From NCBI GenBank assembly GCA_017466125.1, contig JAFTUS010000084.1:1-64000 (forward strand): a stretch of 64,000 nucleotides of DNA, written 5' to 3'. Positions 1 to 64,000 of this stretch are shown here, piece after piece. The translations under genes and the position numbers were made by a program. The stretch comes from Lentisphaeria bacterium (lineage in GTDB: Bacteria; Verrucomicrobiota; Lentisphaeria; Victivallales; Victivallaceae). Position 1 is the first letter of the stretch. Every line of letters begins with the position of its first letter. The notes beneath the pieces are model-generated. The model saw only the letters and a program-made list of their open reading frames with translations, was not told the DNA's origin and searched no databases.

Positions 1-6
1 AACGTA

Positions 7-387
7 GTCACAATCCCCCTGAAGCGGGGCATGTGTGATATCTCGATATTGTTGACGATTACACCTACGACGACTGGTCACAATCCCCTTGAAGCGGGGC
101 ATGTGTGATATTCGACTCTGATGGTAAGATGAGCTACATGGGACTGGTCACAATCCCCTTGATGCGGGGCATGTGTGATATAGACAGCAAACAACTTTTT
201 GGACGTTTATGATAGTCACAATCCCCTTGATGCGGGGCATGTGTGATATCAGTGATTTATCTTCACTTGTTATTACCTGCAAGGTCACAATCCCCTTGAT
301 GCGGGGCATGTGTGATATCTTTATAGAATTTAGCTAAACCAGCACCAGACTCGTCACAATCCCCTTGATGCGGGGCATGTGTGATAT
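7..387 (-). CRISPR. CRISPR array, six 35-nt repeats, five 33-35 nt spacers
   Basis: Repeats lie at 7-41, 77-111, 147-181, 215-249, 284-318 and 353-387; spacers are 35, 35, 33, 34 and 34 nt. The four right-hand repeats are identical, while the two left-hand ones carry substitutions in the loop (GAAG for GATG). Degeneration at the left end puts the leader on the right, next to cas1, so the array is probably transcribed leftward. Read on that strand, the repeat ends in ATTGTGAC, which looks like the usual 8-nt 5' handle of type III crRNAs. It contains a CCCC/GGGG stem and outer TCACA/TGTGA complementarity. The array may continue left of the window. Confidence 0.96.
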
Positions 388-661
388 AGGGGAGTTTGCA
401 ACTCCCTTGTCACAAGGATAATATAGATGCCTTTGGCAGAAAATCAATATGTCAATGCTGCAAAAATGAAAAAAATATTATAAAATATCATAAAATGTTA
501 AAATCATACTGAAAGCCTCAGGAAATTAAGGATAAAATGCAGAAGAAAATTCCAATCATTGCGGAAATAAAACGATGCAGCAGCTTATGTTTTGAAGAAA
601 GGCTGAACATGAAATATCAAAAGAGTTGTCCCCAGGGTATAAAAAACATAAGGAAAACATC
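388..661 (-). promoter_or_regulatory. Probable CRISPR leader, A+T-rich non-coding stretch
   Basis: This 274-bp A+T-rich interval separates the conserved end of the array from cas1 and shows no convincing gene. Immediately beside the last repeat are two hairpins: GGGAGTT/AACTCCC (390-396 with 400-406) and CCTTGT/ACAAGG (405-410 with 412-417). They sit where integration-host or leader-anchoring signals are expected. The cas1 Shine-Dalgarno AAGGAAA is at its right end. The leader role is inferred from array polarity. Confidence 0.6.
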
Positions 662-1645
662 ATGCAAACAATTTTTCTGCAAAATTCTACTGACAAACTA
701 AGTCTGAAAGAGGGTCAACTGATCGTTTCCAATAACGGAATCATATCAGGACAGTATCCTATCTGTGCAACAGAAATTATTCAAGTCATCGGTAATGCTC
801 AAATTACCACACAAGCAATAAAAGAGTGCTTGAAGGAAGGTGTTCGTATCAACTATTTCAATGTCTATGGAAAGTACTTGGGAAGAGTAGAACCGGGGTA
901 TCCTAAAAATATCCGGCGACGCCTTGAACAATATCAACTTTACTTGAATCACGAACGGCGTTTGCATTGGGCAAGAAACTTGATCGCCGCTAAAATACAA
1001 GGTGAAATCATTGAATTAAGAAAATTGTATGAACAAGGCAGCGAATTTCCCTTGAAACGTTTGCGGCGTGAATTAAAAAGCTATCAGAAAAAATGCATTG
1101 AAGCTGAAAGTATCAAGAGCCTGCTTGGCATAGAGGGTATGGCCGCCCGAACATATTACAAGGTTTTTCCTTATGTATTGCCATCTGATGTGACTTGGCA
1201 TGGGAGAACTTATCATCCGGCAGAAGACGGAATAAATGAACTGATGTCATTTGTTTATGGATGTACCGCCACTCAAATTCGCCTGAATATAGAAGCGTTC
1301 GCACTTGACCCTCATTGCGGCTTCTTACATGAACCCGGTTATGGCGGAGGAGACCTGACCTATGATCTCCTGGAAGTAGTACGTGCCGTCTTTTGTGATC
1401 ATATCGTATTACAGGCAATTCGAAAAAACAAGGTAATCCGGTCTTTTGCCGCTCAACATAATGTCGCTCAGTTGCCGGATAACGTTCGCGATTCAATAAG
1501 TCAACGATTGAAAAAAAGTATGAGTATAACTTATTCAACACAAAAAATATCCCCAGGAGAGCAAATCAAAAAACTTGTCGAAATGGTTGCATTCAATTTA
1601 GCGAACGGCCTCCCGCAATTCAGCAAATTTTTGCCGGAGCGTTGA
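662..1645 (+). CDS. cas1: CRISPR-associated endonuclease Cas1
   Basis: Cas1 is the metal-dependent integrase that, with Cas2, inserts new spacers at the leader end of the array. The start at 662 gives 327 aa and is preceded by AAGGAAA; an upstream in-frame start at 626 has no such site. Visible Cas1 hallmarks are the LLGIEGMAAR segment (Glu158 in this numbering), the GFLHEPGYGGG segment (His223) and YDLLEVVR (Asp235/Glu238). These match the Glu-His-Asp/Glu metal ligands of the family. Length is normal. It is followed after 3 nt by cas2, and the array leader lies directly upstream, so this is a complete adaptation gene attached to the type III module. Confidence 0.96.
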   Translation: MQTIFLQNSTDKLSLKEGQLIVSNNGIISGQYPICATEIIQVIGNAQITTQAIKECLKEGVRINYFNVYGKYLGRVEPGYPKNIRRRLEQYQLYLNHERRLHWARNLIAAKIQGEIIELRKLYEQGSEFPLKRLRRELKSYQKKCIEAESIKSLLGIEGMAARTYYKVFPYVLPSDVTWHGRTYHPAEDGINELMSFVYGCTATQIRLNIEAFALDPHCGFLHEPGYGGGDLTYDLLEVVRAVFCDHIVLQAIRKNKVIRSFAAQHNVAQLPDNVRDSISQRLKKSMSITYSTQKISPGEQIKKLVEMVAFNLANGLPQFSKFLPER

Positions 1646-1648
1646 GCA

Positions 1649-1911
1649 ATGTATTTGATTATTTATGATATAGCGGATCCCGCAAGGTTACGGCAAGTTG
1701 CAAAAATCATAAAACGATACGGCCTTCGAATACAAAAATCCGCTTTTGAATGTGATATCAACGAACGACAATTCCGGGTTTTGGCGGAAAAACTGGAAAA
1801 TACGATATCCGCAGAAGATAAGATTTTTTGTTATCGGCCGGCAACATTGATAAAAAAATTGTAAAAATATTAAAAAATAGCGGAAAATCACTTGAATTTT
1901 TCCTATTATAG
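1649..1911 (+). pseudogene. cas2: Cas2, frameshifted in a T6 run (short product ends at 1864)
   Basis: Cas2 is the small partner of Cas1 in spacer acquisition. As sequenced, the reading frame from 1649 begins with the classic MYLIIYDIAD and YGLRIQKSAFEC segments but stops at 1864 after only 71 aa. Adding one T to the six-T run at 1824-1829 continues the frame through LLSAGNIDKK and ends at 1911 with SLEFFLL, giving 87 aa, the normal Cas2 length. The recovered tail has Cas2 character (the LSA...KK turn and a final hydrophobic strand). Either the gene is truncated by a single-base deletion, the base is a sequencing error in a homopolymer, or slippage restores the frame. The core ferredoxin-like fold would lack its last strand in the short product. 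Confidence 0.85.
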
Positions 1912-1965
1912 AGATAGCTTAAATGCGATAGTTCAACATGAAAATCATGGAGGAAATGCCATTTT

Positions 1966-3147
1966 ATGGAAGAGAATACGATTTTGTCAAAGGAATCTTC
2001 ATTACTCGATGTTCAACTCGTTTATCATCTTGTCGGTGAGCAGGGACTCCCGGTATATATGACTGCAATACAATTTCCTGTTGGAAGTTGTCACTATTTA
2101 TTGACAACAGATGCCCAAGGCCCCCGCTCAACAGCCGAGAATATTAAACGGAAATTGACAGAGGTTGGTTACAAAGCCGAGATCCGGATACTGGGTTCTA
2201 AAGAAAAGGCTGTATCATTTATCAGTTTGAGTGAAAAAATAAAGGATATTTTAGAGAAAACCAATCCCCATAAGCATTCTGCTGTATTTGATGTAACAGG
2301 AGGCACAAAGCCTATGTCTATGATTGGCTTGCTTCTTGCTTCCCGTGTCGGAAACATGCCCTCCATTTACCTTGACAATTTCAATCATCAGCTGATCAAT
2401 ATCAATAAGCCCCAAGAAACCTATCCTCTGGTTAAACGTCTTAAAATTCAAGACTTTATTGCGTTAGGAAATTTAACTTTAGGAAAATATTCCGAAAAAG
2501 CAGCCAAGGAAGAATTTTTGGATTTCATATTTTCTTATTGTCATATTTTGCAAAGTTATCAGGAGAAGTTTTCAAAAGCCGGAGAAAACAAATCTTCCAA
2601 AGATCATTTCTTAAAAGATTACAACAACTTTTTGCAAAAACTGGCTCAAAAATGTCCTGCCAATCGTACCAGGTGGATACAATATTGGGATGAATTCTGC
2701 AATAGCGATAAGAAAAACTGGATAGAACAGGCCGCATTTTTAGCCGGTGGCTGGTTTGAACATTATACTTTTGTTAAACAAAAAAAGGCTAACCCCGGCT
2801 TGGAACAAATTTTCATGGGAGTTACCTTAAATTATCCGGATGGAAATTTGAATGCACAAGAGTTGGATGTTGTATATACAGATGGTTTTTCTCTGACCAT
2901 TCTGGAATGTAAAGCTGGGAAAGTTAATCAGGAGCACATCCAGAAATTGGAAAATTTGAGTGCGCGTTTTGCCGGAGCCCTCGGACAATGCGCATTGGTT
3001 GCCCTATCCCCCAAATGCAAAAATGATCAATGTGTGGTCAAACGTGTTAAACAAAGTCGTCGTATCGCGCTTTTTCGCGGTCCGGCAGGGATTCCCAAAA
3101 TATTCAAAGAGTGTATGAGTTTTTTGCCGGGAAAAATATACGAATAG
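1966..3147 (+). CDS. Card1/Can2-like CARF-domain nuclease (DUF1887 type)
   Basis: This 393-aa protein looks like a cyclic-oligoadenylate-activated nuclease of the Card1/Can2 group. The N-terminal half is a CARF-like Rossmann domain with the nucleotide-binding loop DVTGGTKPMS at residues 109-118. The C-terminal half carries a PD-(D/E)XK nuclease: GGWFEHY (Glu265), AQELDVV (Glu299, Asp301) and LTILECKAG (Glu314, Lys316). Family members bind cA4 made by Cas10 and then cut single-stranded DNA and/or RNA nonspecifically. A GGAGG lies about 12 nt before the start. The gene sits between cas2 and a ring-nuclease candidate in the cas operon. The exact effector subtype (Card1 or Can2) cannot be separated by eye. 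Confidence 0.85.
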   Translation: MEENTILSKESSLLDVQLVYHLVGEQGLPVYMTAIQFPVGSCHYLLTTDAQGPRSTAENIKRKLTEVGYKAEIRILGSKEKAVSFISLSEKIKDILEKTNPHKHSAVFDVTGGTKPMSMIGLLLASRVGNMPSIYLDNFNHQLININKPQETYPLVKRLKIQDFIALGNLTLGKYSEKAAKEEFLDFIFSYCHILQSYQEKFSKAGENKSSKDHFLKDYNNFLQKLAQKCPANRTRWIQYWDEFCNSDKKNWIEQAAFLAGGWFEHYTFVKQKKANPGLEQIFMGVTLNYPDGNLNAQELDVVYTDGFSLTILECKAGKVNQEHIQKLENLSARFAGALGQCALVALSPKCKNDQCVVKRVKQSRRIALFRGPAGIPKIFKECMSFLPGKIYE

Positions 3148-3175
3148 CTGAAGGCGAAACGAAGAGGAGTTTATA

Positions 3176-3541
3176 ATGAAGAGATTTCTTGTTGGCAATT
3201 CATTTCCCATGAATTTGGTTCGTCGCAAAGTGACCATTACTCCGGAAACTTGGCAAAACTGCCTGCACGTACTTAATGCGGGCAGTTGGAAATCCTTTTG
3301 GGGACATCAGAATACTCTTTCTGCCGTAAATGACCTCTGTGGTTTGGATTTGACCCCCCGTACAATCCGTCCGGCTCTGCAATTGGATAAGAACGGTTAT
3401 CCTGTCCTTGATGGTGAAAGTTTTCGTGAATGTTGGCTGCTCTCTCCTGAATATACGGAAGGTTTCCGCCCTGCAATCGGAGAAGAAGTCGGTATCGAAA
3501 AAATAAAAGCCTGGCAGGTCCTTCATATTACTTGGGAATAA
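3176..3541 (+). CDS. crn2: Putative Crn2/DUF1874 ring nuclease
   Basis: This 121-aa protein has the layout of the DUF1874 family (Crn2; the viral form is AcrIII-1), which degrades cA4 and turns off type III signalling. It opens with FLVGNSFPMNLV, resembling the family's xLxNaFSxNML strand. It then has FWGHQNTLSAVNDLCG at residues 41-56, matching the family's GH..T....N.LCG segment, where the His (here His44) is catalytic. Arginines follow at 62 and 65, with a C-terminal strand WQVLHITW. The start has GAGGAG six nt upstream. It lies between the CARF nuclease and cas6, the expected place for an off-switch. The family call is by motif memory and needs a profile search. Confidence 0.72.
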   Translation: MKRFLVGNSFPMNLVRRKVTITPETWQNCLHVLNAGSWKSFWGHQNTLSAVNDLCGLDLTPRTIRPALQLDKNGYPVLDGESFRECWLLSPEYTEGFRPAIGEEVGIEKIKAWQVLHITWE

Positions 3542-3547
3542 TTCGAG

Positions 3548-4396
3548 ATGTTTCAGATAAAAAAATTATTTTATGAATTTGCGTCTCCGCAAGATTTGGG
3601 ACTTCATAAAGACCTTCCGGTAATTACTTTTCGCGGGGCTTTCGGTTATGCTCTCGCACAAGTAATAGCCCGTTCCGGCTGCATTCCTGCTTTGGCATCC
3701 CAAGTGCAACTCTACCGGCAATTTTTCATGCCGCAGAATTCAGGCGAATACGAAAGTCATAACCGGGATCTTGCCCGGCCCTTTGTTCTGAGAGGTTTTT
3801 ATTCCAGACCGGATCTCCGCTCTTTTATTCTGGAAGTTGTGCTGTTTGGCAGAGCGATAGAGCATGAAGATTTTTTTGATAAGGTCATTGAAGTTATGTC
3901 CTATATGGGAATAGGAAAAAACAATACCGTTTGCCATTTCAAGAAGCTGGATGCTCTCTCCGTTGTACTGAATACTCAGGACCCCACAGAACAACTTGAA
4001 GTCAAATTTCTGACTCCATGCGCAAAACTGAAACACCATGGAAAAATCTTCGAAGAGTACGTGCCTTTTTATGTCTTATTGCCCCGATTGGTCGATCGTT
4101 TGATTGAGTTGGATAATATTTACGGAGATGGTTCCTTTATTCAAGAGTGGGATGTTCACGCAATGAAACACCAAGCTCAAATGATTGCTGAAACAGTGGT
4201 GAATGGCGGTGTTTATCTGGCCAAACGTATCAGCGGCCGAACCGGTCAGGAAATGAATCTCAGCGGTTTCGTAGGTACGATGCTGTACGATGGAGATTTC
4301 AAAATTTTCAGAGAACCGTTATGTTATTTGCCTTTCATCAATTTAGGACGATTTAATGTATTTGGCTGCGGATGGTGTACCGCAAGATTTATTTGA
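3548..4396 (+). CDS. cas6: Cas6 pre-crRNA endoribonuclease (RAMP)
   Basis: This 282-aa RAMP protein resembles the Cas6 family with the conserved C-terminal glycine-rich domain (Pfam Cas6, PF10040 type). The end of the protein reads LGRFNVFGCGWCTARF, the expected G-rich crRNA-binding loop, and GFVGTMLYDG precedes it. Residues 20-50 hold the first ferredoxin-like fold (LPVITFRGAFGYALAQ). It would cut the repeat 8 nt before the spacer, leaving the ATTGTGAC handle. It follows the ring-nuclease gene by 6 nt, with a weak ribosome site, and precedes cas10. The catalytic histidine cannot be assigned safely from sequence alone. Confidence 0.8.
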   Translation: MFQIKKLFYEFASPQDLGLHKDLPVITFRGAFGYALAQVIARSGCIPALASQVQLYRQFFMPQNSGEYESHNRDLARPFVLRGFYSRPDLRSFILEVVLFGRAIEHEDFFDKVIEVMSYMGIGKNNTVCHFKKLDALSVVLNTQDPTEQLEVKFLTPCAKLKHHGKIFEEYVPFYVLLPRLVDRLIELDNIYGDGSFIQEWDVHAMKHQAQMIAETVVNGGVYLAKRISGRTGQEMNLSGFVGTMLYDGDFKIFREPLCYLPFINLGRFNVFGCGWCTARFI

Positions 4397-4433
4397 TATT
4401 ACATAAACAATAAAATCAACAGGAGAACTGGTA

Positions 4434-5963
4434 ATGAGTGTTTATCTTTGCTATGATCTGAAAGGTATACAACAATATATCTTTCAAATCCCCAAGCTGA
4501 CTTGTTGTATCGGCGGTAGTCGGCAAATTGATGATTTTGACCGAAATGTTGCAACCAGAGAGATTCCGGACGGCTGCAGCCATATTTATTCAGGTGGCGG
4601 AAAAGGTGCATTCTGCTGTGAAGCCGAAAAATCACTGACTGAATTGAAACAATACCTTGTAAAACAAGCCCTTGATAAAGGTTTGACTATTCGTTTCGGA
4701 ATAGATGCAGATTATGGTGTCGCAGCCAGAGAAATCAAGGAGACATATTGCTTTCAACCTGATTCGCTGGAAGGCCAGCCCTGCCGCCTCAGTGGGTTGT
4801 TTCCCGTAAAAAATGGAGGAATACATCCTTTGATTCAGGCAAGAGAGGAACTCGGACGATCCCACGGGAATGCAAATAATACCGAAGGGAAATTTTTGAA
4901 AGCTCTTCAAGAGAAATTTTCCCGGACAAATTTAAGTTTCTTCTACAACGTAAATGCAAATGATGACAGAGACGGCGAACTCGGAGCAGCCGCTCTCGGT
5001 AATCGAAATCGTTGGGCCGTTGTTTGCATGGATGGAAACGATATGGGAATGCAGTTTCTAAAATTTAAAGAAGGCAATCACTCCAACGAAGAATGGCAGC
5101 AATGGCTGCGGGAAATGAGTCCCCGGCTCGATGAATGTACATGTCAGGCTGCTTTGGCAGGAATGACGGCAGTCACAGGCAAATATCTTGAAGAAAATCC
5201 TTCAGGAAAAATTTTACCGCTACGACCTTTGATTGTCGGCGGTGATGATGTTACCGTCCTTGTTTCTTGCAACTACGCCATGCTTTTTGTAAAAACTGTT
5301 ATGCAGTCATTCAATGCCGAAAGTAAGAAATACGCTTCTTTGTGGGTCGGTACTAAAGGAGAAATGACCATCAGTGCCGGGATTCTATATGCCCCTGTAA
5401 CATTGCCGCTGCACAGTGCATTGAGTTATACTGAAAGTTTACTTGCAAGTGCCAAGACTCATGGCCGGGAATTGAAAAAACAGCAGAACAGTCAAGTTTC
5501 TCCCGCATGCTTGGATTGGGAATCCGTGACCGAAAGTATGCTTGATTCTCCCGCGGCCCGCCGTCAGCGGGAATTTCTCGTTTCTGATGGAGAAACAGGA
5601 AAAACGATTCAACTCTCTTCTCGTCCTTATTCTCAGGTAGAACTGGAAGAAATCGAAGAAATCCAAAAGACCTTTTGCAAGCATAAAATTCCGAACACGA
5701 TCCGCTATCAATTGCATCCGGAACTCAAGAAGAGCAAGCCGGAACGAATGGCGTATTACGCTAAAGTGAAAAAAAATCATCCAGTGCTTACTGAAAATCT
5801 GATGGAACCACTGGAAGGTATCTGCGATAGATACGGGAAATGGTGGCATGTGGAAAATGAAACTCAGCGCACCTGTGTTATTGATGCACTTCTGCTTATT
5901 CAAGAAGAAAACAGAATGACTAAAGAAACAGTTTCAAATTGGGAGGAGTCATGTGATGACTGA
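4434..5963 (+). CDS. cas10: Cas10-like polymerase/cyclase, no HD domain
   Basis: This 509-aa protein is a compact Cas10. It begins directly with the first Palm segment (CYDLKGIQQYIFQIPKL), so the N-terminal HD nuclease found in many Cas10 proteins is absent. The GGDD catalytic motif is at residues 269-272 (VGGDDVTV), encoded at 5238-5249, so cyclic-oligoadenylate synthesis should be intact. A four-cysteine zinc-finger is not obvious. The C-terminal 130 residues are helical and charged, consistent with domain D4. AGGAG lies 8 nt before the ATG. The stop overlaps the next gene by 8 nt. Without HD, DNA cleavage in cis is not expected; signalling to the CARF nuclease is the likely output. Confidence 0.9.
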   Translation: MSVYLCYDLKGIQQYIFQIPKLTCCIGGSRQIDDFDRNVATREIPDGCSHIYSGGGKGAFCCEAEKSLTELKQYLVKQALDKGLTIRFGIDADYGVAAREIKETYCFQPDSLEGQPCRLSGLFPVKNGGIHPLIQAREELGRSHGNANNTEGKFLKALQEKFSRTNLSFFYNVNANDDRDGELGAAALGNRNRWAVVCMDGNDMGMQFLKFKEGNHSNEEWQQWLREMSPRLDECTCQAALAGMTAVTGKYLEENPSGKILPLRPLIVGGDDVTVLVSCNYAMLFVKTVMQSFNAESKKYASLWVGTKGEMTISAGILYAPVTLPLHSALSYTESLLASAKTHGRELKKQQNSQVSPACLDWESVTESMLDSPAARRQREFLVSDGETGKTIQLSSRPYSQVELEEIEEIQKTFCKHKIPNTIRYQLHPELKKSKPERMAYYAKVKKNHPVLTENLMEPLEGICDRYGKWWHVENETQRTCVIDALLLIQEENRMTKETVSNWEESCDD

Positions 5964-7986
5964 TTATCTTTTTTCTCTCTTTCTTAAATCAGATGCAGAA
6001 CTCTCCAGCGGTTTGGGGAATGAGTTGCTTAATTCATTACTGCCTCGTGGAGCCAATGGAGAATTTATCATTCCTGCTTCGCATCTGAAAGGGATTATGC
6101 GCGAAAATCTTTTTCGCCTATTGTCTCCATTTCGAACTGATACCACAGCCGTTTGCAACTGCATATTTGGTCATTCCGGAGAAAAAGGGAACAGTGGACA
6201 ATCTGGTATTTTACATCTTTCAAATGCAATAGCAGTTAGTGCCAGTAAGATTCTGCATGTCACCAGAACTGCAATTGCAGATAATGGTATTGCCGAAGAA
6301 ACATCCCTGAGAACAACAGAAGCATTAGGATGTGGATGTCATCTTGAAGGAAAAATGTCCTGCTCCACAACAGATCCGGTATTGCTCAAATTGTGTCGGC
6401 TTGCCCTGTTAAGTGTATTTGCCGTAGGGGGAGGACGTACTCGTGGAGCCGGAGCATGCAAAATTGCAATCCAGGGATTTGAAAACGATTCGCCGGGGGC
6501 TTTACTGCGTGAAATTATTACTGCAGAGATTAAGTGTTCAACTTCTGCGGTTTGCTGTACTCCCACCGGTGTTGCAGATGCCCGATACAAAACACTAAAG
6601 CTCCATTTTACCGCAGACGCCCCCCTCTGCCTACCGGAGCGTCCCGTTGGGCAGAGTAATTTTATCAGTAGCGGTTTTGTAATTCCTGGAACTGCGATGG
6701 CAGGTACTTTGCTTACATTGTTATCTCAGGAATCCCCCCAGATTGCTTCAGATTGCTTTTACTCCGCTCTTTTCCGATGTTTCCCCTGTCTTCCCGTGAT
6801 AAACGCAAAAGATTGTCTGTTGCCAGTGCTTGTTTCAAATTCTCATAAAATCAGTAAAACAGTTCAGCCGGATAGTGGAAAATATTTATTCGGAGATTTG
6901 ATGATTCCAGATAAGTATCTTGAAGCCGAATATCACTGGCAGACACAATGTGCCAATGTATCCATGAAGGGGACGAATGGAGTTTTGATCGTTCGAAAGA
7001 ACAATAAGATTGAACTGCTTAAATCCGGAGATATCGCTCGTTATTATACTGCTCACGGAGTTATTAATAGTAGTGATGAGGATAAACGGGATAATCTCTT
7101 CTCAAAAGAAGCAATCTGCGCAAAAGAATTTTCCGGTATCGTTACCCTGCCGGAAAAAGCCGCAGAGCTGCTTTGCAAAATACTGAAAGATGGACGCAGA
7201 GTATTTTTCGGAAAGGCGAAATCTACCATGGGAAGCGGACTCCTTACTGCCGAACTTTGTTCGTTGTTGACTGCAGAAGAGGAAATCCTGCCGCAGGTAT
7301 CTCTGTTAAAAAATCGTTTGTTTATTGTTCAAAGCCCTATTGTTTACGATGCTCCGCCTCAAACCAACTCAAGAGATATCATCAACAGTGTTTTGTTAGA
7401 GGCGGGTTGGGGCGAAGTCGAGGAAGAATCTATTACTACTTCAGTCCTCTTTGGTTGGAATAATGCCGCCCTTGGGGAGCAAATAGATAATACCGGCAGA
7501 ACGAAAGCCAGACGAGTCATAGTACCCGGTTCTATATTTTTATTGAAAAAGCCGCTTGGCGACCTTCAGAACAAAATCGTTCAAGGACTCGGCTGTGATC
7601 GTTATGCAGGCTATGGAGCAGTTCTTCCTCATCCTATGTTTGCTTGTGAACTCTGCAAAGCAGATGTAAGAAATCCCATTGCAGCAGTAACTTCAAAACG
7701 AACCGCTTTGCATCCGGTTTACTGTGGTTATGAATTAGATAAAGCATGTCAAGAAAAACTCAGTGCCAGTCAAATTGCAAACCTAATGAGTTGTGCAGAC
7801 ATTTCTAAAGATGCAGTGCGGAATTTTTTGAATATTCAAAAGGAGCGCCGCCCCGATAAAAATTGGGAAAAATGGAAATGTGTTTATGAGACAATTTCAA
7901 AACATCTTGAACAATACAGCAAAGAAGAGATGTATACGATGTTTCGGGTATGGCACGATTTGCGAAGTGGGAGGAAGGAAAAATGA
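5956..7986 (+). CDS. Cas7-Cas5-Cas11-like fusion RAMP protein (type III-D variant)
   Basis: This 676-aa protein starts at ATG 5956 (GGAGG 9 nt upstream; a GTG one codon earlier is less likely). Residues 1-200 form a Cas7-like RAMP unit (IIPASHLKGIMREN, then the glycine loop GGGRTRGAGACKI). Residues about 205-590 form a second, Csx10/Cas5-like unit with VIPGTAMAGTLL and the terminal glycine loop RYAGYGAVLPHP. The last 85 residues are predicted helical and charged (SKDAVRNFLNIQKERR), suggesting a Cas11-like small-subunit domain. That order, Cas7-Cas5-Cas11, is the fusion described in III-Dv complexes. It would cap the crRNA 5' end and bridge to Cas10. The Cas11 assignment is inference from position and helicity. 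Confidence 0.78.
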   Translation: MTDYLFSLFLKSDAELSSGLGNELLNSLLPRGANGEFIIPASHLKGIMRENLFRLLSPFRTDTTAVCNCIFGHSGEKGNSGQSGILHLSNAIAVSASKILHVTRTAIADNGIAEETSLRTTEALGCGCHLEGKMSCSTTDPVLLKLCRLALLSVFAVGGGRTRGAGACKIAIQGFENDSPGALLREIITAEIKCSTSAVCCTPTGVADARYKTLKLHFTADAPLCLPERPVGQSNFISSGFVIPGTAMAGTLLTLLSQESPQIASDCFYSALFRCFPCLPVINAKDCLLPVLVSNSHKISKTVQPDSGKYLFGDLMIPDKYLEAEYHWQTQCANVSMKGTNGVLIVRKNNKIELLKSGDIARYYTAHGVINSSDEDKRDNLFSKEAICAKEFSGIVTLPEKAAELLCKILKDGRRVFFGKAKSTMGSGLLTAELCSLLTAEEEILPQVSLLKNRLFIVQSPIVYDAPPQTNSRDIINSVLLEAGWGEVEEESITTSVLFGWNNAALGEQIDNTGRTKARRVIVPGSIFLLKKPLGDLQNKIVQGLGCDRYAGYGAVLPHPMFACELCKADVRNPIAAVTSKRTALHPVYCGYELDKACQEKLSASQIANLMSCADISKDAVRNFLNIQKERRPDKNWEKWKCVYETISKHLEQYSKEEMYTMFRVWHDLRSGRKEK

Positions 7987-9305
7987 TTGATGACGAAATA
8001 AAAGTTGTTTATGCAATGTATATTCCTTTAGTTTTTCCAGAAGGGTTCGCCATCGGAGGGCCAAAAGGAAGCAGTAATTTTTCTGAAATAGAACGAAATG
8101 GTGAAAATCATCCTGTTATCAGAGGAACAACCCTTGCCGGACTTTTGCGTAGCGCCGCAGAAGATGAACCTGCATTTGATGAAGTTTTAGAAGATTATTT
8201 CGGCTATCCGCTCGATAGCGGATTGGGGCGAGGAGAAAGCCGATTGATTTTTTCAGATTCAGCGGTAATAAATTACAGCACCAATCTTTCTACCCATAAT
8301 CTTATCAATCGCCATACAAGCAGTACCTCAATCCTTGGGAAAGGACTTTTCTCTCTTGAACGAGTTTCTGCCGGTGCTCAAGCTGATGTTTTTATCCGGC
8401 TTAACAGTGACGGACGCAACGAAGAAAAGGACCGGGAACTCTTGAACTTTTTGGCCGGGCAACTCAATGGAGGAATTTTCATCGGCGGCAGCAGCAATCG
8501 CGGTATCGGACGTTGTCTTGTGCGTGGTAATCAAATTGGTTTGGCCCGATTTGATATGCGAGATGCTGATTCGGTTGCAAATTATTTAGATATGCTCTAT
8601 TTTGATCAGAAGACTTCAGACTTTTTCAAGCCAATTAGTATTCCGGAGTCATCCCAAAAGTTCCAAATCAAGGTGACATTGCAGATTCCCAAAGGACAGG
8701 ATTTGCTATGCGGGGCCGGTTCTGCGGAATTCCCGGTATCCGTATTTTCGGCAGACGGAAAAGAATATTGGAAAATTCCCGGCTCTTCTTTGCGGGGCGT
8801 ATTTAGAAATTGGATGTCACGATTAGCTGCACGCGATGGGGAAAGGCTCTCTGATAATGTTGAACAATATATAACAGACGGAGAACGTGACGTATTGACT
8901 CTCCATAAAAATAATGATGCAATTCTTGATCTTTTTGGCTCATTGAATCAAAGAGGAAGAATTCATTTCTGCGATGCTATTTCATCGCGCCCCGTTGAAC
9001 GGAAAGATGAACAAAAACGTTTTCATGTTGTCATTGATCGCTTTACCGGCGGTACTAATGACGGAAAACTGTTCTCCAATACAGTACTCGTATCTTCAGA
9101 TAACTTGAAATTTGAGACCGAAATCTCCATCGATAAGCCTGAGCAAAAGGAAGTTATCTGGTTACAAAAGGCTCTGCAAGCTCTTCATTTGGGGCTTATT
9201 CGTCTAGGGTCATCCAAAGCATCCGGCAGGCTTGAAGTCTCTTCGATAAATATTCTTGCTAATCCGAAAAACTTGATATTTGAAACAATAAAAAAGGACT
9301 TTTGA
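7983..9305 (+). CDS. Double-Cas7 (Cas7-2x-like) RAMP protein
   Basis: The 440-aa product starts at 7983, where ATGA overlaps the previous stop and GGAGGAAGGA lies upstream; a longer start at 7950 lacks support. Two Csm3/Cmr4-like RAMP units are visible. The first has VIRGTTLAGLLRSAA and SSNRGIGRCLV. The second, from about residue 220, has KIPGSSLRGVFRNW, LFGSLNQRGRIHF and GSSKASGRLEV. Tandem Cas7 units form the backbone along the guide. The second unit's loop reads GAGSAEFPV, with Glu where Csm3-type proteins usually have the RNA-cleaving Asp, so target cleavage at that site is uncertain. It is translationally coupled to its upstream partner. Confidence 0.8.
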   Translation: MIDDEIKVVYAMYIPLVFPEGFAIGGPKGSSNFSEIERNGENHPVIRGTTLAGLLRSAAEDEPAFDEVLEDYFGYPLDSGLGRGESRLIFSDSAVINYSTNLSTHNLINRHTSSTSILGKGLFSLERVSAGAQADVFIRLNSDGRNEEKDRELLNFLAGQLNGGIFIGGSSNRGIGRCLVRGNQIGLARFDMRDADSVANYLDMLYFDQKTSDFFKPISIPESSQKFQIKVTLQIPKGQDLLCGAGSAEFPVSVFSADGKEYWKIPGSSLRGVFRNWMSRLAARDGERLSDNVEQYITDGERDVLTLHKNNDAILDLFGSLNQRGRIHFCDAISSRPVERKDEQKRFHVVIDRFTGGTNDGKLFSNTVLVSSDNLKFETEISIDKPEQKEVIWLQKALQALHLGLIRLGSSKASGRLEVSSINILANPKNLIFETIKKDF

Positions 9306-9308
9306 ATT

Positions 9309-11567
9309 ATGGCTATCCACCCCTGCATAAAAAATTTACAGGACGCAGTCCGAAAAAAAGAAATAACCAGTGAGAAAATCAATAATTTTAAAAAATGGAT
9401 GAACAATCCTAAAAAATTTAAAGAAGAATATAAAGAGGAAGCAGAACAGGTTCTACTTGAAGCAGAGAAACTTATGCAATCAGGCCAGGGTGATTGGGGT
9501 TACAAACAACTTCAGCAGAAAAGTCAGTCAAGCAGAGAAAAATCTTACTACGGAGGAAAACAAAAGCAGGAGAAGTATATGAACTATTCTGCTGCTGATG
9601 CAAAAGTTTTAGGAAGTCCTTTTCACAACCCTTACACATTTATTCCTTTTCCAACCAAAGCCCCTGAACGAAAAAAACCTACTCCTTTAAGTATTGATGA
9701 AAAAGAAACGGATCGTTTGAGTGGAATTCTCAGGGTAAAACTCCAAACTCTTTCTCCCTTGCTTACTCCGGAAAAAAAGGGGGGAAAAGAGGACAGTAAG
9801 ACGCCCCAGCTCGTTCCTGCGTTGAAAATAAACAAAGATATAATTGTGCCGGCATCGTCTGTCAGAGGAGTACTGCGTACCTTGACCGCTATTATCAGTG
9901 GGAGTGCACTCGATTATGTGGACGATGAACTTTATTTGTGCCAAGGGCGCGATCTGCAACTTAAGGAGCCGCTCTATTTAGCTGAAGTCATTTCTCCTGG
10001 AAGCCGATATGAAGATGGCGAAGTTGCCTTCAACCAGGCAAAATTGATAGAGTCATCTAGGTTAAGTGAACTACTTAACTGCCCAAAAGAATTAAGTAAA
10101 GAAACACGTCCAATTTGGTTAGATGAGTCTCTGACTTCAGCTCAATACCAAGAAGATGAAGATCATCCATATCGTGTTAAAGTCAGCGGCAGGAAGGTAA
10201 ATTCCAAAAATCCGCCCGAAGAATATTTTTGCAGAAGCAAAGTCAGCGGCAGGAAGGTAAAGTCCAAAAATCCGCACGAAGGATATTTTTGCAGAAGCAC
10301 TGCTCGCAAAATTACTTTACGTAAAGAACTTTGGAAAGAATATGGCGGCAGGCATCGTAATGCGACCAAAACAGGATTGCAGAAGGGGGATTTGGTTTGG
10401 TTGGAACCTTATGATCAAGAAAAAGGGATTAAGGATGGAAGTGATGTAAAATCCATCCAGTGGGCGCGCTGGGGACGCAAAGGTGTTAATTTTTTTGAAA
10501 AATTAAGTGAGAGATTATCTTATATGTTGCCGGATTCGCTTAAAAATGACGGTCTTGTAGATATTACCTCTGATCTTTTTGGCAGTATTCCCATGCCCGC
10601 CCAAGAAGCCGTTGCCAGTTATGATGCCTTTGCTGCCAGAATTCGTCCGGAAAATCTGGTTTTTCAAAATGCAGGTACATTCTGGAATGAAATGCCCGTC
10701 CTTGGAATGCCACATCCGGGCTGCAAGGCTTTTTATCTTAATAACCCTGATTATGATAAAATTTCTCTGGAGGATCTTCCAAGAGGTTACAAAGTATATC
10801 GAACCAGCAAACACGATTTAGGACAAGAACCTTGGAAATACTCAAATCAACCTATTTTTAATCATCCGGAAAATGCAAAGCCTTTCCAAGATACGAAAAA
10901 CTTGACTCGAAAATGTGAATTGATTAATCAAAATACTACGGGGGTGATGAATATTTCTTTTCGTGCGTTGAACCGAAAAGAATTGTCACTGTTGCTGCTG
11001 GTGCTGTCTTGTGATTTGCGTATTGGTGGCGGGAAACCTCTGGGATTAGGACATTGCAAAGTTACCGAGATCAAAGGGGTCTCCGAAGACGGGGTGGAAT
11101 TTCTTTGCTATCAGCCTCAAAGAGCATCGCTTCCCAATGGTCAGTTTGAATTGCCTGAAGATTATATAGAACGTGCGAAACTTTATTGTAAAACTCAAGT
11201 CCCTGTGTCCATGATGCGATATCCCCGCGCAATTAATGGGCTACAGCGCGGAGGAATGTGTTATTTTTCTTATTTTGCAGAACCTAAAAAAGGCGGAATT
11301 GGTTTAGAATCAGTTGGATGTGAAGGAAATTTGGAACAAAAAATCGGTAATAATCTTATAAGAGCTCAAGGATTACCTTTTTTTGATCCCACAGACCCAG
11401 AATCTGATGAGCTTTTCGGATATGATTTAAATGGGAGGTTTTCGTCTAAGAAACAGCAAAAAAATTTTTATTCTGATTTTGACAATGACACAAAATCTCA
11501 AGGACAAAAAAATGAGAATAACAGTCCCAATAGATTTTCTCGTCAAAGGGCAAGAGATAAACGGTAA
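9309..11567 (+). CDS. Cas7 with large insertion (TIGR03986-like RAMP)
   Basis: This 752-aa protein has a helical, lysine-rich N-terminal extension (1-135), then a RAMP fold. Its first half is near residues 140-195 (IIVPASSVRGVLRTL). Its closing glycine loop, DLRIGGGKPLGLGHCKV, is near residue 580. About 380 residues are inserted between these two halves, so it is an oversized Cas7 of the kind found in III-D variants. A tail of about 130 residues, rich in Asn, Lys and Gln, follows. The inserted part contains a perfect-length 20-aa tandem duplication (10179-10298). It starts 3 nt after the previous stop and ends the cas operon. The III-D Cas7-insertion assignment rests on fold motifs and operon position. 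Confidence 0.75.
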   Translation: MAIHPCIKNLQDAVRKKEITSEKINNFKKWMNNPKKFKEEYKEEAEQVLLEAEKLMQSGQGDWGYKQLQQKSQSSREKSYYGGKQKQEKYMNYSAADAKVLGSPFHNPYTFIPFPTKAPERKKPTPLSIDEKETDRLSGILRVKLQTLSPLLTPEKKGGKEDSKTPQLVPALKINKDIIVPASSVRGVLRTLTAIISGSALDYVDDELYLCQGRDLQLKEPLYLAEVISPGSRYEDGEVAFNQAKLIESSRLSELLNCPKELSKETRPIWLDESLTSAQYQEDEDHPYRVKVSGRKVNSKNPPEEYFCRSKVSGRKVKSKNPHEGYFCRSTARKITLRKELWKEYGGRHRNATKTGLQKGDLVWLEPYDQEKGIKDGSDVKSIQWARWGRKGVNFFEKLSERLSYMLPDSLKNDGLVDITSDLFGSIPMPAQEAVASYDAFAARIRPENLVFQNAGTFWNEMPVLGMPHPGCKAFYLNNPDYDKISLEDLPRGYKVYRTSKHDLGQEPWKYSNQPIFNHPENAKPFQDTKNLTRKCELINQNTTGVMNISFRALNRKELSLLLLVLSCDLRIGGGKPLGLGHCKVTEIKGVSEDGVEFLCYQPQRASLPNGQFELPEDYIERAKLYCKTQVPVSMMRYPRAINGLQRGGMCYFSYFAEPKKGGIGLESVGCEGNLEQKIGNNLIRAQGLPFFDPTDPESDELFGYDLNGRFSSKKQQKNFYSDFDNDTKSQGQKNENNSPNRFSRQRARDKR
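10179..10298 (+). repeat. 60-bp tandem duplication inside the Cas7-insertion gene
   Basis: Two 60-bp units (10179-10238 and 10239-10298) differ at three bases only. Each encodes 20 residues beginning KVSGRKV and ending YFCRS. All three differences change the amino acid (Asn/Lys, Pro/His, Glu/Gly). The reading frame is kept. It is a recent in-frame duplication in the inserted part of the RAMP protein. Confidence 0.97.
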
Positions 11568-11594
11568 TTTATTTTCCGTCTGATTATAAAAACT

Positions 11595-11620
11595 CCCCAA
11601 AAACTTTTTCGTTTTTGGGG
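11595..11620 (-). terminator. Hairpin terminator between convergent genes
   Basis: A 10-bp perfect stem CCCCAAAAAC/GTTTTTGGGG with a 6-nt loop lies 27 nt after the last cas gene. The T-rich tail (GTTTTTATAATC) follows the stem on the minus strand, so it best fits the leftward genes at 11710-12586, but it can also stop the cas transcript. Confidence 0.75.
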
Positions 11621-11709
11621 AAAATATTCTACCCGTAAAAACTTAAATTTTGGTGACATCTGGCTTGACCGAATTTACACTATTAAAAAAATTCTGCAAT
11701 GCACAACGT

Positions 11710-12105
11710 TTATCTTCTGTGCTGTACAATCTTACCGTAATCTGCTGAATGTTTATAGTTTGCAAAAGACGTTTCGTTTAAAGCCGGAGTAGTATTTGAA
11801 ATTTTGCCGGAAAATATTCTTTTCAAAAACTGACCGCTTTGGATAAAACAGAAAACAATCAATCGCCAAAATCGTTTTACAAACCAGCAGATAATTTTGA
11901 AAAGAAAACTTCTGAAAGTCCAAATCAGCCAGAGAACAGCTGCACATACTGTGAAGAAGGCAACGACCTGCCAATATTTGTATATAAACCAAATGGCGAC
12001 CATAAAAATAACGATATACAGTAAGTCTAAGCCGCTTCCGTTATTACTGCCACGGTGGACCGCTACATATTCTCCTCGTTTTGCATGAATATGTTTTACC
12101 TTCAT
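11710..12105 (-). CDS. Small membrane protein of unknown function
   Basis: This 131-aa protein begins MKVKHIHAKRGEYV and then has two or three strongly hydrophobic segments between residues about 27 and 90 (LLYIVIFMVAIWFIY, VVAFFTVCAAVLWLIW, LIVFCFIQ). It ends in a hydrophilic tail. I do not recognise the family. AAGGAG lies upstream of the ATG. It follows the exported protein at 12128-12586 by 22 nt and so is in one operon with it. It is convergent with the CRISPR module and separated from it by a hairpin. A role linked to CRISPR defence is possible only by proximity. Confidence 0.7.
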   Translation of the reverse strand: MKVKHIHAKRGEYVAVHRGSNNGSGLDLLYIVIFMVAIWFIYKYWQVVAFFTVCAAVLWLIWTFRSFLFKIICWFVKRFWRLIVFCFIQSGQFLKRIFSGKISNTTPALNETSFANYKHSADYGKIVQHRR

Positions 12106-12127
12106 AGATTATTTCTCCTTTTTCTGA

Positions 12128-12586
12128 TTATTGCTCTTGTTGAACTTGGGATTTCTTACTAACTTGGTGGCAAACATAAGAGACCGCAATTACAGCTCCA
12201 GTTGTAAGGACAACCGGATTTGCTGCTGTTGCCCCGCTTGCGACGATACCGGAGAGCCCTGTGATGGCTGCTCCTGCTGTTACCAGGGGGGAAGTAACGG
12301 CATTGACAACAGCGGCAGTTGCAACAAACAGGACGCTATTTTTCACTTTTGCAGTTTTCTTGTTTTTCCCATCATCTGTGGCAATAGACGTTTTTGTCTT
12401 TTCTGTCAGCTCTGTTTCGTTCTCTGCGGATGCCAGGCGCTGTATGGTTGTATAGAAGCGATTACTTCCCCGGTTAAAACTTGATACGGCAGCGGAGTCG
12501 GCGTAAATAGGACTTGCAACCCCAATGGTAAAAATGGCAAAAACGGTTGAGACGGCAATGTTGCGGATGGAGGCGAGCATTTTCAT
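12128..12586 (-). CDS. Exported protein with hydrophobic C-terminal segments, unknown function
   Basis: The 152-aa product starts at MKMLASIRNI (12586), which has AAAGGAA 8 nt upstream; a longer open frame to 12685 has no ribosome site. Residues 1-30 form a signal peptide ending near YADSAA. The middle is charged and lysine/threonine rich. Residues about 85-140 contain two long Ala/Val/Gly-rich hydrophobic stretches (ATAAVVNAVTSPLV, GAVIAVSYVCHQV) typical of membrane insertion. No family is recognised. It precedes the small membrane protein at 11710-12105, and the two probably act together in the envelope. Confidence 0.7.
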   Translation of the reverse strand: MKMLASIRNIAVSTVFAIFTIGVASPIYADSAAVSSFNRGSNRFYTTIQRLASAENETELTEKTKTSIATDDGKNKKTAKVKNSVLFVATAAVVNAVTSPLVTAGAAITGLSGIVASGATAANPVVLTTGAVIAVSYVCHQVSKKSQVQQEQ

Positions 12587-12820
12587 AGCAATCATTCCTT
12601 TCTGTGATTTATGGCTTACTATTTCTGTCTCTGTATAAGTGGCTGGCAATATCAATTTCCGGGCTGTTTTTATAAATTTTTGCACTTTTTGTCATTGCCA
12701 CAAATATATAAACGCACTATTGCCATTTCAGGGTGGTGCATTTACTTTTGTATATTATATCTTACAATCGTCACATGTAAAACTCATGAAGATATCTTGC
12801 ATGTATTGTTGAAATTCGAC

Positions 12821-12848
12821 TTGACAAAACAGTTTCCTGTTGTATATT
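12821..12848 (+). promoter_or_regulatory. Sigma70-type promoter for the GH35 gene
   Basis: TTGACA at 12821-12826 and TATATT at 12843-12848 are separated by 16 nt, and the GH35 start codon is 29 nt further on with AGAGAGGAA before it. No operator-like palindrome is evident. Confidence 0.65.
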
Positions 12849-12876
12849 TATCCAAACTTCAGAGAGGAATTTCATT

Positions 12877-14628
12877 ATGGGTAAAGTTGAAGTCCGGGAC
12901 CGGGCGGTTTTTATTGATGGCAGAGCAACGCAGATCATTTCCGGAACGATCCACTATTTCCGGGTGCTGCCGGAACTGTGGCGTGACCGTATCGCAAAAG
13001 CAAAACAACTGGGCTTGAATGGTATTGAAACATATCTGTGTCACAATCTTCATGAACCGCAGCCGGGAACGTTTGATTTTTCCGGTATTCTCGATTTTGA
13101 ACGCTTCCTTTCCGAAGTTCAAAAAGCCGGATTGTACGCCATTGTGCGCCCCGGTCCTTACATTTGCGCCGAATGGGAAAACGGCGGACTGCCGCCGTGG
13201 GTCAGCGCGATACCCGGTGTGGATTTCCGCTGTTCCAACCCCGCTTTTATGGAGATGACCGACCGGTATCTGGATAACGTACTGCCCCGCATCAAAAAAT
13301 ATCTCTACACGGCGGGCGGACCCGTTATTATGATGCAGATCGAGAACGAATACGGCAGTTTCGGCAAAGATAAAGTCTATCTGGAACATATCCGCCAGAA
13401 GTATCTTGACCACGGGATCGATGTGCCGCTTTTTACGTCGGACGGCCCTTCTGATACCATGCTCAACGGCGGCACGCTGCCGGAGTGTATCCAGACGGTG
13501 AATTTCGGCAGCCATTCACAGGGGGCGTTTGAAGTCAGCCGCCGTTTCCGCCCGGATGATCCGGATTTCTGCATGGAGTTCTGGAACGGCTGGTTCGACC
13601 ACTGGGGCGAAGAACACCACACCCGCAGTGCCGATGATGCCGCCGCTGAACTGGATGCCATCCTCGGATGCGGCGGTTCGGCGAACTTGTATGTGTTCCA
13701 CGGCGGGACCAATTTCGGTTTTATGGCGGGAGCCAATGGCAACGGGGATAAAGAGGGTAAATACGCTCCCACGGTCACCAGTTACGATTACGATGCACCG
13801 TTGTCGGAATGCGGTGACCCGACGGAAAAATATTTTGCCTTTCAGAAGGTTATCAGAAAGTACCGTCCCGATGCTCCGTTCGGAACGCCTCAACCGGGGA
13901 AAAAGCAAGTACCGTTGCCGGTGAAGTTCACCCAAACGGCCTCTCTGTGGAGTCAGTTGGATCGTCTGGCGGAGAAAAAACACGCTCTCAAACCGCTGAC
14001 GATGGAGAAATGCGGTCAGGGATATGGTTTCATCAACTACCGTACAACCGTGGACGGCCCGTTTGAAAATACCCTTTTCTTCCCCGAAGTCCACGACCGT
14101 GTGTCCGCCTACATCGATGGAAAATATGTCGGCACGGTCTACCGGAACGACGAAGAGCGGAAACTGCCGCTTGCCGTTACCGGAAAGTCCGCCGTACTGG
14201 ATCTGCTTGTGGAAAATACCGGCCGCATCAACTACGGCCCGCTGGTCGGTCATGACCCCAAAGGCTTGCCGCTGGGTGTCTGCCTCGGCTATCAGCAGCA
14301 GATTGACTTCGACATCTGGAAGCTGGAATTGAATGACCTCTCACCGGTCGTTTACGGCGAGTTTCAGAATTTACCGCAGACACCGGCATTTCACCGGGGA
14401 ACCTTTGAAGCCGAAGCCGGAGTCGATACTTTCATTTGCACACCGGGTGTAAAAGGGGTGATCTGGATCAACGGTTTCAATATCGGCCGTTACTGGGAGA
14501 TCGGTCCGCAAAAAACACTCTACATCCCCGGGCCGCTGTTGAAACAGGGCAAAAACGAAATCGTTGTACTGGAACTCCACCAACTTTCCGGAGACAGTGC
14601 CGAATTTACCGATACGCCCGGATTGTAA
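12877..14628 (+). CDS. GH35 beta-galactosidase, cytoplasmic
   Basis: This 583-aa protein is a glycoside hydrolase family 35 enzyme that should release terminal beta-galactose. The TIM barrel fills residues 1-330: GTIHYFRVLPELW near the start, RPGPYICAEWENGGLP, the acid/base Glu158 in MQIENEYGSFG, and the nucleophile Glu234 in DFCMEFWNGWFDHWG. FHGGTNFGFMAGAN is also typical. Two beta-sandwich domains follow, ending in FNIGRYWEIGPQKTLYIPGP, the usual GH35 jelly-roll signature. There is no signal peptide, so it acts on imported oligosaccharide. It is monocistronic, with its own promoter and a hairpin after the stop. Confidence 0.95.
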   Translation: MGKVEVRDRAVFIDGRATQIISGTIHYFRVLPELWRDRIAKAKQLGLNGIETYLCHNLHEPQPGTFDFSGILDFERFLSEVQKAGLYAIVRPGPYICAEWENGGLPPWVSAIPGVDFRCSNPAFMEMTDRYLDNVLPRIKKYLYTAGGPVIMMQIENEYGSFGKDKVYLEHIRQKYLDHGIDVPLFTSDGPSDTMLNGGTLPECIQTVNFGSHSQGAFEVSRRFRPDDPDFCMEFWNGWFDHWGEEHHTRSADDAAAELDAILGCGGSANLYVFHGGTNFGFMAGANGNGDKEGKYAPTVTSYDYDAPLSECGDPTEKYFAFQKVIRKYRPDAPFGTPQPGKKQVPLPVKFTQTASLWSQLDRLAEKKHALKPLTMEKCGQGYGFINYRTTVDGPFENTLFFPEVHDRVSAYIDGKYVGTVYRNDEERKLPLAVTGKSAVLDLLVENTGRINYGPLVGHDPKGLPLGVCLGYQQQIDFDIWKLELNDLSPVVYGEFQNLPQTPAFHRGTFEAEAGVDTFICTPGVKGVIWINGFNIGRYWEIGPQKTLYIPGPLLKQGKNEIVVLELHQLSGDSAEFTDTPGL

Positions 14629-14640
14629 AGGAAAAAGCCC

Positions 14641-14668
14641 TATAAAACCTCGAGAAACAGGTTTTATA
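14641..14668. terminator. Bidirectional hairpin terminator
   Basis: A perfect 10-bp stem TATAAAACCT/AGGTTTTATA (14641-14650 with 14659-14668) with an 8-nt loop lies between the convergent GH35 and beta-propeller genes, 12 nt after the GH35 stop. Confidence 0.7.
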
Positions 14669-14670
14669 AG

Positions 14671-14694
14671 ACTTATAGGACTTATAGGACTTAT
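14671..14694. repeat. Short tandem repeat ACTTATAGG
   Basis: Two complete ACTTATAGG units and a partial third follow the hairpin directly, between the convergent stop codons. No function is evident. Confidence 0.85.
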
Positions 14695-14704
14695 TGAATC
14701 AAGC

Positions 14705-15517
14705 CTACGGTAAATAAATAATCTTGAGGCGGTACAAATCGCCTTTCAGGAAGCAGAACACCAGTTTTTTGCCGTCCGGCGAAAAGGCGGGGGCGTGGTT
14801 GTCGGCATTGTCGGAAGTCAATTTGGTGACTTTCAACGTTCTCAAATCCAGAAGCGCAAGGTCGGAAATGGGCTGGATGCCGGTGGTCTGGTAGACCAGA
14901 TAACGGCTGTCGGGGGAGAATACCGCCCCGTAACAGCCCCGTTCTGAAGTCTGTTTGGTTTCAAAGACCTTTCTGCCGCTTTTCCGGTCGATCAGAGCGA
15001 TGTTGCGCATCCCCTGGAATTTACTGGTCAGTACCATCCATTTCCCGTCTGCGGAGAGTGCCTGAAGTGTGCGGGGGAACGATTTTTCCGGCACCGCCTT
15101 TCCGGTTGCCGGGTTCCAGCGGAAGAGTTCCGGCGGGTCGTCAAATCCGGCGGGATAGACGACTTCGCCATTCGGTTTTTCCATAGGAGTTCCCGCCATC
15201 GGCTGCGGAAGTTCCACTGTTTTGCCGCTTTTCTTTGTCAGATCCAACTCGCAGAGTTCGGCGAAAAGTCCGGCGGTGCGGTAGAACATTCTGCCGTTTT
15301 TCAAACGGAACGGGGCTTGACCTTCGAGGTTCAGCGGAGTCTGTCTGCCGCTTTGCAGATCCCATTGCCAGAGGCAGGGGGTCCCCTCTTTGTCTGTGAT
15401 CTGATAGAGGATACTTTTGCCGTCCTGTGTGAAAACAGGATCTTTGCCGACGGGGGTATTTTCCGCCCCCGTCAGAAAACTGCCCAGCAAAAATAGCAGA
15501 CAGACGATACGTTTCAT
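14705..15517 (-). CDS. Exported WD40/PD40-type beta-propeller (TolB-like) protein
   Basis: The 270-aa product starts at MKRIVCLLFLLGS (15517), a clear signal peptide; longer upstream frames lie inside the preceding gene. It has repeated propeller blades of the PD40 kind: VFTQDGKSILYQI, LSADGKWMVLTS, AVFSPDSRYLVYQ and PAFSPDGKKLVFC. Such domains bind ligands or partner proteins in the periplasm. Its ATG overlaps the TAA of the GH2-like gene by one base (TAATG), which implies translational coupling. It probably assists the co-expressed glycosidase, for example as a substrate-binding partner; that role is inferred. Confidence 0.82.
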   Translation of the reverse strand: MKRIVCLLFLLGSFLTGAENTPVGKDPVFTQDGKSILYQITDKEGTPCLWQWDLQSGRQTPLNLEGQAPFRLKNGRMFYRTAGLFAELCELDLTKKSGKTVELPQPMAGTPMEKPNGEVVYPAGFDDPPELFRWNPATGKAVPEKSFPRTLQALSADGKWMVLTSKFQGMRNIALIDRKSGRKVFETKQTSERGCYGAVFSPDSRYLVYQTTGIQPISDLALLDLRTLKVTKLTSDNADNHAPAFSPDGKKLVFCFLKGDLYRLKIIYLP

Positions 15518-18500
15518 TATTTTGCCTCTTCTATTTTTTCCATGCGGGGCAGGGCGTACCAGATGGAGTGATCTTTGGGGATGTAGAAGTTCATCAAATA
15601 GAAGTACACCTGTTTTTTGCCTTCGGGGATCACGCACTCGCCTTGCAGATATTCCCATTCGCCCACGCGGTTGTTGGCTTTGGCGTGAACCAGAAATTTG
15701 TAATCGGTGGTGCGTATCGCGATCGAACCGGTGTAACCTTTGCCCGCCCAGGGGCGGCTGTTCCAGACCCATGCGGAAATGCGGTATTTTTCACCGGGTT
15801 TCACGTTGACGATCGTGGTGCATTGTCCGGTGCTGCCGGGGATGTTGATGGCGTTCATACCATTGAATTTCTGAACCTTGAAGCCTTTGGAGGGACTCCA
15901 TTTGCCGATGTTTTTTCCGGCGGCAAGACCGGTGAATTGATTGTCCCGGAGGCGGTTGGGCGTTTCCATAAGTTGAACTTTCACATCCTTGCATGGAGTT
16001 CCGTCCATATTGAGTACGCGGCAGAGGAAATTCCATTCTCCGCCATCCTGAATACTCTTTGCCAGCAGGAGATTTTTGCCTTTTTTGAGGGTGACGGTGA
16101 ATTTTTCATTATCCACTTTGGGGGTCGCTCCGCGGTTGCCGAGAAATTCGCCGACCTTTTTGCCGTTGAGGTACAGCACATAACCGTCATCGCTGTTCAG
16201 CCCGAATTGGACTTGTTTTTCGGCGGGGCTGACCAGTTCGCAGGCGAGGTAGGCGGCAACGTTGTTTACGGGGATGCCTTTGATCTGTGCCGCGTCAAGC
16301 TGGAGCGGGATATTTTCGTTGCAGCGTGTCATGTGAAGCTGCTGCCAGTGGAGTTTGTACTTGCCGGGTGTCCAGAAGAAACCGGGCTTGAATTCGGCGG
16401 TGACGCTCCCGGTGTAGAGCGGCTTATAATTGGCTTCGCCGCCGTGTGCTTTCAGATAATCGGTTTTGGCGGCCTCGTAACCGTGAAGTGCATCGCCCTG
16501 ATTGGGGAAGGGCCCGACGGCGAGGTAGTGAAGGATATACCCGTCTTTGTCGAGAGCAAAGGGCCCTGCGTTGAGGGGTTCCTGACCGGCCTGGGAGACG
16601 ATTTCCTGAAGGGAGATGCTGTCGAAGAGCATTTCGCTGTCGTGGGAGATGCCCGTGCCGCGGAAATAGATGTAGCGTTCGCCGCCGGTAAACTTGAAGT
16701 CCACCGTGAGGTGTTCCCACTTATCCGAACCGGTTCCCTGTGCGGAGGCGAGTTTCTTGAAGCCCCAACTGTTGACCTGGATCTCCGGTTTGCCTTGGCC
16801 TTTGATACGTTTGGCGTAGCAGCTCAAACGGTAGTTTTTGCCTTTGTCGAGGGCGATGACCTGGATCAGTGCGCCGTTGTAGATCGTTTTGGCAGAGTAT
16901 TTTCCGCTTTTTGCATCATCGGAACGGACGACTTTGTTGTTGAGGATCCAGAGCGTTGGTTTTTCGAGGTGCCAGTATTCCAGATCGTTGTTTTTCACCA
17001 GTTCTTTTTTGGTGGTTTCACCGAAAATAACGATTTCAGCACCTTTTTTCAGATTGGCTTTGAGAGCGGTGCTTTCGCCGTTGGTGAAGTCCACCCATGT
17101 CAGATAATCGTAGCCGGGTTTTTTCGTCAGTGCGGGTTCGGCGGAAACGGTGACTTCGCGGCTCTCTTTGCCGCAGACCACACGGTATTTGCCGATGCCG
17201 GGGAGACGGAAATAGGCGGTGCCGTCGGGGTCGGCAACAACGCCGTCCAGTGCGCCGGGGTGGTTGTTGTCATAGAGGAAGACCATTTTTCCGGCATTGG
17301 CTTTGCCCACGGCGGCGACCAGTTCGGGTTTGCGCTTTGCGGGGAGGGGGGGCGGTTCGTTTCCGGTGATTTCCTTCAGGGCTTTTTTCACGCTGTCGTC
17401 AACGATGTTGAGGCTGTAAGCGGGGACGGTGGGGTCGAACCAGTTGATATTGTAGAGGAACCAGCCGCCGTAGTAACGCCATGACCATATTTCATCGACT
17501 TTGACGCCGGGGCCGGAGAGACTGGGATAACGGGGGATCACTTTGAATTCAAAGATGCCGTTTTCTTTGCCGTTTTTCATATTGCGGGCGAACCGGTCCC
17601 ACGGGCCGTAGTTGAGTTTGCCTTCTCTGGTGAACCCGAAACGGCCGTCGCCGCTCTGACCGCAGGTGATCACGCCGGAAACGTATTTGCAGGAAGCCGC
17701 CTGATGGATCTGGCGGTAGAGGGAGGTTGCCACGCGCCACTGTTCAGCATAGAGACCCTTGGGGTTGCGCTGGAAGTCGTTGATCTTGCCGAAGCCGAAG
17801 ATCTCGCCGATGAGGATGGGGACTTCACCCTTGAACCCCTGAACTTTGATTTCGCGGTTGATCGCCTGTTCCAGATTGCCGTAGGGGTGATAGTTGTAGA
17901 CCTGAAAACTCTCTTTGCTGAATTTGCCCAGTTTGACAAAGGGGTAGAGGCTCAAGTTGTGGTTGATTTCCACGATACGGGTGGGGTCGAGCGTGCGGAT
18001 GAATTTGGAAAGTTCATCGTGAGCGCGCATTTTGGTCTGATCGATTTTGCGCAGATTGGCGGGGCTGGTATCGCCGACGGAGAACTGTTCGTTGTCGATG
18101 CACCAGAAGACGATGGAGGGGTGGTTGTAGTTGGCTTTGACATAAGTTCCCCACCACTTTTTCACCAGCGGATCGTTGGCGAGCAGGATATTGGCGTTTT
18201 CTCTGCCCTTGCCTTCCAGTACGGAGTTGAACCGCCACGTTTCCGTTTCGACGAGGAAGCCCAGTTCATCGGCGGCAACGAACCACGCCGAGGGGTCGAA
18301 GTTGCAGTCGGTGTGGAGGCGGTGCAAGTTGAAGCCGGTATCCCGCAGCCACTGATAGTAGGTGATCGCAGCGGGGATATATTCATTGTGGCGGCTGGTG
18401 ACGGTGGAAACATCGCCTTTGATGTAAATTTCCTTTTCGTTGAGGAGGAATTTATCCTTTTGGGTACGGAATTCGCGGAACCCGAAACGGTCGTATTTCA

Positions 18501-19320
18501 CATCGGAGAGTTTGCCGTTGACAAAGAGTTCGGTTTTGAGTTGATAGAGGTGTGCTTTGCCGTATTTGCCGTACCCCCAGAGGATGGGGTTCGCCCATGC
18601 TTTGGCGGTTTTGAGTTCGCCCTCTTTGCCGACTTTGCCTTTGACTGCGGGGAGGGTGAGGACGGTTTTGCCGTTATCCAGCACGGAGGCGCGCAGTTCC
18701 ACATCGGCATCTTTGCCGGTGAAGTTCTGAATATAGGTGCGGACGTCAAGTTTTTTCTGACGGACGCTGGGAATGGCGTGGGCGTACTGAATGGAGACGT
18801 CGGGCAGAGCGTAGAGCAGCACATCGCGGGGAATACCTGCCAGCCGTCCCTGCCGGTGGGTGACTGCCAGACTGTTGTACGTGCGGACGGAGAGTTCATT
18901 CTTTTCGCCGTAACGGATCAACTCTGCGGGGATGAGGATCTCTTCCCAGAAATTCTTGGTGGGGGACGTTGCGACCGGAGTGCCGTTCCAGCAGACCTGA
19001 TATCCTTCGGCGATGAATTCAAAAACGAGTTTCAGGCGTTTGCCCTTCCACTCCGCAGGAACGTTGACCGGAGTTTTGTAGAAACAGTACAGGGCGTTGT
19101 TGACATAATTGGGGAACTGAAACTCCCGGCCACGCCCCCAGGTACCCCAACTTGAGGGGACTTTCACCGGCTGCCATACGGCATTGGCGGGGAGGGTGTT
19201 TGTTTTGGAAAAAGCACACTCCCAAACACCGTTGAGATATACTTTGGAACGGTATTCCGCCGAAAACGCTCCAAAGGCGGCGCAACAGAATAACAACGCA
19301 GTCAAGATTGTTTTTTTCAT
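15517..19320 (-). CDS. Large secreted GH2-family glycosidase with C-terminal binding domains
   Basis: This 1267-aa protein starts with signal peptide MKKTILTALLFCCAAFGAFS. Residues 25-290 form the GH2 sugar-binding and immunoglobulin-like domains. The catalytic barrel follows: NHPSIVFWCIDNEQFS holds the acid/base Glu411, and VPILIGEIFGFG holds the nucleophile Glu506. The normal GH2 motif is N-E-x, here DNEQ. Residues about 780-930 look like a carbohydrate-binding beta-sandwich (NDLEYWHLEKPTLW). A PA14/GLEYA-like region (LNSDDGYVLYLNGKKVG) and a last beta-sandwich follow. Specificity among beta-galactosidase, glucuronidase and mannosidase cannot be read. It is the second gene of a pseudopilin-GH2-propeller operon. 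Confidence 0.85.
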   Translation of the reverse strand: MKKTILTALLFCCAAFGAFSAEYRSKVYLNGVWECAFSKTNTLPANAVWQPVKVPSSWGTWGRGREFQFPNYVNNALYCFYKTPVNVPAEWKGKRLKLVFEFIAEGYQVCWNGTPVATSPTKNFWEEILIPAELIRYGEKNELSVRTYNSLAVTHRQGRLAGIPRDVLLYALPDVSIQYAHAIPSVRQKKLDVRTYIQNFTGKDADVELRASVLDNGKTVLTLPAVKGKVGKEGELKTAKAWANPILWGYGKYGKAHLYQLKTELFVNGKLSDVKYDRFGFREFRTQKDKFLLNEKEIYIKGDVSTVTSRHNEYIPAAITYYQWLRDTGFNLHRLHTDCNFDPSAWFVAADELGFLVETETWRFNSVLEGKGRENANILLANDPLVKKWWGTYVKANYNHPSIVFWCIDNEQFSVGDTSPANLRKIDQTKMRAHDELSKFIRTLDPTRIVEINHNLSLYPFVKLGKFSKESFQVYNYHPYGNLEQAINREIKVQGFKGEVPILIGEIFGFGKINDFQRNPKGLYAEQWRVATSLYRQIHQAASCKYVSGVITCGQSGDGRFGFTREGKLNYGPWDRFARNMKNGKENGIFEFKVIPRYPSLSGPGVKVDEIWSWRYYGGWFLYNINWFDPTVPAYSLNIVDDSVKKALKEITGNEPPPLPAKRKPELVAAVGKANAGKMVFLYDNNHPGALDGVVADPDGTAYFRLPGIGKYRVVCGKESREVTVSAEPALTKKPGYDYLTWVDFTNGESTALKANLKKGAEIVIFGETTKKELVKNNDLEYWHLEKPTLWILNNKVVRSDDAKSGKYSAKTIYNGALIQVIALDKGKNYRLSCYAKRIKGQGKPEIQVNSWGFKKLASAQGTGSDKWEHLTVDFKFTGGERYIYFRGTGISHDSEMLFDSISLQEIVSQAGQEPLNAGPFALDKDGYILHYLAVGPFPNQGDALHGYEAAKTDYLKAHGGEANYKPLYTGSVTAEFKPGFFWTPGKYKLHWQQLHMTRCNENIPLQLDAAQIKGIPVNNVAAYLACELVSPAEKQVQFGLNSDDGYVLYLNGKKVGEFLGNRGATPKVDNEKFTVTLKKGKNLLLAKSIQDGGEWNFLCRVLNMDGTPCKDVKVQLMETPNRLRDNQFTGLAAGKNIGKWSPSKGFKVQKFNGMNAINIPGSTGQCTTIVNVKPGEKYRISAWVWNSRPWAGKGYTGSIAIRTTDYKFLVHAKANNRVGEWEYLQGECVIPEGKKQVYFYLMNFYIPKDHSIWYALPRMEKIEEAK

Positions 19321-19391
19321 TTAAAAAATCCTTGTTTTATGTTAAGTATCAAGACACAAATTGCCTGTGATTTGCACTTTTGAACTGAAAA

Positions 19392-20126
19392 TTATTTGTT
19401 GCTCAACTGAGTGAAAGCGGAGTTCAGACCGCCCGCTTCCCAGCCATTGTAATTTCCGCCGTTATTGACCTTATCGGTGGTATAGTTGAACTTGTTGAAA
19501 ACAGCACCATCCTGTCGAAGAATATTGATATTGCCGTTGTGCTGTCCGGGAATGTAGAGCATATCCACAGCCATCAGCATATGCGGTTGATCCAAACGAT
19601 AAGTCGTACGATCATCGACCGATGCATCTCCGCCCAGACTTTTCTGGATTTGTTTAGCAGTATGATTATTATAGAGGTAACTGGCGTGAAGAATATTGGA
19701 GTCTTTGATCCACTGATTTTCCTTCCCTTTGGTATACAAATCCCATTTCTCATTATTTAACACGTAACCGGCAGCTGCGGCAGCCGCATTCCGGGGACAT
19801 TCGTAAACCGAAATAGGTTCAAGGTATTTATGTTTGATGAAAAACCAACCGATGCCAAACCACGTATCGTAAATTCTTAAACGGCTTGACATCATGACTC
19901 GATTTCCTCTGTGGCTGCCGTTCCAACCATCACGACCGGCGGGGAACCAGCCTTCGTAATCGTTACCGTACAAACCAAACGCAGTTCCCTGCTGTTTGAG
20001 GTTGCTGACGCAAGTGGCGGCCTGTGCCTTTTCACGGGCTTTGTTAAGAGCGGGCAGAAGCATGGCGGCAAGAATAGCAATGATGGCGATGACGACCAAC
20101 AGTTCAATGAGGGTGAAATGTCGCAT
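19392..20126 (-). CDS. Type IV pilin-like pseudopilin, operon head
   Basis: The 244-aa product starts at ATG 20126 ([10 protein letters not shown]); a TTG at 20168 in the same frame would add 14 residues and is less typical. The prepilin leader [20 protein letters not shown] is followed by the long helix [20 protein letters not shown], as in the general-secretion/DUF1559-like pseudopilins abundant in Lentisphaerota. The globular part carries [13 protein letters not shown] and [15 protein letters not shown]. The residue before the expected cleavage site is His, not the usual Gly. It is 71 nt upstream of the GH2-like gene and is likely co-transcribed with it. Its start codon lies in a palindromic element. 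Confidence 0.88.
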
Positions 20127-20249
20127 AATATCAATTATGTGAAGTCGGAATAGAGAATTTACCCTCAAAATAAAAAAAACAAAAACAAGGGAGACAAAAA
20201 AATGAAAGCAAACAACCTCAAACAGCGTAACATAATTGATATTATGCGA
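20121..20249. repeat. Pair of 20-bp inverted copies of a palindrome at the pseudopilin start
   Basis: The segment at 20121-20140 is the exact reverse complement of 20230-20249. Each copy itself contains CATAAT-N4-ATTATG, a palindrome like a dimeric regulator site. The first copy overlaps the pseudopilin ATG and the second lies about 110 bp upstream. A repressor pair making a DNA loop, or an RNA hairpin closing the leader, are both possible. Confidence 0.9.
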
Positions 20250-20480
20250 AGTTACAACCTTCCGCCGTCACCTTAACGGCAATGAGCCATTTTTGCAAAA
20301 CTCCCTGTTATTCCATGAATTTCAGTTGTTCCAAGTATTAAATTAGCACATGTAAATAAAAAATCCAACTTTTTTTTAATAAATTTGCGATAAAAAGATT
20401 TGAAATAATGATAAAAGATTTGAAAAATTGATATTTGCGGGTATTTTTTTTCTGCAATCCGTCTCTTTGCAGGGGGGCTT
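20250..20480. other. Non-coding interval between pseudopilin operon and oxidoreductase gene
   Basis: This A+T-rich stretch has no credible gene on either strand. It carries TTTTTTTT-rich tracts just after the oxidoreductase stop and, at its left end, the distal copy of the palindrome described above. I see no clear terminator hairpin or promoter consensus in it. Confidence 0.6.
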
Positions 20481-21689
20481 TCAGATATTCTGTGAGAAGG
20501 TGAAATCGCAATTTTCCAGATTTTCCGGCAGCGCGGGGATCTCAAAGGGATTGCCCCCGTTGCGGATGGACTGCGCTCCGCAGCAGCCGACCGCAACAGC
20601 ATAACGCCCGCTCTGCGGCGAAGAGACCGGAGCGGCTTTCCCGCGCAGTATGTCGGTGAAAATCTTTACAATGGCACGATCCGCCTCAACGTGTTTCTCA
20701 TCTCTGCCCGAAAGACGGATCGTTTCCGTCCCCTCCAGATGAAAGGCATCGCTGCGTTTGTTCCACAACTGGATGGCGGCAGTGGAAGCCGTGTCACCGT
20801 AATTTTCCAGACGCCCCTTTGTGCCGATGACCGTGTAGTTGCGGCAGGCATCCGGGGTGAAATGGCACTGCATGTAACTTGCCTGTACCCCGTTGGATAA
20901 CTGCATATTGATCATGTTGATGTCTTCATTGGAAATGTGCGGGTAATAGTCGGCGGTACTTTCCGGCGGCCACGCTTTCTGACTGCGGATCTCCGCCACA
21001 CAGGGGCAGGGCGAACCGTTTCCCGCCGGACGCCGCGCAAGCCCCGCATAAAGCGAACTTGCCCCGAAACCGTTGACCCGCACACTGCGGGCGTTTGCCA
21101 GCCAGTGGATGATGTCGATGTCGTGCGCCCCCTTCTGCAACAGAAGCGAGGTCGTGTTGCTGCGGTCGGCGTGCCAGTCACGGAAGTACGCATCTCCGCC
21201 GTAACTGATGAAGTGACGGCACCAGATCGCTTTGACTTCGCCGATGGCTCCCGTAAGGATGAGTTCACGCATGCGGTTGGTGAACTCCATGTGACGCATG
21301 TTATGCCCCGCCATCAATGCCGTGCGCGTGTCGTATGCCGTTTGCAGAATACGGTCGGCACCCTCAATGGTGATCGCCAGCGGTTTTTCCAGATAGACCG
21401 GCACATGGCAGCGGAGGGCGTAACATGCCTGTTCTTCATGGCAGTAATCCGGGGTGGTGATGAAAACTCCGTCAAGGTTTTCCCGTTCGATCATCTCATG
21501 GTAATCGGCGTAAACGCGCACTGTCTGACCGAATTTCTGCCGGTACCGCTCCTGAAAAGCGGCACGCTGTTCAGGGAAAATATCGGTTCCGGCGACGATT
21601 TCAACGCCATCTGCGGGCAGGTGGGCATAATCCGCAAGAGTGCTGCGGTAGCCGCTGCCGATGATGCCGAGACGGAGTTTCCTGTTCAT
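20481..21689 (-). CDS. Gfo/Idh/MocA-family NAD(P)-dependent oxidoreductase
   Basis: The 402-aa product starts at MNRKLRLGIIGSGYR (21689), with GAGGAA just upstream; a second in-frame start lies four codons earlier. The N-terminal Rossmann fold carries GIIGSGYRS. The family signature for the sugar-binding half is seen in VYLEKPLAITIEGADRI (the EKP motif) and in KGAHDIDIIHWLANA (the catalytic Asp/His region). Such enzymes oxidise or reduce sugars, inositols or sugar acids. It is divergent from the AraC regulator at 21796, which probably controls it. The exact substrate is unknown. Confidence 0.9.
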   Translation of the reverse strand: MNRKLRLGIIGSGYRSTLADYAHLPADGVEIVAGTDIFPEQRAAFQERYRQKFGQTVRVYADYHEMIERENLDGVFITTPDYCHEEQACYALRCHVPVYLEKPLAITIEGADRILQTAYDTRTALMAGHNMRHMEFTNRMRELILTGAIGEVKAIWCRHFISYGGDAYFRDWHADRSNTTSLLLQKGAHDIDIIHWLANARSVRVNGFGASSLYAGLARRPAGNGSPCPCVAEIRSQKAWPPESTADYYPHISNEDINMINMQLSNGVQASYMQCHFTPDACRNYTVIGTKGRLENYGDTASTAAIQLWNKRSDAFHLEGTETIRLSGRDEKHVEADRAIVKIFTDILRGKAAPVSSPQSGRYAVAVGCCGAQSIRNGGNPFEIPALPENLENCDFTFSQNI

Positions 21690-21795
21690 GGTGTTCCTCA
21701 TGATAAAAAAAGATATTTATCTCATAAAATACTTGCTTTTTTGTGATTTTCCAGTTATATTTTCAATATGGACATAAAAAGACGGGTTTTTCATA

Positions 21796-22641
21796 ATGAG
21801 TAAGCCGAATTATTTTTCTTTTGTTTGCTGTGAATGGGGCATTGCGCTGCCCAACAGCGGTGTTACGGAGTGGAAGGATTATCAGTATTTCTGCATGGAA
21901 TATATCGACTCCGGGCGCGGTACACTTGAAGTTGACGGCAAACGCTATATCTGCGAACCCGGAGATATCTACTTTTTGTATCCCCACAAAGATTACCGTT
22001 ACTGGCCGGACAACCGTGACCCGTGGCATAAGATCTATGCGATGTTTTCCGGTTCACTGGTCGATGAACTGCTCGTGATCTATCAGTTGAAAAATTTGAA
22101 CCATTTTCCGCAGCTTCCGCAGATGCGCCCCTATTTTGAATCGCTTATGAGCATGGCAAGCGATAAACCGGGCAACGCCTCCGCACTGGTACTGCATCAG
22201 TTTCTGGAAAAACTCTCCGGTTCGGTGGTCAACCCCTATCCGGATATTCCGCAACTTTTTGTGACGCTCAAGAAAACACTTGAAATGCACCTCGACCAGC
22301 CTTTCTCTCTGGATGAATATTCCAGAAGTGCCAATGTTTCCGTTTCACATCTGGTGCGGGGATACAAACGTTATTTCGGGCGATCCCCCTACGAATACCG
22401 GATGCAGCTCCGGATGGATATGGCATGCAATCTGCTGCGCCATACCCGGCTGCGCATCAAAGAGGTCGCCGACCGTCTCGCATTTTCCGACCCTTACAGT
22501 TTTTCGGACAGTTTCAGGAAACATATCGGAATGTCCCCGCGGGAGTTCCGCTTGCTCCAGCAGGAGCAGACCCGTCCGCTTCCCCCCGAAGAACCCTGCG
22601 AACTCCAGTATAAACTCGCCAAACAGAACGGCGGGATATAA
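21796..22641 (+). CDS. AraC-family transcriptional regulator
   Basis: This 281-aa protein has an N-terminal cupin-like sensing domain (GRGTLEVDGKRYICEPGDIYFLYP, about residues 40-65) and two C-terminal helix-turn-helix motifs. The first is FSLDEYSRSANVSVSHLVRGYK and the second is IKEVADRLAFSDPYSFSDSF, ending in the family signature GMSPREFRLLQ. It is divergent from the Gfo/Idh/MocA gene with a 106-bp intergenic region that should hold both promoters. It likely responds to a sugar and activates the neighbouring carbohydrate genes. Confidence 0.92.
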   Translation: MSKPNYFSFVCCEWGIALPNSGVTEWKDYQYFCMEYIDSGRGTLEVDGKRYICEPGDIYFLYPHKDYRYWPDNRDPWHKIYAMFSGSLVDELLVIYQLKNLNHFPQLPQMRPYFESLMSMASDKPGNASALVLHQFLEKLSGSVVNPYPDIPQLFVTLKKTLEMHLDQPFSLDEYSRSANVSVSHLVRGYKRYFGRSPYEYRMQLRMDMACNLLRHTRLRIKEVADRLAFSDPYSFSDSFRKHIGMSPREFRLLQQEQTRPLPPEEPCELQYKLAKQNGGI

Positions 22642-22642
22642 A

Positions 22643-24118
22643 TTACTGAACGGAAGTCTGTTTTTTCAGCAAATCGGCGATGACTTCACGGTCGTCAAGG
22701 TGGGTTCTTTCCGTGCCGATGATCTGATAATTTTCATGCCCTTTGCCCGCGATCAGAATGGTGTCGCCGGGAGCGGCTTGCGCAACGGCGGCGGCAATGG
22801 CTTTGCGGCGGTCAGGTTCGATAAGCAGTGCTTTCCCCTCCGGAATTCCGGCGGCGATCTCCTGAATGATCTGCATGGGGTCTTCGGTTCTGGGGTTGTC
22901 GCTGGTCAGAATGACATGATCCGCCAGTTCTGCGGCAACCTTGCCCATGCGGGGACGTTTGGTGCGGTCACGGTCGCCGCCCGCACCGAAAACGACGGTG
23001 AGTTTATTCCGGCTGATTTTGCGGAGAATGTTAAGCACGTTGCGCAGCGCATCGTCCGAATGGGCGTAATCCACATAGAAGTCCGCCCCGTCAGCAGAGG
23101 TGAATTTCTGTAAACGGCCGGGAACGGTGATCGGCTGCGAAAGCGCATAAGCGATTTGCTCCCAACTCAAACCGTAGTTGCGGACAGCGAGAATGGCTCC
23201 CGTAAGATTGTAAACGTTGTGTTCGCCGATGAGATTGGTTTCCACGGAAAACTTTGTTGTTTCATTGCTGATGACGAAACGGGTCTTGTCTGCTGCGAGT
23301 TCCACATCGCTGATGACCCACTCCGCCGCAGGGGAGTGACCGAAGGTGCGCATTTCGCGGCTGCCGAGTTCTTCCGCAAGGCGTTTGCCGAACGGGTCAT
23401 CCACGTTGACCACAGCCGTACCGTCCGGAGAAAAAAGTTCGCTGAAAAGACGGCGTTTCGCCTGATAGTACTCTTCCATGGAGCCGTGATAATCCAGATG
23501 ATCGCCCGTCAGATTGGTAAAAACAGCAGTGTGAAATTTCGCCCCGGCGATCCGTCCCTGCGCCAGAGCGTGGCTTGAAACTTCCATGACAGCGGCTTTC
23601 ATCCCGTTACGGCGCATGGTGCGCAGACGGGGGAAGAATTGTCCCGCATCGGGGGTGGTATGAGTGGCACGGGTCACAGTCTTGCCGTCCCGGTATTCCA
23701 CCGTGGAAAAAAGTCCGCAGGGGATTTGAGCGTTCTGAAACAGATGTGCGATAATAAAAGCACTGGTGGTCTTGCCGTTTGTTCCGGTCACGCCGAAAAG
23801 CGGAACTTCCAGATCCGGCTTGCCGAAGTGCGCCCGCAGCAGTCTGGAATACGCACGGGTCGAGTCGGTCACTTGCAGATAAGTGACGCGGTCGGAGTAG
23901 CAGTCGAGATCTTTGGTGTGAACGATCGTCGTCGCTCCCGAAGCAAGTGCCTGACGGATGAAATCATGCCCGTCTGCAACGGCTCCTGAAATCGCTACAA
24001 ATACATCGCCGGGCAATACCTGACGGGAGTCGTTTTTTATCATCCCGGTCGATATGCCGTCGTAACCGCGCTTTTTCACAAGCAGTCTTCCCAGAGTGGA
24101 TTCATAAGAACGGATCAT
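22643..24118 (-). CDS. murE: UDP-MurNAc-L-Ala-D-Glu:meso-diaminopimelate ligase
   Basis: This 491-aa enzyme adds the third residue of the peptidoglycan stem peptide in the cytoplasm. The ATP-binding loop GVTGTNGKTTSAFI, the GDHLDYHGSMEEYY segment and the C-terminal VFGAGGDRDRTKRPRMG and TSDNPRTEDP motifs are all present. The DNPR motif is the one that recognises meso-diaminopimelate rather than lysine. Length is normal. It begins 13 nt after the end of murF, in one operon with it. The bacterium therefore makes a DAP-type peptidoglycan. Confidence 0.97.
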   Translation of the reverse strand: MIRSYESTLGRLLVKKRGYDGISTGMIKNDSRQVLPGDVFVAISGAVADGHDFIRQALASGATTIVHTKDLDCYSDRVTYLQVTDSTRAYSRLLRAHFGKPDLEVPLFGVTGTNGKTTSAFIIAHLFQNAQIPCGLFSTVEYRDGKTVTRATHTTPDAGQFFPRLRTMRRNGMKAAVMEVSSHALAQGRIAGAKFHTAVFTNLTGDHLDYHGSMEEYYQAKRRLFSELFSPDGTAVVNVDDPFGKRLAEELGSREMRTFGHSPAAEWVISDVELAADKTRFVISNETTKFSVETNLIGEHNVYNLTGAILAVRNYGLSWEQIAYALSQPITVPGRLQKFTSADGADFYVDYAHSDDALRNVLNILRKISRNKLTVVFGAGGDRDRTKRPRMGKVAAELADHVILTSDNPRTEDPMQIIQEIAAGIPEGKALLIEPDRRKAIAAAVAQAAPGDTILIAGKGHENYQIIGTERTHLDDREVIADLLKKQTSVQ

Positions 24119-24130
24119 ATTCCATACCTC

Positions 24131-25501
24131 CTATCGCGCCGCTTCGGGCAATGTTTTTTCCACGGCGATGCCCCGGGAACCTTTGGCAAATACGATGTCG
24201 CCCTTCCGGACCAGTCCGGCAAGGAACGTTTCTGCATCAGAAGAAACCTTAAAGGCTGGAACACCCTGCCGTTCGGGATATTCTCCGACTGTGATGATGC
24301 GGCAGGCGGGAAACAGTTCCCGTGCTTCATCCAGTACGGCGGCGTGTTCAGCGGCGGCAAATTCCCCCAGTTCCCGCATTTCGCCCAGCACCAGCACCAG
24401 TTTGGCGGGGTCGGCAAACTCTTTCAGCCATGCAAACGAAGCACGCATACTGCCGGGGTTGGCATTGTAGGCATCGTTGATGTAGGTGACGCCGTCGATT
24501 TCGGTGCGCTTGGTTCGCATTCCGGGCAGTTCCGTTCCGGTCAGCCCCGCGGCAATGATTTGAGGAGCGACCCCGAAACTCAGTGCCAGTGCCGCCGCTG
24601 CCGCCGCATTGAGCGATTGATGCGCACCCGAAAGATGCCAGCGGATATGGAAACTGCCGCCGTCGGCGAAGTCAAGATCAAAGGAACTGCCTTCCAGATC
24701 GCCGCCGCAGTAACGGCTGCGGACAGTTCCGGAACATGTTCCGAAAGTGGAACAGTTGAATTTCTCTGCTGCTGCTTTCAGAATATCATTGCCCGCAGAG
24801 ACCGCCGGAATGACGGCGGAAGCGGGCGGGAGCAGGGCGGAAAAAATCGCTGATTTTTCCTGTGCGACCCCGTCGAGAGAGTTCAGAAATTCCAGATGAC
24901 AGGGGGCAATGGAATTCACCAGTGCGCCGTTTGGGGCGGCACAGCGGGCGAGGGGGGCGATTTCTCCAAAATGATTTGTCCCCATCTCAATAACAGCGTA
25001 ACGGTGCTTTGCCGTCAACCGGAGCAGATTTTGAGGAACGCCGATCTGATTATTGGTATTGCCGAGCGTATAGAGGACGGCTTCAGCTCCCGCCGCCTCC
25101 GTGAAAACGGCACGCAGCATCTCTTTGACACTGGTTTTGCCGACACTGCCTGTAATGGCAGCGACTTTCAAATCAGGGAAACGGCAGCGGTGGAAATGGG
25201 CGATCGCCTGATAAGCCGCCAGCGTGTCATCCACCAGCAGAGCGGGCAGGGGACATGCGGGCGGAAGTTTGTCTGCTTTGGAACGGGCGATGCAGAGAGC
25301 CGCCGCACCGCCGGAAACGGCTTTATCCAGCATATCGTGGGCATCGAAAGTTTCTCCGGCAAGAGCAAGGAACAATCTGCCTCCGCCGGGTTGACGGGTG
25401 TCGGTATAGACGCCGAACTGTGCCGTTTGAGGCGGTTCAAAAGTCCATACCCCGCCGGTCGCAGTTCTCCACTCTGCGGCGGAAAAAACGGCCTCGGACA
25501 T
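24131..25501 (-). CDS. murF: UDP-MurNAc-tripeptide-D-Ala-D-Ala ligase
   Basis: This 456-aa enzyme attaches D-Ala-D-Ala to complete the cytoplasmic peptidoglycan precursor. Motifs seen are VAAITGSVGKTSVKEML (P-loop), VIEMGTNHFGEIAPL, INDAYNANPGSMRASF and VLVLGEMRELGEFAA, all typical of MurF. It sits between the lipoprotein gene and murE, all leftward with short gaps, so the three form one transcript. No MraY or FtsI gene follows, unlike in a full dcw cluster. Confidence 0.96.
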   Translation of the reverse strand: MSEAVFSAAEWRTATGGVWTFEPPQTAQFGVYTDTRQPGGGRLFLALAGETFDAHDMLDKAVSGGAAALCIARSKADKLPPACPLPALLVDDTLAAYQAIAHFHRCRFPDLKVAAITGSVGKTSVKEMLRAVFTEAAGAEAVLYTLGNTNNQIGVPQNLLRLTAKHRYAVIEMGTNHFGEIAPLARCAAPNGALVNSIAPCHLEFLNSLDGVAQEKSAIFSALLPPASAVIPAVSAGNDILKAAAEKFNCSTFGTCSGTVRSRYCGGDLEGSSFDLDFADGGSFHIRWHLSGAHQSLNAAAAAALALSFGVAPQIIAAGLTGTELPGMRTKRTEIDGVTYINDAYNANPGSMRASFAWLKEFADPAKLVLVLGEMRELGEFAAAEHAAVLDEARELFPACRIITVGEYPERQGVPAFKVSSDAETFLAGLVRKGDIVFAKGSRGIAVEKTLPEAAR

Positions 25502-25512
25502 GGCTTCCTCCG

Positions 25513-26085
25513 TCAGTATTCGACGATTTTCGTAACGGTATCGCCGCGGAAGATGACCCGGATCGTGCGGCTGTCAGTGATCCAGTAGATCCAGCTTTCA
25601 TTGCGGAGATCCGGCGTCCGTTCTGCGGGCGGATAACCGTAAGTTAAAATCACTTCTTTGCGGGTCATACCGGCGACTGCTTCGCCCCGTTTGATGCGCA
25701 AAAGCACATTGGGGTCGATCCCTTTGAGAAACTCTTCCGGCGGAGTGGTGGTAAAAATGGTTTTGACGTACTCCCGCATGGAAGTAAGAGCGGTCCCTTC
25801 GGAAAATTTGATCGTATAGGTACGGTTATTCTTATCCTTGAAAACGATGTCGCCTCCGGCGGTGGTTCTGACCGGTTCGACTTCTGTTCCGACCGGCAGA
25901 AAACTGCCCTGCTGGATATTCAGACAACTGATTTTTGCCGGATCGGTGAACCAGATATTGTTTTTCAGATAGACCTTTTCGCCGATCTTCTGCTGAAGAG
26001 CCTCGGCAACGACGACCGGATCAGCGGCACAGCCGCCAACGAAAAGTCCGGCGGCAACGATACTCAAAAGTGAAAAAATGCGCAT
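25513..26085 (-). CDS. BamE/SmpA-like outer-membrane lipoprotein
   Basis: The 190-aa product starts at MRIFSLLSIVAAG (26085), where GGGAG lies 5 nt upstream. A lipobox (FVGGC, Cys19) marks it as a lipoprotein. The C-terminal third has GMTRKEVILTYGYPPAERT and ESWIYWITDSRTIRVIF, the pattern of the BamE/SmpA-OmlA fold, in which a short helix pair packs on a beta sheet. That fold serves outer-membrane assembly or peptidoglycan-linked envelope structures. It heads the murF-murE operon by 11 nt. The assignment to the BAM complex proper is not certain. Confidence 0.75.
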   Translation of the reverse strand: MRIFSLLSIVAAGLFVGGCAADPVVVAEALQQKIGEKVYLKNNIWFTDPAKISCLNIQQGSFLPVGTEVEPVRTTAGGDIVFKDKNNRTYTIKFSEGTALTSMREYVKTIFTTTPPEEFLKGIDPNVLLRIKRGEAVAGMTRKEVILTYGYPPAERTPDLRNESWIYWITDSRTIRVIFRGDTVTKIVEY

Positions 26086-26220
26086 AAAAACTCCCATGTT
26101 TCAAACTATATACATAATTTATAGTCAACTGGCAGTTTTCGCAAGTCATTCCGCAAAAAAAAAGCGAAAAATCCGCATTTTACCCATGATTTTTCAACAA
26201 CTCTGTAACTTTTTCAAATT

Positions 26221-26481
26221 TTACGACCACGGCAGATGTATCGCGAGGCAATATTGCAGTCAAATTGAGGTGTCTGTGTAAAAATCATATCCCTAAAAAC
26301 CTTAATGACGTATTTAAAAACGCTTTACGACCACGGCAGATGTATCGCGAGGCAAGGTCGCAGTCAAATTGAGGCGTCTGTGTAAAAATCATATCCCCAA
26401 AAACCTTAAAGACGTATTTAAGGACGCTTTACGACCACGGCAGATGTATCGCGAGGCAAGGTCGCAGTCAAATTGAGGCGG
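26221..26481. repeat. 104-bp tandem repeat, about 2.5 copies
   Basis: Units begin at 26221, 26325 and 26429 with TTACGACCACGGCAGATG. The first two are full length and the third stops after about 53 bp. The copies differ at about eight positions. Each contains CGCGAGGCAA and GTCAAATTGAGG. There is no spacer structure and no coding frame is shared. The rest of the gene-free interval 26086-26592 holds only small hairpins (for example GAGACG/CGTCTC at 26548-26567). Confidence 0.95.
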
Positions 26482-26592
26482 CTTCAAGGGAGTGGACTTG
26501 TGTCCATGACCGCAGAAGACAATGCAATTTGGCAAGAGATTGTCCGCGAGACGCTGCCGAACGTCTCTTGGGCTATGGGTTATCCGTCCCCT

Positions 26593-26895
26593 TTACAGAT
26601 TATTGTCTGTTTCATCGAAGTCATAAGCGGGTGTCTCTTCCTCTGTTTCCACCCGGTCACGCCAACGGTCGGGGCGGCGGTTCTTGAGCCAGAAAAGCAG
26701 TGCGCGCACGTCCGGCGGAACCTCCTTTGTCACCCGGCGGCGTTTGGAAGTCTCACGGACTGCGCCTGTTTCTGAATCAATGATCTCTTCGGTCACGCTC
26801 TCTTCCTGCAGAAAACCCAATGCTCTTTTCAGCAGGGCTTTTTCGATTTTATCCTCCGGTTTTTCGTCCGGATGACGATATTTTTTTCCTCCCAT
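26593..26895 (-). CDS. Orphan terminase-small-subunit-like fragment
   Basis: The 100-aa product starts at MGGKKYRHPDEKPED (26895), preceded by AAGGAG. Residues 18-50 (ALLKRALGFLQEESVTEE) and 70-90 (PPDVRALLFWLKNRRPDRW) resemble the C-terminal half of phage terminase small subunits, in which a repeated charged segment is followed by a WLKNRRPD motif. The N-terminal DNA-binding domain is missing and no phage gene is nearby. It may be a remnant of a prophage or a domesticated DNA-binding protein. The match is by recollection of the motif only. Confidence 0.45.
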   Translation of the reverse strand: MGGKKYRHPDEKPEDKIEKALLKRALGFLQEESVTEEIIDSETGAVRETSKRRRVTKEVPPDVRALLFWLKNRRPDRWRDRVETEEETPAYDFDETDNNL

Positions 26896-26975
26896 ATCAT
26901 AAATCTCCTTTATTACTTGAGGAAATGTCAACTTTTTACTTGAAGAAAGACGTTTTTTGTGATATTTTATAAAAA

Positions 26976-27238
26976 GGCTCTGTATGAAACGTTAACTGAT
27001 TTTTATTGTGGCTTCGGTGTGCTCCGTCCGCTCAACGCCCCGATAAATACGCTGCGCTCTTTTTTCGGGGCATCGCTCCCGGCGAGCGGTATTGCCTCTG
27101 CGAGGCAATTTTGACGCTGCGCTTGTACTTTCGCCGCCATTTTAAGGCGGCGACCAGCGTTCCGCCGCTGGAGCACGTCCGGGTACGACCCGGGGCGGGG
27201 TACGCGCTGCGCGCGGATTTTTTATCTGTTTATGTTTA
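26976..27238 (+). repeat. Structured dispersed repeat, copy 1
   Basis: This G+C-rich, non-coding 263-bp element recurs in the same orientation at 48477-48742. It holds a series of hairpins: CCCCGA/TCGGGG (27038-27043 with 27065-27070), ATTGCCTC/GAGGCAAT (27091-27109), CGCCGCC/GGCGGCG (27132-27152), CCAGCG/CGCTGG (27154-27171), CCGGGT/ACCCGG (27179-27193). It ends with CGCG/CGCG followed by six Ts, like an intrinsic terminator. It lies just before the aminotransferase gene. It may be a structured RNA gene or a non-autonomous mobile element. Confidence 0.93.
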
Positions 27239-27269
27239 GTACAGTCTAAAAAAATAAGGAGAATATACC

Positions 27270-28463
27270 ATGAATCTTATCAATGACACCATGAAGGGCT
27301 ATCTTGCCAACTCTTCCATGATCCGGCGCATGTTCGAGGCGGGGTTGGAACTCAAGAAAAAATACGGCGAAGACAAAGTGTACGATTTCAGTCTGGGCAA
27401 TCCCGATCTTCCGCCCCCCGCCGAGGTGAAAACGGCGCTGAAAGCCATTGCCGAAAATGCCGATAAACCTTTTTCCATGGGTTATATGCCCAACGGCGGT
27501 TATCCGGTTCTGCGCGAAAAACTTGCCGCCCGTCTGGAGGTGGAACAGAATTTCAGGGGCATCTCCGGCAGTGACCTTATCCTCACTTGCGGAGCGGCCG
27601 GTGCGATCAACGTATTTTTCCACGCGGTCCTTTCGGCGGGAGATGAGGTCATCTCTCCAGCTCCCTATTTCGTGGAGTACGATTTCTACGTTGCCAATCA
27701 CGGCGGGAAACTGGTGCGGGTCCCGACGAAGGATTTTACCTTTGAACTGGATCTGGATGCCATGGAAAAAGCGATCAATGCCAACACCAGAGCCATTATC
27801 ATCAACTCCCCCAACAACCCCACGGGGCAGATCTATTCGCGGGAGGAACTGACCCGTCTGGCGGAGATCATCAGTGCCGCCGAAAAGAAATACGGCCGTG
27901 TGATTTACGTTGTATCGGATGAACCGTACCGTTTTCTCAACTTCGACGGGGTGGAAATTCCCTGTGCTTTCGATATATTTGAACACAGTGTCATTATGGG
28001 TTCCTACTCAAAGAACCTCTCACTGCCCGGTGAACGTCTGGGCTATATTGCAGTCTGCCCCAAAATCGCCGATCGCGAAGAACTGCTGGGAGCTTTGACG
28101 CTCTGCAACCGTATTCTGGGCTTTGTCAACGCTCCTGCCGTCGGTCAGCAGCTTCTGCTGGCGTGTATGGATTCCACGGTCGATCTCAACATATACCGTG
28201 AACGCCGGGAAGCCATGGCGCAGGTGCTTACGAATGCCGGAGTGGAATTTACGATGCCCCGCGGAGCCTTCTATTTCTTCCCGAAATCCCCGGTGGAAGA
28301 CGAGCGCGTGTTTGTGGATGCCCTGTTGAAAGAGCGTGTTCTTGCCGTACCCGGCCGCGGCTTCGGCAAGCCCGGTTACATCCGCCTGACCTTCTGCGTG
28401 GGCAAAGAGACCATTCTCAACTCCGCCGAAAGCATCGCCAACGCCGTAAAAAACTGCCGTTGA
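27270..28463 (+). CDS. Class I/II pyridoxal-phosphate aminotransferase
   Basis: This 397-aa enzyme belongs to the aspartate/aromatic aminotransferase fold type I. It shows VYDFSLGNPDLPPP near the start, GYMPNGGYPVLREKL, the NSPNNPTGQIYSREEL segment, VSDEPYRFLNF, the PLP-lysine in MGSYSKNLSLPGERLGY, and the substrate Arg in KPGYIRLTFCV. AAGGAG lies 11 nt before the start. It is the only rightward gene in this part and appears monocistronic. The amino donor and acceptor cannot be deduced. Confidence 0.93.
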   Translation: MNLINDTMKGYLANSSMIRRMFEAGLELKKKYGEDKVYDFSLGNPDLPPPAEVKTALKAIAENADKPFSMGYMPNGGYPVLREKLAARLEVEQNFRGISGSDLILTCGAAGAINVFFHAVLSAGDEVISPAPYFVEYDFYVANHGGKLVRVPTKDFTFELDLDAMEKAINANTRAIIINSPNNPTGQIYSREELTRLAEIISAAEKKYGRVIYVVSDEPYRFLNFDGVEIPCAFDIFEHSVIMGSYSKNLSLPGERLGYIAVCPKIADREELLGALTLCNRILGFVNAPAVGQQLLLACMDSTVDLNIYRERREAMAQVLTNAGVEFTMPRGAFYFFPKSPVEDERVFVDALLKERVLAVPGRGFGKPGYIRLTFCVGKETILNSAESIANAVKNCR

Positions 28464-28534
28464 GGGTAACTGGTCCGGAAGTTGCGGTGACTTATAGAAA
28501 AGATGATGTTATTGTTAAAAGAGAACCTTGAACC

Positions 28535-29818
28535 TTAACAAATATTTTTTATCTTTTCCAATATTTCCCCGCAACAAATGTTCCATGAAAATTTCTTTGC
28601 CCGGTCCAGACCTTTGAGGGAAAAAATTTCACGTTCTTCTGCATGTTGTGCGGCATGAAGCATTTTTCGGGCAATATCATCTGCATCGAGCGGATCTGCG
28701 TAGATGGCGGCTTCTGCTGCCACTTCCGGAATACTGCTGACGTTACTTACAAGACACGGAGTACCGCAACTCATCGCCTCAAGTACCGGAAGTCCGAAGC
28801 CTTCGTAAAGAGAGACAAAGCAGAAAAAATCCGCCGTGGAGTAGAGTGCCGGAAGATCAGTGTCATCAACATAGCCGGTGAAGCAAAACGCTTCTTCCGG
28901 AATGTTTTCCCGGCGGGCATAGTCAAGTATAGGCTCCATTGTTCCGGAAACGTTTGAACCGCTGAATACCATCACCCAGTCAGGAAGATCACGCCTCACT
29001 TTGCAGAAAGCTGTAAAAAGGCGGTTGAGATTTTTATGTTTGGCAAGAGAACAATGAGAGAAAAATATCTTTTTTCCGATAGGGATACCGTACTTTTTTC
29101 GTATATTTTCAAGCAGTGATTTATCCGTTACCCGACAGAAATGTTCCGATGCAGCAAGGTAGACGACCTGAATATCGTTTTGGGAAATTTCCGGAAACAA
29201 TCGTTTAAAATCATTGCCGCTTGAGTGTGATATGGTAAGATAATTTTCCTGTGCAGAGAGACCTTTTATCAACTTGGTATACCACTGCGGGGCGTGATGG
29301 ATGTATTCCGGAAAGACTGACGGAATGGTATCATAAAGCATTGTACAGCACTTGGACCGACCAATGATTTCTTTAATATATTCCGGGATCAGATACATGA
29401 GAGAAAGAAAGACCGTTTCTTTTGCAATATTTTCAGGTATATTCAATCTCGATGAATGTGACAGCGGACTCAATATGCGTGCCGCTTTTCTGATGATACG
29501 CACAGGGAGAGTGCCTTTGTGATTTTCTGTAATGGTGAAAATGAAATCAAAAAATCTTGAAAAAATTCCCGAATTACAGAACGTTCTTGACAATATGAAG
29601 TCAACGTATTGCGGAAATTCCTGTTTTAATACAAAAATCGTTTTAAAACTGTCATCCGCCTGTTCTCTGGTAATGTTGAAGTAGAGAGTGATATCATCCC
29701 GCAGAAGAAGTTCTCTCAATATATTTTTTACAGTGAAAAATATTCCGCTGCGGCCTCCATCCTGAAAATAACCGTTTTTCAATGGAGTAATATCCAAAAT
29801 CAGTTTCTTTTTCTCCAT
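28535..29818 (-). CDS. GT4-type glycosyltransferase (GT-B fold)
   Basis: This 427-aa protein has the C-terminal GT-B domain of family GT4: KIFFSHCSLAKHKNLNRL near residue 260, FTGYVDDTDLPALYSTADFF, and SLYEGFGLPVLEAMSCGTPC, where the glutamates of the E-x7-E motif contact the nucleotide sugar. The N-terminal half is divergent. It lies downstream of gmd on the same strand, so it may transfer a GDP-linked sugar derived from GDP-mannose into a surface polysaccharide. The acceptor is unknown. Confidence 0.88.
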   Translation of the reverse strand: MEKKKLILDITPLKNGYFQDGGRSGIFFTVKNILRELLLRDDITLYFNITREQADDSFKTIFVLKQEFPQYVDFILSRTFCNSGIFSRFFDFIFTITENHKGTLPVRIIRKAARILSPLSHSSRLNIPENIAKETVFLSLMYLIPEYIKEIIGRSKCCTMLYDTIPSVFPEYIHHAPQWYTKLIKGLSAQENYLTISHSSGNDFKRLFPEISQNDIQVVYLAASEHFCRVTDKSLLENIRKKYGIPIGKKIFFSHCSLAKHKNLNRLFTAFCKVRRDLPDWVMVFSGSNVSGTMEPILDYARRENIPEEAFCFTGYVDDTDLPALYSTADFFCFVSLYEGFGLPVLEAMSCGTPCLVSNVSSIPEVAAEAAIYADPLDADDIARKMLHAAQHAEEREIFSLKGLDRAKKFSWNICCGEILEKIKNIC

Positions 29819-29855
29819 TTGTTCAATCCTTGGTTCGACAGTTCTGCATGAATAT

Positions 29856-29900
29856 ACGGGAGAGACCGGATGTTATCTGAATTAAAACAGTCTCTCCCGT
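29856..29900. terminator. 11-bp inverted repeat between gmd and the glycosyltransferase
   Basis: ACGGGAGAGAC at 29856-29866 pairs perfectly with GTCTCTCCCGT at 29890-29900, closing a 23-nt loop, just after the gmd stop. A TTTTATTA tract follows on the plus strand; on the transcribed minus strand the tail is only moderately T-rich. It may attenuate transcription between gmd and the next gene. Confidence 0.6.
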
Positions 29901-29904
29901 TTTA

Positions 29905-30888
<984 letters not shown>

Positions 30889-31134
30889 TCAAAAGTTGAT
30901 TTTTTATAATAAATTATTGAAAATGATATTTCAGAGAATTTACTTCTATTCTCCAAGACTCTCCGCATGAGTTTATTTTCCTTGTTTGAACGATATTTCC
31001 TGAAAATCAGTACAACTATTTTGAGATAATATAACTCCAGTTTCCTGAATTGCAAGCAATAAAATAAACTTTATCCGGTGCATCGAATAAATTTTCTGAA
31101 ATTTCTGAAACCAGAACTGCCGTTGAGGGTGAAT

Positions 31135-34011
31135 TTACTTGCGTTTCCAGAATGAACACTCCAGCAGTTGCGGTGCTTCGGTTTGGGGATCGGAAAAACT
31201 GATTTCGATATCTCTGCCGCCGCCGCTTAAATACCAGTTGGGGGCTGTGGACAGCGGCACAAGATAGGTCTCTGCTCCGCCCCAGAAATCCATACTGTTC
31301 CGCCCCTTGCCGTTGAAGTCATCCTGCCACTGCACCCGGATCATGCGGGAGGCTATGGGACGGTCGAAACGCAACAGCAGAAAATCTCCGGAAAAACTCC
31401 CCGGCTGAAGTTTTATCCCCTGCGGGGAGGTCATATACTGATTTGCCCCCGGCGTCATCAGCCGCTGGAGTTTTTCTGCAAGTTCCGTAACGGATGCTCC
31501 CCACGTTTTCGGATAGCCGTCGATTTTTTTATCCGCTACGGCATCGGCGAGAATGGTGATGTCGTCCAAGGTTCCGGGCTGTACCATTTTGTTGTTCTCC
31601 AACCGTTTTTCTTCGCCTTTACGGATCATCCATACTTTTCCGTTGACATCTTTGAATACCCGGTAATTATCCAGCAACAGTTTGTATAGCGGATAGGCTC
31701 GCAGAGGAAGTTTCCCCTCATGAAATTCGATGTTCCTCCCCTCGATCAGAGCCAGTACCGGGAGATTTTTTGCCACTTCTCCGGCGAGTTTCTGCGCCAA
31801 CTTCGGTTCGCCCGCATAGAAGTAAGCGGGGTAACGCATGGCGATCGGCAGATCGTGGTAGGCGTAAAGTGCCGCATTGTTGGCGAGATCCCAGACGGTC
31901 TCTCCGGGTTTCAGAATGGTTTTGAGAAAATCACGGATCTGCAGATGATGTTTGTAGTGTCCCGCATCCAAAGCGGCATTTCTGCCGAGAGCGGGGAGCC
32001 CCTCTTTTGCCGGATTTACGGTATTTTCCGGTTCATAAAGTTTGCCGGAACTGTGTTTGGTCAGATTTTCCAGGCACTCCATTTGTTTTCCGTAGACCCC
32101 GCAGCCGATGAAGAAGACCGCCACACAGAAAATATGGAGATATTTCTGCTGTCGAACCACCGTTTTGTACCATACCGGAATAAAAACGGCCCAGACAAGC
32201 GAAGAGAAAATGTAAATGCGGGAGTAATTGCTCACATCCACCCGTCCGCCCGCACGCTGGATCATGATGATCGAAAGGATCGCCAGTGCTGCCAGTGCAA
32301 GATAACGGCGGAACTCCCGTTTTCCGCCGGGACGCAGAAACAGCAGTGTCGCACAAAAAATTCCCCCCATGACAATAAAGCCGTAGCGGAAACAATCCCA
32401 CAACACACCGCTTGTAACGGGGCTCTTGTTCATTCCCGGCATGTGAGGTACACAGTGGACCGTCGTGTAAGACCCGCTTTGCAAAAAGAGAATGTCCAGC
32501 ACTGCAAAGCACATGTTCCGCAGAAGCGGAACGGCAAGCACTGCCGCCGCACAGACGGCAACTGCAATGCAGAAACGGTAAAAGGATTTCCGCTCCGTCA
32601 TGAAACTGTCCCAAACCGCATAAAACGCCAGCGGAAACATCGCAATATACATGGGAAGAAAATCCGTGAGCGAATAGATCACTCCGCCGATCCCCAGAAG
32701 AACGAACCAACAGAGAAACGCCGTCGGGCGGTTGTCCCAACGCTCCCCGGCAAGCCAGAGCCAGCAGAGAAAGGCGCACAGCACCCCCGCCCCCATGATC
32801 GGGGAAAGTCCGGTCAATGTCAGCAGTCCGGCAAGTGCGGCGATCAGTCCGGTCTTCCGCCGGAGCATGGCAAGCGCAATGCCGTAAAGCGGCAGATCCG
32901 CCCATTTCATCATGCTGTTCAGAAATGAAAAATCATGTCCCTTGAAAAGCCAGAGCAGAAATCCCGGCAGATAATTGATCCCGCCCCGGCTGGGAACGTA
33001 ATCGATGTAAGGAACTGCCCCCTGCTGAACGAGCGAAAACCACGGCAGAACGATCTCGCTGTTGTGGTAGTCGTCACCGTGGATCCCCGGCCATGTGTCG
33101 GGCAATGCGCAGAAAAGTGAGACAAACGCCAGAAGCGGCATTGTCGGAACGCAATCGGTAAAACATTCACTTCTTTTCCGCAGAGCGGCGGCAAGCGAAT
33201 ACCACGATGTCAATATCAGCACGATTACGATCAGCCGGGGAAGAATATTGAAACCGGCATCAAATATTTCCCCATTCTTCAAAACCATTTCCGGCGGAAG
33301 CAGATAACAGAAGCCGAGCGGAAGCCCCGCCTGTGATGCAGTAAGAAGCAAGTGCCAGTTTTCCCGTTTTACCGAATAACAGAGCAGCACCGCACAGAAT
33401 AAAACCATGAGCGGAAACAGCGGCAGCCCGAGGCGGTTTCCCGCGACTCCGGCGCAGTAACAGGAGCCTCCCGCCAGAAAGAGGGAGGAGAGCAGCAGCA
33501 AAGGCGCAAGCGGCTGCTGTTTGTTTTTCAGAAGAGTTCCGGCAGAGAGGACGACTGTTCCGGTAAGGACTCCGGCGGCAGAAACGAGCATCAGCGGCAG
33601 AAAGTTCCGCACGAAAACCGTCTGCCCCGCCATAATTGCCGCCGGGATCAGCGAATACAGGGCAACTTGCTGTGCCATCTCTTCCCTGCCGCTTGCCTGC
33701 CATTTGCCGTAGAGTTTGCGCAGAAAGCAGAATAACAGGATAAACAGGAGAAGTCCGCAGTAAAACGCATTGTACTCATAACTTTTTCCCATGGATGCCA
33801 TTGCCAGAAAGCCCCCCGCAAAATCGGTATATGTTTCGGGGAACGGCGCACCGAGCATCCAGACGAAACTTCCGGCAGCGGCGGCGGGGATGGCGGCTTG
33901 AAGCACGATACACAACAGCGACAGCGGACTCAACTGCGGCTGCTCCTTTTTGTTGTTCATGTACCAGATCAGGAATACGGCGGCAAAAAGCAGCGGGATT
34001 TGGATAAGCAT
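31135..34011 (-). CDS. Polytopic membrane protein, probable GT-C glycosyltransferase
   Basis: This 958-aa protein has many hydrophobic segments over residues 1-640 and a soluble C-terminal part. A first-loop acidic motif, WPGIHGDDYHNSEIV (near residue 310), looks like the catalytic Asp pair of GT-C enzymes that use polyprenyl-linked sugars. PYIDYVPSRGGINYLPG follows it. The C-terminal 180 residues form a beta-rich domain (PGSFSGDFLLLRFDRP) that may bind carbohydrate. It starts two nt after the GT9 stop with GGAG upstream, so it is in that operon. I cannot name the family with certainty. Confidence 0.72.
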   Translation of the reverse strand: MLIQIPLLFAAVFLIWYMNNKKEQPQLSPLSLLCIVLQAAIPAAAAGSFVWMLGAPFPETYTDFAGGFLAMASMGKSYEYNAFYCGLLLFILLFCFLRKLYGKWQASGREEMAQQVALYSLIPAAIMAGQTVFVRNFLPLMLVSAAGVLTGTVVLSAGTLLKNKQQPLAPLLLLSSLFLAGGSCYCAGVAGNRLGLPLFPLMVLFCAVLLCYSVKRENWHLLLTASQAGLPLGFCYLLPPEMVLKNGEIFDAGFNILPRLIVIVLILTSWYSLAAALRKRSECFTDCVPTMPLLAFVSLFCALPDTWPGIHGDDYHNSEIVLPWFSLVQQGAVPYIDYVPSRGGINYLPGFLLWLFKGHDFSFLNSMMKWADLPLYGIALAMLRRKTGLIAALAGLLTLTGLSPIMGAGVLCAFLCWLWLAGERWDNRPTAFLCWFVLLGIGGVIYSLTDFLPMYIAMFPLAFYAVWDSFMTERKSFYRFCIAVAVCAAAVLAVPLLRNMCFAVLDILFLQSGSYTTVHCVPHMPGMNKSPVTSGVLWDCFRYGFIVMGGIFCATLLFLRPGGKREFRRYLALAALAILSIIMIQRAGGRVDVSNYSRIYIFSSLVWAVFIPVWYKTVVRQQKYLHIFCVAVFFIGCGVYGKQMECLENLTKHSSGKLYEPENTVNPAKEGLPALGRNAALDAGHYKHHLQIRDFLKTILKPGETVWDLANNAALYAYHDLPIAMRYPAYFYAGEPKLAQKLAGEVAKNLPVLALIEGRNIEFHEGKLPLRAYPLYKLLLDNYRVFKDVNGKVWMIRKGEEKRLENNKMVQPGTLDDITILADAVADKKIDGYPKTWGASVTELAEKLQRLMTPGANQYMTSPQGIKLQPGSFSGDFLLLRFDRPIASRMIRVQWQDDFNGKGRNSMDFWGGAETYLVPLSTAPNWYLSGGGRDIEISFSDPQTEAPQLLECSFWKRK

Positions 34012-34012
34012 T

Positions 34013-35167
34013 TCAATTCTCCGTGGTATCAGGGGTTATAAAGCAAGATGACGTGATTTTACCTGCGAGCAGTTCTTCAACACTTCTCAATACTTCAGCG
34101 CATGAAATGTGTGCCGTACAACTTGGATTGCAGGGGCAGGGGAGGGAATCTTTGTGGACACAGGGCGTACAGTTCCTTCCGGCGCACAGCAGTATTTCAG
34201 GATAATCCTTGAAGGGACGCGCCAGGGAGCGCGGTTCTGTTGCACCCCACAAACTGACGGCAGGAGTGCCGCTCAAGCGGGCAAGGTGCAATGGCGCACT
34301 GTCAATGCCGACAAACAATGCACTGCGCCGTATGGCGTTGAAAGCGGTTTGGAAATTCGCCTTGCCGCACCAGTTTTCTGCGCGGTTCCGGCGGGAGGCG
34401 GAGAGCATCTGCCGCAGTTGTTCGCCCCGTTCCCGGTCGGAGGGCGCACCGAGGATGATAATAGAAAACTCTTCGTGAAGTGCTGAAAATTCTTCCAGAA
34501 AACAGCCCCACTTGTCCAAATCCCATTCCCGGCGCAGACTCAGTGCGCTGCAAAAGGGGGCGGCGATCAGTGTTTTTTCTTTTTCGGCAGTTCCGGAAAC
34601 CCGGAACTGCTGCGGATGTTCCGGCAGCACTTCAGCTCCGGCAAGACGTGCGGCACGGTCATAGGCATCGTACATGTAAACATCTTTGCCGACATAAATC
34701 GTTTCGTCCCACAGACATTTTTCGCCCGGTTGTGCCAGTCCTATGGAGCGGGAGGCGGAGAGCCATGCCGTAAGAATATGCGTGAAGCGGGAGTAAAGTT
34801 CAAGGTCGATCAGGATACTTGCTGTGGAACACAGCAAGTGTTTCAGCTGAAACAACGTTTTCAACGCGGCAAAAGGGCGTTGCGGGGAAAAGAGGAATAT
34901 TTCATCGTAAATTCCGAGCAATTCTGCATTCGGGCGCACCTCCGGCGTGGTCAGCAGCAGAAAACGTGCCGCCGGGAAGCGTTGTTTCAGAGCCAGCACT
35001 GCCGGAGCCGCCAACGTCAGAGAGCCGCCGCCGAGAAATTTGACGACGGCGACCGTTTTGACCTCTTCCGGTTTTGCAAGGACGTTCTTTTTGCGGAATA
35101 ACCTCAAAAAAAGATAGCCGATGCTTCCCAGTATACGGTCTGCTTTACATGCCAGAGAAAGATTCAT
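34013..35167 (-). CDS. GT9-family (heptosyltransferase-like) glycosyltransferase
   Basis: This 384-aa protein resembles ADP-heptose:LPS heptosyltransferases. It has TVAVVKFLGGGSLTLAAPAV near the start, ARFLLLTTPEVRP, and the C-terminal FVGIDSAPLHLARLSGTPAVSLWGATEP, the GT9 donor-binding signature. The C-terminus is cysteine-rich (CAGRNCTPCVHKDSLPCPCNPSC), as in several GT9 proteins. It may build lipopolysaccharide core. Its only ribosome-site candidate, AAAGGAG, lies 13 nt upstream inside the hairpin at 35175-35201. Confidence 0.85.
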   Translation of the reverse strand: MNLSLACKADRILGSIGYLFLRLFRKKNVLAKPEEVKTVAVVKFLGGGSLTLAAPAVLALKQRFPAARFLLLTTPEVRPNAELLGIYDEIFLFSPQRPFAALKTLFQLKHLLCSTASILIDLELYSRFTHILTAWLSASRSIGLAQPGEKCLWDETIYVGKDVYMYDAYDRAARLAGAEVLPEHPQQFRVSGTAEKEKTLIAAPFCSALSLRREWDLDKWGCFLEEFSALHEEFSIIILGAPSDRERGEQLRQMLSASRRNRAENWCGKANFQTAFNAIRRSALFVGIDSAPLHLARLSGTPAVSLWGATEPRSLARPFKDYPEILLCAGRNCTPCVHKDSLPCPCNPSCTAHISCAEVLRSVEELLAGKITSSCFITPDTTEN

Positions 35168-35174
35168 GATGAAA

Positions 35175-35201
35175 AAAGCACTCCTTTGCGGGGAGTGCTT
35201 T
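35175..35201 (-). terminator. Rho-independent terminator after the V-ATPase operon
   Basis: AAAGCACTCC at 35175-35184 pairs with GGAGTGCTTT at 35192-35201; on the minus strand the hairpin is followed by a run of Ts. It lies 15 nt after the atpK stop. The same hairpin contains AAAGGAG, the only ribosome-site candidate of the next gene (GT9), so it may also act in control of that gene. Confidence 0.85.
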
Positions 35202-35215
35202 GAGAACGTCTGCTT

Positions 35216-35674
35216 TTACTGCATTGCCAGAAGCGAGAAGACCAGCGCGAAGATGGCGCAAGTCTCGATCACACCGAGGATCATCAGGTAGTTGGCAAAA
35301 CCCTGATTGGTTTCGGCAAAAGCGTTACAGCCTCCGGCAGCGGCTTTGCCCTGAAAGAGAGCAGAAGTGCCCAGTGCCAGACCGCCGAAAACAGCGATGG
35401 CAAGGTAGAGCGGCCAACTGGTCGCAGTGGCGTTGGCGGCGTTGCCTTTGAGGAAGATCATCATCAGCAAGCCGTAAATCGTCTGTGAGAGCGGGGCACC
35501 TGCCATTGCCAGCAGCAGGAAGGGGGCGGGCTTATCTTGCAGATAGCACTTCTTCCATGCGCCGATGGCGGCGGCACCGGCGATACCGCAGCCCAGTGTT
35601 GAACCGATCGCAGCAAGACCGACAGCGATGTAGCCGCCGGCGGCGGCGATTGATTTGACCATTTCGATTTCCAT
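35216..35674 (-). CDS. ntpK: V-type ATP synthase subunit K (rotor ring proteolipid)
   Basis: This 152-aa protein has four transmembrane helices in two hairpins. The ion-binding Glu137 is in helix 4 (VIETCAIFALVFSLL), and Gln64 sits at the equivalent point of helix 2 (GAPLSQTIYG). Ser63, Gln64, Gln108 and Glu137 occupy positions comparable to the sodium ligands Thr64, Gln65, Gln110 and Glu139 of Enterococcus hirae NtpK, so sodium coupling is plausible. It begins one base after the subunit I stop and shares its operon. Subunits A, B, D and E are not in the window. Confidence 0.92.
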   Translation of the reverse strand: MEIEMVKSIAAAGGYIAVGLAAIGSTLGCGIAGAAAIGAWKKCYLQDKPAPFLLLAMAGAPLSQTIYGLLMMIFLKGNAANATATSWPLYLAIAVFGGLALGTSALFQGKAAAGGCNAFAETNQGFANYLMILGVIETCAIFALVFSLLAMQ

Positions 35675-37465
35675 TTAGTTTTCCTCCGTTTTTATTTTAT
35701 TTTGAAAAGGTTGAAATTTGATACCGCCCCAGCAGAGTCCGACGTGGTTGGAAAATTCCAGCGTATTCAGACGGACTCCGTGGACCATTACGCTCATCAG
35801 ACAGAGCGCAAGGTTCAGACCATGGCCGAAGAGCAATATCACCGCAGAGGCGACCGCCAGATACGGGCTGATATGAAAGACATCCTTTGCCATGCCGTTG
35901 AAACTGTCAGCGATGTAGAACCCCGCCATACCCACCGCAAAAAGACGGATATAAGAGAGTACATCAGTGAAACTGTTGATGATGTTGAAGGGGAATTGGA
36001 AAACCGCCGCCGGATCTTTCCAGTTCACGTCACTGAAAATGACCATGACCAGCCCCACCGCGAAAAATCCCCACATGAAATTCGGGAACGCCCCCGGATA
36101 AACCAGCAGTTTCAAAATCAGAATAAAGTTGCCCGTCAACACCAAAATCCAGCCGATGTTGGAGACGTAACTCTTGAAGTTCCCCTCTGAAACGGCTTTC
36201 CAGAGCCGCCCCATGGAGAGTTGTACCAATGCCAGAATAAAGCAGAAACACATGGTATTTGCATTTTTGTCCGGACTGCTGGCGAGGGCGGGGAGCTTTG
36301 CCCAGTTCATCCAATCGGGCATGGTCGTACCGAAAACGTTATCCGTGACAACGCCCCAGATGACAGTGGCGATACTCAACAGGCCGAAAAGCCGCAGGGG
36401 AACGCGGGCGTTTTCATTCTTCCGGAATTTGACAGCGGCGGCGATCGTTGCGGCAAGGAAAATCAGACCGTAACCGGCATCCCCGACGATCATCGCGTAG
36501 AAAATGGTAAAGAAAATCAATACGCCCGAAGAGACATCCAGTTCATCATATCCGGGGGAGATGCCCAGAAAGTTGAAAAGCGGTTCGATCACCTGTACCC
36601 AGCGCGCCCGTTTGATGAGGGTCGGTACGGTGTCGCCTTCGGCAGGGTCGGAAATCAGCAGACCCCAGCCGTTTTCTTTGGCGGCTTTCTGAAGTTCCGG
36701 AACCGCATTTTCCGGAACAAAACCGGTCAGAGAAACGATCGCTCCGTGAAGTCCGAGCGCATCGGCGGCGGCGGAGAGAGAACACTCGTTATCCAGTTTA
36801 TTCAAATAGTGTTTGATCGGGGCGATGGCATCGTAAAGTTTATCGAGTGCATCGTCGCACCAGTCCAGTTCGGCTTGCAGAGCTTCGGCTCTGCGGCGCA
36901 GTTCGGCGGGGTCGTCGCCTTCCATAAGGCGGAATTCGGGGAGCGTATCCGGTTCAGGCGGTGTCAGGGTCGTTACCACATAGTGACAGCGGATGCCCTC
37001 ATCGTCGATGACCGAGATCTGCAGATCCTCCCTTTCCTGCAATTCGGCGAGTTTCTGGGCTGAACTGCAGCAGAGGGTAAGGTAGATCCCCTTATTCCGC
37101 AGTTCTTCCAGTTGGGAAAGTTCAAAATTCCCCCAGACTGCCAGTGCATTGAGGCGGCTTTTTACCGTATCGAGGTCATTGAGGACGGCGGAACGTTTTT
37201 CAAAAATCTCTTCTGCTTTGGCAAGGGCATGTTGACCGCTCAGGGTGGAACCGGGTTTGCCGGTGCGTCCGGCGAAATGTTTTTCCAGAGCCGTCAAAGT
37301 CCGTCTGCTTTCTGAAAGCGTATCGTTGAGTTCGGCAGTGTTGGCGGAAACGGCGGCATTGCGGCTTTCGATCTGCATCACGCCGAGGTCACGCAGTGCG
37401 GAGAGCGTGGAATTGCTTTCACTTTCCATCGCCAGCAGGGTTACTTTTTTCATCGGTACGATCAT
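35675..37465 (-). CDS. ntpI: V-type ATP synthase subunit I
   Basis: This 596-aa stator subunit anchors the V-ATPase and forms the ion half-channels. The N-terminal 290 residues are soluble and helical. The C-terminal 300 carry about seven to eight membrane helices, starting with LDVSSGVLIFFTIFYAMIVGDAGYG and including SYIRLFAVGMAGFYIAD, whose Arg is the conserved partner of the rotor-ring glutamate. It is directly followed by subunit K and preceded by proA with a 21-nt gap. Confidence 0.93.
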   Translation of the reverse strand: MIVPMKKVTLLAMESESNSTLSALRDLGVMQIESRNAAVSANTAELNDTLSESRRTLTALEKHFAGRTGKPGSTLSGQHALAKAEEIFEKRSAVLNDLDTVKSRLNALAVWGNFELSQLEELRNKGIYLTLCCSSAQKLAELQEREDLQISVIDDEGIRCHYVVTTLTPPEPDTLPEFRLMEGDDPAELRRRAEALQAELDWCDDALDKLYDAIAPIKHYLNKLDNECSLSAAADALGLHGAIVSLTGFVPENAVPELQKAAKENGWGLLISDPAEGDTVPTLIKRARWVQVIEPLFNFLGISPGYDELDVSSGVLIFFTIFYAMIVGDAGYGLIFLAATIAAAVKFRKNENARVPLRLFGLLSIATVIWGVVTDNVFGTTMPDWMNWAKLPALASSPDKNANTMCFCFILALVQLSMGRLWKAVSEGNFKSYVSNIGWILVLTGNFILILKLLVYPGAFPNFMWGFFAVGLVMVIFSDVNWKDPAAVFQFPFNIINSFTDVLSYIRLFAVGMAGFYIADSFNGMAKDVFHISPYLAVASAVILLFGHGLNLALCLMSVMVHGVRLNTLEFSNHVGLCWGGIKFQPFQNKIKTEEN

Positions 37466-37486
37466 AAGAGGAGTCCTTTTCTTTCA

Positions 37487-38764
37487 TCAGGAACGGATTT
37501 GTCCGTCGCCCCGCACCAGATATTTATAAGAGGTCAACTCATCGGCACCCATGGGGCCGCGGGCGTGAAGTTTGTCGGTACTGATGCCGATTTCCGCCCC
37601 CTTGCCGAATTCCCCGCCATCGGTGAAACGGGTGGAGGCGTTGGCATAGAGGGTGGAGGAGTCCACGTTGGCAAAGAAGTACGCCACATTTTTTTCATCG
37701 GAACTGATGATGCCGTCACTGTGGCGGGAACCGTAGAAATTGATATGTTCCACGGCTTCTTCCACAGAATCGACCATTTTGACCGTCAAAATCAAGTCGA
37801 GGTATTCGGTGTGGAAGTCATCTTCCGTTGCGGCGAGGACTTCGGGAGCGTACTTGCAGAAATCTGCATCACCGCGCAGTTCGACCTTGCATTTCTTCAT
37901 GGAGTCGAGAAAGGCGGGAATGAATTTTTCTGCCGCCTTGCGGTTGATGAGCAGCGTTTCGAGCGCGTTGCATGCACTGGGACGCTGGACTTTGGCATTT
38001 TCCACGATGGGAACGGCTTTGGCAAAGTCGCAGTTTTCATCGATATAGAGGTGACAGACCCCTTTGTAGTGTTTCAGAACGGGCATGGTGGCTTCAGCCA
38101 TGACCAGCCGGATGAGCCGTTCGCCGCCGCGCGGGATGACCAGATCGATATAGCGGTCCATTTTGAGCAGCAGATTGACGGCGGCGTGATCGGTCCACGG
38201 CACGAGCTGAACGGCACCGTCGGGCAGATCGCAGGCTACGGCGGCACGGTTGAGGATCTCCGCCAGAACCATGTTGGAACGGAACGCCTCTTTGCCGCCC
38301 CGCAGAATAACTGCGTTGCCCGCTTTGATACAAATTCCGGCGGCATCGACGGTGACATTGGGGCGTGCCTCAAAAATAATGCCGATCACACCGAGGGGAA
38401 CTGAAATTTTTGTGATTTCAAGACCGTTGGGGCGGGTGGTTTTTTCGAGGATGCGTCCAACGGGGTCATTTTGGGCGGCGACGGTGCGCAGACCGTCAGC
38501 CATCTCTTTGATGCGGCGGTCGTTGAGGGTCAGGCGGTCGAGCATTGCCGCACCGATCCCGGCGGCGCGGGCGGCATCAAGATCCTGTTCATTGGCTTTT
38601 TTGATTTCGGCAATGGAATTTTCCAATTCCTCCGCCATCCGGCAGAGGCATTTTGCCTTTTCCGGTGCGGACAGGACTGCCAGCGCACGGGCGGCACGCT
38701 GAGCGCGGCGGCCCATATCATCTAATATTTTCGCCATTTCTTCCGGCGGGATCGAACTTGTCAC
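37487..38764 (-). CDS. proA: Gamma-glutamyl phosphate reductase
   Basis: This 425-aa aldehyde-dehydrogenase-fold enzyme reduces gamma-glutamyl phosphate in proline synthesis. The start is GTG at 38764, supported by GGAG six nt upstream. The NADP region ISVPLGVIGIIFEARPNV, the catalytic Cys in QRPSACNALETLL and the end FTDGGEFGKGAEIGISTDKLHARGP match ProA. It is upstream of the V-ATPase I-K pair on the same strand, so the three may be co-transcribed, an unusual pairing. No proB is nearby. Confidence 0.96.
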   Translation of the reverse strand: MTSSIPPEEMAKILDDMGRRAQRAARALAVLSAPEKAKCLCRMAEELENSIAEIKKANEQDLDAARAAGIGAAMLDRLTLNDRRIKEMADGLRTVAAQNDPVGRILEKTTRPNGLEITKISVPLGVIGIIFEARPNVTVDAAGICIKAGNAVILRGGKEAFRSNMVLAEILNRAAVACDLPDGAVQLVPWTDHAAVNLLLKMDRYIDLVIPRGGERLIRLVMAEATMPVLKHYKGVCHLYIDENCDFAKAVPIVENAKVQRPSACNALETLLINRKAAEKFIPAFLDSMKKCKVELRGDADFCKYAPEVLAATEDDFHTEYLDLILTVKMVDSVEEAVEHINFYGSRHSDGIISSDEKNVAYFFANVDSSTLYANASTRFTDGGEFGKGAEIGISTDKLHARGPMGADELTSYKYLVRGDGQIRS

Positions 38765-38990
38765 AAATTACTCCATAATTATCTGAAATACACATAATTT
38801 GATATAAGATACCCTTTCAAACGGTTTCTTGCAAATCAAATCCGGTAAAAAAAGCGTTTTTTTTGCTTTTCTGCAAAATATTGGCTGCAACAGCGGAAAA
38901 AGGACGCCGTGAACAGCACCGCCTGATACTGTCCACCGCGTCCATAAAATCCATTATTGTCTTTCCTGTCCGGCCGGTCGGCCAAGTGGC

Positions 38991-40970
38991 TTATTCCGCC
39001 TGAAGCAGCAGGATCGACCTTGCCGGCAGCAGAATACCGTCCTTTGGAATAACCATTGTTCCGGAGAGGAGACGGTATTCGTTGGGCGTGACCGCACTGT
39101 TGTCGTAAGCGTCCAACTGACGGTATTTGCACTTTTCCGGGAAACCGGGATAATCCAGTTTGAGGGCAACTGGAATATTCAGCGGATTGGACGCAACCAC
39201 AGTGGCTTTGCCTTCCGCATTGACTCCGGCATAGTATCCGCCGGGGGCTCCGTCAGAAGCAATGGCATCCACCTGATACAATGCTCCCCCGGAAAATTCC
39301 GCCAGCATCGCATAGCAGTGCGTTCCGGGGGACGGAACATACTGTTTGGCGAAATAGCGGGTATGATTGCGGCTGGAGGGGTCAACAAACCAGTTGGCTC
39401 TGCGTCCTTTCAACGGCGGAGGCGGATTTTTGCCGTGAAGCCATTTGAATACCCGCTCAAGATCCGAAAAAGAGACGTCGTAGCGGGTCATTCCGAAATA
39501 AGGTGATTCAAAATCATGGTAGACTGCCATATCCACCCTGGGGTCGGAGAGCAGTTTCCCCCAGTTGTAACAGAGAGCCAATGCCTGGGCAAATGAGGGC
39601 TGGATGCGGAAAGGTTCGTATGTCCACAAATTGAAAATACTGGTTTCGCTGACGGAGATTTTTTTGCCGTCTCCCCCCCGTTTTGAGAGATTTCCCGAAA
39701 ACCGCACATCCGCCCGTGCAAAAGCATCGTAATCAGCGGTTTTGTAACTGGGGGCGGGACGGGGCCAACTGGCGTAGGGATAATGAGTTGTTACGCCGGT
39801 CACATACTGCCACACGTTACGTTTCTCCAATTCCTGCTGAAGATTTTTCATGCCGGTAACGCAAATGGGTTTGCCGGGATCGTATTTGACGATCACGGAA
39901 ATAAAGGCGGCGCAGACATCGGCATATTGAGTCGGGGTCATGTAGGCAAACTCTTCATTGCCGAGTTCCCAGTAGTCCACCCTCTTTCCGGAGAGGATGC
40001 CTTTTTGAAACGCCCGTTCCAGTGCGGCTCCCGCTTCAACGTGGCGCGAGGCGGTAACGGGCAGTTTGCAGTTTCGGGTGAAACGGGTCGAAGCAATGGG
40101 CTGGATTTTATTCTGCTCATCCACAAAGAAACTGGTATTGAGCTGATAAATCACTTTAACGCCCGCTTCGTGCATGGCATCGGCAAATTCGGCAAAAGGA
40201 ACCAGATTCGGAGCATTTCTGCCGGTATTCATTTTGTAAAGTTTCTGGGCAAGTTCCTTGCTTTCGGGCAGATACCAGTGACTTTCCGTACCGCCGGGAT
40301 AACGGGCGGAACGGACACCGCAATCTTTCAGAAACCGGGCAAAGACACGCCGTTTTTCCACATTCTGTTCTCCGGGGAGCGTGCCGTTGCGGACGCCGCT
40401 GAAGTGACCGACCATATTGACGCCGAAGTGGAAGGGGGTCGGTTTGCTCACGGTTTTTGCCGTATCCACTTTCAGCGTCACGGCACGGTCGGCGAGATGT
40501 GCGGCGGTAAGTCCGGTGATCTCCACCGACTTCAGGGGAACAGTTGAACCGTGTTCTCCCATCTGGAGCAGCAGTTCCAGACAGTTGGAGTCCGCCGGAA
40601 TGGTCAGATCACGGGTCAATTCCGTGCCGGAAGCGGCATCGCCGGGACGTATGGTGAAATTCCAGTAATGGTTGCCGGAAACCTTCCCGCCGATAAAAAT
40701 GGCGATTACCGTATAGGGAGCGGAGGAGACCGCCTTGCCGGTCGTCAGGGTCAGGCGCAGAGCCTTGTATTTGCCCCGGGGAACTCCGAAACGTTTGGTG
40801 AGCCGCAGCGGTTTGGAGGCAACTGCTCCTTTGCTGTCCACCGTAAGAGCGTTTGGTACGCTGTTTTTCCATGCGGTTTTGAATTCCTCTGCGCCGGAGC
40901 GGTAATACAGACCTTTTGCGGCAAGCATCCCGCAGCAGAAAAACAGCAGTAAACTCAACTTTCTTTTCAT
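38991..40970 (-). CDS. Secreted clan A glycosidase, GH51-like (1 of 2)
   Basis: This 659-aa protein starts with a signal peptide MKRKLSLLLFFCCGMLAAKG. A beta-sandwich fills residues 20-165. The TIM barrel follows, with SARYPGGTESHWYLPE (about 221-235), the acid/base Glu339 in VDYWELGNEEFAYM, and a nucleophile candidate in KISVSETSIFNLW. A closing beta domain ends with ILLPARSILLLQAE. The RYPGG and GNE motifs resemble family GH51, which acts on arabinofuranosides, but the family cannot be fixed by eye. Its ATG overlaps the stop of the paralogue by 4 nt. Confidence 0.8.
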   Translation of the reverse strand: MKRKLSLLLFFCCGMLAAKGLYYRSGAEEFKTAWKNSVPNALTVDSKGAVASKPLRLTKRFGVPRGKYKALRLTLTTGKAVSSAPYTVIAIFIGGKVSGNHYWNFTIRPGDAASGTELTRDLTIPADSNCLELLLQMGEHGSTVPLKSVEITGLTAAHLADRAVTLKVDTAKTVSKPTPFHFGVNMVGHFSGVRNGTLPGEQNVEKRRVFARFLKDCGVRSARYPGGTESHWYLPESKELAQKLYKMNTGRNAPNLVPFAEFADAMHEAGVKVIYQLNTSFFVDEQNKIQPIASTRFTRNCKLPVTASRHVEAGAALERAFQKGILSGKRVDYWELGNEEFAYMTPTQYADVCAAFISVIVKYDPGKPICVTGMKNLQQELEKRNVWQYVTGVTTHYPYASWPRPAPSYKTADYDAFARADVRFSGNLSKRGGDGKKISVSETSIFNLWTYEPFRIQPSFAQALALCYNWGKLLSDPRVDMAVYHDFESPYFGMTRYDVSFSDLERVFKWLHGKNPPPPLKGRRANWFVDPSSRNHTRYFAKQYVPSPGTHCYAMLAEFSGGALYQVDAIASDGAPGGYYAGVNAEGKATVVASNPLNIPVALKLDYPGFPEKCKYRQLDAYDNSAVTPNEYRLLSGTMVIPKDGILLPARSILLLQAE

Positions 40971-43072
40971 AATTTCACCTCAAACTGTGTAATGGAGCGG
41001 GGACGGAGCGTCAAATCGAGCGTACCGTTTTTGAAATTGCGGCGGACTTCAAAGGGATCGGAGGGCGTATCGACTCCCTCATAGGCTTTCCAGCTGATGC
41101 CGCTGCCGACAGCCGTTTGTGATTTGGCGGCAGGATAATTCACTGTCACTTTGCGGGGGTTTTCTCCGCGGTGAACGAGGGTGAACAGCAGACGGTTATC
41201 CTTGCGGGTGACGAAACTGCTGAAAAGGAAGTTCTTTTCGGGCGTATCGGTCACGGTTTCCGCTTTCAGCACGTCCATACCGACGTGGCGGGCGAGAATA
41301 TTCTGCGCTTCGCCGCAGGGGTGTACGATATAATCCCGGCGAACAATCCGGGTCGGCAAATGTGTTGCCGGAATTTTGCCGTTCGGCGGAATGGTCCGGT
41401 ATCCTTTCAGTTCCGGACAGAAATAAGCCTGCGTCAGGATCATGCCGAAATAGGCGGAATCCATGTCATGAAATGCCAAAGATGTGAGGTCGCCGATATT
41501 CATTGCTTCAATCCAGTTGGAGGCAAAGAGCAATCCCTGTGCCGGTGAAGTTATGGCATTGAACGCATCCCAGGTATGGAATTTGAATGTACTGGTTTCA
41601 GACCCGGACATTTTCAAGTGATCATATCCGGCATTCCGTATCATTTTCATGTGCGCTCTGGTATTGATCGCCCAGTTGGAACGGCCGCAGACCATACGGC
41701 GCATATCGTAAATATCTCCGGCGGGTTCCCAATGATCGCCCCACGGATAATGAGCGGTCAGTGCGGTGATATCTTTGATGACACCGTGTTTATCCAGTTT
41801 CTTGCAAAGTTCTGCAGTCCATGAATTACCGGTCACAAGAATCGTGGCGTCGGGAACATGCTTCTTGATAACCTTGGTGAAAGCCGCAGCAATAGCGGCA
41901 TAATCATCGCAGCTCATCAAGGCAAAATCTTCGTTGCCTATTTCCCAGTAACGGATAGTATTGGGCGGCAGTTTGCTGATAAAGTCATCCAGTTCAGCGG
42001 CGGCTTCGGCAATACGTTCCCTGCCCCGGAATTCCGGAAAATTTTTCACTCTGAAGTTATCGGTGATGGGATAAACATTGCCGTCTTTTGCGGTAAAAAA
42101 CATGGTATTGGTTTCAAAGAGCAGTTCAAAACCGTAGGTGCGGCAGAAGTCAATCACATTGCCGATTTCAGGATAACCGTAACGATTGACCGAACCGACT
42201 TTGAATTTCTTGAAATACTGTTTGTGGGCAGCCTCTCCGGAAATAAAATACTGATGCGTCGGCATACCGCCGGGAAAACGGATCACTTTAATGCCCGCTT
42301 TGCGGAGAGCCGCCGCAAATTCACCCCGCTGTGACCGGGGGTTGCTTTCGGGCAGTGTTCCCAAATAGATACCGGCATGATACCAGTCGGCATTAGTGGT
42401 AAAATGAAGTTCAGACAGTTCTTTTTTGACAACTTCGTCAGTAATTTTGAGTTTGACCGGAGTTGTTTCAGCAAGCATCTCTTTTACCGTAGGCTGACGG
42501 CTGACGATGATACGGTCGATATCAGCTTTACCGGCTCCGTAGAAAATACCGCAATCCAAGCGGAATTTGACAGTTCCGGCGGGGAGAGTGAATTCCAACT
42601 GTTCATTATCCCACCACCCGTCACGGATACGGTCGATGATCTGCCATTCGTTGATCTTTTCATCGCGTTTGAAAAAGTGCTGAACTCTGCCCCGTTCATT
42701 TCCGGCGGCATCAAAGAATACAGCACGGACACCGGCTCCGCTGTTGTCACGGTCGCTCAACGTTTTGTTGCGGAGCCAGAACGTGACCCGGTAGGAACGG
42801 CAGACGGGAGCAGGCGGAGTATTGACCCACTGGGAAAAATAATTTTCCGTATCCTTCAATTTGACCGGGACTTTGATCGTCAGCATGGAGCGGGACTCCA
42901 TGCCTTCGGATTTGTCCACCCCGCCCGCAGTTCCGGCGTGCAGATGAGAGGTGAACCCCTTCTGCCCCTCTTCAAAATCGCCGTTGGTGATAAGGTTGCC
43001 GGGCAGGATATCGCCGGCACCGGCTGCGGCAGCAAAACACAATGCTCCCGCAAAAACTGCTTTTGTAAACAT
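40967..43072 (-). CDS. Secreted clan A glycosidase, GH51-like (2 of 2), with N-terminal CBM
   Basis: This 701-aa protein has a signal peptide and then a CenC-like carbohydrate-binding module (GNLITNGDFEEGQKGF, residues 26-195). The catalytic barrel shows KVIRFPGGMPTHQYFISGE, the acid/base Glu381 in RYWEIGNEDFALM, and a nucleophile candidate near residue 490 in MSGSETSTFKFHTW. The last 100 residues are a beta domain. It is homologous to the next gene over the barrel, so the pair arose by duplication. It is the third gene of the LacI-pseudopilin-glycosidase operon. Confidence 0.82.
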   Translation of the reverse strand: MFTKAVFAGALCFAAAAGAGDILPGNLITNGDFEEGQKGFTSHLHAGTAGGVDKSEGMESRSMLTIKVPVKLKDTENYFSQWVNTPPAPVCRSYRVTFWLRNKTLSDRDNSGAGVRAVFFDAAGNERGRVQHFFKRDEKINEWQIIDRIRDGWWDNEQLEFTLPAGTVKFRLDCGIFYGAGKADIDRIIVSRQPTVKEMLAETTPVKLKITDEVVKKELSELHFTTNADWYHAGIYLGTLPESNPRSQRGEFAAALRKAGIKVIRFPGGMPTHQYFISGEAAHKQYFKKFKVGSVNRYGYPEIGNVIDFCRTYGFELLFETNTMFFTAKDGNVYPITDNFRVKNFPEFRGRERIAEAAAELDDFISKLPPNTIRYWEIGNEDFALMSCDDYAAIAAAFTKVIKKHVPDATILVTGNSWTAELCKKLDKHGVIKDITALTAHYPWGDHWEPAGDIYDMRRMVCGRSNWAINTRAHMKMIRNAGYDHLKMSGSETSTFKFHTWDAFNAITSPAQGLLFASNWIEAMNIGDLTSLAFHDMDSAYFGMILTQAYFCPELKGYRTIPPNGKIPATHLPTRIVRRDYIVHPCGEAQNILARHVGMDVLKAETVTDTPEKNFLFSSFVTRKDNRLLFTLVHRGENPRKVTVNYPAAKSQTAVGSGISWKAYEGVDTPSDPFEVRRNFKNGTLDLTLRPRSITQFEVKL

Positions 43073-43111
43073 TTCAGTTCCTCAATGATATTTATATTTA
43101 TATGTATTTTA

Positions 43112-43804
43112 TCAATAGTGATCTTCGTAGGTAAGCATCGTACCGTTATTCATGATCTGGGCAAGACGTTTCACATTTTCAACGTGACCGTCGGCATAAG
43201 AGACATTGCCCGTCCGTTCATGATGACCGTACATTTTTTTATTGTTGCCGAAACAGTAATCGCGAAAAATGAAAACATCGGACGGTCCGAGAGGTCCCTT
43301 GAATGCCCAGGCATGGGTGTCATTGCCATAGTAGTTCTGTTTCATGGTTCCGCCGAGCTGGGAATGACTGTAACGGTAGTTGAACTGATAGTCGCTGGTG
43401 TGGTTCTTGCTGTAAAATCCGGTTTCCATATCCCGGCTGGTGGGGCAGTCCAGTAATGTGGAAGAAGACCAGCCATCGACATCCGGACCTTTCCAGCGTT
43501 TCCACTCCCATGCTCCCAACTGCTTGAGATAAGTACCCAAACGGTTGACTGCAAACTGGGTCGTATTGACATCGGGAGTAGATTCGTATGTCTTGTAGTC
43601 CCACTTCTGGGCACTGGGGATGCGGTCGCCGTTATCATCGGCGTAAAACTGAACCGCCATACCAACTTGCTTGAGCTGGTTCATGCACTGAGTCTTGATC
43701 GCTGCCGCCCGTGCCTTGTTCAAAGCGGGCAAAAGCATAGCAGCAAGGATTGCTATTATGGCAATTACGACCAACAGTTCGATGAGGGTGAATTTCTGTT
43801 TCAT
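43112..43804 (-). CDS. Type IV pilin-like pseudopilin
   Basis: This 230-aa protein begins [20 protein letters not shown] and continues into [16 protein letters not shown], the common pseudopilin helix. Near the end it has [17 protein letters not shown], the H-x9-DG type motif of DUF1559-like proteins. The residue before the expected cleavage site is Lys, not Gly. It lies between the LacI gene and the two glycosidases, with gaps of 14 and 39 nt, so it is in one operon. Confidence 0.9.
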
Positions 43805-43818
43805 TTTGAGTTCTCCTT

Positions 43819-44871
43819 TTATTTGGTTGAAGTTCTTTGGGGAAATTTATTTCTGTAATGAAAATGGAAACTTTCTGTATTGAGATTACGGACGCTGGAA
43901 CGCTCCTTGAAAGTGCAGATAAACACCTCATCTTCCACCTTCTCCCGGGATTGGATACACTTCACGAGAAGTTTGACGGCGGCTTTGCCCATCTGCTGTG
44001 TCGGCTGTGCCAGTGTCGTGATACCGAGATCGAGGAGTTCACCGTGTTCTTCGCAGGAAAGAATGGAGATGTCTTCCGGAATTTGGATATTGCTCCCCCG
44101 CAGACCGAGATAAAAACGGCGTGCCAACTGACTGTTCGCAAAAACAAGAGCCGTCGGCGGAGCGGCGGAAGTTGCAATGGAATTCAACGCTCCGAAAATA
44201 GATTCATTGATATCGTGGAACAGCCAGTGCTGTATTTTTTCTTCCGGTGCAGACTTCTGGAAAATGCGCCTGAAACCGGCGCAGAAATGTTCATGATCGG
44301 AGTCTCCGGAGATGCTGACCAGCCCGACACGGCGGTGACGGTGGTGCAGCAGATAACTTGCCGCCTCCTCACCTTTCCGGAGAGCATCGGCTCTGACCTC
44401 CGGAATGGAATTTTGGAGAACGGCATTTATTCCCACCATCGGGATATCGTAACGGCTGATTTCATTAAGCAGTTTATACAAATAATGGTTGCCCGGAATG
44501 ATAAGCCCCTGAAGCCGGTAAAACGCGACCATATTCCGGAGATATTCCGGATTGCAGGTATTTTCAGAGAGGGTGATGATCATGGAAGAATACCCCAGAG
44601 CATTGGCGGCAGAAACAATGCCGTCCAACAGAAAAGAGACGTAAGCATTGCAGATAAAATCAGGATATTGATAAACGACAACTCCGATTGCACTGCAGGG
44701 AACTGAATTTTTTTGCGGCTTTGACGTTTCTTCTGCCAGTTCTCTGGCAAGAGCCTGCACCCGGCGGATCGTCTCCGGTGCGTGACCGAGTTTGCCGTTG
44801 AGAATGCGCGAAACAGTGGCGATACTCACGCCTGCTTTTTCTGCGATTTTCTGTACGTTGTTTCTGGCCAT
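43819..44871 (-). CDS. LacI-family transcriptional regulator
   Basis: This 350-aa protein has the LacI DNA-binding head ([21 protein letters not shown], residues 6-26) followed by a periplasmic-binding-protein-like sensor domain ([20 protein letters not shown], and [20 protein letters not shown] near the end). It is the first gene of an operon with a pseudopilin and two glycosidases, so it probably senses a sugar released by those enzymes and controls its own operon. Confidence 0.92.
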
Positions 44872-45027
44872 AGCCTCTCCTTTCGTGATAAATTATACTG
44901 CAAAATAAAAGTTTTTGCAACTGATTTTACGAGTTGTGCAAAATTTTCGGAAAAACTTTTTCCGTTTTTTACATAAAATTAAAAATATTTATCTTGTAAC
45001 AACTTGACTATCAATATAAATGCGTGT

Positions 45028-45074
45028 AAAAAATCAAATCTCCCATCAACAGACAACGGGAGATTTGATTTTTT
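45028..45074 (-). terminator. Strong hairpin terminator after murA
   Basis: A 17-bp perfect stem, AAAAAATCAAATCTCCC with GGGAGATTTGATTTTTT, closes a 13-nt loop 27 nt after the murA stop. The T-rich arm ends the structure on either strand, so it can stop transcripts from both sides. Confidence 0.92.
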
Positions 45075-45100
45075 GTAAAAACAGGTTTTTTGCGTTGGGA

Positions 45101-46381
45101 TTACTGTTTTTTCTCTGCGATTTTTGCGCCGATACCGTTCAGTTTTTCCACCAGATTTTCGTAACCGCGGTAGATCACTTCGGCGGAGTTGATCGTGCTG
45201 TTACCTTTGGCGCACAATGCGGCAATGACCATCGCCATTCCTGCCCGGATGTCAGGACTGGACAGCGTCATGCCGTGCAGTTGCACCGGACCGGTGATGA
45301 CCACCCGGTGGGGGTCGCAGACAATGGCGTTCGCCCCCATACTGATCAGACGGTCGGCAAAGTAGATGCGGCTTTCAAACATCTTTTCAAAGAACATCAC
45401 CGAACCTTCGCACTGGGTCGCCGTCACGATGGAACAACTCATCATATCCGAGGGGTACTGCGGCCATGGTCCATCGGAGATCTGGGGAATGTGACCGCCG
45501 AAATCGCACTGCACTTTGCCGTGCTGCCCGCCCGGGAAAAAGATGTGATCCGAATGGAGTTCCATCTGAAAACCCAACCGCTCAAAGACGCGGCGGAGCA
45601 TCCAGTAATGACGAACCGTTGTGCCGTGCAAAGTCAGTTCACTGCCGGTCGCGGCGGCGAGAGCCAGAAAACTTCCTGCCTCAATATGGTCGCCGGTAAT
45701 GGTATGTTCTGCACCGTGCAGTGTTTCGACACCTTCGATCTCAATGGTGTTGCTGCCCGCCCCTGAAATCTTTGCCCCCATCTTGTTGAGCAGATTGGCA
45801 AGGTCGGCGACATGGGGTTCGCCCGCCGCATTGTAGAGGGTGGTTTTCCCTTGGGCAAGTACACTGCCGAGCAGGATCTGTTCGGTTGCGGTGACACTTG
45901 CTTCATCGAGGAAAAGTTCTCTGCCGTGCAGACCTTTTTCCGCCTTGAAGCCGTAATACTCTTCGCCCTCCATAACGGCACCGAGTTTGCACAGTCCGTA
46001 AAAATGGGAGTCCAGCCGCCGTCTGCCGATGACATCCCCGCCGGGCGGGTAGAGTTTGGCACTGCCGCAGCGCGCCAGCAGCGGAGCCGCAAAAAGAATA
46101 CTGGTGCGGTTGCGGGAACACATTTCACGGCTGATTTCAGAGGTCTTTATTCTGGTACAGCGTGAACGGAGGGTGTTTTTTTCAAAAGTGAATTCCACGC
46201 CCAACTCTCCGGCAATATCCAGCATGGTGCGCACGTCAAGGATATCCGGCACATTGTGCAGAACGATCTCCTCTTCTGTCAGCAGCAGAGCCGCCATCAT
46301 GGGCAATGCCGCATTTTTGTTGCCGCTGATTTGAATATGCCCGCCGAGGGGGGCGCCGCCTTCCACCAATAAACTTTGCAT
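45101..46381 (-). CDS. murA: UDP-GlcNAc 1-carboxyvinyltransferase, Cys-to-Asp variant
   Basis: This 426-aa enzyme performs the first committed step of peptidoglycan synthesis. Family motifs are GGHIQISGNKNAALPMM (Lys22/Asn23), SRNRTSILFAAPLLARCG, TITGDHIEAGSFLALAAATG and DIRAGMAMVIAALCAKG. In the active-site loop the usual PGGCxIG is PPGGDVIGRRRLDSH: Asp116 replaces the catalytic Cys that fosfomycin alkylates. This exchange is known in fosfomycin-resistant MurA of Chlamydia and Mycobacterium. It starts 10 nt after the glycosidase remnant's stop, with GGAG between, and ends at a strong terminator. Confidence 0.93.
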   Translation of the reverse strand: MQSLLVEGGAPLGGHIQISGNKNAALPMMAALLLTEEEIVLHNVPDILDVRTMLDIAGELGVEFTFEKNTLRSRCTRIKTSEISREMCSRNRTSILFAAPLLARCGSAKLYPPGGDVIGRRRLDSHFYGLCKLGAVMEGEEYYGFKAEKGLHGRELFLDEASVTATEQILLGSVLAQGKTTLYNAAGEPHVADLANLLNKMGAKISGAGSNTIEIEGVETLHGAEHTITGDHIEAGSFLALAAATGSELTLHGTTVRHYWMLRRVFERLGFQMELHSDHIFFPGGQHGKVQCDFGGHIPQISDGPWPQYPSDMMSCSIVTATQCEGSVMFFEKMFESRIYFADRLISMGANAIVCDPHRVVITGPVQLHGMTLSSPDIRAGMAMVIAALCAKGNSTINSAEVIYRGYENLVEKLNGIGAKIAEKKQ

Positions 46382-46391
46382 GAGGGACTCC

Positions 46392-48295
46392 TTACTGTTG
46401 CCGCCGGATCTTCAAAATGGTGCAGTCATGACCGCCGATGACATCCAAATCGCCCCACAGCGTTTCCGCGATCTGCCAGCCGGAGTTGAGTTCCGCAGCA
46501 AGAGCGGCGGGAGCATCATTGTTGTTGACTGCCGTAACATACGCATTTTTTTCATCGACAGGGTGAATGGTCACGGTCACATTGTGTGTTCTGCTCCGCA
46601 GCGGGCGTGCCGCCAGAACCTCTTTTGCCCAGATGCGGTAGATCTCACAATAGGGTTCTTCCGCAGAGCGGTTATTGCGGACGATATGCTGTTCCACCGG
46701 CAAAGCCATAAAGAAGACCTTGCCTTTGCCGCAACGGTACTGTGAAAGCACCGGGCGGCCGTCCGCATCATGGAGCAGGACTTCTGCTCCGGCAGGCGTC
46801 AGCGTCAGGCGGCTGTTGAAACAGAACGGCAGTTCTTTCCCGGCGACCGCAACGTTAACTGTGCCGGAAAATTCTTCAAAATATTCAACTGTCATGCCGA
46901 AAAGTTTTTCAAATTCGGCAATGGCGGCTCCGTCATAGGAGAAGTAGAGTGTTGCGCCGTTTTCCACCTTGTCAAAGAGTTCGGTAAAGCGGTCTTTGGG
47001 CATATTGTTCAAACCGCAGACCGCAGGAACGATGTAAACTCCGCAGTCCCGCAGCGGCTCATCGGAGAACTGGAATTCCAAATCCAACCCCGCCTGTTTT
47101 GCCAGCACCCACGTGCCGAGCGCAACGGGCCACGCCTCATGATCGCTGTTGAGGATACAGACGGCATCGGTGGCGAAACGGGGCAGACGGTCAAAGGGCA
47201 GAGCCTCCTGCATTTCGGAGAATTTGCGCATCACTTCGCCGACCGGCTTGCAGCTGCCGTCATTGCGGAAAAGTCCCAACTCCCGTTCCACTCCGCACCA
47301 CTGATAGGGGGGATGAGACAGATTGAGCTGGTCAAATCCGCACCACCAGTAAAGTCCTTCGCAGTCGTGCGCCCACAAGTTGAGCAGTGTGTTTCTCAGA
47401 TAGTTTCCGGCGGTTTTCTCATTGCCCCAACTGGGGGCGAGCGTACCGAGTTCCTCTGCCACGCAGGGACGTTTGGCAATATCGCCGTACAGATGTGCTT
47501 CCGCAGTGGCGTGGAAAGCATTTTTTATTCCTGAAATACGGTCGATGCTCATGTACGGTGTGAAACTGGGGTAGGGGTGAACGGTCAGAACATCAAAGAT
47601 TTCGCCCATATCCTGAATACACCACTGATCCGCATCGGTCAGCGCGGAGACCGGCATCGGCTTCAAACCGTGCATTCCGGCAACGACCGGACGGGAAGGA
47701 TCTTCCCGGCGGATCGCTTCGGAAATGGTTTCTGCCCACAATGTGCCGGAGAACCGCTGCGCCGGTCCGAGGCAGTTGCACTCATTGCCGATGCCCCAGA
47801 AAGCGATCGCCGGGTGGTTGCGGAACTCCTTCACCAGACGGTGCACCAGTTTCAACTGCCAGTGGATGACCACAGGATCACGCAGCAGATCATTCTGTTC
47901 AAAAGCGGGCGGAGCGAACATGCGGCCGGACATCCATCCGGTCACAAGGCCGATCCCCAGTTTGATATTGTTTTTCCCGGCGCAGTCGCAGACGAAACGG
48001 AAACGTTCAAGCATTTCCGGGTCAACGCCGCTCTGCACGCCGTCCTCATCCCGCGGGATGACTTCATCATTTTTCCAACGCAGTTCGCAAGATTCGTTCG
48101 CGCCCCGGGCAAGGCGTTTCAACGGCTGAAATCGGGCCAGAGCGGAAAGAGGCGGACGACTTTCAGTTTGAGCGAGGCAAGTTTTCTGAAATCGTCCTCC
48201 ACCACATCGGGCCGCCAGTCATGCCACATGCCGGTACCGGCATGACTTGCCCAATAGTTGCACCCTGTGTAAAAATTCTGTTTCCCAAATTCCAT
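46392..48295 (-). pseudogene. GH5/GH42-like glycosidase split by a frameshift
   Basis: The gene starts at 48295 (MEFGKQNFYTG, with AAGGAG seven nt upstream). The frame runs 58 codons to a TGA at 48119, and the rest continues in another frame from about 48122 to 46392. One extra T in GATTTCAG (48129-48131 on the plus strand) would join them as WPDFQPLKRLARG. The reconstructed protein is about 634 aa, with no signal peptide. It has acid/base Glu in FWGIGNECNCLG, a nucleophile candidate in RPCVAEELGTL, and a C-terminal GATase-like domain as in GH42 enzymes. The downstream open frame has no ribosome site. It is directly upstream of murA. Confidence 0.82.
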
Positions 48296-48476
48296 GATTT
48301 TACTCCTTAATATTTTCATTTGACATAATCTACAACAAAACGCCGTAAAAGCAAACGTCAGACGGTATATTTTTGCAAAAAATTCATCATGCCGCATTGC
48401 TTTGGTGCGGCACGATGCAGGGTAACTGCCGCAAATACTCTTTGGGAAAATCAATGCAGCTGCGCTTTATTTCTTT

Positions 48477-48742
48477 GGCTTTGTACGAAAGGTTGACTGA
48501 TTTTTACAGGGGCTTCGGAATGCTTCGTCCGCTCAACGCCCCGAAAAAATACGCTGCGCTCTTTTTTCGGAGCATCGCTCCCGGCGAGAGGTATTGCCGC
48601 GATGCGGCAATGTTGACGCTTCGCTTGTACTTTCGCCGCCATTTTAAGGCGGCGACCAGCGTTCCGCCGCTGGATCACGTCCGGGTACGACCCGGGGCGG
48701 GGTACGCGCTGCGCGCGGATTTTTTTTATCAGTCTATGTTTA
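48477..48742 (+). repeat. Structured dispersed repeat, copy 2
   Basis: This 266-bp element matches copy 1 (26976-27238) in the same orientation. It has the same hairpin series, including ATTGCCGC/GCGGCAAT (48593-48611), and the terminal hairpin with a T run. In that stem a T-A pair of copy 1 is a G-C pair here, a compensatory change. A 1-nt insertion upstream breaks any common reading frame. Its right edge abuts the stop codon of the PocR/AraC-type gene. The rest of the 48296-48739 interval shows no gene. Confidence 0.93.
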
Positions 48743-49612
48743 ATTTTTACGTCTCAAAGTCCCCGGCGGATAGCCGAAAAACTTGCGGAACATCCGGCTG
48801 AAATAGTAAACATTGGCAAAACCGGCACGCGCGGCAATCTCTTTGATCGGTTCATTGGTTTCTTTTAAAAGAGATTCAGCGTTCTTTAACCGGACATTCG
48901 TCACCTGTTCCTGAAATGAAACTCCGAGATGTGCTGTACATAAGTGACTGGCACGCGAAGGCGAAACGCCAAGATATTTTGCCAACCCCTCAAGAGAAAT
49001 ATCGCCGTTGCTGTGGCGCAAAATATATTCCCGTATCAACTCTCCGCGATTAGGCACAGAGTTTTTCTCTGTCTGATTTGCCTGAAGACGCAAAGAGTAA
49101 AACGAACTGCCGAGCAGACGGATCTCATGGATGATATCATCAAACGATTCAAGTGGAAATTCCGGCAGCAGTTCCCATGCTTTCCGCATTTCTGCCGGAG
49201 GCTCACCCCCACGGAATGGGCCGATATAGAAAATCAACTCCAATACATCGTTCCAGAGAAAAGACACGACCAGCTCTTTCACGCCCTTCCAGCAACAGTG
49301 AATAAAAGGTTCTCCGGTACGCAAACACTCTTTTTCCACACCGGCGGCACACTCCCGCAGACAAAACGAGTTATAACGCTTACGGGAGTAACGTTCATTC
49401 TGGCAATATGCGGCACGGTGATACCGCCATTGGGGAAAAAGATAAGACATATCCCGCCTGTACCAGAATCCATTCATCGCATGGATCGTCAGAAAAACAT
49501 TGTACTTTTTTTCAAACGCAGCAATGCTCCAGTCGATTTGACCGGAGATATCTATGGTTGATTTTTTATCGAAATATTCTATTTTTAGCATAATAATATA
49601 AATATACAGCAT
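48740..49612 (-). CDS. AraC-family regulator with PocR-like cysteine-rich sensor
   Basis: This 290-aa protein has a C-terminal double helix-turn-helix (ISLEGLAKYLGVSPSRASHL and IKEIAARAGFANVYYFSRMF, then FFGYPPGTLR). Its N-terminal half has several cysteines (YCQNERY, FCLRECAAGVEKECLRTG, HCCWKGVKELVVSF), which resemble a PocR-type ligand-binding domain. The start may be MLKIEYFDKK seven codons in. It is divergent from the FAD-oxidoreductase/pseudopilin/glycosidase operon at 49683, with a 70-bp gap, and likely activates it. Confidence 0.85.
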   Translation of the reverse strand: MLYIYIIMLKIEYFDKKSTIDISGQIDWSIAAFEKKYNVFLTIHAMNGFWYRRDMSYLFPQWRYHRAAYCQNERYSRKRYNSFCLRECAAGVEKECLRTGEPFIHCCWKGVKELVVSFLWNDVLELIFYIGPFRGGEPPAEMRKAWELLPEFPLESFDDIIHEIRLLGSSFYSLRLQANQTEKNSVPNRGELIREYILRHSNGDISLEGLAKYLGVSPSRASHLCTAHLGVSFQEQVTNVRLKNAESLLKETNEPIKEIAARAGFANVYYFSRMFRKFFGYPPGTLRRKN

Positions 49613-49682
49613 TTTTCTGCATTTTCAAATAAAAAAATTGTGATATAGTAAATATTGTAAAAAACATAAGGAATTTCTGTTT

Positions 49683-50924
49683 ATGGTCCGTAAAATCACA
49701 CAAAGTATGGATGTTCCGGTACGGAACGAATGTGATGTCCTTGTAGCCGGAGCAGGCCCCGCCGGTATCGGGGCGGCAATTACCGCCGCCCGGAACGGCG
49801 CAAAAGTTACTCTCGTGGAATACGGCGGCAAACCCGGAGGAATGTGGACGCTCGGATTGCTGTCACCATTCTTTGACAATAAAAAAGAAGGGCTGAATCA
49901 GGAGATCCGGGAAAAACTGATGGAACGTAAAGCCTGGGGCGGTCTCTGGAACGCCGCTTTTGATCCATCGGAAATGGCACTCTATCTGAATTGGCTTCTG
50001 CTCGATGCCGGAGTCGATCTTCTGCTCTACACCATGGCTTGTGAACCCTATATGGAAGGGAACTCCGTCAAAGGCGTTTTCGTGCAGAATAAATCCGGCA
50101 GGCAGGTCATTCTTGCAAAAACTGTGATCGACTGCACCGGTGACGGCGACATTGCCGCCCGTGCGGGGTGTCCTTTTGAACTCGGCCGTCCCCAGGACGG
50201 CTGCTGTCAGCCGATGACGATGATGTTCAAAATCGGCGGCTTGCGTGAAGATTATCCGGCCGATGAAATATTGAAATGGTACAAAATTCTGGAAGAACGG
50301 GTCAGAGACCGGGAACAATTCTTCAAAGATGTTCCTTTCAACTTCCCGGCACTGGTGAAACTTCCCGGCAAAGGTCAGGCGTTGATCCAATGGACTCATA
50401 TCCGGAATAAATGCGGCTGCAACGGAGATGAATTGAGTGCCGCCGCACAAAACGGATTTCTGCAAGTGGAAAATGCCATGCGTTATTTCAATGAGATCAA
50501 AGATGTCCTCGGTGATGTGTATCTGCTGGAACTTCCCGCCGTGATCGGTGTCCGCGAGACAAGACGCATTCGGGGAGAATATTATATCACCGATGACGAT
50601 TTGAAATCCGGTAAAAAGCACTCTGACGGCATCTGTCTTGTCCAAATGGGAGTCGATATCCACGAACCTTCCGGCAAAGGACAGACCAATCTGAAAAATC
50701 CGGGCTTCGATATTCCGTTCCGCTCCCTCGTGCCTTTGCAGGCAGAAAATCTCCTGACTGCGGGCAGATGTATTTCAGGCTCTTACACGGCACACGCCGC
50801 TTACCGGGTCACCGGAGACTGCCTCAAAACCGGAGAAGCCGCAGGCGCAAAAGCCGTTGAAGCATTGCAGAAAAATATCTCCGTAAGGAAACTTGCCAAA
50901 ATACAATATGGAAAGGAAAATTAA
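49683..50924 (+). CDS. FAD-dependent oxidoreductase
   Basis: This 413-aa flavoprotein has the dinucleotide-binding [24 protein letters not shown] (residues 17-38) and the second FAD signature [17 protein letters not shown]-terminal segment, [22 protein letters not shown], is also typical of the PF12831-type oxidoreductases found in Lentisphaerota and Planctomycetota carbohydrate loci. The substrate is unknown, possibly a sugar or a sulfated/methylated derivative. It is the first gene of an operon continuing with a pseudopilin one base after its stop. Confidence 0.88.
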
Positions 50925-50925
50925 A

Positions 50926-51837
50926 ATGCAGAAAAAACACTTCACGCTGATTGAACTGCTCGTAGTTACTGCACAGTTTTTGTGCGATTTTGCAAAAAAA
51001 ACAATTACAGTTTTTGCGGATGCAAAAAATGTAATTACCCGAAAGTTTTTGGAAGGGATAGAGGGGGTTCGGGGGAGAAAGGGAGAACCTTTTTCCAAAA
51101 AGGTTTCCCTTTCTCTCCCGACGCCGTTTACCCTTATCGAACTCTTAGTCGTCATTGCAATCATTGCAATTCTCGCCGCTATGCTTTTGCCCGCATTGAA
51201 TAAGGCAAGAGAAAGTTCCAAGAGCATCGCCTGTGTCAACAATATGAAACAGACCGGGCTGGGATTTTCGCTTTACACTGCCGATCATGACGACTTTCTG
51301 CCGCCGGTATTGTCGCAAAACAGCGGCCCGGTCTGGACGAACCGCTTGCTCGGCAATGCCTTGCAGACTTCAGAAAGTTCAGAAGAAAGCAAAGGATACA
51401 TCACAGAAAAGCAACTGCGATGCCCCTCTATGACCATGAAAAAAATCACCGGCTGGATTTTCCACGAAAGCGATTACGGCATCAACGGCAATCTTATTGA
51501 AGATGCCGCCGGACAATACAAAAGCGGAAAAATCTCCAGTCTGAAAAATGCTGCTGATAAAGTTCTGGTGACGGATGCGTGGCGCAATGCATCTGACGGA
51601 ACTCCACAGCAGTATGTCGGCTGGTTCCGCTGGGCGCGCAACTTTGCCATGTTCAACAAAAGCACCGATTACGGCCGTCCGGCAGCACGTCATGCCAATC
51701 AGACGGTGAATATCCTTTTCGGCGATATGCACGTTTCCAAAGTCCGGGTGGAAACCCCGCTCAATCCGGAAAATACGGCTATTTTCTCATACAGCACAGC
51801 CGAAGGGAAAAAGGCTCTTTACTGGTTCCCGAAATAA
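50926..51837 (+). CDS. Pseudopilin with duplicated prepilin motif
   Basis: The 303-aa product starts at ATG 50926 (AAGGAAA upstream). It carries the prepilin motif twice: [12 protein letters not shown] at residues 6-17, then 50 unrelated residues, then [16 protein letters not shown] from residue 68. Only the second is followed by the full hydrophobic helix and [10 protein letters not shown]. The spacer DNA includes a near-palindrome at 51073-51119 and is in frame. The globular part has [18 protein letters not shown] near the end. The first motif lacks a continuous hydrophobic segment, so which one is processed is unclear. Confidence 0.88.
51073..51119. repeat. Near-palindrome inserted in the pseudopilin gene
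   Basis: The left arm (GGGAGAAAGGGAGAACC then five Ts) and the right arm (five As then GGTTTCCCTTTCTCTCCC) are complementary except for small shifts and enclose CC. The hairpin sits within codons for [17 protein letters not shown]. It resembles palindromic repeats that insert in frame into genes. No other copy is in the window. Confidence 0.88.
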
Positions 51838-51854
51838 TCTGAAAGGATGATCCC

Positions 51855-54800
51855 ATGCTCCGCTTTCTGCTGATACTCTGTACATTCTCTCTGCTTTCTG
51901 CCGCTGAAATATGGCAAATCGGCAAAAAAGATGCTTCAGCGCAAGAATTCAAACTCCGCTATATGCCCTGGGAATATGCCAGAGTGAAATATTTGCCCAA
52001 GCATCCGGATTTCAACGCTGAAACCAATACATTTTTTTACCGTATTCCGGCAAAAAGAAATATTGATGCTCCGGCAATGATTTCGGGGATCAGTTCAGCA
52101 AGTATGAAAAACTGGATGTTTCCCGATGAAGTCGTTACGGCGTTGAAACTGGAGTGGCAGGAAAAATCCTCCGGCAGCAGAAAAATCGTTTTTCACACCG
52201 CCGCATTCCGCAACATGGGTTCCGGCATAAATTCTGTGGAACTTATCATGCCGGATCAGACCCGGAAACTTTTTTCCGTTCCCCCGGCGCAGCGTGAACT
52301 CAAAAAAGATTTGGCTCTTGCCGGAGAATTTAAAGTTCTGCCGGGCAAACAGACCCTTTTGCTCCGGGTCATCTCCAACGACCGTCATTTCAGATTGAAT
52401 TTTGATTGTATCACGCTCGAAAGTATTTCCGCCATCCAGCCCCCCGCTCCAAATGCGGAACTTACCTTTTCCAATAAAGATTTTGTTTATGTTCCCGGCG
52501 AAAAAGGAGAAGTCCGTTTCAAGGTGTGGAACCTATCCGTTCCCGGTACGATAACCGGAGAAATCAGAGATATTTCCGGAAAAATCTGTTACCGCGGTAA
52601 ACTTGAAATCACCTCCGCTCAAGCCCGTTTCCCTTTGTATACGGCACAGCGGGGCTGGTATGAAGTCCGTTACACCCTCCCCGGCGGCAAGCAGGGGAAA
52701 ACATCGTATGTCGTATTGGAGCCGGTTTCAAAGGAGTACAAAGCCAATTCACGTTTCGGTTGTCACGCCGTAAAAGGCTTCCCCTATTTGCAGAGTTACT
52801 GGCAGGAGGAACAGCAGCGGAAACTCCACCGGGCATGGCGTGCCGGTGCCAAATGGGTACGTCTGCACGGCATCAAATGGGCGGATATTCAGCCCTCCCC
52901 CGATGGATCGTTCAACTGGGACATGCTCGATCGCCGTCTGAAACTGCTTGATGAATATAAAATGGGTACACTGCTCCAAGTCGGTTCTACTCCGAAATGG
53001 GCATCACCCAGCAAATCAGAACGGCTCGTTCCCCCTATCGGTGTCAAAGAATATCAGATGCATCCGCCGGAAAATGAAGCGTGGAAACGTTTTATCTCAG
53101 AGCTTGTTTCACATTGTAAAGGGCGGATCCGGCATTATGAGATTTGGAATGAGCCGAACTACTGGAGTTGTTTCTGGTTGAGCGGCAGTCCCAAAGATTA
53201 CGCCTTATTGATACGCTCGGCTTATCAGGAGGCGAAAAAGGTTGATCCTGATTGCAAAATCGTTGCGGGCGGTCTGGTCGATGCCATCGGTTTTCTCGGA
53301 GAGGTACTCAAGGAAAATCAGGGCAAAGCATGGTTCGACATCATGGCATTCCACTATGTGATCCGCTCTCTTTCATACGACCGCTGGCGGCAGGTGTTGC
53401 GGAACTTCCCGGATATGCCGTTTTTCAATACCGAAGAATCATGGTGGAAATCCAATAACCGGCAGGAATTTGCCGAAAAAATCATAAAAGGTCACGTTAT
53501 TGAGGCGGCAAACAAGGTGGACAAAACGTTTGCATTCGGCTTTTTTGATGACAGGGCATATTCGCCGCTTTACGGTTCCGTCAACGGCGACGGTTCCCCG
53601 CTGCCCGCCTACGCTGCATATCGCACGATGACACACCGTCTTGAAGATGCCCGTTACATCGCTCCGCTCACGGACAGCAAATCGACCTTGAAACTCTATC
53701 TTTTCGTGCGGAATGATACGCCGGTCATCGTGGGCTGGAGCGACCGTAAACTGCCGGAAGAAACAGAATTGTCCCCCGGCGGCAAGAGTGTTACGGTTGT
53801 CGATTTTATGGACCGGGAAAAATCTTTTCCGCTTCAAAATGGAAAACTCAAACTGCGGTTCACCTCTGCACCGCAGTTCATCGAGGGCGGTGATGCCCAG
53901 TGGCTTATCCGGCAAACTGAAATCGTCCGCCAACTTCCGGGCGAAATCGTCTGCCGTCCGGGAGCAGGCTTCACCCATCAGCACCGATTGCAATTTCCCG
54001 CCGGAACAAAATTTGCGCTGCAATTACCCGCCGCATGGCAGGGCTCTTTTGACGGTACTCTTCTGAAACTTCAACTGTCCCCGGCAACGCCCCCCGGCAA
54101 TTACACGCTCCCGCTTGCCATTACCGAAAACGGCAAACATGCGGTATTTACGTTGAAAGTCAAAGCCGCCGCCGGAAACGGACTCGAAAATCTGTTGAAA
54201 AACGGCGACTTCAAACAGGGCGGAAAAAATGTACCCGCTTACTGGTATAAAGGGCAAAAAGGCTCGTTGACCCAACTTCCCGGAGGCGGCACGGACGGCT
54301 CAAACGCATGGAAAGCGGAAAACACCGGGAACGGCGGTCTTCACTGGGGAAGTACAACCAAAGTGAAAGTATCTCCCGGCGAAGCCTATCTGCTTTGCAC
54401 CACAGCCAAAGGCGGAAAAGGTACTTTCGGCTTTATCTGCACGATTATGGATGCCAATGGCAAAAAACTTTCACCGGCACGCCCCGGAATCAATATGCTG
54501 TTTTCCAAAACATCGGGAAATTGGAAAACGTACAGCGATACCATCAATATCTCCCATCCGGATGCGGCATATATGAGCATTGCTCTTCTGGTCAACCATG
54601 CCGCGCCGGGAAGTGTCACGTTTGACCATATTTCCCTCTATGCACTTTCAGAGCGTTATCCCGCCTCCAAACATCTCTGGCAAGGCGTTGCCAAACGTGC
54701 ATCCGGAGCCATAACAGCAGACGGAATAACCGATGAGTGGGAAAATGTTCCCGCCATGAAAACCGCCGACAGGGAAAATGTCGTCCTGGCGGAAAAAGGC

Positions 54801-55313
54801 AGCAAATGGAGCGGTTCGGATGATCTCTCTGCCTCGCTTCGGATCATGCGGGACAGAGAATATCTGTATCTGCTTGCCGAAGTGAAAGACAGTGTTTCCG
54901 GGAAACGTTTTCCTTTTGCCAAAGCATGGCAGGGCGACTCCATCCAGCTGGCATTTGATCCTTTGATGAGCGGTCAGGATTACTCTGATATCGTACTGGC
55001 GGAAACGCCCGAAGGCAAACCCGTGGTATGGCGTTATCACAAATGCTGGACACCGGAACTGTTGACCGGCATCACCGCCACCGGCGAAATCAAATCAGCC
55101 AAACTTGCCATCCGTCATACTCCCGGCGGCAGGATCTACGAAGCGGCAATACCGTTGCGGGAACTCCACCCGCTGACTGCCGAAAGTAAAGAGTGCGGAT
55201 TTTCGTTTCTCATCAACGATAATGACGGCGAAAACCGCAAATACATCGAGTGGTCCTCCGGTATCGGCAAAAAACGTGATCCGAAACAATACGGCTTGCT
55301 TCGGTTTGAATAA
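51855..55313 (+). CDS. Very large secreted clan A glycosidase (GH39-like) with CBM9-like tail
   Basis: This 1152-aa protein starts MLRFLLILCTFSLLSAAE, a signal peptide. Residues 20-300 are beta-rich. The TIM barrel spans about 310-620, with the acid/base Glu in RHYEIWNEPNYWSCF (near residue 435) and a nucleophile candidate in FFNTEESWWKS. Then come a beta domain, a carbohydrate-binding sandwich (NLLKNGDFKQGGK, about residue 780) and a C-terminal CBM9/DOMON-like module (TADGITDEWENVP ... WQGDSIQLAFDP). It is the third gene of the operon. Substrate unknown; the layout suits a complex plant or host glycan. Confidence 0.82.
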   Translation: MLRFLLILCTFSLLSAAEIWQIGKKDASAQEFKLRYMPWEYARVKYLPKHPDFNAETNTFFYRIPAKRNIDAPAMISGISSASMKNWMFPDEVVTALKLEWQEKSSGSRKIVFHTAAFRNMGSGINSVELIMPDQTRKLFSVPPAQRELKKDLALAGEFKVLPGKQTLLLRVISNDRHFRLNFDCITLESISAIQPPAPNAELTFSNKDFVYVPGEKGEVRFKVWNLSVPGTITGEIRDISGKICYRGKLEITSAQARFPLYTAQRGWYEVRYTLPGGKQGKTSYVVLEPVSKEYKANSRFGCHAVKGFPYLQSYWQEEQQRKLHRAWRAGAKWVRLHGIKWADIQPSPDGSFNWDMLDRRLKLLDEYKMGTLLQVGSTPKWASPSKSERLVPPIGVKEYQMHPPENEAWKRFISELVSHCKGRIRHYEIWNEPNYWSCFWLSGSPKDYALLIRSAYQEAKKVDPDCKIVAGGLVDAIGFLGEVLKENQGKAWFDIMAFHYVIRSLSYDRWRQVLRNFPDMPFFNTEESWWKSNNRQEFAEKIIKGHVIEAANKVDKTFAFGFFDDRAYSPLYGSVNGDGSPLPAYAAYRTMTHRLEDARYIAPLTDSKSTLKLYLFVRNDTPVIVGWSDRKLPEETELSPGGKSVTVVDFMDREKSFPLQNGKLKLRFTSAPQFIEGGDAQWLIRQTEIVRQLPGEIVCRPGAGFTHQHRLQFPAGTKFALQLPAAWQGSFDGTLLKLQLSPATPPGNYTLPLAITENGKHAVFTLKVKAAAGNGLENLLKNGDFKQGGKNVPAYWYKGQKGSLTQLPGGGTDGSNAWKAENTGNGGLHWGSTTKVKVSPGEAYLLCTTAKGGKGTFGFICTIMDANGKKLSPARPGINMLFSKTSGNWKTYSDTINISHPDAAYMSIALLVNHAAPGSVTFDHISLYALSERYPASKHLWQGVAKRASGAITADGITDEWENVPAMKTADRENVVLAEKGSKWSGSDDLSASLRIMRDREYLYLLAEVKDSVSGKRFPFAKAWQGDSIQLAFDPLMSGQDYSDIVLAETPEGKPVVWRYHKCWTPELLTGITATGEIKSAKLAIRHTPGGRIYEAAIPLRELHPLTAESKECGFSFLINDNDGENRKYIEWSSGIGKKRDPKQYGLLRFE

Positions 55314-55320
55314 GCATCCG

Positions 55321-55351
55321 CGCGCAACGGCCGAACGCCGGGCGTTGCGCG
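55321..55351. terminator. Hairpin between convergent genes
   Basis: CGCGCAACG at 55321-55329 pairs with CGTTGCGCG at 55343-55351, 8 nt after the glycosidase stop and 20 nt before the AraC stop. It is G+C-rich with no T tail, so it may act as a bidirectional, Rho-assisted stop. Confidence 0.6.
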
Positions 55352-55370
55352 GACGGCGTATCCCGAAGGT

Positions 55371-56294
55371 TCAGTGAAAATCAGTCTGTGTTTCGTACAC
55401 AGCCTTTTGAAAATCCCGGGGGGACACTCCGTGGATTTTGCGGAAGCGTTTGCTGAAATAATTGGCATTGGAAAAACCGCAACGTTCAGAAACTTCAGCG
55501 ACTCCGACCCCTTTTTGAAGCAGTTTCGCAGCATGATTGAGCCGCAGATGCTGCAAATAATCAAAAGGAGAAGAACCGGTCATACGATTGAACAACCGTA
55601 AAAAATTCCGGGGGGAAGTGCAGGCAAGGCCCGACAGTTCTTTCAGCGACCACGGTTTGGAAAAATCCTGTTCCATCCGGCTGATGACTTCCACGATATG
55701 GGGGATACTGCGGGGACTCTGCCCCATCATATTGCCATAATTATCCGAAATCATCAGAATGATCTCCTGAAAAAGCGTCAATGCCCGCACCTCATAGCCG
55801 ACTTTTTTTTCTTTCAGAATTTTTTCCAGTTTGAAAAGCAGTTCTTCCATCGTCTCAAGCGTCTCTTCGTTCAGATGCAGACCGTAATCGTTTGAACGTT
55901 CGGCACGCAGAGAGGGTTCTGCATGAAAAAACATCCGGTAACCGGGAAGCCGTTCCAGCAGTTCATAAGGCAACGGCAGTTCCTCCGGCACAAAAAGGAC
56001 ATTCATCAGCCGCAGATTATGATATTCCGTAAAACAGTGGGCAATATCGCCGCGCAAAAGAAAAATATCCCCGCGAAACACCGGATAAGTACGACCGTTT
56101 ATCCACTGTGTTGCCGTACCGGAAAGAATAAGCACCAACTCCATAAATTCGTGAATGTGCGGGATAAAAGTCCAGTTATCCGCCCGGGAAGATGCCGATG
56201 GCTTTGCCGGTGAAAGGTACAGTTGAAGTTCCGGTGCGGGGGGCAAAAATCCCATTCTTGGAACTTGCGGATATTTTGTTTTCAAATTGTCCAT
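55371..56294 (-). CDS. AraC-family regulator with cupin sensor
   Basis: This 307-aa protein has an N-terminal cupin (WTFIPHIHEFMELVLILSGT, then FRGDIFLLRGDIAHCFTEY) and C-terminal helix-turn-helix pair (WSLKELSGLACTSPRNFLRLF; VAEVSERCGFSNANYFSKRF, ending HGVSPRDFQKA). It is divergent from the pseudopilin operon at 56551, with a 256-bp gap that carries a good promoter for that operon. It is therefore its likely activator. Confidence 0.92.
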   Translation of the reverse strand: MDNLKTKYPQVPRMGFLPPAPELQLYLSPAKPSASSRADNWTFIPHIHEFMELVLILSGTATQWINGRTYPVFRGDIFLLRGDIAHCFTEYHNLRLMNVLFVPEELPLPYELLERLPGYRMFFHAEPSLRAERSNDYGLHLNEETLETMEELLFKLEKILKEKKVGYEVRALTLFQEIILMISDNYGNMMGQSPRSIPHIVEVISRMEQDFSKPWSLKELSGLACTSPRNFLRLFNRMTGSSPFDYLQHLRLNHAAKLLQKGVGVAEVSERCGFSNANYFSKRFRKIHGVSPRDFQKAVYETQTDFH

Positions 56295-56481
56295 TTTAAT
56301 TCACTTTTCCACTCATTTCATCTCCTAAAGAATATACACCCGATTTTTTATCTGTCAAGGAACTTTATACGGAAATTGCGTATTATGTATTACTTATTGT
56401 GTTTTGAGAGCCGGAAATTCCGGAATTATCACGCCGAAAACGCATTTGTCCATATATTACCATTTTTTGTCTATATCGTTT

Positions 56482-56510
56482 TTGACATTTGAACGGCTTT
56501 GTGGTATAGT
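56482..56510 (+). promoter_or_regulatory. Sigma70-type promoter for the pseudopilin-glycosidase operon
   Basis: TTGACA at 56482-56487 and TATAGT at 56505-56510 are separated by exactly 17 nt, 40 nt before the pseudopilin start, with AAGGAG upstream of the ATG. The rest of the 56295-56550 gap shows no gene. Confidence 0.8.
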
Positions 56511-56550
56511 ACCGATATAACACGGACAACCCAAAAAAAAGGAGCCTGAT

Positions 56551-57309
56551 ATGAAACAAAAATTTACCCTTATCGAACTTCTCGTCGTAATCGCGATCAT
56601 CGCCATTCTCGCTGCCATGTTGCTGCCCGCTTTGAATAAAGCGCGGGCGAAAGCACGGGAATCCGCCTGTGTCAACAACAAAAAGCAATGTATCCTCGGC
56701 ATGTCGCTTTATGGAGATGATAATCGGGGAATGTTTATTGTTACTCAGAAAAACAACGCTTCTGACGGACTTAACATGACTGCATGGAACTATCATCTTG
56801 CCTGCGGAGAAGGCGGAACGTATTCCCGTACCGGCAAATATATGAGTTTCGCATCCACCATGTGTCCGATCATGAAACCGCATGATATGACGACATTCAA
56901 CACGCATTTGCAGTCTTTCGGCATGGACTCAACTTGTTTGACGGCAGGTTCCATCACCGGTCAACGAGCCCCATTGGGTATGTACTGGGTCGGTCAGGCA
57001 ACCGAAGATAACCGTTATATGGACACTAAAAAGATGAAATCCCCCGGAGTAACTGTTGTTTTCGGTGATACGATCCGTTTGGACGGAACGTATGCCAATT
57101 CCTATACTCCCTACAGTATCTTTCACCAGGTCACCAAAGACAAATGGGGAATTACTGCTGTTATGTTTATGGGTCATGAACGCCGCAACAGTATCGCATT
57201 TGCCGACGGTCACGTCGCCATGCACACTGGCGACGAACTGTTCGCCATGCCGTATTTCCTGAAAACCTGGACAGAAACCGCCAGCGGAACTGAAATATTC
57301 TCCCGATAA
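56551..57309 (+). CDS. Type IV pilin-like pseudopilin
   Basis: This 252-aa protein begins [20 protein letters not shown] and [17 protein letters not shown], nearly identical in its first 30 residues to the pseudopilin at 43112-43804. The C-terminal part holds [20 protein letters not shown], the H-x-DG motif. A Lys precedes the expected cleavage site. It heads an operon with a GH39-like protein and a GH51 enzyme and has its own promoter. Confidence 0.92.
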
Positions 57310-57333
57310 CCCGTAAGAAAGATATTCTGCTTT

Positions 57334-60027
57334 ATGAAAAAGTTTTTTGTTGCCCTCGCAGTCTTGGCATCCGTGTGTATCAGCGGAGCGACTGTTTTTG
57401 ATGAACCCGTAAAACTCCGGGTCAAAAGTGATTTGAAAGAGTTGAATAGAGTCACTGCCCATGTAGTCACAACGGCTTCTCCCATCGTTACTGTTTTTGT
57501 TGACAAAACAGCATCACAGGAACGTACCGCTGAAGTCCTCAACTTCTGGGGTGAAAAAGTTGCCGCCGCAGTAGTTCCCGGCGTTGCGACATTCTTCCAA
57601 TTCCCCCGCCCGGAAGAGGGAAATTACACCCTCAATCTTTACGATGCCGGCAAACTCATTGCCACGACCACCTTTGCCGTAGTTCCCCCGGTTTCTGCTC
57701 TGCCGGAAAAACGTTCCCCCTTCGGCATGTGCGTTCATTTCAGCCATCTCTCTTATCCGACCGGTCTTGCCGCAGTCATGCGTGCCGCCGGCATCAGCGA
57801 GATCCGCGATGAAACGTTCTGGAACGCCATAGAAAAAGACAAAGGCGTTCTTACTCTTGAACAACCCTCCATAAAACGTATTTCTTACGCTTATAAAAAG
57901 TTCCGTATTCTTAACGTGCTTGATTACGGCAACCGTAACTACGATAAATTTTCCTCGCCCCATACCCCCGAAGGCATTGCCGCCTGGAGAAAATATGTTG
58001 AATTCTGTGTCAAGTCCTACCCCAATACAACGGACTGGGAAATCTGGAACGAATTCAACTGCGGCTTCCTCTTGCGGGGCGTGGTCAATCCGACTCCGCA
58101 GAACTATCTCGAACTGGTGAAAAATACCAGTGATGTCATTCGCAAAGCCAACCCCAAAGCCCGTGTCGTCGGTTGTGCAACCAGTCTTCTGCCGTGGCAG
58201 TGGCTGGAAGAATTCTTCAAATTGGGCGGCTTGCAGTATCTCGACGTCGTCAGCGTCCACCCCTACCGCTGGGGTGACTGGACCAAAGCCCCCGAAACGC
58301 TCTACCCGGATATGATCCGTTTGCGTAAACTCATCGACAAGTATGCCAACGGCCGCAAAATTGCCATTTATGCCGATGAATTCGGCTATCAGAACAGTAT
58401 CTCTGCTACCGGCATCAGCCCGGAAATGCAAGCGGCTTATCTCCCCCGCAGTTACGCAAATATCTTCCGAGCCGGAGTGGAGCGGGGTTACTGGTATGTC
58501 TTTATGAAACATGCCAAAGAACGCGCCAACTGGCATATCGGCATTTTCACCAAAAAAGGAAACTTCACGCCTGATCCCTCTTACAGTGCCTTTGCCGCAT
58601 TGACCAATATTCTCAAAGATTATGACTATGTCGAAACCCGTGAACCGGCAAAAGACCGTGCCTGGGTCATGCTCTTCCGCAAGGGCAATCAGGAAGTCCG
58701 GCAAATCTGGGCGGGTGATATCCCCGTGCCTCTCGAAATCCAAACCGGCAAACCGCTGGAAATCACCGACCTTATGGGTGCTGTCCGCACGGTGGAACCG
58801 GTCAATGGCAAAGTTGATCTTCTGCTCCGCAATACAACCGTTTATGTAAAAGGAGACGTGAAAAAAGTTGTCCGCAATACCGATCTGGATTTGAGCAACC
58901 GCCGCCCCGCCTGTGTGGGTACTCCGCTTCATATCAACCTCAAACTTCCCGCCGATACGGTACTGGATATCCGCGGCTGGAAAGTGACTTCCGGTGCAGT
59001 GGAACTTCCCGGAGCAAACAAAAACGGCGGCAATGCCGTCAAAGGTACGATCCTCCGCAACGGTAAAGTTTCCGGCTATCTCTACTTCCAGTACGAAGTC
59101 GCCTCACAGTTGAAAGTGGAAGGTATGCGCCTCAACAAAGAGGGCAAAGTCCAAGTCACCCTCAACAACCGTTATCCCGGCAAAAAGTTGAAAATCACCG
59201 GAATTTCCGGAACGATCAACAAGAAACCTTTCTCTCTTGCCGCCAAAGACCTGCCCGTTTTCTCCGGAAAAACGGAATCCGAAACGCTGACCTTTGCTCT
59301 GCCGATCACCGATTTCAAACCCTACAATCTCTACAAAGTCCAACTCCGTATCGACTTTGACAAACACAGTCCGATCGCAGATACCGAAACCATCGGTTAC
59401 AACCCCTGTTACAAAGTCAATCATATCGTTTGGGATGCCAAACTGGACGATTGGGAAAAAGTTCCGTGGATCGACCTCAAACAAGCCGGACAACTCCGGG
59501 ATCTTGTCGGACCTCACATGTGCGGCAATTACAGCGAAAACACCGGCAGACTCTGGTGTGCATGGAACGACAAGTTCCTCTACTATGCCGCTGAAATCAA
59601 CGATGCAAAATTCCATCAGGTCTTCCCCATCTGGCAGGGGGATTCGCTGCAGATCGGTATAGCTCCGCTGAAAGTTGATGCCCAGACGACCATTGAACTT
59701 CAGGCGGGCTGGCGGCCGAAATATAACCACAGTATGATCTTCCCGAGTATGGTTCCGGTCGGATTTGACGGTTCAGCCATCACCCGTTATACCCATACCC
59801 GTTTTACGCATAAAGACGGCAAAACCATCTATGAAATGGCGATCCCGTGGAAGGTACTGCCTTTTGTCAAGGGAAAAATCGGTGATCTCTTCCGTTCATC
59901 TATCGTCGTCAACGACAACAATGGCGGCACGCACCGTTATGCTGTCCTCTGTTGGGGGGACGGCATTACACATACAAAATCAAGTAAATCCTATCCCATC
60001 TGGGTTTTTGAAGGAGAAGTGAAATGA
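57334..60027 (+). CDS. Secreted clan A glycosidase (GH39-like) with CBM9-like domain
   Basis: This 897-aa protein has a signal peptide (MKKFFVALAVLASVCISGA). The TIM barrel at about residues 125-440 has acid/base Glu240 in DWEIWNEFNCGF and a nucleophile candidate in IAIYADEFGYQNS. It is followed by beta domains and a C-terminal CBM9-like module (VNHIVWDAKLDDWEKVP ... WQGDSLQIGIAP, GKTIYEMAIPWKVLP). The overall layout matches the 1152-aa protein at 51855, so the two are paralogues. Its stop overlaps the GH51 start by 4 nt. Confidence 0.85.
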   Translation: MKKFFVALAVLASVCISGATVFDEPVKLRVKSDLKELNRVTAHVVTTASPIVTVFVDKTASQERTAEVLNFWGEKVAAAVVPGVATFFQFPRPEEGNYTLNLYDAGKLIATTTFAVVPPVSALPEKRSPFGMCVHFSHLSYPTGLAAVMRAAGISEIRDETFWNAIEKDKGVLTLEQPSIKRISYAYKKFRILNVLDYGNRNYDKFSSPHTPEGIAAWRKYVEFCVKSYPNTTDWEIWNEFNCGFLLRGVVNPTPQNYLELVKNTSDVIRKANPKARVVGCATSLLPWQWLEEFFKLGGLQYLDVVSVHPYRWGDWTKAPETLYPDMIRLRKLIDKYANGRKIAIYADEFGYQNSISATGISPEMQAAYLPRSYANIFRAGVERGYWYVFMKHAKERANWHIGIFTKKGNFTPDPSYSAFAALTNILKDYDYVETREPAKDRAWVMLFRKGNQEVRQIWAGDIPVPLEIQTGKPLEITDLMGAVRTVEPVNGKVDLLLRNTTVYVKGDVKKVVRNTDLDLSNRRPACVGTPLHINLKLPADTVLDIRGWKVTSGAVELPGANKNGGNAVKGTILRNGKVSGYLYFQYEVASQLKVEGMRLNKEGKVQVTLNNRYPGKKLKITGISGTINKKPFSLAAKDLPVFSGKTESETLTFALPITDFKPYNLYKVQLRIDFDKHSPIADTETIGYNPCYKVNHIVWDAKLDDWEKVPWIDLKQAGQLRDLVGPHMCGNYSENTGRLWCAWNDKFLYYAAEINDAKFHQVFPIWQGDSLQIGIAPLKVDAQTTIELQAGWRPKYNHSMIFPSMVPVGFDGSAITRYTHTRFTHKDGKTIYEMAIPWKVLPFVKGKIGDLFRSSIVVNDNNGGTHRYAVLCWGDGITHTKSSKSYPIWVFEGEVK

Positions 60028-61469
60028 AAGTAACGCTGACCGTTGATGCTGAAAATAAAATAGCAGAAATCAATCCCCGGCTCTACGGCGGTTTCGTGGA
60101 GCATCTCGGACGCAATGTCTACGGCGGCGTTTATGCCCCCGAAGACCCTACCGCCGATGAGGACGGCTTCCGCAAAGATGTGCTGGAACTGGTGCATGAC
60201 TTGGATATTCCCGTGACCCGTTATCCGGGCGGATGCTTCTCAAGTTCCTGGTTCTGGGAAGACGGTGTCGGCAAAGACCGTCCCGTCCGTCTGGATACCT
60301 ACTGGAAACAACTTGAACCCAATACATTCGGTTTGAGCGAATTCATGAAGTGGGCAAAAAAGGCGAAAACCGAACCGTTGCTGACCTTCAATGTTTCCAT
60401 GCGTCCGGCGGTGGATTCCGCCCGCATGGTGGAATATTGCAACTTCCCCAAAGGAACCGCGTTAAGCGACATGCGCAGAGCCAACGGCGATGAAGAACCC
60501 TACGGCGTGAAACTTTTCTGCCTCGGCAATGAACAGTACGGCTCTTGGGAATACGGTCATGCTCCGGCGGAAGTCTACGGTGTCCGCGCCCGTGAAGTGG
60601 TCAAACAGGTACGCAATCTGCAACCCGATGCAAAATTCATCCTCTGCGGTGATGCTGATTCCATGGAGTGGAACGAAAAGGTTCTGGATATCTGCTACGA
60701 TTATGTGGATATGCTCTCCATCCACTTCGGCATCTGGACCGGTGAAGAAAATGATGATACATATTTCGACCGTCTGAACACCTGCCGCCGTTATATTGAG
60801 GACTCTATCAACGTCTGCGAAAAGATCCGCAAAAAACACAACAGCGAAAAACGTCTTACGCTCGCCGTGGATGAGTGGATCCTCTGGAATAGCGTCAAAG
60901 ACCCCGTTCCCGGCGAAGAATGGACCTGCGGAATGCACCTTCTGGAACAGGATTATGTCTTGCGTGATGTCCTTATGGTCGGCGGATTGTACTCTCTTTT
61001 TCACAACGCTGCCGATAAGGTTTCTCTGGTCTGCGAGGCTCAAACGGTCAACGTGATCGCCCCCATCCGTACCGCACCCAACGGTGTGATCTGGAAACAG
61101 GGCATCTATTACCCGATCCGTTACGCCTCCCGTTACGGCAGAGGTACTGCGCTCAAGATCGAGGGCGCACCGGCACGGCTTCATGTCAGTGCGGTTGACC
61201 GCAGAGAACAGAATGAAATCGCTCTCTATTTGACAAATACGACCTTTGAAGAGATCAAACTTGATTGCGGACTTATCCATTTCAATGGAGAAGAGTGGAG
61301 CGTTGCCGAAGCGGTCATGCTGACTTCCACGGATGAAAAATCCTGCAATACCGCAGATAAGACGGTTCTTGCTCCGGAAGAATTGAAAAACGTTTCCACC
61401 GCCGGAAACACGCTGAATGCAACCTTATCCCCCCGCTCCTGGAACTTCGTTCTGCTGCGGAGAAAATAA
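60024..61469 (+). CDS. GH51 alpha-L-arabinofuranosidase, cytoplasmic
   Basis: This 481-aa enzyme has the full GH51 pattern: EINPRLYGGFVEHLGRNVYG at the start, PVTRYPGGCFSSSWFWEDG, the acid/base Glu170 in KLFCLGNEQYGSWEYGH, and the nucleophile Glu284 in TLAVDEWILWNS. There is no signal peptide. It would remove arabinofuranosyl groups from imported oligosaccharides after the secreted partner has cut the polymer. It is coupled to the GH39-like gene by an ATGA overlap and ends the operon. Confidence 0.95.
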   Translation: MKVTLTVDAENKIAEINPRLYGGFVEHLGRNVYGGVYAPEDPTADEDGFRKDVLELVHDLDIPVTRYPGGCFSSSWFWEDGVGKDRPVRLDTYWKQLEPNTFGLSEFMKWAKKAKTEPLLTFNVSMRPAVDSARMVEYCNFPKGTALSDMRRANGDEEPYGVKLFCLGNEQYGSWEYGHAPAEVYGVRAREVVKQVRNLQPDAKFILCGDADSMEWNEKVLDICYDYVDMLSIHFGIWTGEENDDTYFDRLNTCRRYIEDSINVCEKIRKKHNSEKRLTLAVDEWILWNSVKDPVPGEEWTCGMHLLEQDYVLRDVLMVGGLYSLFHNAADKVSLVCEAQTVNVIAPIRTAPNGVIWKQGIYYPIRYASRYGRGTALKIEGAPARLHVSAVDRREQNEIALYLTNTTFEEIKLDCGLIHFNGEEWSVAEAVMLTSTDEKSCNTADKTVLAPEELKNVSTAGNTLNATLSPRSWNFVLLRRK

Positions 61470-61524
61470 ACGCCGTCATACAGAAAACGGCAGCAGATAT
61501 GCCATTTTCAGCAAGTCTGCGGCT

Positions 61525-62550
61525 TTATTTCAGCGTTGATCTGCGTTCAAAAAGCACAGGTTCGATACAGGTTTTTACAAGGTCTTTTTTTCCTTTGCTC
61601 CACATCTTGCAAATGTCCAGTACGCCCTCTGTTATCTTTCCGGACGGAGGCACGAAACTGGTGATCGGCACGGGCGCACTTTTGCCCAGTTGGGACTCGC
61701 CGACGGCGATCAGAGCAACATCGTCCGGCACGGAGTACCCCTGCTTCAGCAGTTCGATTTCAGCCCCGTAAGCAAAGAAGTCGTTGGAACAGAAAATCGC
61801 ATCAGGACAGCGGTGCGTTTCAGCAAGCAGTTTTCTTACGGCATCACCGCCGCACTCCGGCTCCCAGCGGTTTCCGGCAAAAGCACTGACCACGGGAACG
61901 GTATCGGCGGAGAGTTCACCGATGCGCTTTGCAAATCCCTCCATACGGGCATCCAGAGCCAGACGGTGTTCGGAACCGCTTATCATCCCGAAAGAACGGA
62001 ACCCTTTGTCCCACAGGTAATCGGCGGCCCTCATCCCGGTTTCCTCATCGTCGATGGCAACAAAAGAGGCATCGACATCCTGAATGTTGTCAAAAAGCAG
62101 GATCCGGTCGGTATAGGCGCGCATTTTTTCAAGATAGCGGATGTCGTCACCGCAAGCACATGCGATGATCCCGTCAACCAGACCGCTGGTGAGCAATTCG
62201 GGCATTTTCAAATTCCGGCAGTCTTCGTCATCGACGGCTTCGAGCATGACTTTGCATCCGGCGATCAGGAGTGAGGCGTGCAAGTTCATGATCGCCGTGC
62301 CGCTGTCATAATCGTTGACGGTTTGTATCATGGCTTCTTTGTCCACCAGTACGCCGATGATGCCGGTCTGACCGGTTTTCATGGAGCGTGCCAGCGCATT
62401 GGGTCTGAAGCCGTATTCCCGCGCGATATCCAGAATTCTTTTACGGGTTGCTTCGGCAATTCCCTTTTCTTTGCCTTTGCCGTTGATGACGACAGAAACA
62501 GTGGGCTGACTGACGCCTGCCAGTTTGCCGATTTCGCTCATTGTAATCAA
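61525..62550 (-). CDS. LacI-family transcriptional regulator
   Basis: This 341-aa protein has the LacI head (MSEIGKLAGVSQPTVSVVINGKG, residues 4-26) and a two-lobed sugar-sensing domain (IGVLVDKEAMIQTVNDYDSG, then VALIAVGESQLGKSAPVPIT). It is convergent with the GH51 operon and downstream of the LamG-protein gene, 138 nt away. It may sense arabinose-containing sugars or products of the partial gene to the right. Confidence 0.9.
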   Translation of the reverse strand: MITMSEIGKLAGVSQPTVSVVINGKGKEKGIAEATRKRILDIAREYGFRPNALARSMKTGQTGIIGVLVDKEAMIQTVNDYDSGTAIMNLHASLLIAGCKVMLEAVDDEDCRNLKMPELLTSGLVDGIIACACGDDIRYLEKMRAYTDRILLFDNIQDVDASFVAIDDEETGMRAADYLWDKGFRSFGMISGSEHRLALDARMEGFAKRIGELSADTVPVVSAFAGNRWEPECGGDAVRKLLAETHRCPDAIFCSNDFFAYGAEIELLKQGYSVPDDVALIAVGESQLGKSAPVPITSFVPPSGKITEGVLDICKMWSKGKKDLVKTCIEPVLFERRSTLK

Positions 62551-62688
62551 AAACTCACCTCATCGCTCTTCATCTGTAAAACGGATAAGGTAATATATAT
62601 CAGAAATTTGTTTTTTCAATATGATATACTGTTTTTTCAACGCAAAACTTTCAAAACCGGCAATGGCCCAATGTCCGGACTCTGATTT

Positions 62689-64000
62689 TTATTGTCCGAA
62701 ACGATAGGCGAAAATATCGGCATCCTGCAATTCGTAGAGAATACGGATCGGTTTTCCCGCCAGATGACTGACATCGGACCGGCCTTTCCAGCTTACCGCG
62801 CGGTCGAGGGAATCATCGTAGATTACATCACAATCGGCAAGGGCGTAACCGGGGATCGCTTTGCCGGTTGCGGCATCCTGAAGTTCAACCCGGATCGAAC
62901 CTCTTGCTGAAGTGGAGCAGTTGAGGAGCAGCATCGTTTGCCCCCAGGGGATCCGGGACGGGAAAAACGCATCCTGTCTGCCGTCTGCCGCAAGACGGTC
63001 GATCAGAGGTGCGGCTTTTTCTGTTTCCATCGTATAGAGTACACCTTTTTCTTTGGAGAGATCAAGGGTTTTCTCTGCGCCTTCTCCGGCAAGTTTTTTG
63101 ATTTCTTCTGCTGACATTGCACGTTTCAAAATCAGGATGTCATCAGCATAGCCGATGAACGGGCTGTTGACCATGCCGTTGGGCGGATAATCGTTGGCGA
63201 AACGGATGTTGCCGAGGGAGGATTTCAGAGCAATATCTTTGCGGGGGATATTGTTTTCGGCAACCAGTTTGCCATTCATGTAAAGTTTGATTTTTCCATG
63301 GTCGATGGTTGCGGCAAAGTGATGATTTTTCTGCTTTGCGATTTCGGCTTCGAGAGCCTCTCCGCCGAATTCAGCCTTGCCGAACGGAGTGAATGCAAAA
63401 CGCACGAGAGAGTATTTATACAAATTCTTATGCGGAGCAAGATAGATGTGGAAACAGGCCTTCCAGCCGCCGGGCTGTTTATCATTGGAGGAGAAAAACC
63501 GTCTCTCTCCGCCGCGGCTCAAATAATCGGTCTGAAGTGCAAACGTGACCGTTTTGCCCAGATCCCGGGTTTCCGGAATTTCAAGGATCGTCGGTTTCGA
63601 TGCCCGGAAAACCCCGTTGCCGAAGTGAGTGATTTTTCTGATCGACGGACCGCGGTCGATGGTCAACGGTTTCAGATGCGGATCTTTCGGCGGTGCTTTG
63701 ACCTGATCTTTCGGGGTGACGCTGAAGGTCAGCGGTTTCGTCAGGACAGTGCCCTTTTTCATATTTGCGTGAATGGACGCAAATCCGTCCATACGGAGTG
63801 TACAGCGGCGGATGTTTACCTCTCTGCCTTCAAAATATCCTTCCGAATAATAGAGCGACAGTTCTTTGTTTCCGCCGGGGATACCGGTCGGCGTTTCGAT
63901 GATGCCCCAGGAGGCATAGTTGCAGCGGTTGAACCAGCGTTCACGGTTCAACCCCGGACGGAGGAAAGCCTCTTCAAAGAGGTGGAAATTTTTACCGTCA
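62689..64000 (-). CDS. LamG/concanavalin-like secreted protein, 5' end outside the window
   Basis: The frame is open to the right edge, so at least 437 residues are present and the start is missing. The visible N-terminal part, HLFEEAFLRPGLNRERWFNR and ELSLYYSEGYFEGREVNIRR, resembles the last blade of five-bladed propeller glycosidases or sialidase-like proteins. Residues further on (ATIDHGKIKLYMNGKLVAE, FIGYADDILILKRAMSAEEI) form a LamG jelly roll for carbohydrate binding. A beta-rich tail ends the protein. Its catalytic family cannot be told without the missing part. It is upstream of the LacI gene on the same strand. Confidence 0.75.
   Translation of the reverse strand, partial: DGKNFHLFEEAFLRPGLNRERWFNRCNYASWGIIETPTGIPGGNKELSLYYSEGYFEGREVNIRRCTLRMDGFASIHANMKKGTVLTKPLTFSVTPKDQVKAPPKDPHLKPLTIDRGPSIRKITHFGNGVFRASKPTILEIPETRDLGKTVTFALQTDYLSRGGERRFFSSNDKQPGGWKACFHIYLAPHKNLYKYSLVRFAFTPFGKAEFGGEALEAEIAKQKNHHFAATIDHGKIKLYMNGKLVAENNIPRKDIALKSSLGNIRFANDYPPNGMVNSPFIGYADDILILKRAMSAEEIKKLAGEGAEKTLDLSKEKGVLYTMETEKAAPLIDRLAADGRQDAFFPSRIPWGQTMLLLNCSTSARGSIRVELQDAATGKAIPGYALADCDVIYDDSLDRAVSWKGRSDVSHLAGKPIRILYELQDADIFAYRFGQ

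Follow-up and report, generated by a model that had tools for sequence, protein, structure and literature searches.

REP sequences are described as single hairpins of 20 to 40 bp with a GTAG or CGTC tag (PMC3733652), and the BOX repeats of Streptococcus pneumoniae, which affect neighbouring transcripts, have been proposed to be MITEs (PMC3049150). Here we describe a repeat family of Victivallales whose best explanation, to which we assign a probability of roughly 80%, is a mosaic MITE of ~270 bp carrying a REP/BIME-like palindromic element. Two copies drew attention to the family; both lie in the window, a stretch of 64,000 nucleotides (contig C57) from the draft genome of a gut-type bacterium, 3.83 Mb in 224 contigs. 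The aminotransferase gene that adjoins copy 1 is closest to those of Victivallis and other Lentisphaeria and indicates, as far as this gene can place it, that the source genome is a Victivallaceae member or a close relative.

Family size, ends and mosaic interiors

The preliminary description had reported two very similar copies in the same orientation, and a BLAST comparison agrees, with 90% identity over the entire element (E = 3.5e-99). The alignment contains indels, and the elements are short and without coding capacity. The left end given earlier for copy 1 stands; its right end, placed at 27238, falls eight bases short of the true end at 27246 because the right inverted repeat had been cut short (Table 1). 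Copy 2 is missing the final 10 bp of its right inverted repeat, and the last bases of this truncated end provide an AraC-like gene on the minus strand (48740-49612) with its stop codon (TTA, 48740-48742). These two copies are only a small part of a large family, of which the window holds a third, remnant member. The inverted repeat of this third copy seems to encode the C-terminal ~11 residues (KAVYETQTDFH) of an AraC-like regulator (gene 55371-56294, minus strand), together with its stop codon.

Table 1. Features of the repeat copies in the window
Feature	Position	Strand	Remark
Left target-site duplication of copy 1, TATAAAAA	26968..26975	.	7/8 bases identical to 27247-27254; family rule 8 bp
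Copy 1, complete element	26976..27246	+	271 bp including both inverted repeats
Left terminal inverted repeat of copy 1, GGCTCTGTATGAAACGTTAACTGAT	26976..27000	+	3 mismatches to family consensus
Hairpin H2, stem GCCCCGATAAA / TTTTTTCGGGGC	27037..27071	+	
Hairpin H3, stem TCGCT / GGCGA	27073..27085	+	
Hairpin H4, stem ATTGCCTC / GAGGCAAT	27091..27109	+	contains compensatory pair 27097/27103
Hairpin H6 (core Pa), stem TCGCCGCC / GGCGGCGA	27131..27153	+	
Core match of covariance model R1 in copy 1	27149..27219	+	84.1 bits
Hairpin H7 (core Pb), CCAGCG TTCCGC CGCTGG	27154..27171	+	
Hairpin H8 (core Pc), CCGGGT ACG ACCCGG	27179..27193	+	strongest covariation of all stems
Hairpin H9 and T run	27203..27223	+	terminator-like
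Right terminal inverted repeat of copy 1, GACTGTACTAAACATAAACAGAT	27224..27246	-	degenerate
Right target-site duplication of copy 1, TAAAAAAA	27247..27254	.	
Copy 2	48477..48742	+	good left inverted repeat at 48477; right one truncated after ATGTTTA
Core match of R1 in copy 2	48651..48721	+	85.7 bits
Third copy, internally deleted	~55314..55404	-	left end and H9-like hairpin; no match to R1

The genome contains at least 40 copies, whole or partial (40 of 152 candidate matches scored). Their terminal inverted repeats are imperfect and ~25 bp long (consensus GGCTSTGTACKAAAnnTnGACTGAT); allowing up to three mismatches, we counted 59 left-type and 44 right-type ends, compared with 0 for the reversed control, and many family copies lack one end. 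After repeat removal, 88 entries were left among the fetched loci, and because some of these are the two halves of one element split between contigs, we estimate about 60 to 90 insertion points in this Victivallaceae draft genome. The elements span 98 to 472 bp. Among the ~25 complete elements with both flanks, 13 have an exact 8-bp target duplication and none has a duplication of 9 or 10 bp; when flanks were mispaired between different elements, exact 8-bp agreement fell to 0.53%. The elements have therefore transposed, with an 8-bp target duplication. In copy 1 the flanks TATAAAAA and TAAAAAAA form such a duplication with one mismatch. Terminal inverted repeats, target duplications, high copy number, the absence of coding capacity and the swapped and tandem internal hairpin modules described below all accord with the earlier suggestion of a non-autonomous element spread through the genome.

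Outside this genome the ends are scattered. The end sequence is present with one mismatch in 6 of 78 family genomes and, allowing up to three mismatches, in 7 of the 388 phylum genomes sampled; it was not found in the eight other species of the same genus, other genera carry up to 141 ends in one genome, and the viral contigs gave no instance of the terminal pattern. What the ends enclose also varies. In three genomes (G028, G029 and G036) the same inverted repeats surround hairpin chains without sequence kinship to the one in the window. One of these, G036, has the ends and no match to the core model R1 (see below), and ends and core are therefore independent parts, joined in some lineages (e.g., the present genome, G000, and G040, G056 and G065).

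A 70-bp block (GGCCGAACGTCGGCCTCGGTAGTGGTCGGCTGTCG...) with palindromes of its own was found 31 times in the fetched loci, in place of the core (L155, 171 bp), in addition to it (L024 and L015) or tandemly repeated (L157 and L122). Between fixed ends, this internal module is thus absent, single or repeated, a BOX-like arrangement. The interiors fold well in 10 of the 12 elements tested (z = -2.5 to -9.4), and the two outside this range are the shortest ones, L155 and L230, the latter (from G056) being the smallest element at only 98 bp.

Paired stems and a three-hairpin core

The preliminary description had singled out one compensatory change, T27097-A27103 in copy 1 against G-C in copy 2, and the wider family bears it out: of the 42 copies of alignment A1, 22 have T-A here and 20 have G-C, and in none is the pair broken. 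Over the seven stems tested, 98.0% of cells are paired, and 8 pairs show double changes (45 double-change cells, in H2, H4, H7, H8 and H9). The covariation analysis that had been proposed gave a score of 0.064 compared with 0.026 ± 0.003 for shuffled alignments (0/500) and at most 0.019 for slid ones. H6 is invariant within this genome; in relatives other sequences stand at this place and still pair. As a single strand, a copy folds well below dinucleotide shuffles on the plus strand (z = -4.8) and on the minus strand (z = -4.6). With the constant T.G pair in H3 set aside, the plus-strand mismatches of A1 comprise 21 A.C and 8 G.T. Since A.C is at least as common as G.T, plus-strand RNA is not favoured, and this genome shows no sign of selection on it.

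H6, H7 and H8 make up a three-hairpin core (signature TTTCGCC..GGCGACCAGCGTTCCGCCGCTGGAYCRCGTCCGG..CCGG) that also exists without these ends. In G008, a genome of the same genus that lacks them, we found a dispersed element with the same part order and linkers, in which the arms differ and still pair. The core elements of G008 (L168-L177) lie between genes as outward-facing pairs or clusters, forming long inverted repeats. The isolate Victivallis vadensis DSM 14823 has the core, without these inverted repeats, directly after the aminotransferase gene and on the opposite strand; a second, weaker copy (30.6 bits, L033 2049-2115) lies within the same 11 kb. We built a covariance model, R1, of 71 positions from 26 copies and ran it on 388 phylum genomes. 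Matches, mostly strong and multi-copy (up to at least 12), were obtained in two dozen genomes belonging to the same family and in nine from three further Victivallales families, and the rest of the phylum gave single weak matches only (E 4e-6 to 6e-4). From this distribution, the core is the older part, separate from the transposon that carries it.

Pairing in the core is nearly complete. Among 106 distinct copies, 98.3% of the cells in the two modelled stems pair and 168 cells carry double changes; the covariation score is 0.361, compared with 0.082 shuffled and at most 0.067 slid, in an alignment that was fitted to R1 and leans towards the model; alignment A3, made without the model, gave 0.262 compared with 0.075. 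One position of Pc shows four standard pair types, and the third stem, Pa, occurs as CGCC/GGCG, CGGC/GCCG, CGTGC/GCACG and CGTCC/GGACG. Linkers and loops (CGACC, UUCCGC and GGAYCRCG) are conserved across the order. No family of the Rfam library used here matches, and at a relaxed threshold only scores far below the gathering scores were returned. Target duplications on their own had been named in advance as speaking against a structured element; duplications are indeed present, but the covariation is real and the core exists outside the transposon ends.

The kinds of pairs bear on what these stems are. The core pairs of the aligned copies comprise 1255 Watson-Crick cells, 6 G.T and 3 A.C, and RNA stems normally accept far more G.U than this. 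Because G.U is nearly absent and there is no clear strand bias, the core stems are better read as DNA that is palindromic on both strands, kept so by selection or by strand-switching correction, than as one structured RNA gene. The palindromes would then stay near-perfect because DNA hairpins are either selected for or corrected. It is possible, although we consider it a good deal less probable than the main reading, that mutation alone makes the compensatory changes, through quasi-palindrome correction by replication strand switching together with cassette exchange, and that no structural selection is involved. The almost perfect Watson-Crick pairing on both strands fits this explanation, as do whole-arm swaps that include the flank (e.g., H8, CCGGGTACGACCCGG versus GCGGGTAGCACCCGC) and the exchange of the 70-bp module as a block; the order-wide conservation of core loops and linkers, however, is not explained by mutation bias only.

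Placement beside genes and origin of the ends

Along with conserved palindromes and mosaic exchange, we observed a bias of the elements to gene 3' ends. In this genome the gene on the T-run side is convergent, with its 3' end towards the element, in 36 of 44 cases (p = 2.5e-5), and the other side meets a gene end in 20 of 34 (p = 0.39); the two sides differ from each other with only p = 0.04, and the genes behind these orientation counts were called by ORF length only and are approximate. Elsewhere, the core lies antisense and abutting gene 3' ends, often no more than 30 bp from the stop codon, in the genera g1, g7 and g15, and sense, often 17 to 60 bp past the stop, in G025, G071, G077, G387 and G390. 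The elements are high-copy, extragenic and downstream of genes, which is REP-type placement. Copy 1 is an exception to the 3'-end trend: it sits between divergent genes just before the start of the aminotransferase gene, and the aminotransferase upstream regions inspected in relatives contain no such element.

The G+C hairpin and T run that had been likened to an intrinsic terminator are present at 27203-27223, but the stem in copy 1 has just 5 bp, and by chance alone the scan would yield 0.9 sites of this kind in the region. Taking position together with this weak terminator scan, the element probably acts as a 3'-end or terminator element. A hairpin chain with a T run could end transcripts, block read-through and protect the mRNA of the neighbouring gene, and insertions beside gene 3' ends may persist because the chain can serve as a transcript end. 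A transcribed role as a 3'-UTR or terminator hairpin is possible. In a rival reading, which we regard as tentative, with odds well below even, the chain is a cis-acting RNA: it would be transcribed with the adjacent gene as its 3' UTR and either block 3' exonucleases or bind a protein. It would account for the close, orientation-biased placement at gene 3' ends, and the mismatches in this genome, with A.C in excess, slightly favour the minus strand. Both orientations occur, however, so that two complementary RNAs would need to do the same job, and wobble pairs are far rarer than is usual in RNA stems.

Under the main reading, a mosaic MITE with REP/BIME-like cargo, a DDE-type transposase recognising the ends would move the MITE in trans, and the cargo is an older, separate three-hairpin repeat of Victivallales that behaves like REP/BIME. 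A more specific version, which we find rather unlikely, is that the core represents a new order-wide palindromic class with a dedicated protein, as in REP/RAYT, that a TIR-type transposon system has captured in several family lineages and thereby disperses as a domesticated 3'-end element.

Neither this genome nor its relatives yielded an autonomous element bounded by these ends, and the search of 388 phylum genomes for an isolated one returned MITE-like copies or remnants only. Draft assemblies break at repeats, and this absence is weak evidence because multi-copy IS are easily lost from them. ISL3, IS1595 and IS6 would each be compatible with AT-rich target duplications of 8 bp and an end resembling GGCTCTGT. 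That the elements are MITEs of the ISL3 or IS1595 family is nevertheless unlikely. An ISL3 transposase does lie directly beside such an end in G065, but it has an end of its own, GCCTCTTCACCAGAATTTGTGGGC, different from the GGCTSTGTACTAAA... ends, and its 3' end across relatives is this different IS end; as we interpret the junction, this ISL3 jumped into a MITE. The ISL3 of the present genome has yet another end and was rejected as the source of the inverted repeats, and IS1595 was rejected as a partner, the elements of this kind in the order having other ends or none recognisable. PF12762 is missing from G000, G028, G029, G036, G056 and G060. The ISL3-family transposase with the GCCTCTTCACCAGAATTTGTGGGC end (L239-L268) is at least 93% identical across genera and families of the order; it appears to be an IS that has spread recently and interrupts many assemblies. 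In G029, a tandem array of ~50-bp units (AGGATTGCCTTCACTGCGTTCAGGCTTCCT...) lies beside an ISL3 remnant (L235 1760-2090).

The weakest reading, which we consider very unlikely, is the structured RNA gene that the preliminary description had offered as its other option, here a family of trans-acting small RNAs of ~250 nt ending at the T run: the strong covariation, the conserved linkers and loops and the T run after a GC hairpin speak for it. Against it, the dozens of copies lie at many unrelated loci and are bounded by transposon ends and target duplications. Almost all pairs are Watson-Crick with almost no G.U, and on the plus strand G.T is not in excess of A.C in this genome. Measured against shuffles, the two strands fold to about the same degree; the left end of copy 1 yielded no promoter-like site, and Rfam gives no match.

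Comparison with described repeat families

With the mosaic MITE described here, Victivallales gain a REP/BIME-like repeat family of their own that is absent from Rfam. More than 100 diverse copies provide material for testing structure, positional bias and mobility, and the repeats help to explain the frequent breaks in these draft genomes. The family also illustrates that strong compensatory changes can mean palindromic DNA and not automatically an RNA gene; scarce G.U and the lack of strand bias are the discriminator. Our search of the open literature turned up no description of repeats like these from Victivallis or Lentisphaerae, and neither name is mentioned in the text of PMC3733652.

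The family resembles REP/BIME and REPINs (PMC3733652, PMC3116915, PMC2817692) in consisting of high-copy extragenic palindromes with compensated stems and mosaic structure, which lie mainly downstream of genes and in the gaps of tandem or convergent gene pairs and form pairs or clusters whose orientation varies. Unlike REP, the Victivallales core is ~60 nt long with three hairpins, and in several genomes it sits inside terminal inverted repeats with 8-bp target duplications. We considered and rejected membership in the GTAG/CGTC REP class: CGTC precedes H8 in many copies, but it is followed by CCGG with no CCA tail, and size and structure differ.

Like BOX (PMC3049150), the family is modular and non-coding, combining end modules with an internal module that varies in tandem number; unlike BOX, its core exists on its own across the order and exact 8-bp duplications are seen. 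The likeness is one of modular build. SPRITE of S. pneumoniae (PMC3049150) is likewise an interspersed terminator-like hairpin repeat, but one 18-bp duplex is described there, compared with a chain of about seven hairpins here. The MITEs Correia/NEMIS, ERIC, Nezha and RUP (PMC3733652; reviewed in PMC10969869) share a length of 70 to 300 bp, terminal inverted repeats, target duplications, a lack of coding capacity, strong secondary structure and a frequent position beside genes; here, in contrast to them, one and the same set of ends surrounds unrelated hairpin chains from genus to genus. The family is real and well supported, and as a MITE with a REP/BIME-like interior it is an unusual combination of known kinds.
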